A program made the position numbers and the translations under genes. A stretch of 32,102 nt of DNA from an uncultured Alphaproteobacteria bacterium (lineage in GTDB: Bacteria > Pseudomonadota > Alphaproteobacteria > Pelagibacterales > Pelagibacteraceae): NCBI GenBank assembly GCA_903869725.1, contig CAIQAD010000042.1, forward strand, positions 1 to 32,102, read 5' to 3'. This document shows positions 1-32,102 of the stretch, one piece after another. The notes under the pieces are model-generated. The model had not been told where the DNA came from, made no database searches, and saw only the letters and a list, made by a program, of their open reading frames with translations. Within the stretch, counting starts at the first letter, position 1, and every line of letters begins with the position of its first letter.

Positions 1-46
1 TCATAATTTTATCGCATTCTGAAAATTTTTCGGCACAATCTCCCAT
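1..46 (-). CDS. possible 5' end of a leftward gene cut by the window edge
   Basis: An ATG on the minus strand (44-46) opens a frame that stays open to the left edge, reading MGDCAEKFSECDKIM. The stretch is richer in G and C than the poly-A/T DNA to its right, as expected where coding sequence begins. Only 15 codons are visible, no ribosome binding site is seen, and the product cannot be recognised. It could be chance. The 190 bases between it and the next gene hold only AT-rich intergenic sequence, including an 8+8 base palindrome at 195-210. Confidence 0.3.
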   Translation of the reverse strand, partial: MGDCAEKFSECDKIM

Positions 47-237
47 TTATAAAATAAAAAAATTATTCTTTTCTGCCTTTATTTTTATTTTAAATAAACT
101 TTTTTTAAATCTTCTTTAAGTTAAATTATTTCATTGTAGTCAACTAATGGCTCTTATTAATTTAAAAAATTAAGAACTTTTTATCTGCCTATTATATAAA
201 AATTTTTATAATAAGGTAATTTTTATATGTTAAATAT

Positions 238-1260
238 ATGAATAAAATTTGTATTGTATATACGCATGGTAAATTAGGTGATTTTATTTGGCAGTTGCCA
301 TATATAAAAGCGATTAGCAATTTTCATAATCAAAAAATTACAATTATAACTAGACCAACAACACAAGCAAAAATTCTTTATAGAGATTTAGATTATATAG
401 AAGAAATAATTTATAACGACTTTAAAAAAGACTTTTACTATTGGATTGAAGTAATAAAATTATGGAAAATATTTAGAAATAAAAATTTTGATTATGTATA
501 TTTATTAGATAAAGTGAATAGATCGGCAATTGCTGCTAAATTAGCTGGAATTAAAAATATAATTGGCCTTGGTATAGGTAATCAAAAAAAATTCTTAACA
601 AATAAATTTTTTCTAGATAATGAAGATCAAAGATTATCTTATTCTGAACAATCACAAAAATTTTGCAAATTAAATAGCATAAAAGTGGAAAATTTTTTTC
701 CTGAAATTATTATAAATAAAAAAAGATTGGATTTATTAAAGACTAATTTATATCCATCAAAAAATTTCAAAGTATCTTTTTGTGTTGATGCCTCTGAAGA
801 ATTTAAAATTTGGCCAGAAGAATATTTTTGCAAATTAGCAGATATACTTAATAAAAATAATTTTGGTGATTTATTTTTCTTAATAAGCCACCCAAAAAAC
901 AAATTATATGTAGATAAAATAATTTCTTTATCTAAAAAAAATTATTTTGTAGATTGTTCTAGTTATAATTTGCTTGAAATTTGTAATATAATTTTAAATA
1001 GTAAAATATTTGTCGGAAATAATAGCGGTCCTACCAATCTTGCTGCGGCTCTTAATGTGAAAAGTTATATTTTGATATCTAATACTAGTTTGCGTGAATT
1101 AAAATTTAGCAGAGTAATTCCTATTTTACCGGATGACTATATTGAGCCTGCGGATAATGCAATTAATAAAATTGGTGACAATCTTATAAGAACAAGAAAT
1201 CTAATGAAGAAAGTTACTCCTCAAAGAGTCTTTGATAAAATTGTTAAAACAATCAGTTAA
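238..1260 (+). CDS. glycosyltransferase family 9 (heptosyltransferase-like)
   Basis: The 340-residue protein has the two-lobed layout of GT9 enzymes, which add heptose from an ADP-sugar to the lipopolysaccharide core at the inner face of the inner membrane. Near the N-terminus is the family glycine/aspartate loop (GKLGDFIWQLP, residues 11-21). The C-terminal lobe has a WPEEYF segment (190-195) and the donor-binding signature NNSGPTNLAA (261-270). The length is normal for the family. There is no signal peptide or membrane segment. A TATAAT lies at 207-212 and no Shine-Dalgarno precedes the ATG. The gene stands alone, convergent with the serine hydrolase. The family is fairly sure; the exact sugar and acceptor cannot be read from the sequence. 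Confidence 0.8.
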   Translation: MNKICIVYTHGKLGDFIWQLPYIKAISNFHNQKITIITRPTTQAKILYRDLDYIEEIIYNDFKKDFYYWIEVIKLWKIFRNKNFDYVYLLDKVNRSAIAAKLAGIKNIIGLGIGNQKKFLTNKFFLDNEDQRLSYSEQSQKFCKLNSIKVENFFPEIIINKKRLDLLKTNLYPSKNFKVSFCVDASEEFKIWPEEYFCKLADILNKNNFGDLFFLISHPKNKLYVDKIISLSKKNYFVDCSSYNLLEICNIILNSKIFVGNNSGPTNLAAALNVKSYILISNTSLRELKFSRVIPILPDDYIEPADNAINKIGDNLIRTRNLMKKVTPQRVFDKIVKTIS

Positions 1261-1368
1261 CAAAAATTAATTATATGGTTATAGTTTTAAATTAGAAATC
1301 TAAAATTTTTGTTCGTGATATAGCTTTATAATTCAATATTTCTAGCCTATTTTTGAGAATGTTCTATA

Positions 1369-2469
1369 TTAAATAATTTCATAGAATTTTTTTAATAAAT
1401 TTATAATTCTCAAGTCCGCCGCCATTGACGGATTAATTTTGTTTGTAGTGTAAGCTATGCCTATACCATTTATTGGATCAGCAAATCCTAAAGATCCACC
1501 CCAGCCGTTATGTCCAAAAGACTCTTTATTTTTTCCAAATAACCAACCTCCACGTAATATAAATCCACCGTCTGACCATCTTATAGGCATCATTAAACTT
1601 TGGTCAATTCTATTTTCAGTTTCATGTAAAAAAATATCCAAAGTATTTTTAGATAATAGATTTTTTTTTTGAAATTTATAATCATTAGCTAATAAATCAT
1701 AAATCTTTGCAATTGAACTTGCATTAGCATGACCGTTCATAGAGGGAACCTCTGCTAATTGCCATGCTTTTGTATTATAAAAACCGATCTCATGTTTTGG
1801 ATTATTAAATGCATTAAATTCAATTTCTTCACTTTTAGGCAAAGGATCGCTGTAAAGATTTGCAATATTTGAAAGTTTATCTTTTGAAACGCCAATAAAT
1901 AAATTTAAATTTAATTTTTTTGAGAAATAAGTATTAAGAAATTCACCTATAGTTTTATTGGTAATTTTACGAACAATTTCTCCAATTAAATAGCCATGTG
2001 TTTTTGCATGGTAATAAGTTTTTTCTCCTGATTTGTGATCAGGCATTTGCGTTTGTAAAATATTTATAATTTTATTCCAATCTAATAAATCTTCTTGGGT
2101 GATTTTTTGTTTAAAACGATAAAGGCCTGATTGATGATTTAAAATATGTTTTATTTTAATTTCTCTTTTATCACTTGATCTGAATTCATTCCAGTAATGA
2201 CAAACAGGTTTTTCAATATCGATTTGATTTTCATTAAATAAAAATGCTACACATGTTTCGTACATACCTTTTGTTGCAGAAAAAATATTTACAATAGTAT
2301 TTTCTTCCCAATTTTTTTTTTGATTTTTAAGTCCTCCCCATAAATTAATTATAGGAGAGCCATTTTTATATATAGAAAAAGAAGCTCCAATTTCTTTTTT
2401 TAATATAAAAGAATTTTCGAATATTTTTTTTACCGGAAAGTATTTTTCCTCACAATATCCGCTAACCAT
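1369..2469 (-). CDS. serine hydrolase, class C beta-lactamase-like family (COG1680)
   Basis: This 366-residue protein belongs to the penicillin-recognising serine hydrolase fold. The nucleophile motif SxxK is SATK at residues 64-67. The second catalytic element appears as YHAKTHGYLIGE (153-164), the form typical of EstB-type esterases, and the third as GHNGWGG (319-325). No signal peptide is visible, so it is probably cytoplasmic, which argues for an esterase or amidase acting on a small molecule and against a true beta-lactamase. It starts two bases after the aceF stop and is probably co-transcribed with the pyruvate dehydrogenase genes, but nothing in its sequence ties it to that complex. 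The substrate is unknown. Confidence 0.8.
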   Translation of the reverse strand: MVSGYCEEKYFPVKKIFENSFILKKEIGASFSIYKNGSPIINLWGGLKNQKKNWEENTIVNIFSATKGMYETCVAFLFNENQIDIEKPVCHYWNEFRSSDKREIKIKHILNHQSGLYRFKQKITQEDLLDWNKIINILQTQMPDHKSGEKTYYHAKTHGYLIGEIVRKITNKTIGEFLNTYFSKKLNLNLFIGVSKDKLSNIANLYSDPLPKSEEIEFNAFNNPKHEIGFYNTKAWQLAEVPSMNGHANASSIAKIYDLLANDYKFQKKNLLSKNTLDIFLHETENRIDQSLMMPIRWSDGGFILRGGWLFGKNKESFGHNGWGGSLGFADPINGIGIAYTTNKINPSMAADLRIINLLKKFYEII

Positions 2470-2471
2470 AT

Positions 2472-4034
2472 TTAAAAGGATAAATTAAATGCGAAATTTT
2501 TTCCTAAACTGTTTTTTAAATCTTGGCAAAATCTAGCAGCTTCTGCACCATCTATTATTCGGTGATCATATGATAAAGAAATTGGCATCATTGCTCTTGT
2601 TATAAAATTTCCACCAATAAATACTTGTTTCATTTCAGTTTTTCCTACCCCAAGAATTGCAACTTCAGGACTATTAATAATTGGAGTAAAGAAACTTCCT
2701 CCTATTCCTCCAAGACTTGATATAGTTATTGATCCACCAAAAAATTCTTTTTTGTCAATTTTAAGTTCTTTGCAAAGTTTACTCACTTTTCTAACTTCGT
2801 TGCTAAGACTTAATAAATCTTTTTTGTCAACATTTCTAATTTTAGGAACCATGAGTCCATGAGGAGTATCTACTGCTATACCAACATGAAAATATTTTTT
2901 ATATATTATATTTTCGTTAGTTGGTTCCAAAGATGAGTTAAAATTAGGATATTTTCTCATACCATTCACTAAAGCTTTCATAATAAAGGCGAGAGGTGTA
3001 ACTGATATCTTTTCTTTAGTATTTAAATCAGATAAATTTTTTCTAAAATTCTCCATATCTGTAACATCGACCTCATCATGTTGGGTTACATGAGGAATTT
3101 CGTTCCATGCTTTTATTAAATGGGGTCCAGAAAGTCTTTTGATTCTTGGAATTTTTTGAACATCAGTTTCTCCAAACTCATCATGAGCGTAAGGTAAATT
3201 TTCTGTTTTTTTAGTCTCAATATTTTTTGTTTCGAGTAAAGTAGTAATGTTTTTTTGATTCATTGAGCTTTTAATATAAAACTTAATGTCTTCTTCTGTA
3301 ACTCGGCCTTTTCTGGCGCTTCCGTTAATTTCATTAATATTTATGCCAAGTTCCCTTGCAAATTTTCTAACTTTTGGGCTTGCGCTTTTAGGATTATTAG
3401 TATTTTCAGAATATAAATTAGAAGCTGTAATTTCTTTTATTTGCTTTGTATTATAAATTTTTTGATTAGCTAAGTATGATGTGCTTTCCAATTCAACTTT
3501 TGCAATTTCCATTCCAGATTCGACAATGTTGCCTTGTTTTAAATTTATTTTTTTTACGATTCCAGAAATCGGAGATGGTATATCAAAACTATTTTCATCA
3601 TCTTCGATAACGATAATAGTATCGTCAATATTTATTTTTTGGTTAAATTTTATTAGTATTTCTGAAAGGATTAATTTTTTGCTACTGCTTAAATCTGGAA
3701 CAGTAAGAGAAGTTAAGTTTTTTTCATCTTCTTTTTTTGAATTTTCTTCAATAGTTTCTTCGATTTTTATTTCTTTATTATTTTCTTCAATAGTTTCTAC
3801 CTCAATCTTACCTATAATATGACCTTCTGAAACTTTATCTCCGATTTTTACATTTAAACTTTTAATTTTACCAGAATAGTTTGATGGAACTTCAACACTA
3901 GACTTATCGCTTTCTAAAGTAATTACTGTATCATTTTTTTCAACATCATTACCTACTTTAATAAGAACTTCTATTATTTCAACATTCTTAAAATCTCCAA
4001 TATTTGGAACGATCAGATCAACAACTTTAGACAT
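2472..4034 (-). CDS. aceF: pyruvate dehydrogenase E2, dihydrolipoamide acetyltransferase
   Basis: This is the core acetyltransferase of the pyruvate dehydrogenase complex, moving acetyl groups from lipoyl arms to CoA. Domains in order are lipoyl domain 1 (about 3-78, lipoyl Lys44 in ESDKSS), a Glu/Lys-rich linker, lipoyl domain 2 (about 107-185), a peripheral subunit-binding domain (about 217-255, with SPKVRKFARELG) and the catalytic domain (about 290-520) ending with the active-site DHRIIDG (His491, Asp495). In lipoyl domain 2 the expected DK is DE: Glu147 (codon 3594-3596, GAA) replaces the modifiable Lys, so this domain cannot carry lipoate. The linkers are charged, unlike the Ala/Pro-rich ones of enterobacteria. 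The gene follows aceE by six bases. No E3 (lpd) gene lies in this window. Confidence 0.95.
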   Translation of the reverse strand: MSKVVDLIVPNIGDFKNVEIIEVLIKVGNDVEKNDTVITLESDKSSVEVPSNYSGKIKSLNVKIGDKVSEGHIIGKIEVETIEENNKEIKIEETIEENSKKEDEKNLTSLTVPDLSSSKKLILSEILIKFNQKINIDDTIIVIEDDENSFDIPSPISGIVKKINLKQGNIVESGMEIAKVELESTSYLANQKIYNTKQIKEITASNLYSENTNNPKSASPKVRKFARELGININEINGSARKGRVTEEDIKFYIKSSMNQKNITTLLETKNIETKKTENLPYAHDEFGETDVQKIPRIKRLSGPHLIKAWNEIPHVTQHDEVDVTDMENFRKNLSDLNTKEKISVTPLAFIMKALVNGMRKYPNFNSSLEPTNENIIYKKYFHVGIAVDTPHGLMVPKIRNVDKKDLLSLSNEVRKVSKLCKELKIDKKEFFGGSITISSLGGIGGSFFTPIINSPEVAILGVGKTEMKQVFIGGNFITRAMMPISLSYDHRIIDGAEAARFCQDLKNSLGKNFAFNLSF

Positions 4035-4040
4035 CTACGA

Positions 4041-7000
4041 TTATAATTTAGTTGGTATTGTTTTTTCAGGATCAATTTTTAATTTTTTCATTGCGTCGAT
4101 TACTATTTTTGAAGCAATCTTTTGTTCTTTAGCAAGAGTACTTAACGTTGTTACTACAATATACTCTTTGTTAACTTCAAAAAATTTTCTTAATTTTTGT
4201 CTTGTGTCACTTCTTCCAAAACCATCGGTGCCTAATGTAACGTAAGTTCCTGAAATATGCGGTCTTATATTTTCAGGAAGAATTCTTATATAATCTGTTG
4301 CAGCTATAAATGGACCTGTTCTTTTTTCGAAACACTTTTCAATATAAGTTTGCTTAGCTTTTTTATCTGGATGTAATAAATTTTCTCTTTCTATTTCTAA
4401 AGCATCCTTTTTTAATTCATTAAAGCTAGTTACACTCCATATGTCAGAATCTATTCCATAATCTGAGCTTAAAATATCTGCTGCTTTAATAACCTCATTT
4501 AATATTGCTCCGGAACCTAAAAGTTGAACTTTTGTTTTTCCTTTATTATTAATTTCTTTATACAAATACATGCCTTTAATAATGTCTTCTTTTTTAACAT
4601 GCTTAGGCATTGCTGGATGTTTATAGTTTTCATTAAGAGTTGTGATGTAATAGTAAATACTTTCTTGTTTTTCATGCATTCTTTTTAAGCCATCTTCAAA
4701 AATTATAGCTAATTCATATGCAAAAGTAGGATCGTAAGTTACGCAGTTTGGAATCATAGAGGCAATAACTAAACTATTTCCATCCTGATGCTGCAAACCC
4801 TCTCCTGCAAGAGTTGTTCTTCCAGAAGTTGCTCCAATTAAAAATCCACGACAGCGAGAATCTCCAGCAGCCCATGCAAAATCTCCAACTCTTTGGAAAC
4901 CAAACATTGAATAAAAAAGGTAAATCGGAATCATTTCAATGTTATGATTTGAATAAGCAGTTCCAGCTGCAATCCATGAAGAAATAGCACCTGCCTCTGT
5001 GATTCCCTCTTCTAACACTTGTCCTTTTTTATCTTCACGATAAGAACTTAATTGTTCTGAGTCGACAGGCTCGTATTTTTGTCCTTCGTGAGCATAAATA
5101 CCAATTTTTTGAAAAAAACCTTCCATACCAAATGTTCTTGCTTCATCAGGAATGATAGGAACCAGTCTAGACGCATAATTTTTTTCTCTTAAAATTTTAG
5201 TTAGGATACTTACTAAAACCATAGTTGTTGAAAGTTCTCTGTCACCCGATTCAGTGTAAAAAGATTCAAATATATCTGCAGGAGGAGTTTTTAACGCGAC
5301 TGACTTTGTTCTTCGAGAAGGTATAAATCCTCCAAGTTTTTTTCTTCTTTCTTTTAGATATTGAATTTCTTCAGATTTATCATCAGGTTTATAAAATTCT
5401 AAATTTTCAACTTGTTTGTCAGTTACTGGAATATTAAATCTATCTCTAAAATAAAACATGTCGTTAACATCTAATTTTTTTTGTTGATGGGTTGTATTTA
5501 TGCTTTCACCACTTTTTCCCATTCCATAACCTTTAATTGTTTTTGTTAAAATAACAGTCGGAGATCCCTTGTGTTTTGACGCAGCATTATAAGCAGCATA
5601 AACTTTATGAGGATCATGGCCACCACGATTTAGTTTCCAAATGTCATCATCTGTCATGTTAGAAACTAATTCTTTTAATTCAGGGTACTTCCCAAAAAAA
5701 TGACTTCTAACATAAGCTCCTCCCTTTGCCTTAAACGCCTGATATTCTCCATCAACGCACTCTTCCATTCTTTTTAGTAATAAACCTGTTTTGTCTTTTG
5801 CAAGCAATGAATCCCAATATGAACCCCATATAACTTTGATTACGTTCCAGCCCGCACCTCGAAATAAACCTTCCATTTCTTGAATTATTTTGCCATTTCC
5901 TCTTACTGGTCCGTCCAATCTTTGAAGATTACAATTGATAACAAAAACTAAATTGTCTAATTTTTCTCGTGCTGCAAGACTTATAGCACCAGTTGATTCA
6001 GGTTCATCCATTTCTCCATCACCTAAAAATGCCCAAACTTTTCTATTTTGGTCTTCAATTAATGTTCTGTTTTGCAAATATTTCATAAATCTTGCTTGGT
6101 AAATAGACATAATAGGACCAAGACCCATAGAAACAGTTGGGAATTGCCAATAGTTTGGCATTAACCATGGGTGAGGGTAGGAAGAAAGTCCACCACCATC
6201 GACTTCTTGCCTAAAATTTTCTAATTGTTTAACAGTAAGTCTACCTTCTAAAAATGATCTTGCATAAATTCCAGGAGCACTATGTCCTTGGAAATATATT
6301 AGATCACCTAAAAATTTTTCATTTTGTGCTCTCCAAAAATGATTAAAGCCCACATCATATAATGTTGCAGCAGATGCAAATGTTGCTATATGCCCACCTA
6401 GTTCTGGATATTTTTTGTTGGCACGAACAACCATACAAGCAGCATTCCATCTAATTAAAGATCTAATTTTTGCTTCCACTGTTTGGTCACCAGGAGATTT
6501 ATCTTCCATCTCAGATGGTATTGTATTAATGTAAGGAGTTTTTTGATTATAAGGCAGATTAGACCCAGAAAGATAAGCTTGATTAATTAATTTACCAACT
6601 AAGTAATTTGCTCTTCTAGGACCATCTCTTTCAACAACACTATTTAAAGACACAATCCATTCTTTAGTTTCTAACGGATCAATATCTTCAGCAGATTCTT
6701 TTTCTAAAGAAGGACTTATAAATTTTTTATATTCTACTTTGATTTCTTCTTTTGGTTTAAGAATATTATTATCTATTTTCAGTTCAGTTTTTTTTGTTAC
6801 AACTTTTTCAGCTTCTTGAATAATTTTTTCTGTTTCAGGCAGTATTGATTTTAGACTTGTCCTAGCTTGTGTAGTTCCGTTGTTAAGAATTGCTATCAAC
6901 GATCCTTTAGATACTTTGTCACCAACTTTAACTTTAAGACTTGAAATTTTTCCATCAAATGGAGACGGCACCTCTACGCTTGATTTATCGCTTTCCAGAG

Positions 7001-7109
7001 TTATTAAGGTGTCATTTTTTTTGATTTCATCTCCCTCTTTAACCAGTACTTCGATAATTTCTACGTTTTTAAAATCTCCAATATCTGGTACCTTGATCTC
7101 CAAACTCAT
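4041..7109 (-). CDS. aceE: pyruvate dehydrogenase E1, homodimeric type, with fused N-terminal lipoyl domain
   Basis: The protein decarboxylates pyruvate with thiamine diphosphate and acetylates lipoyl arms. Residues from about 139 to 1022 match homodimeric AceE throughout (for example EWIVSLNSVVERDG at 150-163, GGLSSYPHP, and the TPP motif GDGEMDEPES at 363-372 followed by INCNLQ). That part alone is the usual AceE size, about 885 residues. In front of it sits a complete lipoyl domain (residues 2-77) with a canonical modification site, ESDKSS (Lys42), then a charged linker (78-138). The frame is continuous and the ATG gives the normal lipoyl-domain start, so the fusion is genuine unless the assembly is wrong. 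Known E1-borne lipoyl domains are on the E1-beta subunit of heterotetrameric alphaproteobacterial PDH; on an AceE-type E1 this is unusual. It heads aceE-aceF. Confidence 0.95.
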   Translation of the reverse strand: MSLEIKVPDIGDFKNVEIIEVLVKEGDEIKKNDTLITLESDKSSVEVPSPFDGKISSLKVKVGDKVSKGSLIAILNNGTTQARTSLKSILPETEKIIQEAEKVVTKKTELKIDNNILKPKEEIKVEYKKFISPSLEKESAEDIDPLETKEWIVSLNSVVERDGPRRANYLVGKLINQAYLSGSNLPYNQKTPYINTIPSEMEDKSPGDQTVEAKIRSLIRWNAACMVVRANKKYPELGGHIATFASAATLYDVGFNHFWRAQNEKFLGDLIYFQGHSAPGIYARSFLEGRLTVKQLENFRQEVDGGGLSSYPHPWLMPNYWQFPTVSMGLGPIMSIYQARFMKYLQNRTLIEDQNRKVWAFLGDGEMDEPESTGAISLAAREKLDNLVFVINCNLQRLDGPVRGNGKIIQEMEGLFRGAGWNVIKVIWGSYWDSLLAKDKTGLLLKRMEECVDGEYQAFKAKGGAYVRSHFFGKYPELKELVSNMTDDDIWKLNRGGHDPHKVYAAYNAASKHKGSPTVILTKTIKGYGMGKSGESINTTHQQKKLDVNDMFYFRDRFNIPVTDKQVENLEFYKPDDKSEEIQYLKERRKKLGGFIPSRRTKSVALKTPPADIFESFYTESGDRELSTTMVLVSILTKILREKNYASRLVPIIPDEARTFGMEGFFQKIGIYAHEGQKYEPVDSEQLSSYREDKKGQVLEEGITEAGAISSWIAAGTAYSNHNIEMIPIYLFYSMFGFQRVGDFAWAAGDSRCRGFLIGATSGRTTLAGEGLQHQDGNSLVIASMIPNCVTYDPTFAYELAIIFEDGLKRMHEKQESIYYYITTLNENYKHPAMPKHVKKEDIIKGMYLYKEINNKGKTKVQLLGSGAILNEVIKAADILSSDYGIDSDIWSVTSFNELKKDALEIERENLLHPDKKAKQTYIEKCFEKRTGPFIAATDYIRILPENIRPHISGTYVTLGTDGFGRSDTRQKLRKFFEVNKEYIVVTTLSTLAKEQKIASKIVIDAMKKLKIDPEKTIPTKL

Positions 7110-7115
7110 AAAACT

Positions 7116-7121
7116 ATTATA
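7116..7121 (-). promoter_or_regulatory. candidate -10 box for aceE
   Basis: A perfect TATAAT on the minus strand ends six bases before the aceE ATG, which would give an almost leaderless mRNA. No good -35 is seen 16-18 bases upstream. Co-transcription from the tRNA-Thr promoter is an alternative, since the tRNA ends only 73 bases upstream on the same strand. Confidence 0.3.
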
Positions 7122-7182
7122 TTTAAATGTTTTTTATAAAACTACAGCTATTTTAGATCAGTCTTTATTAGACAAATTTTAA

Positions 7183-7258
7183 TGGTGCCCACAGCCAGAA
7201 TCGAACTGGCCACCTCTTCCTTACCATGGAAGTGCTCTACCAACTAAGCTATGTGGGC
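7183..7258 (-). tRNA. tRNA-Thr (anticodon GGT)
   Basis: Read on the minus strand, this 76-base cloverleaf has acceptor arms GCCCACA and TGTGGGC, discriminator A and an encoded CCA. The anticodon stem CTTCC/GGAAG holds the loop ATGGTAA, giving anticodon GGT (reads ACC and ACU). The T loop is TTCGATT. It lies just upstream of aceE in the same orientation with no clear terminator between them. Confidence 0.97.
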
Positions 7259-7277
7259 CTAAAAATATTAATTTGTT

Positions 7278-7305
7278 AATTTACACTTATACTAAGGCAA
7301 CTCAA
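7278..7305 (-). promoter_or_regulatory. candidate promoter for tRNA-Thr
   Basis: On the minus strand TTGAGT (7300-7305) and TAAATT (7278-7283) are separated by 16 bases and lie about 20 bases before the tRNA 5' end. Both hexamers are imperfect and the DNA is AT-rich, so this is only a suggestion. Confidence 0.25.
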
Positions 7306-7353
7306 TAATGCTTACTGACACTAGGTTTTTCATTGAAATTAAGCTTCAGAAAC

Positions 7354-7381
7354 TTGACAACCGGCTATTATACCTATTAAA
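7354..7381 (+). promoter_or_regulatory. candidate promoter for cspA
   Basis: A perfect -35 hexamer TTGACA (7354-7359) is followed after 16 bases by ATTAAA (7376-7381), a weak -10. This would leave a leader of about 60 bases before cspA, and cold-shock genes often have leaders that fold. A second possible -10, GATAAT, is at 7398-7403. The 190-base gap between tRNA-Thr and cspA otherwise shows no feature. Confidence 0.3.
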
Positions 7382-7449
7382 CACACTTATCACTTTGGAT
7401 AATAGTATTCAAATTGATCAACAAAATAACGAAAGTAAAATAAAGTAAG

Positions 7450-7659
7450 ATGAGTAGTATAAAAGGCAAAGTAAAGTGGTTCAACGGTAGCAAAGGCTAC
7501 GGTTTTATTGAAAGAGATGACAAACAAAAAGACGTGTTTGTACATATGTCGGCTGTAAAAGATGCTGGAATTGATTATTTAGACGAAGGAGATGTTCTTA
7601 CGTTTGATATCGAGGATGGAAAAAAAGGTCCATCTGCTGTTAATTTAAAAAAAGTTTAG
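7450..7659 (+). CDS. cspA: cold-shock domain protein (CspA family)
   Basis: This 69-residue single-domain cold-shock protein is a small OB-fold that binds single-stranded RNA and DNA and melts RNA structure in the cytoplasm. It has the RNP1 motif KGYGFIE (15-21), RNP2 VFVHMSA (29-35) and the opening GKVKWFN. Length is exactly that of the family. It is the first gene of the plus-strand run toward dcd and murA and starts after a 190-base gap that could hold its promoter and leader. Whether it is cold-induced or constitutive cannot be told from sequence; free-living marine bacteria often have both kinds. Confidence 0.95.
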   Translation: MSSIKGKVKWFNGSKGYGFIERDDKQKDVFVHMSAVKDAGIDYLDEGDVLTFDIEDGKKGPSAVNLKKV

Positions 7660-7677
7660 TTTCTAGATTTTTTTGAT

Positions 7678-7685
7678 GGAGGAGG
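7678..7685 (+). promoter_or_regulatory. strong Shine-Dalgarno for the 64-residue protein
   Basis: GGAGGAGG lies seven bases before the ATG at 7693. It is the most perfect ribosome binding site in the window, where most genes have none, and it fixes the start of the following small gene. Confidence 0.7.
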
Positions 7686-7692
7686 CTCGCCC

Positions 7693-7887
7693 ATGGGTAT
7701 TCATTATGATTATAAGTCTAAGCGTGGTGAAAGAGCAATGCTTAAAGAAGCAAAAAGAAAAGAACGTCTTGCTTTAAGAAAAGCTAAAAGAGCCTCTACT
7801 AATCCTGTCGAGCATGTTGAAGAAGAAAAAATGCACGATATAAATAAACCCATTACATTGGATGATTTAACTAATCCTAATAAGTAA
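7693..7887 (+). CDS. small basic protein of unknown function, 64 residues
   Basis: The protein is not recognised. Its first half is strongly basic and probably helical (MLKEAKRKERLALRKAKRAS, residues 16-35), and its second half is acidic to neutral (HVEEEKMHDINKPITLDDL). There is no signal peptide, membrane segment or Cys motif. The charge pattern would suit a nucleic-acid or ribosome-associated peptide, but that is inference. Coding is supported by the near-perfect ribosome binding site, by its place in the 240-base gap between cspA and the next small gene, and by same-strand spacing. The antisense frame here is open too, but it has no site or family match. Confidence 0.7.
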   Translation: MGIHYDYKSKRGERAMLKEAKRKERLALRKAKRASTNPVEHVEEEKMHDINKPITLDDLTNPNK

Positions 7888-7903
7888 CGAACAGTTTTTG
7901 ATA

Positions 7904-8014
7904 ATGAGTAATAATCAAAAAAATTCAAGACAAGAACGTTTAGCAAAAGCTCTAAAAGAAAACTTAAAAAAAAGAAAAGATTCTTTAAAAGATATTAAGG
8001 AAAGAAAAACATGA
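7904..8014 (+). CDS. very small basic protein, 36 residues, ahead of dcd
   Basis: This frame encodes a 36-residue peptide beginning [20 protein letters not shown] and ending in a Lys/Arg-rich helix. Its stop overlaps the dcd start (ATGA, 8011-8014), a normal translational coupling. From memory, other alphaproteobacteria carry a similar tiny protein with an RLxxALRxNLxRRK core next to murA; that similarity should be confirmed by search. Function is unknown. It is too short for most gene finders, but the overlap with dcd and the conserved-looking core make it credible. Confidence 0.65.
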
Positions 8015-8565
8015 GCGTTTTATCTGATAACTGGATAAAAAAAATGGCTATAGAGAAAAAAATGATTTCTCCATTTATTAATAAACAACAAAGAAAAAAT
8101 AAAATATCTTATGGATTGTCTTCATATGGTTATGACGCAAGAGTTTCAAATGAGTTCAAGATATTTACAAATATTGACTCAGCTTTTGTAGATCCTAAAA
8201 AATTTTCTCCAAATAGTTTTGTTACTAGAAAAACTAATGTTTGTATAATACCTCCTAATTCTTTTGTTCTTGCTAGGACTGTTGAATATTTTAAAATTCC
8301 AAGAGACGTTCTAGTTATTTGTTTAGGAAAAAGTACCTATGCTAGATGTGGAATTATTGTGAATGTTACACCTTTAGAACCTGAATGGGAGGGTTATGTT
8401 ACTCTCGAATTTTCAAACACCACAACATTGCCCGCAAAAATTTATGCAAATGAGGGGGCTTGTCAGTTTATATTCTTAAAAGGCGATCGAGAGCCCGAAG
8501 TTTCTTATGCTGATAAAAAAGGAAAGTATATGAAACAAAAGGGAGTTACGCTTCCTAAAATCTAA
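8011..8565 (+). CDS. dcd: dCTP deaminase
   Basis: The enzyme deaminates dCTP to dUTP in the cytoplasm, feeding dTMP synthesis. The 184-residue protein carries the family core [20 protein letters not shown] (residues 110-129), containing the Ser and Arg of the active site, then [10 protein letters not shown] with the catalytic Glu. It is close to the usual length of about 185-195. The start overlaps the stop of the preceding 36-residue gene, and murA begins two bases after its own stop, so it is an internal gene of the plus-strand operon. No oddities seen. Confidence 0.97.
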
Positions 8566-8567
8566 CT

Positions 8568-9830
8568 ATGGATAAATTATTAGTTAGAGGAGGAAAAAAA
8601 CTTTCCGGAGAAGTAATTATATCTGGCTCAAAAAATGCAAGTTTACCAATTATAATTTCATCTATTTTATTTAATAATGATTTAGAGCTTGGAAACGTAC
8701 CTAAAGTTAAAGATGTATATACACTTATTAATTTGTTGAAATTGCTTGGAAAAAATTCAGTTTTTGAACAAGATAATTCAAATTTAAAAATATTTAATAT
8801 TAAAAACAATAAGTATTTAGCTCCATATTCAATAATGAAAACTATGAGAGCGGGCGTTCTAGTTTTGGGTCCTTTGCTAGCAAAATATGGAAAAGCAAAA
8901 GTTTCTTTGCCTGGAGGTTGTGCAATTGGAGCGCGGCCGATCAATTTGCATCTTTATGCTTTAAAAAAACTTGGAGCAATACTTTCTATTAAAGATGGTT
9001 ATGTAGAAGCAAAAGTTAAAAATGGTTTAATAGGAAATAAAATTAGATTTAAGAAAATATCAGTAGGAGCAACTGAATGTGCAATTATGTCAGCAACTCT
9101 TGCTAAAGGTAAAACAATTATTACAAATGCCGCAATAGAACCTGAAATTATAGACTTAATTGAATTTTTAAATTCATGTGGCGCAAAAATAAGTTGGGGC
9201 AAAAATAGAAAAATTATTATAAGGGGAGTTCGGACTTTAAAGCCAGTTAAATACAATGTCATTCCGGACAGAATAGAGGCGGGTACCTATGCCGTTGCAG
9301 CGTTAATTACTGATGGAAAATTATTAATAAAAAAAGTTAATATTGCTCATTTAGATTCAACATTTAATGTTTTAAAAGATATGGGAGCAAAAATAAAAAT
9401 TTTTACAGATTCTTTCTTAATTTCTAGAAATAAAAAATTGAGACCAACCAAAATAAAGACAAAAGTTTATCCAGGATTTGCAACGGATATGCAAGCTCAA
9501 ATCATGACTCTTGCATGTTTAACTGATGGAACATCAGTCATTAAAGAAGATATTTTTGAAAATAGATTTTTACACATTTCTGAACTATTAAGAATGGGAG
9601 CCAATATTGAAATTAAAAAACAAAAGGCAATTGTTAAAGGTGTCAAAAATTTTAATTCAGCAGAGGTAATGGCTACTGATCTTAGAGCTTCAGTTAGTTT
9701 AGTATTAGCTGGATTATCAACGAAAGGAATAACTACAATTAATAGACTTTATCATCTAGACAGAGGTTACGAAAAGATAGAAAAAAAATTAAAACTTTGT
9801 GGAGCTGATATTCAAAGAATAAATGGATAA
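8568..9830 (+). CDS. murA: UDP-N-acetylglucosamine 1-carboxyvinyltransferase
   Basis: MurA transfers enolpyruvate from PEP to UDP-GlcNAc, the first committed step of peptidoglycan synthesis. The 420 residues match the two-domain EPSP-synthase-like fold. SGSKNASLPI with the substrate-binding Lys22-Asn23 is near the N-terminus. The catalytic loop is PGGCAIGARP with Cys118, the residue attacked by fosfomycin; it is Cys and not the Asp seen in resistant species. FATDMQAQ and DLRAS follow in the second half. It overlaps the next gene by eight bases. In many alphaproteobacteria murA is followed by the same DUF2948-hisD pair. Confidence 0.98.
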   Translation: MDKLLVRGGKKLSGEVIISGSKNASLPIIISSILFNNDLELGNVPKVKDVYTLINLLKLLGKNSVFEQDNSNLKIFNIKNNKYLAPYSIMKTMRAGVLVLGPLLAKYGKAKVSLPGGCAIGARPINLHLYALKKLGAILSIKDGYVEAKVKNGLIGNKIRFKKISVGATECAIMSATLAKGKTIITNAAIEPEIIDLIEFLNSCGAKISWGKNRKIIIRGVRTLKPVKYNVIPDRIEAGTYAVAALITDGKLLIKKVNIAHLDSTFNVLKDMGAKIKIFTDSFLISRNKKLRPTKIKTKVYPGFATDMQAQIMTLACLTDGTSVIKEDIFENRFLHISELLRMGANIEIKKQKAIVKGVKNFNSAEVMATDLRASVSLVLAGLSTKGITTINRLYHLDRGYEKIEKKLKLCGADIQRING

Positions 9831-10275
9831 GAAAAATCATATTCTTAATAATTTGAAAATTTTTGGAAAAGACACAGAAGATCTAAATGTTTTTTCTGCT
9901 TATCTTCAAGATTCAGTGATTGTAGCAAATGATATTAAATTTTTACCAAGAACAAAAAAACTAATTTGTGTGTTTAATCGTTTTATGTGGGAAGATGCGG
10001 AAAAAGGTATTTTTAGAAAAAATAAGAGAATTAGAAGTGCTTTAGTGTTTGATAATGTTTTAAAAGTTAAAACCAAAAATATAAATCCATATAAAAAAGA
10101 TAAAATACTTGAATTTCTAGCAATCAAAGTAGAACTAAAAGACAATTATTTTGATATAAGTTTAATTTTTTCAGGAGATAGTATTTTACTAGTTAAGGCT
10201 GAAGAAATAAATTCATCCTTAGAAGATTTTGGAAAAAATTGGACCACAAAATATAGACCAAACCATAAGATCTGA
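9823..10275 (+). CDS. DUF2948 family protein
   Basis: This 150-residue soluble protein fits the alphaproteobacterial DUF2948 family, recognised by EDLNVFSAYLQDSVI (residues 19-33), the FLPRTKKLICVFNRFMWE segment (40-57), a central LVFDNV, and a C-terminal region ending near GKNWTTKYRP. Family function is not known. The position between murA and hisD is the usual one for the family and supports the call. The start overlaps the end of murA by eight bases and the stop is one base before the hisD ATG, so the three are surely one transcript. No signal peptide. Confidence 0.8.
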   Translation: MDKKNHILNNLKIFGKDTEDLNVFSAYLQDSVIVANDIKFLPRTKKLICVFNRFMWEDAEKGIFRKNKRIRSALVFDNVLKVKTKNINPYKKDKILEFLAIKVELKDNYFDISLIFSGDSILLVKAEEINSSLEDFGKNWTTKYRPNHKI

Positions 10276-10276
10276 G

Positions 10277-11560
10277 ATGAAAGTAATTAAATTTAATACT
10301 AAAAATATTAGCAAAGATCTTGCTTCGCTTGGAAATAGCAGAAGTAATAAATCTCTAAATAGTAAAATTGTAAGTAAAATTATTTCAGATGTTAAAAAAC
10401 GAGGTGATTTTGCTCTTAAGTATTATCAAAAAAAATTTGATCAAACTAATTTAAATCTTAAAAAGATTGTTTTGAAAAATAATGAGATAATAAAAATAAT
10501 AAATGGTTTAGATAAATTTACAAAAAAATCCATAGATTTAGCTTTTGAACGTGTAAAATATTTTCATAGTAAGCAAAATATTAAAAGTTATAAATTTTAT
10601 GATAAATATAAAAATAAATTAGCTTATAAAGTTTCTCCGCTCAATAAAGTTGGGGTTTATATTCCAGGAGGAACTGCTAGTTATCCAAGCTCAGTTATTA
10701 TGAATGCAGTGCCGGCAATTGTTGCAGGAGTAAAAAATATAAGTTTGTGTGTTCCGACGCCTATGGGAAGTATTAATCCAGGAGTTGTTTATGCAGCAAA
10801 AATTTGTGGGATAAAAAAAATTTATAAAATTGGAGGAGCCCAAGCAATTGCAGCTATGGCTTATGGAACTAAAACTGTCGAAAAAGTCGATAAGATTGTA
10901 GGTCCAGGAAATATATATGTGTCAGCTGCTAAAAAAAAAGTTTTTGGCGATGTTGGAATTGATATGGTAGCAGGACCCTCAGAGATCACTGTTGTTGCTG
11001 ATCAAAATAATAATTCTACTTTTACTGCAATTGACTTATTATCCCAAGCAGAGCACGATATTTTATCCCAAGCTATTTTAGTTACAACCAATCTAAAATT
11101 TGGCTTAGAAGTTAAAGATAAAATTTATAAATTTCTAAAAGTTTTGCCTAGAAAAAATATTGCTACAAAAGCTATTCAAAACAACGGAGCAATAATAGTA
11201 TGTAAGAATATAAAAGAAATTGTAGAGACTGTTAATTTAATTGCTCCAGAGCATCTTGAAATCAAAACAAAAAATAATCAATCTATTGTCAAAAACATTG
11301 TAAACGCAGGATCAATTTTTTTAGGTGAATATTCACCGGAAGCAATAGGCGATTATTTGGCTGGTCCTAATCACGTCCTACCAACTTCTAGCTCAGCCAG
11401 ATTTTCATCCGGATTATCAGTTTATGATTTCTATAAAAAAACATCTATAATAAAAATGTCAAAACAAGGTCTTGAAAAAATAGGACGATCAGCTATACAG
11501 CTTGCAGATTATGAAGGGCTATTTGCACATTCTCAATCAATAAGAATTAGAATTAGTTAA
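10277..11560 (+). CDS. hisD: histidinol dehydrogenase
   Basis: HisD oxidises L-histidinol to histidine in two NAD-dependent steps with a zinc ion. The 427 residues contain [25 protein letters not shown], the signature [11 protein letters not shown], the zinc-ligand segment LLSQAEHD and the catalytic pair in APEHLEI. The frame extends 16 codons further upstream (to 10229), but that part lies inside the DUF2948 gene and does not resemble HisD; the ATG at 10277, one base after the preceding stop, gives the normal N-terminus. The other histidine genes of the window (hisZ, hisG) are 2.6 kb downstream. Confidence 0.97.
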
Positions 11561-11562
11561 AT

Positions 11563-11781
11563 ATGGCAAAAGAAGAGATGTTGGAGTTTAAAGGAGTTGT
11601 CACTGAACTTCTTCCTAATGCTATGTTTAGAGTAAAATTAGAAAATAATCACGAAGTACTAGCGCACACAGCTGGTAAAATGAGAAAAAACCGAATTCGT
11701 GTTTTAGCAGGAGATGAAGTTATGGTTGAAGTTACTCCTTATGATTTATCTAAAGGTAGGATTATTTTTAGATTTAAATAA
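11563..11781 (+). CDS. infA: translation initiation factor IF-1
   Basis: IF-1 is a single OB-fold (S1-like) that binds the A site of the 30S subunit during initiation. The 72-residue product has the expected size and sequence ([20 protein letters not shown] at 5-24, and the C-terminal [11 protein letters not shown]). It starts two bases after the hisD stop and overlaps the maf start by one base (TAATG), so it is expressed as part of the murA-hisD-infA-maf run. Confidence 0.98.
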
Positions 11782-12359
11782 TGCTTAATACAAAAAATAA
11801 TTTTGTATTAGCAACAGCCTCTCCTCGAAGAATAGACCTATTAAAAACCATTAATATTACTCCTAAAATTATTTATGCAACTGATATAGACGAGACAATC
11901 ATTTTTAATGAAAATCCAAAAGTTTATTGTGCAAGAATTGCAAAAAATAAAGCTTTAAAAGCACAAGAAAAATATCCTAATGATTTTATACTAGCTGCTG
12001 ACACAGTCGTATTTGCTAGTAGAAGATTATTTTTAAAACCAAAAGATAAAATAGAAGCAAAAAAATTTTTGAATTTTTTTTCAGGTAGAAAACATAATAT
12101 TTTAACTTATGTTTGCCTAGTAAAAAGTAATTTTATTAAATTAAAAAAAAGTATAACTAAAATTACTTTTAAAAGATTGTCTGCTAATGAAATAGACGAT
12201 TATTTATTATCAAAAGAGTGGAAAGATAAATCAGGAGGTTATGCTATACAAGGTTATGCAGAAAAATTTGTAAAAAGAATTAATGGTTCTTATTCTAATG
12301 TAGTTGGTTTGCCACTGTTAGAGACTTGTAACTTATTGAAATCTAAAAATTTGATTTAA
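11781..12359 (+). CDS. maf: Maf-family nucleotide pyrophosphatase
   Basis: Maf proteins are house-cleaning enzymes that hydrolyse non-canonical or modified nucleoside triphosphates to monophosphates. This 192-residue member has the N-terminal phosphate-binding motif ATASPRRIDLL (residues 11-21), the catalytic segment LAADTVV and the DKSGGYAIQGYAE segment, whose Gln is typical of dTTP/UTP-type (YhdE) members, so that specificity is the more likely one. The start is coupled to the infA stop by TAATG. No terminator follows before tRNA-Phe, 45 bases away. Confidence 0.92.
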   Translation: MLNTKNNFVLATASPRRIDLLKTINITPKIIYATDIDETIIFNENPKVYCARIAKNKALKAQEKYPNDFILAADTVVFASRRLFLKPKDKIEAKKFLNFFSGRKHNILTYVCLVKSNFIKLKKSITKITFKRLSANEIDDYLLSKEWKDKSGGYAIQGYAEKFVKRINGSYSNVVGLPLLETCNLLKSKNLI

Positions 12360-12404
12360 TATTTTAATTGATTAATAAATTGTTTTGTGAAAAAACATGC
12401 TCGT

Positions 12405-12480
12405 GGTCTGGTAGCTCAGTTGGTAGAGCAGAGCCCTGAAAAGGCTTGTGTCGCTGGTTCAATTCCAGCTCAGACCACCA
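12405..12480 (+). tRNA. tRNA-Phe (anticodon GAA)
   Basis: The 76-base cloverleaf has acceptor arm GGTCTGG paired with TCAGACC (a G-U at the last pair), discriminator A and an encoded CCA. The anticodon loop CTGAAAA gives GAA. The T arm is GCTGG-TTCAATT-CCAGC. A run of six T follows the CCA directly. Confidence 0.97.
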
Positions 12481-12491
12481 TTTTTTGTTTG

Positions 12492-12590
12492 CAATTGGTT
12501 TTCTAGATTGATAATCAACCTCTAATTGAAATAATGATAAAATATATATTTACGCAAAGAGACCATCCTCACGCTAAGCATGCGCTTAGC
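12492..12590 (+). other. two inverted repeats between tRNA-Phe and tRNA-His
   Basis: Two foldable segments lie in this 160-base gap. The first pairs CAATTGGTT (12492-12500) with AACC-TCT-AATTG (12517-12528) around a three-base bulge. The second is a perfect GC-rich hairpin, GCTAAGC (12573-12579), loop ATGC, GCTTAGC (12584-12590), standing out in very AT-rich DNA. Neither is followed by a T run, so they do not look like terminators. They may be processing signals between the two tRNAs or part of a small RNA; nothing decides this. Confidence 0.4.
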
Positions 12591-12640
12591 TAATAGAATT
12601 ATATATTTAAAAACAAAATAATATTATAAACAAAAAACAT

Positions 12641-12717
12641 GCAGCTGTAGCTCAGTTGGTTAGAGCGCTGGTTTGTGGAACCAGATGTCGGTGGTTCAAA
12701 TCCACCCAGCTGTACCA
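12641..12717 (+). tRNA. tRNA-His (anticodon GTG), without encoded G-1
   Basis: The 77-base cloverleaf has anticodon stem CTGGT/ACCAG around TTGTGGA, giving GTG. The acceptor arms are GCAGCTG and CAGCTGT, so the first pair is G1-U72 and the discriminator is A73 before the encoded CCA. Standard bacterial tRNA-His has an extra G-1 facing C73. Here the preceding base is T and position 73 is A, the known divergent form of a large alphaproteobacterial group whose HisRS changed to match. The hisS ATG begins five bases after the CCA. Confidence 0.97.
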
Positions 12718-12722
12718 AATTA

Positions 12723-14159
12723 ATGAATAAAAAAATTTTTAAGCCTAGCAGTGAATTACCATTAGGTTTTGTTGATAGACAAGAAAAAGAATTGTTAGCA
12801 AGGGATCTTTTAATATTTAATATTAAAAAGGTTATGGCTAAATATGGCTTTCAATATCTTGAAACTCCTAGTTTCGAGTTTACCGAAAGTATTGGAAAAT
12901 TTTTGCCTGATAAAGATAGACCATCAGAAGGAGTTTTCTCTTTTGAAGATGATAAAAAATGGCTTTCATTACGATATGATCTAACAGCTCCACTAGCTAG
13001 ATATACAGCTAAAAATTTTAATAATTTACCTAAACCTTTTAAAAGATATCAATTAGGAACAGTTTGGAGAAATGAAAAACCAGGCCCTGGAAGGTTTAGA
13101 GAATTTTTACAGCTCGATGCAGATTATATAGGAACCAGCAATCTTTTTGCTGATGCTGAGCTATGTTTTTTAATTTCAGAAATTTTAATTATCTGTGGTT
13201 TAACAAAAAAAGAATTTATAATTAAAATATCTAATCGTAAATTAACTAAAGGATTATTAGAAAAACTAAAAATTAGTGATGAAAATAAAAAATCAATAGT
13301 ACTAAGAGCTATCGACAAGTTAGATAGAGTTGGCTTAGAGGGTGTACAATATCTTTTAGGAAAAGGTAGAAAAGATAAATCTGGAGATTTCACAAAAGGA
13401 GCTGAATTAAACGATTCTCAAATTAAAGAAATCATTAATTTTTTAAGCATTAAAGATCTTTCAGATAATAATTTTGAAAATATAGAAAAGATAGCAGGAG
13501 ATAACCAAACTATGTTAGACGGAGTGAATGAGCTTATTTTAATAAAAAAATATTTTTCATTATTCAAATTTGATAATTTTAAATTTGATCCAACGGTTGT
13601 TAGAGGTCTTGAATATTATACAGGTCCTATTTTTGAAGCTAATCTTACATTCGGTGTTACAAATAATAAAGGTGAGGAGATTGAGTTTGGATCAATAGGA
13701 GGTGGAGGAAGATATGATGATCTTGTAAAACGTTTTAATAATCAAGATTGTCCTTCAACTGGCATTTCGGTTGGTCTTGATCGTTTAATTTATGTGATCC
13801 TTCAAAAGAATAAAATTAAAATAGAAAAAGAAACACCAGTTTTAATATGTGTTTTTGATGAAAAGTATATGAATTACTATGTAAAAATTTTAAACTTATT
13901 AAGAACAAAAAATATTAGCGCTGAAATTTATTCAGGAAGCGCCAATATAAAATCCCAATTAAAGTATGCTGACAAACGAGGATGCAATTACGTTATTTTA
14001 TGTGGCGATGATGAGGTAAGCCAAAATTCAGTTACAATTAAAAATTTAGAAATAGGCAAACAAATATCAGATTCTTTAAAAGATAGGGGTGAGTGGAAAG
14101 AATCTTCTAGCTCTCAAAAAACAGTTGCTTTAGATAAACTTTTAAATGAGATTAAATAA
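12723..14159 (+). CDS. hisS: histidyl-tRNA synthetase
   Basis: HisRS charges tRNA-His. With the ATG at 12723 the protein is 478 residues; the frame also runs back into the tRNA-His gene, but those codons are tRNA sequence and not HisRS. Class II motif 2 is WRNEKPGPGRFREF (115-128), followed by RGLEYYTG (294-301), GGGGRYDDL (326-334) and motif 3 GISVGLDRL (347-355), then the anticodon-binding domain. The motif 2 loop KPGPGRFREF is the alphaproteobacterial variant, not the KPQxGRxRQF form of ordinary bacterial HisRS, and fits the A73/U72 tRNA next door. No Shine-Dalgarno can fit in the five-base spacer. The stop overlaps the hisZ start (TAATG). Confidence 0.97.
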   Translation: MNKKIFKPSSELPLGFVDRQEKELLARDLLIFNIKKVMAKYGFQYLETPSFEFTESIGKFLPDKDRPSEGVFSFEDDKKWLSLRYDLTAPLARYTAKNFNNLPKPFKRYQLGTVWRNEKPGPGRFREFLQLDADYIGTSNLFADAELCFLISEILIICGLTKKEFIIKISNRKLTKGLLEKLKISDENKKSIVLRAIDKLDRVGLEGVQYLLGKGRKDKSGDFTKGAELNDSQIKEIINFLSIKDLSDNNFENIEKIAGDNQTMLDGVNELILIKKYFSLFKFDNFKFDPTVVRGLEYYTGPIFEANLTFGVTNNKGEEIEFGSIGGGGRYDDLVKRFNNQDCPSTGISVGLDRLIYVILQKNKIKIEKETPVLICVFDEKYMNYYVKILNLLRTKNISAEIYSGSANIKSQLKYADKRGCNYVILCGDDEVSQNSVTIKNLEIGKQISDSLKDRGEWKESSSSQKTVALDKLLNEIK

Positions 14160-15247
14160 TGAAACAGGGTCTAGAAAAGAAGAGATTAAAAGAAGATCTT
14201 TCGAAAAAAATATTAAGTAATTTTAAAAAAAATAAATTTAATTTTACAGATCTAGATTTGTTAATTGATACTAATTTGTTAACAGAAAGATCTGGAGAAC
14301 AATTTAAAAAATTTACACTAACTTATAAAGATATATTTGGAAAAGAAATTAGTTTGCGTCCTGATTTAACTGTCTCAACAGCGTTAAAATATATTCAGGA
14401 AAAAAAAAATAAGGAAGAGAAATATTGTTACTATGGAAGCGCTTATAGACTAGATAAAGAAGGAGATTTAAAAATTTCTGATCAAATAGGTTGCGAAATT
14501 ATTAATTCTAATAATAATAAATCAGAAAATATTTTGATTAATTCTATATTAGAGTCACTAAAAAAAATTAAAAATTTAGAAGTTATTTTAGGTGATGTTG
14601 GATTATTTAAAATTTTAGTAGAATCTTTAGAGCTTCCAGCTAGATGGAAGTTAAGATTAGTTAAAAATTTTTCTAGAAAAGAATATTTTGAAGATATGTT
14701 GAAAAGGTTAGAAACAAATTATGACTTAGATCAAAAAACAATTAAATTAGATACAAAAAGACTTCAAGATTTAGAAAAACTAGATCAAAATATACTAATT
14801 GGTGGAAGAACAGTTTTTGACATTGTTAAACGTTTTAATAAAAAGATTAAAGATCCAAGGGATAATTATAAAGGAAAGAAGAATGTTAAAATTATTAGAG
14901 ATTTTTTAAACATTAACACTTCAATTAATAAGGCAGAAAGTACAATATTATCTTTTTTTTCGAAAAATAAATTAAATAATTTATTTATTAAGAGTTACTT
15001 AAAAAAAATTAGCAGAATAAATAAAGAAATCGGAAAAAAATATTTTATTAATTTTAGAACTAATTTTGGAAGAAATAACGATTATTATACAGGCATAGTT
15101 TTTTTAGCTTGTGTAAAAAAGAAGTCTACAATTGTCGAATTAGCAAGAGGTGGAGAATATAATAGTTTGCTTAGAACTCTTGGCTATAAGAGAGATATAT
15201 CAGCTATAGGTGGTGCAATTAATCTAAACGAATTAATAAATTTATAA
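14159..15247 (+). CDS. hisZ: ATP phosphoribosyltransferase regulatory subunit
   Basis: HisZ is a HisRS-like protein without aminoacylation activity. It forms an octamer with the short HisG and confers histidine feedback inhibition on the first step of histidine synthesis. The 362-residue product keeps the class II core (SLRPDLTVSTALKYI near 61-75, YYGSAYRL near 96, and a degenerate motif 3 region RGGEYNSLLRTLGYKRD near the C-terminus) but lacks the HisRS anticodon-binding domain. The immediately following hisG is of the short form that needs HisZ, which settles the assignment. It is translationally coupled to hisS by a one-base overlap. Confidence 0.9.
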   Translation: MKQGLEKKRLKEDLSKKILSNFKKNKFNFTDLDLLIDTNLLTERSGEQFKKFTLTYKDIFGKEISLRPDLTVSTALKYIQEKKNKEEKYCYYGSAYRLDKEGDLKISDQIGCEIINSNNNKSENILINSILESLKKIKNLEVILGDVGLFKILVESLELPARWKLRLVKNFSRKEYFEDMLKRLETNYDLDQKTIKLDTKRLQDLEKLDQNILIGGRTVFDIVKRFNKKIKDPRDNYKGKKNVKIIRDFLNINTSINKAESTILSFFSKNKLNNLFIKSYLKKISRINKEIGKKYFINFRTNFGRNNDYYTGIVFLACVKKKSTIVELARGGEYNSLLRTLGYKRDISAIGGAINLNELINL

Positions 15248-15252
15248 AAATT

Positions 15253-15921
15253 ATGTCTAAAATAAAAATAGGATTACCAAGCAAAGGAAGATTAAAGGAT
15301 GAATCTTTGGCTTTCTTAAAAAGCAATAATCAAGAGGTGGTGAATTCTTTTGGAGAAAGAAATTATTTCTTTAATATTAAAAATAATAACGAAATAGATG
15401 GAATTTTTTTACACGCTAGAGAAATAATTGAAAGAATTTATGACGGCACTTTAGATATTGGCATTTCAGGACTTGATTTGCTTAAGGAGTTGCCAGACTT
15501 TTATTCAGAAAATGTGAAGATTTTTAAAAAACTAAATTTTGGTTTCGCTGATTTAGTAGTAGCTATTCCAAAAGATTGGTTAGATGTTCAAAATATGGCG
15601 GACTTAGAAGAGGTAAGCTTCGAATTTAGAGAAAAATATGGTCGACGAATGAGAGTTGCGACAAAATACCCAAATTTGACTGAATCTTTCTTTTTATCAA
15701 AAGGAATAAGTCAGTTTAGAGTAGTTCCAAGTCTGGGCGCAACAGAATCTTATCCATTTACTGGCTCCTCAGAATTGATAACAGATATAACCTCTACGGG
15801 CTCAACTTTAAAAGCTAATAATCTAAGAATTATAAATGATGGGACTATATTAAAAAGCTCTGCCTGTATTTTTATTTCTAAAAAAATTAAAAAAAACAAT
15901 TTTTTAAATTTTTTAAAGTAG
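15253..15921 (+). CDS. hisG: ATP phosphoribosyltransferase, short form
   Basis: HisG joins PRPP and ATP to give phosphoribosyl-ATP, the committed step of histidine synthesis. At 222 residues it is the short form without the C-terminal regulatory domain, consistent with hisZ just upstream (five bases). Recognisable segments are IGLPSKGRLKDESLAFLK at the N-terminus, DIGISGLDLLKE, RVATKYPNLT and the phosphate-binding DITSTGSTLKANNL. It is the last gene of the tRNA-His-hisS-hisZ-hisG run and is followed eight bases on by a terminator. Confidence 0.96.
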   Translation: MSKIKIGLPSKGRLKDESLAFLKSNNQEVVNSFGERNYFFNIKNNNEIDGIFLHAREIIERIYDGTLDIGISGLDLLKELPDFYSENVKIFKKLNFGFADLVVAIPKDWLDVQNMADLEEVSFEFREKYGRRMRVATKYPNLTESFFLSKGISQFRVVPSLGATESYPFTGSSELITDITSTGSTLKANNLRIINDGTILKSSACIFISKKIKKNNFLNFLK

Positions 15922-15928
15922 TCAAAAA

Positions 15929-15957
15929 AAAACCCCGGAATTTTAGTCCGGGGTTTT
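15929..15957. terminator. bidirectional intrinsic terminator between hisG and groEL
   Basis: AAAACCCCGGA (15929-15939) and TCCGGGGTTTT (15947-15957) form an 11-base-pair stem with a seven-base loop. On the minus strand the stem runs into a long T tract, making a strong terminator for groEL; on the plus strand four T close the stem, which should also stop hisG transcription. It is the clearest terminator in the window. A 12-base palindrome (CTTTCTAGAAAG, 15963-15974) lies between it and the groEL stop. Confidence 0.9.
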
Positions 15958-15993
15958 GAATTCTTTCTAGAAAGTTTGCTAGAGAGAACGGAA

Positions 15994-17685
<1,692 letters not shown>

Positions 17686-17697
17686 TTATTAATTTAA

Positions 17698-17994
17698 TTA
17701 CTTTTTTTTCCCCATAATTCCCATGATGTCTGACTCTTTCATAATACTATATTCGACACCATCGATTTTAACTTCTGTTCCAGACCATTTTCCAAATAAT
17801 ACTAAATCACCAACTTTAACTTCCATAGATAATATTTTTCCATCTTCAGTTTTTGCTCCTGGTCCAACAGCCACTACTTTTCCTTCAGAAGGTTTTTCTT
17901 TTGCTGTATCAGGAATTATAATTCCACCAGCAGTTTTTTCTTCGCCATCAAGAGGCTGAACAAGAACTCGATCGTGTAAAGGTCTAAAATTCAT
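17698..17994 (-). CDS. groES: co-chaperonin GroES
   Basis: GroES caps the GroEL ring as a heptamer. The 98-residue protein shows [13 protein letters not shown] at the start, the mobile loop [12 protein letters not shown] (residues 17-28) that contacts GroEL, and [20 protein letters not shown] near the end. It is the first gene of the operon, 33 bases upstream of groEL. GGAG at 18005-18008 lies ten bases before the ATG. An RpoH-type promoter lies 63-95 bases upstream of the ATG. No CIRCE element for HrcA is visible. Confidence 0.99.
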
Positions 17995-18056
17995 TATTGT
18001 TAATCTCCGTTATAAAATTGTTAATGTATTAAAGTTAAGTAACTTATACTGGCTGC

Positions 18057-18089
18057 TATATGAGGGTTAGTAGCTTAAATTTCAAGGGG
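18057..18089 (-). promoter_or_regulatory. RpoH (sigma-32) type heat-shock promoter for groES-groEL
   Basis: On the minus strand CCCCTTGAA (18081-18089) and CCTCATATA (18057-18065) are 15 bases apart. They match the sigma-32 consensus CCCTTGAA / CCCCATNTA very well. The start would fall about 55 bases before the groES ATG. The inverted repeat TTAGCACTC-N9-GAGTGCTAA (CIRCE) is absent, so regulation is probably by RpoH alone. Confidence 0.75.
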
Positions 18090-18162
18090 TACTTTAGAAA
18101 AGATCATATTTTATTAACATTTTTAGCCTAAATTTTATGGAACATCTCTAATTATCCTTTAT

Positions 18163-18176
18163 AAAGAACGTTCTTT
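18163..18176. promoter_or_regulatory. 14-base palindrome touching the aminotransferase start
   Basis: AAAGAACGTTCTTT is a perfect palindrome ending one base before the ATG at 18178, and a TATAAA (18160-18165) overlaps its left arm. The position suits an operator or a structure occluding the start. It is not the alphaproteobacterial LexA site, which has GAAC and GTTC seven bases apart. Confidence 0.35.
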
Positions 18177-18177
18177 T

Positions 18178-19542
18178 ATGTCTCAAAGTTTTAATTCAAA
18201 TAACAACAAATTTAATAATCATCAAGGTATTTACAAACCAAACGATTTAGAGGCGTTCTGGATGCCTTTTACCGCCAACCAAGACTTTAAAAAAAATCCT
18301 AGAATAATTTCAAAATCAAAAGGAATGTATTATTACACGCCATCTGGTGAGAAAATATTGGATGCCGTAGCTGGACTTTGGTGTTGCAACCTAGGCCATA
18401 ATCGTGATGAAGTTGTTAAAGCAATACAACAACAAGCCGCAGATTTAGATTTTGTACCAACTTTTAATGCGGGTCACTATAAGGCTTTTGAATTAAGTAA
18501 TAAGCTTACTGAGATTTCTCCCAAGAATTTAAATCATGTTTTTTATAGCAATTCTGGTTCAGAGGCTGTTGAAACAGCTTTAAAAATTGCCTTAGCATTT
18601 TATAGATCAAAGGGAAAAAATTCTAAAAAAATTTTTATAGGTAGGCAAAGAGGATATCATGGCACAGGTTTTGGAGGAATGTCTGTTGGAGGAATTCCAA
18701 AAAATAGAGAGCAATTTGAAAAATTTTTACCAGACGTCTATCATTTGCCGCACACTCATAATTTAAAACATAATGCTTTTTCAAAAGGCCAGCCAATATG
18801 GGGTGATCATTTAGCAAATGATCTTTTAGATAAAATTAAATTATATGAAGCATCTAATATTGCAGCTGTTATTGTTGAACCTGTGGCCGGTTCAACGGGA
18901 GTTTTAATTCCGCCTATTGGATATCTAGAAAAGTTGAGAAAAATTTGTACGGAAAATGATATACTTTTAATTTTTGATGAAGTTATTACTGGCTTTGGAA
19001 GATTAGGAAAACCATTTGCTGCAGATTATTTTAATATTGAGCCAGATTTAATGTCTATAGCAAAAGGAATTACAAGCGGTACAGTTCCAATGGGAGCAAC
19101 ATTTGTTTCTGATTATATTTATGACGAATTTATGAAAGGAGATTCTAAAAATATAGATTTTTTTCACGGATATACTTATTCAGGCCATCCATTAGCTTGT
19201 GCAGCAGCTATTGCAACTCTTGATGTTTATAAAAAAGAAAATTTATTAACAAGAGTTTCAGAATTAGCAAAATATTGGGAAGAAGGTTTGCATTCTTTAA
19301 AGGGAACTAAGTATGTTATAGATATAAGAAATTTAGGATTAATCGGAGCTATCGAAGTTGAACCTATAGAAGATCAATTAGGAAGAAGAGCGTATAATAT
19401 TTTATGTGAAGCTTTTAAAAATAATCTTTTTGTAAGAGTTACTGGAGATATAATCGCTTTATCTCCCCCTTTAATTATTGAAAAAAGTGAAATCGATTTA
19501 ATAATAGATCGATTAAAAAAAACTATTAATTCGACAATTTAA
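18178..19542 (+). CDS. class III aminotransferase, omega-amino acid:pyruvate type
   Basis: This PLP enzyme transfers amino groups from an omega-amino compound such as beta-alanine to a keto acid such as pyruvate. The 454 residues carry the marks of the beta-alanine:pyruvate group: EAFWMPFTANQDFKKNPR (25-42), AGLWCCNLGH (65-74), the phosphate-binding SNSGSEAVETAL, YHG (160-162), the PLP-contacting FDEVITGFGR (Asp267) and the Schiff-base Lys296 in SIAKGITSG. Taurine or polyamine aminotransferases are close relatives, so the substrate is inferred. It is divergent from groES with a 183-base gap, and a palindrome abuts its start codon. Confidence 0.88.
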   Translation: MSQSFNSNNNKFNNHQGIYKPNDLEAFWMPFTANQDFKKNPRIISKSKGMYYYTPSGEKILDAVAGLWCCNLGHNRDEVVKAIQQQAADLDFVPTFNAGHYKAFELSNKLTEISPKNLNHVFYSNSGSEAVETALKIALAFYRSKGKNSKKIFIGRQRGYHGTGFGGMSVGGIPKNREQFEKFLPDVYHLPHTHNLKHNAFSKGQPIWGDHLANDLLDKIKLYEASNIAAVIVEPVAGSTGVLIPPIGYLEKLRKICTENDILLIFDEVITGFGRLGKPFAADYFNIEPDLMSIAKGITSGTVPMGATFVSDYIYDEFMKGDSKNIDFFHGYTYSGHPLACAAAIATLDVYKKENLLTRVSELAKYWEEGLHSLKGTKYVIDIRNLGLIGAIEVEPIEDQLGRRAYNILCEAFKNNLFVRVTGDIIALSPPLIIEKSEIDLIIDRLKKTINSTI

Positions 19543-19546
19543 CACA

Positions 19547-20383
19547 ATGATCAAAAATCCGCTTTTCTTAAGTGGTATTCATAAAATATGTAAAAAATTT
19601 GACTTATATTTGGTTGATCTTTGGGGTGTAGTACATGACGGAATTAAATGTAATGCTGAAGCTCTTAAAACATTAAAAATACTTAAGAAAACAAGCAAAA
19701 TAATTCTTATCTCAAATGCTCCGCGTCCAAACTTTATAGTTAAAAAATTCTTAATAAAAATGAATTTTAATAAAAAATATTATCATTCATTAATTACTTC
19801 TGGAGATGTAACAAGAAATTTTTTAAGAGCAAACTATAAGAATAAAAAAATTTATCACCTTGGAGCAACTAAAGATAATGTTTTATTCAAAGGATTAAAA
19901 ATTAAAAAAGTGTCAATTGAGCATGCCGATATAGTCGTTTGTACAGGCTTAGCAAGCTATGATAATTTAAAAAAATATAACTCTGTTTTAAAAAAAATTA
20001 AGAAAAAAAAATTATTAATGATTTGTGCTAATCCTGATTTGACAGTTAATCGGGGTAATAAATTAGAGTTTTGCGCTGGATCTATTGCTAAGATGTATAA
20101 AAAAATGGGAGGTAATGTCAAATATTTTGGTAAACCTTATAAAAATTTTTATGATTATTGTTTTTCAATGATTAATAAAAATGTCAAAAAAAGTAGAACA
20201 CTCATTATAGGAGATAATTTAGATACAGACATTTTAGGAGCCAATACCATGAAAATTAATAATTTATTTATATGGGGTGGAGTTCATAAAGCTGAAATAG
20301 AGAAAAAAAATTTAGGAGAGTTTATTATTAACAAAAATAAATATTTTCCAATTAATTTTTTTCAGAAAGAATTAATTTGGTAA
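19547..20383 (+). CDS. HAD-superfamily phosphatase, class IIA type (TIGR01459-like)
   Basis: The 278-residue protein has the HAD fold: motif I VDLWGVVHDG with nucleophile Asp24, motif II ISNAPRP, and the metal-binding motif IGDNLDTDILGAN near the C-terminus. The order and the Trp in motif I fit the subfamily found next to ribF and ileS in alphaproteobacteria. The substrate is unknown; an FMN or sugar phosphatase role would suit the ribF neighbour but is only inference. It starts four bases after the aminotransferase stop and overlaps ribF by one base. Confidence 0.82.
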   Translation: MIKNPLFLSGIHKICKKFDLYLVDLWGVVHDGIKCNAEALKTLKILKKTSKIILISNAPRPNFIVKKFLIKMNFNKKYYHSLITSGDVTRNFLRANYKNKKIYHLGATKDNVLFKGLKIKKVSIEHADIVVCTGLASYDNLKKYNSVLKKIKKKKLLMICANPDLTVNRGNKLEFCAGSIAKMYKKMGGNVKYFGKPYKNFYDYCFSMINKNVKKSRTLIIGDNLDTDILGANTMKINNLFIWGGVHKAEIEKKNLGEFIINKNKYFPINFFQKELIW

Positions 20384-21291
20384 TGAAAATTTATAAAAAT
20401 ATCAATTCTTTTAAAAATAACTTTAAAAGCTCAGTGTTAGCAATAGGAAATTTTGATGGCGTGCATATGGGGCATCAACAAATTTTTAAAAAAGCAAAAA
20501 TTTTATCAAAAAGAATAAATTCTAAGTTTGGGATTTTCACTTTTAATCCTTTACCAAAAGATTTTTTTAGTAGGAAAGATAATAAAATTTTAAAAAATGA
20601 AGATAAAATAAATATTTTAAAAACTTATAAGCCAGATTTTTTAATTGAACAAAAATTTGATAAAAAATTTTCTAAAATTGGTTACGATTTTTTTGTAAAT
20701 GAAATTCTTATTAAAAAATTAAAAGTTTCTACTATTTTTGTAGGTAAAGATTTTAGGTTTGGTTTTAAAAGAAAAGGTAATGTGAGTCTCTTAAAGAAAT
20801 ATTCGAATATTAACAATTATAATGTTGTAGTTGTTAATTTTAAGAAATTAAAAAATCATAAAATATCCTCATCGTACATAAGGTATCTTATTTCAAAAGG
20901 AAAAATTGAATTAGCAAACAAGATTATGGGAAGATCATGGGTTGTTTCTGATAAAGTTATTTTGGGTAGAAAGATTGGCAGAACTATAGGGGCTCCAACT
21001 GCAAATATTAAAATTAGAGGACAAATAAAACCTTTATTTGGTGTTTATGCCGTAAAGATCAATATTGGTAAAAGCAGTTGTAAAGGAGTAGCTAATTATG
21101 GTGTTAGGCCTACCTTTGGTAAAAGTAGTCCAATTTTAGAGGTTAATCTATTTAAAAATAACAGAAATCTTTATAATAAAACACTGAATGTAAGTTTTGT
21201 AAAATTTATTAGAAATGAAAAAAAATTTTCTAGCATTTTAGAACTTAAAAAACAAATTCAGAAAGACATTAAAATAGCAAAAAAAATTTAA
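20383..21291 (+). CDS. ribF: bifunctional riboflavin kinase / FAD synthetase
   Basis: RibF makes FMN from riboflavin and then FAD. The 302-residue protein has the N-terminal adenylyltransferase domain with [16 protein letters not shown] (20-35, nucleotidyltransferase HxGH-like motif) and SSSYIRYLI, and the C-terminal riboflavin kinase domain with [22 protein letters not shown] and NYGVRPTFG. The ATG at 20383 overlaps the upstream stop (TAATG); a TTG two codons earlier is open but less likely. No FMN riboswitch is seen, and there is no room for one. Confidence 0.96.
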
Positions 21292-21299
21292 AAAATAAA

Positions 21300-24044
21300 A
21301 TGTCAGAAAATAATATTAATTTGCCGGTTACTAGTTTTCAAATGAAGGCAAACCTGCCATCGAAAGAGCCTGAAATTTTAAAATTATGGAATGAAATAAA
21401 TATTTATAAAGAGATACGAGCAAAAAGTGTGAGTAGAGAAAAGTTTATACTTCATGATGGACCTCCGTATGCCAATGGACATATTCATATTGGAACTGCA
21501 TTAAATAAAATTTTAAAAGATGTTGTTGTTCGTTTTAATCAAATTGATGGCAAGGATGCTCCATACGTTCCGGGCTGGGATTGTCATGGTTTGCCGATTG
21601 AATGGAAAGTTGAAGAAGAATATAAAAAAAAAGGCAAGAACAAGGATGCCGTTCCTATCAATGAATTTCGCAATGAATGTAGAAAATTTGCTGAACATTG
21701 GATCAAGATTCAAAAAGACGAATTTTATAGACTAGGAGTAAATGCAGATTGGTCAGATTATTATACAACAATGAGCAAAAGTTCTGAAGCTCAAATTGTA
21801 AGAGAAATAAGTAAGTTTATATTAAATGGTGGTTTGTATAGAGCATTTAAACCGGTTTTATGGTCAGTAATTGAAGCTACAGCTTTAGCGGACGCAGAAG
21901 TTGAGTATTATGATCATACTTCAAATACCATTTATGCATGCTTTTTATTTACAAAAGGCCCAGATTATCTTCTTGGAAGTAAAATAGTTATTTGGACAAC
22001 AACACCTTGGACAATTCCTTGTAATAAGGCTTTAGCTTTTAATAGCAAAATTGATTATGTTTTACTTTCTATCAATGGCTCTGAAAAAATTGTAGTTGCT
22101 GAGCAATTAATCTCTAAATTTTTATTAGAATGTAAAATTCAAAAATTTGAAGTAATTAAAAAGTTCTCAGGAAAAGAATTTCAAGGAACTTTCTGCCAGC
22201 ATCCATTTAAAAATATTGGATATAATTTTGATGTACCAATGCTCGATGGAAATTTTGTTAATCTGGAACAGGGTACAGGAATAGTTCATTGTGCTCCTAG
22301 TCATGGCCCAGATGATTATTATCTTTGTTTAAGCAATAATATCAATGCTTCCAATACAATTAATGATAAAGGATTTTATACAAGTGACATTAAAAAATTC
22401 GAGGGAATTCATATTTTTAAAGCTGATGAAAAAGTAATAGAAGAGCTTGAAAAATCTAACAATTTATTAGGTAAAGGAAAATTAAAACATAGCTATCCGC
22501 ACTCGTGGAGATCTAAAGCGCCGTTGGTACATCGGGCAACCCCTCAGTGGTTTATTTCTATGGAAAAAAATGACCTTAGAAAAAAATCTTTAGATGCTAT
22601 AAAAATTACACACTTCTATCCAAAATCAGGACAAAATAGATTAAGAGCAATGGTAGAAACGAGACCAGATTGGTGTATATCTCGACAAAGAGTCTGGGGC
22701 GTTCCTTTACCGATATTTTTGTCAAAAAAAAATGAAGAAGTTTTAGTTGATAAAGAGGTATTAGAAAATGTTGCAACAATTTTCGAAAATGAGGGAAGCG
22801 ATTCTTGGTTTAAGAAAGAACCTCAGGAATTTTTAGGAAAGAATTATAATTCAAAAGATTTTAACCAAATAAAAGATATCGTAGAAGTTTGGTTTGATAG
22901 TGGTGCAACGCATAGTTACGTTTTAGAAAAAAGAAAAGATTTATTATCGCCAGCAACATTATATTTAGAAGGCACGGATCAACATAGAGGTTGGTTTCAA
23001 TCGTCTTTATTGGAGTCCTGCGGCACAAGAAATGTTGCTCCATATAATAATATTTTATGTCATGGTTATGTAGTTGACGGCAAAGGTCAAAAAATGTCGA
23101 AATCACTTGGAAACGTGGTTAGTCCTGATGAAGTAATTAAAATTTACGGCGCTGATATATTAAGACTTTGGGTTGTTGCGTCAGATTATTCAGAAGACTT
23201 GAAAATTGATAAATCAATTTTAAGTCAACATGCTGAGTCATATAGAAAAATTAGGAATACATTGAGATTTATTCTAGGAAATCTAAATGATAAAACTAAA
23301 AATATTGATGTTAACAAAATTGATTATAAAAATTTATCTAGTTTAGATCAATATATTTTGTCACAAGTTTATGATTTAAATCAAAAGTTTAAAGATTGCA
23401 TATCGGAATATAATTTCCATAAAATTTATGTCGAATTGTTAAATTTTTGTACAGTTGATCTTTCTGCTTTTTATTTTGATATGAAAAAAGACATCCTTTA
23501 TTGCGACAATTTATATTCCGCAAGAAGAAATAATTGTTTAATTGTTTTAGATATTTTACTTAATTTTTTATTGAAATGGTTTTCGCCTATTTTAGTTTTT
23601 ACTACAGAAGAAATTTATCAGTTATTAAAAAATAAAAGTAAAAAAAGTATTCATTTAGAAGATTTTACCAACCCTCCAGAACAATGGAATAATAGTAATG
23701 TTAAATTACAATGGTCAAAAATTAAAAAACTTAAGCAAGTAGTTAATGCTGCAATTGAAGAAGTAAGAAATAAGAAAATTATAGGATCAAGCTTGGAAGC
23801 GAATCTTAATTTACACGTTGATGAAGAGTATTTTGATTCTATAAAAAATGAAGATTTATCAGAAATCTTTATTTGCTCTTTAGTAAATGTAGAAAAATTA
23901 TCCAAAGAGGACGATTTGTTTATTCTTAAAGATATAAAAGGTGTTGGTGCAAAAGTTTTAAACGCTAAAGGCAGTAAGTGTCCAAGATGCTGGAAAATTT
24001 TAGAGACTAATTGTGCTAGAAAAAACTGTGGGTTAAAAAATTAA
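21300..24044 (+). CDS. ileS: isoleucyl-tRNA synthetase
   Basis: IleRS charges tRNA-Ile and edits mischarged valine. The 914 residues show the class I signature HIHIG (61-65) in [27 protein letters not shown] and the CP1 editing segment [16 protein letters not shown], then KMSKS (598-602). The C-terminus ends with a Cys-rich zinc segment, CPRCW followed by two more Cys. It is the bacterial mupirocin-sensitive kind, close to the usual length. No Shine-Dalgarno is visible upstream. The gene sits between ribF and lspA, the common order in proteobacteria. Confidence 0.98.
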
Positions 24045-24047
24045 ATT

Positions 24048-24524
24048 ATGAAAAAAATAAGAATATATTTATTTAGTTCTTGTTTATTATTTTTCATTAT
24101 TGATAGAATTTCAAAAAGCTTAATAATTTATAAATTTTCAAATGCCCAAATTAGTGAAATTAAAATAAATTCATTTTTTAATTTAATATTAGTTTGGAAT
24201 AGAGGGGTTGGTTTTGGTTTTTTACCTTTTGATTCAAATACATCATATTTATTTGTTTCTCTTTTTATAGCTCTTGTTAATGCGTTTCTAATCTATTGGA
24301 TGCTAAAAAAGTCCAAAATTGTTGAGTCTTTTTTAATTTCCATGATTCTTGGAAGTTCTATTGGTAATTTGTTTGATAGATTTTACTACGGCCTTGTTCC
24401 CGACTTTATTGACTTATATTATAAAAACTTACATTGGTTTACTTTTAATGTAGCTGATATTTTTATAACCATCGGCATTGTTTGTTTAATTTTAAGTGAT
24501 ATCCTAATTAAGAAAAAAATATGA
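24048..24524 (+). CDS. lspA: lipoprotein signal peptidase (signal peptidase II)
   Basis: LspA is an inner-membrane aspartic protease that removes signal peptides from prolipoproteins. The 158-residue protein has four hydrophobic segments (about 7-23, 64-82, 90-105, 134-154). The family motifs are VWNRGVGFGFL, GNLFDRFYYGLVPDFIDLYY and HWFTFNVADIFI, which carry the catalytic aspartates. It starts three bases after ileS and its stop overlaps the start of the lipoprotein gene that follows (ATGA), so enzyme and a likely substrate are co-translated. Confidence 0.97.
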   Translation: MKKIRIYLFSSCLLFFIIDRISKSLIIYKFSNAQISEIKINSFFNLILVWNRGVGFGFLPFDSNTSYLFVSLFIALVNAFLIYWMLKKSKIVESFLISMILGSSIGNLFDRFYYGLVPDFIDLYYKNLHWFTFNVADIFITIGIVCLILSDILIKKKI

Positions 24525-24865
24525 AGTTTATATTTAAGTATCTAGCTTTGTTTTTTTTATTGAGTTCATGTACTAACTCTTTAAAACAGGCTCTTGGCAT
24601 GACTAAAGCTGATAGCCCTGATGAATTTTTAGTAGAAAAAAGAAATCCTTTAACAGTGCCGCCTAGCTATGATTTATTACCGCCTGATTCAAGTACAGCC
24701 AGCGCTGCAGTTGTTGGTGATTTAACTACTGAAAAAAAATCAATTCAAGATATCTTAAATAAAAATTTAAAAAATGATTCAGCTAGTAATGCCAATTCTT
24801 ATAATGCAAGCACAAACAATTCACAAAATTCAGCTGAAAAATCAGTATTAAATAATCTAAAATAA
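24521..24865 (+). CDS. bamF: DUF3035/BamF-like outer-membrane lipoprotein
   Basis: The 114-residue product begins with a lipoprotein signal peptide: basic start, hydrophobic core and the lipobox LSSC with Cys17 as the acylated residue. After it comes the conserved segment SPDEFLVEKRNPLTVPPSYD, the hallmark of the alphaproteobacterial family described as BamF, a lipoprotein of the beta-barrel assembly complex. The rest is low-complexity, Asn/Ser-rich and probably disordered. It overlaps lspA by four bases. In other alphaproteobacteria the family also follows lspA. The BamF name rests on this motif and context. Confidence 0.8.
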   Translation: MKFIFKYLALFFLLSSCTNSLKQALGMTKADSPDEFLVEKRNPLTVPPSYDLLPPDSSTASAAVVGDLTTEKKSIQDILNKNLKNDSASNANSYNASTNNSQNSAEKSVLNNLK

Positions 24866-24869
24866 TTTA

Positions 24870-26066
24870 ATGCAGTTTTACACTGAGAGTATTCTTGGAA
24901 AAAAATCACAATTAAATAAATTTAGCAAATTAAAGTACATCGAATACATTTCTAAATGCGAGCAAGAGCTAGAGAAATCTTTGAATAATAAAGAAAATTT
25001 TTTCTTTAATACTTTATCTTCTCATTATCAAACAAGTGTCGAAAAAAATAAATATCTTTTAAAAAAAAAATTAAAAAATAAAATATTAATTGTAGGCATG
25101 GGAGGCTCAGTTTTAGGAGCAAAAACTATAGCTTCATATCTTGGATTAGATAATTATTTTTTTTTAGACGATCTAAGTGTTTATGATATTTTTAATCTTA
25201 TCAATAAAGATTTAAAAAATTTTTCAATTTTTATTATATCAAAATCAGGAAACACTTTAGAAACAATAATTAATTTTAATTTATTAATAAAAAAAATAGG
25301 AAAAAAATTCATGAAAAATTTCATAATTATTTCTCAACGAAATACTAATTTACATAAATTTGCAATTAATAATAATTTAATTTTTTTTGAACATAATTCT
25401 AATTTAAGCGGGAGGTACTCAGTATTGTCAGAAGTAGGACTAATAATGTTTAGTATTAATAAAAAAGAAATTCTAAATGCAATACAATTTGTTATTTCAA
25501 AAAAATTTAAAAAAATTTTAATAAAAAATACTGCGTTTTTATTTACTTTAATGAAATTTTCTAAAGTTAATCAACATGTATTTCTTATTTATTCTAAAGA
25601 ATTATTGAATTTTGGTTATTGGCACCAGCAATTACTTGCAGAAAGTATTGGAAAAGATTCTATGGATTTTACACCTTGGGTATCAATGTGTCCCAAAGAC
25701 AATCATAGTATAATGCAATTATTTTTAGGTGGAAAAAAAAATAAATTTTTTAGTTTTTTAAAAATAGTAAAAAATAAAAAAGATTATCTTTTAACAAAGA
25801 ATAATTTGCTAAATAAAAATTTAAATAATACTAAACTTTCAAAAGTTATAGACGCACAATTTAATGCGACTGTTAATGTCTTTAAAAAAAATAATATTCC
25901 ACACAGGGTAATCTTGATTAATGAAAAAAAACCAAAAGATTTAATTTCTTTATTCGTTTACTCAATGTTGGAGACGGTTTTGTTATGTAAAATGTCAAGA
26001 GTTAATCCTTTTAATCAGCCAGCCGTAGAGTCTATTAAGAAAGAAACCTTACGTATTCTAAAATAA
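24870..26066 (+). CDS. pgi: glucose-6-phosphate isomerase
   Basis: Pgi interconverts glucose-6-phosphate and fructose-6-phosphate. At 398 residues it is a short version (enterobacterial enzyme about 550). The sugar-phosphate-binding SIS features are present: ILIVGMGGSVLGAKTI (73-88), ISKSGNTLETI, SGRYSVLSEVG, and in the second half HQQLLAESIGKDSMDFTP and NHSIMQLFLGG with the catalytic Glu and His. The C-terminal NPFNQPAVESIKK is normal. It is the last gene of the plus-strand run and its end overlaps the convergent rsmD by nine bases. Confidence 0.93.
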   Translation: MQFYTESILGKKSQLNKFSKLKYIEYISKCEQELEKSLNNKENFFFNTLSSHYQTSVEKNKYLLKKKLKNKILIVGMGGSVLGAKTIASYLGLDNYFFLDDLSVYDIFNLINKDLKNFSIFIISKSGNTLETIINFNLLIKKIGKKFMKNFIIISQRNTNLHKFAINNNLIFFEHNSNLSGRYSVLSEVGLIMFSINKKEILNAIQFVISKKFKKILIKNTAFLFTLMKFSKVNQHVFLIYSKELLNFGYWHQQLLAESIGKDSMDFTPWVSMCPKDNHSIMQLFLGGKKNKFFSFLKIVKNKKDYLLTKNNLLNKNLNNTKLSKVIDAQFNATVNVFKKNNIPHRVILINEKKPKDLISLFVYSMLETVLLCKMSRVNPFNQPAVESIKKETLRILK

Positions 26067-26618
26067 TTTAATTTCCCCAAAGTAAACTTTTGAGACGCCA
26101 TAAATTTTTTCTTCTAAAATATTTATATTTGAATTGTTAATACTATTCTTTGAATGTGTATGTATGATTAATTTATTATTTTTATTTGCAAGTTTTTTAA
26201 TATCAGTGATAATTTTATCAATATTTGTCATCTTAAATGGTGGATCAATAAATATTAAATCAGCTTTAATTATATTAAAATTATAATTTTGTTTTATATT
26301 TAATACATCGTCATTAATTATTTCAGCCTTAGTAATTTTTAGAAGCTGTAGATTTTTTTTAAGAATATTAAAAGCTTCCTTTTCTTTTTCTATAAAAAAA
26401 ACTTTATCCACATTTCTTGATAGACATTCAATCCCAAAAGAGCCAGATCCTGAAAATAAATCTAGCACTACTGAGTTTTCAAATTCAAATTTTATTTTAT
26501 TATTATGCAATAAAACATTAAAAATACTTTCTCTGACTCTATCTCTTAATGGTCTTGTAATAATTTTACTGGGAAATAAGATTTTTTTACCTTTAAATTT
26601 TCCTGATATTATTCTCAT
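26058..26618 (-). CDS. rsmD: 16S rRNA (guanine-966-N2)-methyltransferase
   Basis: RsmD methylates G966 of 16S rRNA with S-adenosylmethionine. The 186-residue protein opens with the family start MRIISGKFKGKKI, has RPLRDRVRESIFNVL, the SAM-binding VLDLFSGSGSFGIECLSR (49-66) and the N6/N2-methyltransferase catalytic motif DPPF. Length is normal. Its start overlaps the end of rluB by 26 bases, so the two are one transcript. Confidence 0.95.
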   Translation of the reverse strand: MRIISGKFKGKKILFPSKIITRPLRDRVRESIFNVLLHNNKIKFEFENSVVLDLFSGSGSFGIECLSRNVDKVFFIEKEKEAFNILKKNLQLLKITKAEIINDDVLNIKQNYNFNIIKADLIFIDPPFKMTNIDKIITDIKKLANKNNKLIIHTHSKNSINNSNINILEEKIYGVSKVYFGEIKLF

Positions 26619-27333
26619 AAATATCTAATTCCTCTTTTTCCGCTCTAATTATTTGACCTGGTAGCATGTTTTTTAGTTTAAATGGTCCATATTCAATTCG
26701 AATTAATTTATTTACTTGTAGATTAATTAAAGAACATAAATTCCTAACCTCGTTATTTTTACCCTCTGTTACTTCGAATTCTAGCCATATATTTCTACTT
26801 ATATTTTTTAAGATTTTATATTTAAATGGTTTATAATAATTATTAATAAACTTTCCTCCTTTGCTTATTCTTTCGATATTTTCGAAGTTTAAATGTCCAT
26901 AAGCTCTAATCTTGTATTTTCTTACAAATTTATTTTTTGGAAGTTCTAAATTTCTTATAGTTGATCCATCATGCGTGAGCAGCAGTAATCCTTCAGAGTT
27001 AATATCCAATCTTCCAATTGTTTTTATTTTTTTTAAATTTTTAGGTAAGATTTCGTAAATAGTTGGTCTTTCATCTGTCTGTTTTCTAGAAACTATATAA
27101 TTTATAGGTTTGTAAAATTTCCATATTTCTTTTTTAGAATACGTATTAATCTTTTTGTTATTAATAGATATTTCGTCTTTTTGATCAACAAATGTAATTG
27201 GAGTATTAATAATTTTTTTATTAACTTTTATATTATTATCGAATATTAGCTGTTCAATTTCTCTTCTAGATCCATAACCCTTCGAAGATAAAAATTTAGC
27301 TATCCTTATTTTTTTTTGATAAACATCATTCAT
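26593..27333 (-). CDS. rluB: RsuA/RluB-family rRNA pseudouridine synthase
   Basis: The enzyme converts a specific uridine of rRNA to pseudouridine. The 246-residue protein has an N-terminal S4 RNA-binding domain (IRIAKFLSSKGYGSRREIEQ, 9-28), then the synthase domain with the catalytic GRLDINSEGLLLLTHDG. The RluB (23S U2605) subtype is the likeliest for this neighbourhood, but RsuA or RluE cannot be excluded from sequence alone. Its ATG shares two bases with the tadA ATG on the other strand, and TATAAT lies five bases upstream. Confidence 0.88.
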   Translation of the reverse strand: MNDVYQKKIRIAKFLSSKGYGSRREIEQLIFDNNIKVNKKIINTPITFVDQKDEISINNKKINTYSKKEIWKFYKPINYIVSRKQTDERPTIYEILPKNLKKIKTIGRLDINSEGLLLLTHDGSTIRNLELPKNKFVRKYKIRAYGHLNFENIERISKGGKFINNYYKPFKYKILKNISRNIWLEFEVTEGKNNEVRNLCSLINLQVNKLIRIEYGPFKLKNMLPGQIIRAEKEELDIYENNIRKI

Positions 27334-27799
27334 GCTAAATTATAAAATTAATATTTATATAAAAAAATTGTTACGTTTGTCGAACAAAGCATTTAAAAAA
27401 GGAGAAATACCTGTAAGCGCAATCATAGTTGATCCTGTTAAAAACAAAATAGTATCATCTGCTATAAATCAGACAAAAGCAAAAAAAAATCCTATTTTAC
27501 ATGCAGAAATAGTTGCTATTACAAAAGCTTTAAAATTATCATCTTCTAATAGATTGGACTGTTTTGATATTTATGTTTCATTAGAACCTTGTCCAATGTG
27601 TGCAGCTGCTATTTCAAATGTTAAATTAAGAACAGTATATTTTTGTGCAGAAGATAAAAAGTCAGGTGGTTTTATAAATGGACCAAAGCTAATATATTCA
27701 AAAAATATTCATTATAAACCAAAATTTTATTACGGGTTTAATGAAAATATTTTTTCAGATTTAATGAAGAAATTTTTTAAAAAAAAAAGAGTTAATTAA
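27332..27799 (+). CDS. tadA: tRNA-specific adenosine deaminase
   Basis: TadA deaminates the wobble adenosine of tRNA-Arg(ACG) to inosine. The 155-residue cytidine-deaminase-fold protein has the zinc and proton-shuttle motif HAE (in LHAEIVAI) and PCPMC (in SLEPCPMCAAAI), plus the expected AFKKGEIPVSAIIVD near the N-terminus and KSGG further on. The start codon overlaps that of the divergent rluB (CATG), and the 3' end overlaps purD by eight bases. Confidence 0.94.
   Translation: MLNYKINIYIKKLLRLSNKAFKKGEIPVSAIIVDPVKNKIVSSAINQTKAKKNPILHAEIVAITKALKLSSSNRLDCFDIYVSLEPCPMCAAAISNVKLRTVYFCAEDKKSGGFINGPKLIYSKNIHYKPKFYYGFNENIFSDLMKKFFKKKRVN
27339..27344 (-). promoter_or_regulatory. candidate -10 box for rluB-rsmD inside tadA
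   Basis: A perfect TATAAT on the minus strand ends five bases before the rluB ATG, predicting a leaderless transcript. It lies within the first codons of tadA. No clear -35 is seen. Confidence 0.35.
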
Positions 27800-27806
27800 T
27801 AACTCT
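27788..27806 (-). terminator. intrinsic terminator of purD, spanning the stop codons of purD and tadA
   Basis: AGAGTTA (27788-27794), loop ATTAA and TAACTCT (27800-27806) form a seven-base-pair stem. On the minus strand it runs into nine T (27779-27787 on the plus strand are all A). The stop codons of tadA (27797-27799) and purD (27792-27794) are both inside the hairpin. The stem is short and AT-rich, so efficiency is uncertain. Confidence 0.6.
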
Positions 27807-29054
27807 CCATCCAATATCTTTTCTATAATACTTATCTTTCCAATTAATTTTTTTAAGAATATTTAAACAGTTATTTCGAGCCTGTTTTAAACTGTTATTT
27901 AAACATGTAACGTTTAATGCCCTTCCTCCAGTTGAAAAAATTTTACTGTCTCTATCTATTGTTCCAGCATGAAAAATATTGCAATTTTTTCTTAATCTAA
28001 TTTTATGTAAATCTTTTATTTCAGAAATTTTAGTATTATTATTTGGATATCCTTTAGATGCAGCAACAATGGTAATTGCTTTTTTATTATCCCAATTTAT
28101 ATTTAAATTTTTGAGTTTTTTGTTTTTACAAAATTGAATAATCTTTACTAAATCAGTCTTCAGTCTCATCATTAATACCTGACTTTCAGGATCTCCAAGT
28201 CTAATATTATATTCAATTAACTTTGGATCGTTATTTTTGATAATTAATCCAGCATATAAGATTCCAGTAAAAGGTGAGTGCATCTTTTTTAATGCAAGAA
28301 GAGTAGGTTCAATGATTTTCTTTTTAATTTTTTTTTCTAAAATAGAATTCATAAGATAAGAGGGTGAATACGCTCCCATTCCCCCAGTATTGAGACCTGT
28401 TTCTCCTTCGCCAATTCTTTTGTGATCTTGTGCTGAACCAAAAAATTTATAATCTTTGCCATCAGATATAATAAAATAACTAGCCTCTTCTCCTGTTAAA
28501 AATTCTTCAATTATAAAATTTTTTGAGCTCTTAAATTTTCCTTCACTTATTTCTTTGCAAATTTTTATTGCTCGGATTTTACTATTGCAAATAGAAACGC
28601 CTTTACCAGATGCCAGTCCATCTGCTTTAATAACTATTGGAGTGCTCATTTTTTCTATATATTTTTTTACCCCAGCCATTGATTTAAAAAATCTATATTT
28701 AGCTGTTGGTATTTTATACTTTTGACATATTTTTTTTGTAAATGATTTTGAGTTTTCTAATTGTGAAGCTTTTTGTGAAGGTCCAAAAACAAAGATATTT
28801 TTTTTTTCTAAATAATTTTTAATTCCATTTACCAAAGGAACTTCTGGTCCTACAAAAACTGTATTTGTGTTATTTTGCTTTAAAAAAATGGAGATTTTTT
28901 TGAAATCTAGAATATTAATATTGATATTTGTTGCTATTTTTTTAGTTCCAGTATTTCCTGGTATGCAGAAAATTTTTTTTATGTTTGGCGATTGACTTAA
29001 TTTAAGACAAATTGAATGTTCTCTTCCTCCGCTTCCTATAACTGCTATGTTCAT
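27792..29054 (-). CDS. purD: phosphoribosylamine--glycine ligase
   Basis: PurD joins glycine to phosphoribosylamine with ATP, the second step of purine synthesis. The 420-residue ATP-grasp protein starts with AVIGSGGREHSICLKL and contains FVGPEVPLVNG, IVIKADGLASGKGV (ATP binding), EEFLTGEEASYF, GGMGAYSP and YNIRLGDPE with the metal-binding Glu, Asn and Asp residues. Length is normal. It stands alone, divergent from xseA with a 24-base gap, and ends in its own terminator. Confidence 0.97.
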   Translation of the reverse strand: MNIAVIGSGGREHSICLKLSQSPNIKKIFCIPGNTGTKKIATNININILDFKKISIFLKQNNTNTVFVGPEVPLVNGIKNYLEKKNIFVFGPSQKASQLENSKSFTKKICQKYKIPTAKYRFFKSMAGVKKYIEKMSTPIVIKADGLASGKGVSICNSKIRAIKICKEISEGKFKSSKNFIIEEFLTGEEASYFIISDGKDYKFFGSAQDHKRIGEGETGLNTGGMGAYSPSYLMNSILEKKIKKKIIEPTLLALKKMHSPFTGILYAGLIIKNNDPKLIEYNIRLGDPESQVLMMRLKTDLVKIIQFCKNKKLKNLNINWDNKKAITIVAASKGYPNNNTKISEIKDLHKIRLRKNCNIFHAGTIDRDSKIFSTGGRALNVTCLNNSLKQARNNCLNILKKINWKDKYYRKDIGWRVIN

Positions 29055-29063
29055 GTACTATAG

Positions 29064-29073
29064 ATTATATAAT
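29064..29073. promoter_or_regulatory. palindromic bidirectional -10 element between purD and xseA
   Basis: ATTATATAAT is a perfect palindrome that gives TATAAT on both strands: plus strand 29068-29073, five bases before the xseA ATG; minus strand 29064-29069, nine bases before the purD ATG. Both transcripts would be leaderless or nearly so. No convincing -35 is seen on either side, and AT-rich DNA makes such boxes common. Confidence 0.4.
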
Positions 29074-29078
29074 TAATA

Positions 29079-30266
29079 ATGCATAATATTCCAGAATTTT
29101 CGGTATCAGAGATTACTAGTTTAGCTAAAAATATTTTAGAACAGAATTTTGAGAGAATACGAGTTAAGGGGGAAGTATCAAAAATCAAAGAAAATAAAGG
29201 TCATTTGTATTTCTCACTTAAAGATGAAAACTTTGTTTTGAACGCGATTTGCTGGTCTACTAGTGTAAATTTTTTGCAGGTATTTCCAGAAGAAGGAATG
29301 GAAGTTATCGCAGAAGGAAAGATAACAACCTATGCTAAATCTAGCATCTCTAGTTATCAAATTAAAGTTGACCAAATCGAATTACAGGGTGAAGGGGCGA
29401 TTTTAAAATTAATTGAACAAAGAAAAAAAAAATTACAAGCAGGAGGGTATTTTGATCAGAAAAGTAAAAAAAAAATTCCTTTTCTTCCAAAAAAAATAGG
29501 AATTATTACCTCTCCAACAGGCGCTGTTATAATGGACATAATAAATCGAGTAAAAGATAGATTTCCAGTAAATTTAATTGTCTATCCTGTGTCTGTGCAA
29601 GGCAATAAATCTGCAAAAGAAATTATTGAAGGCTTAAATTTTTTTAATAAAAAATATGCCGTTGACACTATTATTATTGCAAGAGGAGGTGGTGGTGTTG
29701 AAGATTTATTATCTTTCAATGATGAAAATTTAGTTAAAGCTGTTTACCATAGTGAAATACCTGTAATTTCAGCTATAGGACATGAGACTGATTTTACATT
29801 ATTAGATTTAGTTGCAGATTATAGAGCTTCAACACCAACAGCAGCAGCTGAAAGAGCAGTTCCTGAAAAAAAACTATTATTGGAAAAAATTATATTTATA
29901 AATAAGCAATTATCGTCTTCTTATAGTTTGTATCTCAAAGAACTTAATGAGAATTTAAATATAGTAATGCAGTTTTTAAATTTAAATAGTTTAAAAAATT
30001 CAATTAAAACTAAAGAAGAAAAAATTAGAGGATTGCACAAATCAACTAATCAGTTAATAAAAAATAAGATGAAATATTTAGACCTTAATTTAAATAATAC
30101 TTTTTCTCGTTTTAGAAATTTAGACATCAAACAAGTTTTAAAAAGAGGATTTGCTATTATTACAGATGAGAATAATAAAATTATTAAAACAAAGAATAGT
30201 GCAAAAAAAAATAAAGATATATTAATTGAGTTTTCAGATGGAATTAGCAAAGCTAAAATTTTTTAA
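29079..30266 (+). CDS. xseA: exodeoxyribonuclease VII large subunit
   Basis: XseA with XseB degrades single-stranded DNA from both ends. The 395-residue protein has the N-terminal OB-fold (EFSVSEITSLAKNILEQNF, then RVKGEVSKIKENKGHLYFSL), the catalytic domain with KIGIITSPTGAVIMDI, ARGGGGVEDLLSFNDE and the conserved ISAIGHETDFTLLDLVADYR, and a shortened C-terminal coiled coil, which accounts for its being smaller than the roughly 450-residue enterobacterial protein. xseB is not in the window. The stop overlaps the DUF2093 gene (TAATG). Confidence 0.95.
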   Translation: MHNIPEFSVSEITSLAKNILEQNFERIRVKGEVSKIKENKGHLYFSLKDENFVLNAICWSTSVNFLQVFPEEGMEVIAEGKITTYAKSSISSYQIKVDQIELQGEGAILKLIEQRKKKLQAGGYFDQKSKKKIPFLPKKIGIITSPTGAVIMDIINRVKDRFPVNLIVYPVSVQGNKSAKEIIEGLNFFNKKYAVDTIIIARGGGGVEDLLSFNDENLVKAVYHSEIPVISAIGHETDFTLLDLVADYRASTPTAAAERAVPEKKLLLEKIIFINKQLSSSYSLYLKELNENLNIVMQFLNLNSLKNSIKTKEEKIRGLHKSTNQLIKNKMKYLDLNLNNTFSRFRNLDIKQVLKRGFAIITDENNKIIKTKNSAKKNKDILIEFSDGISKAKIF

Positions 30267-30466
30267 TGAATTTTAAAAAAGAAGCAAAAATTAGATATAG
30301 GCCAGCAACGTTTGAAATTATAACTCCTGGTGACTATGTCGTATGTAAAATTTCTGGTAAAAAAATATCATTAAAAGAACTTAAATATTGGAATGTTGAT
30401 TTGCAAGAACCTTATTATTCTTACATCGAAGCTACTAAAAGATTTAATGAATTAAATAAAAAATAA
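30266..30466 (+). CDS. DUF2093 family protein
   Basis: This 66-residue protein fits the small alphaproteobacterial family DUF2093, usually found directly after xseA: an N-terminal IRYRPATFEIITPGDYVVCKISGK-like segment (starting about residue 9), then a C-terminal LKYWNVDLQEPYYSYIEATKRF (from about 39). No Cys pair, signal peptide or membrane segment is seen. Function is unknown. It overlaps xseA and the next gene by one base each, so expression is coupled to both. Confidence 0.8.
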   Translation: MNFKKEAKIRYRPATFEIITPGDYVVCKISGKKISLKELKYWNVDLQEPYYSYIEATKRFNELNKK

Positions 30467-31263
30467 TGAAATTTATTTTAATTTTTACTTTTTTAATTTT
30501 TAGTCATTCAGTTGCAGCATTAGAATTGAAAGGTGATATTACACAAGGCTCTTTAATAATTGGTAAAGAAGATCCTAATCGAATCATTTTTATAAATAAT
30601 ATAAAAACAAAATTATCTAAGGATGGTTTTTTTGTTTTTGCAATTAATTATAATCAAAAAGGAAATATTATAATAAAATCTGTTGACAAAAATAATCAAA
30701 TTGAAACTAAAAGTTATAAGATTAAATCTAGAATTTTTAAAACAGAAAAAATAGATGGTTTAGCAGAAAATCTTGTTACACCAGATGAAGAGTCATTAAA
30801 GCAAATTAAAGTTGAGCAAAAATTAATCGAAAGTGCTTTAAACGAAAATACAGATTATATTTTTTTTAATTTAGGTTTTTTAAAACCAGTTGAAAGCGCT
30901 AGAATATCAGGAGTGTATGGAAGCAGAAGAATTTTAAATGGACAAGTCCGTTCACCACATCTTGGAGTAGATTTTGCTGCTCCTAAAGGAACTGAAGTCA
31001 AAGCGTCTTGTGATGGTTATGTTTCTTTAGTTGAAGATAATTTTTATTATACAGGAAAAACAATTATACTGGATCATGGACAAGGAGTTTCAACTTTTTA
31101 TGGACATTTGAGTGATATTATTCTTATTCATAAAGGTGATTTTGTTAAAAAAGGACAAGTTATTGGAAAAGTAGGAGCAAGCGGACGAGCTACAGGTCCT
31201 CATTTGCACTTCGGTGTTTCAGTATTTGAAACCAAGGTCGACCCGCAACTTTTGTTAAAATAA
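30466..31263 (+). CDS. M23-family (LytM) metallopeptidase, exported
   Basis: The 265-residue protein has a signal peptide (MKFILIFTFLIFSHSVAA, residues 1-18, cleavage likely after it). A beta-rich N-terminal region is followed by a C-terminal LytM domain. The zinc ligands and catalytic residues are all present: HLGVDFAAPKGTEV (H and D), HGQGVSTFYGHLS, and the final GPHLHFGV. With a complete site it is probably an active periplasmic peptidoglycan endopeptidase cutting cross-links, not an EnvC-like activator. It follows DUF2093 by a one-base overlap and ends two bases before the convergent acyltransferase gene. Confidence 0.9.
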   Translation: MKFILIFTFLIFSHSVAALELKGDITQGSLIIGKEDPNRIIFINNIKTKLSKDGFFVFAINYNQKGNIIIKSVDKNNQIETKSYKIKSRIFKTEKIDGLAENLVTPDEESLKQIKVEQKLIESALNENTDYIFFNLGFLKPVESARISGVYGSRRILNGQVRSPHLGVDFAAPKGTEVKASCDGYVSLVEDNFYYTGKTIILDHGQGVSTFYGHLSDIILIHKGDFVKKGQVIGKVGASGRATGPHLHFGVSVFETKVDPQLLLK

Positions 31264-31265
31264 AT

Positions 31266-32102
31266 TTATTTCCAACGATCGTGCGACCATAACCAGTGAG
31301 CAGGTTGTCTTTTAATAAATTCCTCAATTTTTTTATTAATATTTAAAGTAATATTAAAAACGTCATTATCATAATTATTAGTTTTTATTATTTGCATTGG
31401 CTTTTCTATAAAAAATTCAAACTTAGTCTTGTATATTCGTTTTAGCCATACCGGCACCAATATAGCATCGTATTTTAATGCTAATTGCGCAGGCATTGTT
31501 GTTGTTGTAGCTTCTTTATTAAAAAAAGGGATTCTAATGCTCGATGATAATCTTTGGTCGACCATTAGAGCTAGTGGTTGATTAGCAGATATATGTTTTA
31601 TTATTTTTCTTGTACCCTTAGATCCTTTTTCAAATTGAATTGGACAAATATACTTTTTACGAATTATTCTCATTATTGGATCTAAAAAAATATTATTCAA
31701 AGGCCTAAAAACAGCTCCAATAGAAAAGTTTAACTCATTTAAACATTTTGCCATCAATTCAAAATTTGCAAAATGTCCAGAAAAAAAAATTATCGGTTGT
31801 TTAGAATTATTTAGCAATTTTAAAATTTCAGAATTATGAAAAATAATTCTATTCTTATTTAAATAGTTCAGACTAAATTGATTAATATGAATGTATTCGC
31901 CAAATATTCTTCCTATATTTTTCCACATTTCTGAAATTATTTCATTAATTTCATTTTCTTTTAGATCAGGAAAAGCAATTAAAATATTTTTTTTAGAAAT
32001 TGATTTTTTTCTAAATAATGGACCAAGAATTTGACCTATTTTTTCTCCTAAATAAGATGAAAATTTTAGACCTATAATTTTAAATATAAGAAAAAATAAT
32101 AA
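31266..32102 (-). CDS. lipid A lauroyl acyltransferase (LpxL/HtrB family), 5' end cut by the window
   Basis: The frame stays open to the right edge, so 279 codons including the stop are seen and the true start is outside; the internal ATG at 31928 is not the start, since the upstream codons continue the family pattern (GPLFRKKSISKKNILIAFPD). These membrane-bound enzymes add a secondary acyl chain to Kdo2-lipid IVA. The catalytic HxxxxE is in FSGHFANFELMA, followed by GAVFRPLNN, a lysine/glycine-rich substrate region, and VDQRLSSSIRIPFF. The C-terminal HWLWSHDRWK is typical. Whether it is LpxL-, LpxM- or LpxP-like cannot be told. Confidence 0.9.
   Translation of the reverse strand, partial: LLFFLIFKIIGLKFSSYLGEKIGQILGPLFRKKSISKKNILIAFPDLKENEINEIISEMWKNIGRIFGEYIHINQFSLNYLNKNRIIFHNSEILKLLNNSKQPIIFFSGHFANFELMAKCLNELNFSIGAVFRPLNNIFLDPIMRIIRKKYICPIQFEKGSKGTRKIIKHISANQPLALMVDQRLSSSIRIPFFNKEATTTTMPAQLALKYDAILVPVWLKRIYKTKFEFFIEKPMQIIKTNNYDNDVFNITLNINKKIEEFIKRQPAHWLWSHDRWK

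Follow-up and report, generated by a model that had tools for sequence, protein, structure and literature searches.

The lipoyl-lysine is among the most invariant residues of central metabolism. Lipoyl domains as such are known, as are multi-domain E2s and E1 subunits that carry a lipoyl domain; in an alphaproteobacterial type of PDH, one is placed at the N-terminus of E1 beta (PdhB). The E. coli AceF has the Lys in all three of its lipoyl domains, together with the E1-recognition loop. In the Corynebacterium OdhA/AceF hybrid complex, an E2-type catalytic domain that has no lipoyl domain of its own uses that of another chain, and the lipoyl domains are located on AceF (PMC7568260, PMC10415282). 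The HlyD/AcrA-type adaptors are structural membrane-adaptor parts with a barrel-sandwich, lipoyl-like architecture and no modified Lys.

We analyzed a stretch of 32,102 nucleotides, hereafter the window, from a SAR11 (LD12/Fonsibacter) genome of 1.08 Mb in 55 contigs. The second lipoyl domain of its AceF (domain 2) resembles the E. coli AceF inner lipoyl domain (1qjo) in its predicted fold, in its place between domain 1 and the subunit-binding domain, and in having acidic residues at positions -2 and -1 relative to the Lys site; however, the site itself is occupied by Glu, and the recognition loop is degenerate. As in the PdhB-type PDH, a lipoyl domain lies on an E1 subunit, although the SAR11 E1 is a homodimeric AceE rather than an alpha/beta enzyme, and the E2 of some relatives has no lipoyl domain. 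Reliance on a lipoyl domain of another chain recalls the Corynebacterium complex, but in SAR11 that domain is on E1 (AceE). The missing Lys is shared with the HlyD/AcrA-type adaptors; unlike these, domain 2 sits in a PDH E2 and comes from a true lipoyl domain. In the open-licence papers searched, we found no description of a PDH E2 that maintains a lipoyl domain lacking the Lys, no description of a homodimeric E1 with the only PDH lipoyl domain, and nothing specific on lipoyl domains in SAR11 or on an E2 domain without the Lys.

Loss of the lipoyl-lysine in AceF domain 2

The aceE and aceF genes follow each other on the minus strand with a 6-base gap (Table 1). The nearest named relative found was the LD12 single-cell genome AAA280-B11, the single relative returned by one scan of genome contigs. 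AceE scored above the curated equivalog cut-off of TIGR00759 and is thus a homodimeric E1. AceF passed the cut-offs of PF00198 (catalytic) and PF02817 (E3-binding) and fell below the curated equivalog cut-off of TIGR01348 (long type), with 458.9 bits vs. 552.1. Frames of 1424 aa that suggested an E1-E2 fusion were rejected, as they comprise two genes sharing one frame with a stop codon between them. A beta-lactamase-family serine hydrolase (PF00144; window 1369-2469) comes after aceF in all loci read from genus groups g1, g7, g9, and g12, and in several other genera this slot holds a permease-like gene.

Table 1. Positions of the aceE and aceF features in the window.
Feature	Position	Strand	Evidence
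aceF, E2 dihydrolipoyl acetyltransferase, 520 aa	2472..4034	-	PF00198 1.1e-75; E3_binding 2.3e-12; two Biotin_lipoyl stretches
E2 lipoyl domain 1, intact, ESDK44	3804..4028	-	PF00364 1.4e-17; Lys in all relatives
E2 lipoyl domain 2, residues 109-181, no modifiable Lys	3492..3710	-	PF00364 1.7e-10; AF2 model
Codon GAA, Glu147, at the lipoyl-lysine position	3594..3596	-	TTC on +, GAA on -
Degenerate beta1-beta2 surface loop L115-L121, LSSSKKL vs. IGDFKNV	3672..3692	-	Alignments
E2 peripheral subunit-binding (E3-binding) domain	3279..3395	-	PF02817
E2 catalytic domain	2478..3176	-	Match to 4n72, E 3.5e-66
aceE, homodimeric-type E1, 1022 aa, N-terminal lipoyl domain	4041..7109	-	TIGR00759 1461 bits, cut-off 859.9
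E1 N-terminal lipoyl domain, intact, ESDK42	6882..7109	-	PF00364 5.6e-23

The preliminary description claimed that Glu147 replaces the lipoylated Lys of domain 2, and the alignments agree. The turn reads ESDK(44)SSVEVPS in domain 1 and E144-D145-D146-E147-N-S-F-D-I-P-S in domain 2. In the window and nine relatives, the position held Glu in seven sequences and Asn in three; none of the 10 sequences retained Lys, and no other alignment register placing a Lys in the turn was found. The codons were GAA or GAG in the LD12 relatives and G033, and AAT in G055, G041, and G061. Within the LD12 genus, Glu is fixed. By comparison, Lys was present at the modified column in 55 of 55 domains from 33 AceFs of other proteobacteria and in all 70 SAR11 E1 and E2-domain-1 domains, that is, in 125/125 of the other lipoyl domains examined vs. 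0/10 for domain 2. There is practically no chance that the loss is a sequencing, assembly, or alignment artefact: independent genomes agree, the reading frames are clean around the GAA/GAG or AAT codons, and the Glu was seen in seven sequences, one of them from the closed same-genus genome G003.

Domain 2 is a real lipoyl domain. It matched PF00364 with 41 bits (cut-off 22.1; E 1.7e-10) and the lipoyl profile built in this analysis with an E of 4e-24. The AF2 model, built from an alignment of only 4 rows, had a mean pLDDT of 84.6 and its best PDB match in 1qjo (TM 0.87, rmsd 1.5). The flattened beta-barrel with its exposed turn is thus predicted to be kept, which accords with the earlier statement that the fold and the hairpin turn survive. 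The domain retains its hydrophobic core and the strand that follows the turn (IPSP..G), E144 and D145 are invariant among the domain-2 sequences, and the turn segment IEDxExxxxIPSPxxG ranks with its best conserved stretches. In the beta1-beta2 surface loop, reported to be important for recognition by E1 (PMC6270654), the IGDFKNV of domain 1 gives way to LSSSKKL, LGSGKDL, LGTTKKL, or IDFSGKL across the domain-2 sequences.

The comparison of dN/dS proposed in the preliminary description gave a higher value for domain 2. The pooled NG86 estimates were lowest in the catalytic domain (0.05-0.06), followed by domain 1 (0.11-0.16), domain 2 (0.24-0.30), and the linkers (0.3-0.7), with dS near saturation in the wider set of relatives. 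The bootstrap probability that domain 2 exceeds domain 1 was 0.97-0.98 in three sets, overlapping or separate. On these sequence comparisons, domain 2 is under purifying selection, about twofold more relaxed than in domain 1. The extent of the constraint within the closest LD12 set is uncertain because, in four close LD12 genomes, domain 2 did not differ significantly from linker A (P 0.60).

Lipoyl domains of AceE and the history of domain 2

The intact lipoyl domain that E1 was said to supply from the same operon was confirmed in the window (Table 1). An AceE with one or two N-terminal lipoyl domains, Lys present, was encoded in every SAR11 genome with a complete E1 N-terminus (E1 loci L055-L094), the N-terminus being cut by contig ends in G012, G002, G025, and G022. 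The profile scan found two lipoyl domains in five E1s, and a sixth case was suggested in G023; all those read carried Lys, with no Lys-less second E1 domain among them. Outside Pelagibacteraceae, none of the E1 matches from 397 sampled genomes of the phylum reached as far as the lipoyl domain, 0/40 outgroup E1s examined had a lipoyl domain, and AceEF of the SAR11 type was not found at E <= 1e-80 in the other Alphaproteobacteria sampled.

One apparent exception, an E1 without a lipoyl domain in G176, was rejected. The lipoyl frame lies just upstream, split from E1 by a poly-A frameshift within the linker (L092, about 2360-2380, minus strand), which may be real or an assembly error. Additionally, some genomes (G048, G033, G020, and others) encode a further AceE, about 890 aa long and lacking a lipoyl domain, which agrees with the report of several aceE copies in subclade IIIa (PMC10030771).

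On the E2 side, 14 of the 44 SAR11 sequences had no lipoyl domain at all. These AceFs were 304-323 aa long (L068, L070-L076, L082, L086, L091, L092, and others), and the domain on E1 was the only PDH lipoyl domain found. A genome-wide lipoyl/biotinyl search of the genomes concerned (e.g., G014, G013, G126, and G149) returned the E1 domain, frames of about 450 aa and about 150 aa, and a few weak partial matches; judging by size, the longer frames are probably SucB and the shorter ones BCCP. The window's genome encodes both LipA and LipB.

The tree of the E2 core and the tree of E1 agree in placing LD12 (g1) as sister to g12 + (g7, g9). These genus groups match the published SAR11 subclades IIIa and LD12 (PMC10030771), with g7, g9, and g12 probably of the IIIa type. 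Domain 2 was confined to g1 and g12, and its LD12 and g12 sequences formed one clade (99/95), to be read with caution in a tree of 80 columns with long branches. With these long branches, SAR11 domain 1, E1, and the AceF donor are all candidate sources of domain 2. Because both gene trees put g1 as sister to g12 + (g7, g9), the simplest reading is that the Lys-less domain arose once and was carried by the ancestor that LD12 shares with its sister genera, with at least three deletions afterwards, affecting g7/g9, the g12 genomes G048 and G023, and the g1 genome G006 (AAA280-B11). The deletions in the relatives are clean and in frame. The preliminary view of a single base change (AAA to GAA) does not hold as a recent event in one strain, since on the E1 and E2 trees the Lys was already missing when LD12 and its sister genera parted, and Asn stands in its place in three relatives.

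A folded remnant, a spacer, or a docking domain

We favor, as the somewhat more probable reading, that domain 2 is a folded but dead remnant, dispensable, not lipoylated, and at most a passive spacer. With the Lys missing, neither octanoylation by LipB nor lipoylation by LipA would take place, and E1 probably no longer recognises a domain that lacks the IGDF loop. Because of these two losses, domain 2 would carry no acetyl groups, and the flux would pass through domain 1 of E2 and the N-terminal lipoyl domain of E1. Loss of the Lys would date to the ancestor shared by LD12 and its sister genera, where the E1-borne lipoyl domain had plausibly made it redundant; redundancy between E1 and E2 may thus be the reason for the decay. 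Some points count against a dead domain: an unused domain should decay faster than a dN/dS of about 0.27 indicates, the turn segment is well conserved, and the two acids equivalent to those in contact with Arg407 in E. coli are mostly retained.

The same constraint on the fold, intact in the AF2 model, is what a selected spacer would explain, in which domain 2 lengthens the arm so that the lipoyl group of domain 1 reaches more E1, E2, and E3 sites. From domain 1 to the subunit-binding domain, the arm measures about 136 residues with domain 2 and about 42-62 without it. In E. coli engineering by Guest and co-workers, only the outermost domain reportedly needs lipoylation, and several domains are said to extend the reach. 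Lipoyl domain content affects growth according to Dave et al. 1995, as cited in PMC10579247. However, the arm is short or absent in the majority of SAR11 E2s, and a spacer is not required, because relatives have lost domain 2 by in-frame deletion on at least three occasions. The earlier suggestion of a spacer therefore stands as something domain 2 could do and falls as something the complex needs, and we consider selection for that role rather unlikely.

A docking role, the other suggestion of the preliminary description, is not supported, as the E1-recognition loop is lost as well. It could be recast as electrostatic docking, in which the acidic turn binds the E2 catalytic domain without delivering substrate and tunes traffic or core packing. 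In E. coli, Glu242 and Asp244 contact Arg407 of the E2 catalytic domain (PMC8421416); Glu144 and Asp146 of domain 2 align with them, SAR11 conserves an Arg at the position of Arg407 (PRIK/R motif), and the invariance of E144 and D145 speaks for such a role. Against this, the second of the two acids is not constant (D, E, or N), the residues corresponding to the E. coli Lys contacts K391 and K396 are not clearly conserved in the SAR11 E2, and domain 2 has been lost repeatedly, so that we regard this role as improbable.

Under the dead-remnant reading, the surviving domain 2 would stay folded between domain 1 and the subunit-binding domain. A broader proposal, which we put forward tentatively and hold to be possible rather than probable, is that the swinging arm of the SAR11 PDH moved from E2 to E1: an early AceE-lipoyl fusion would have made the E2 lipoyl domains redundant, some genera would have lost all of them, and the Lys-less domain 2 would be a surviving stage.

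A lipoyl domain without its Lys has thus persisted across two genera, and it offers a natural test of whether inner lipoyl domains serve for chemistry or for reach. The lipoyl domain on E1, with none on many SAR11 E2s, suggests a PDH architecture that we did not find described, in a bacterial group that is among the most abundant on Earth.
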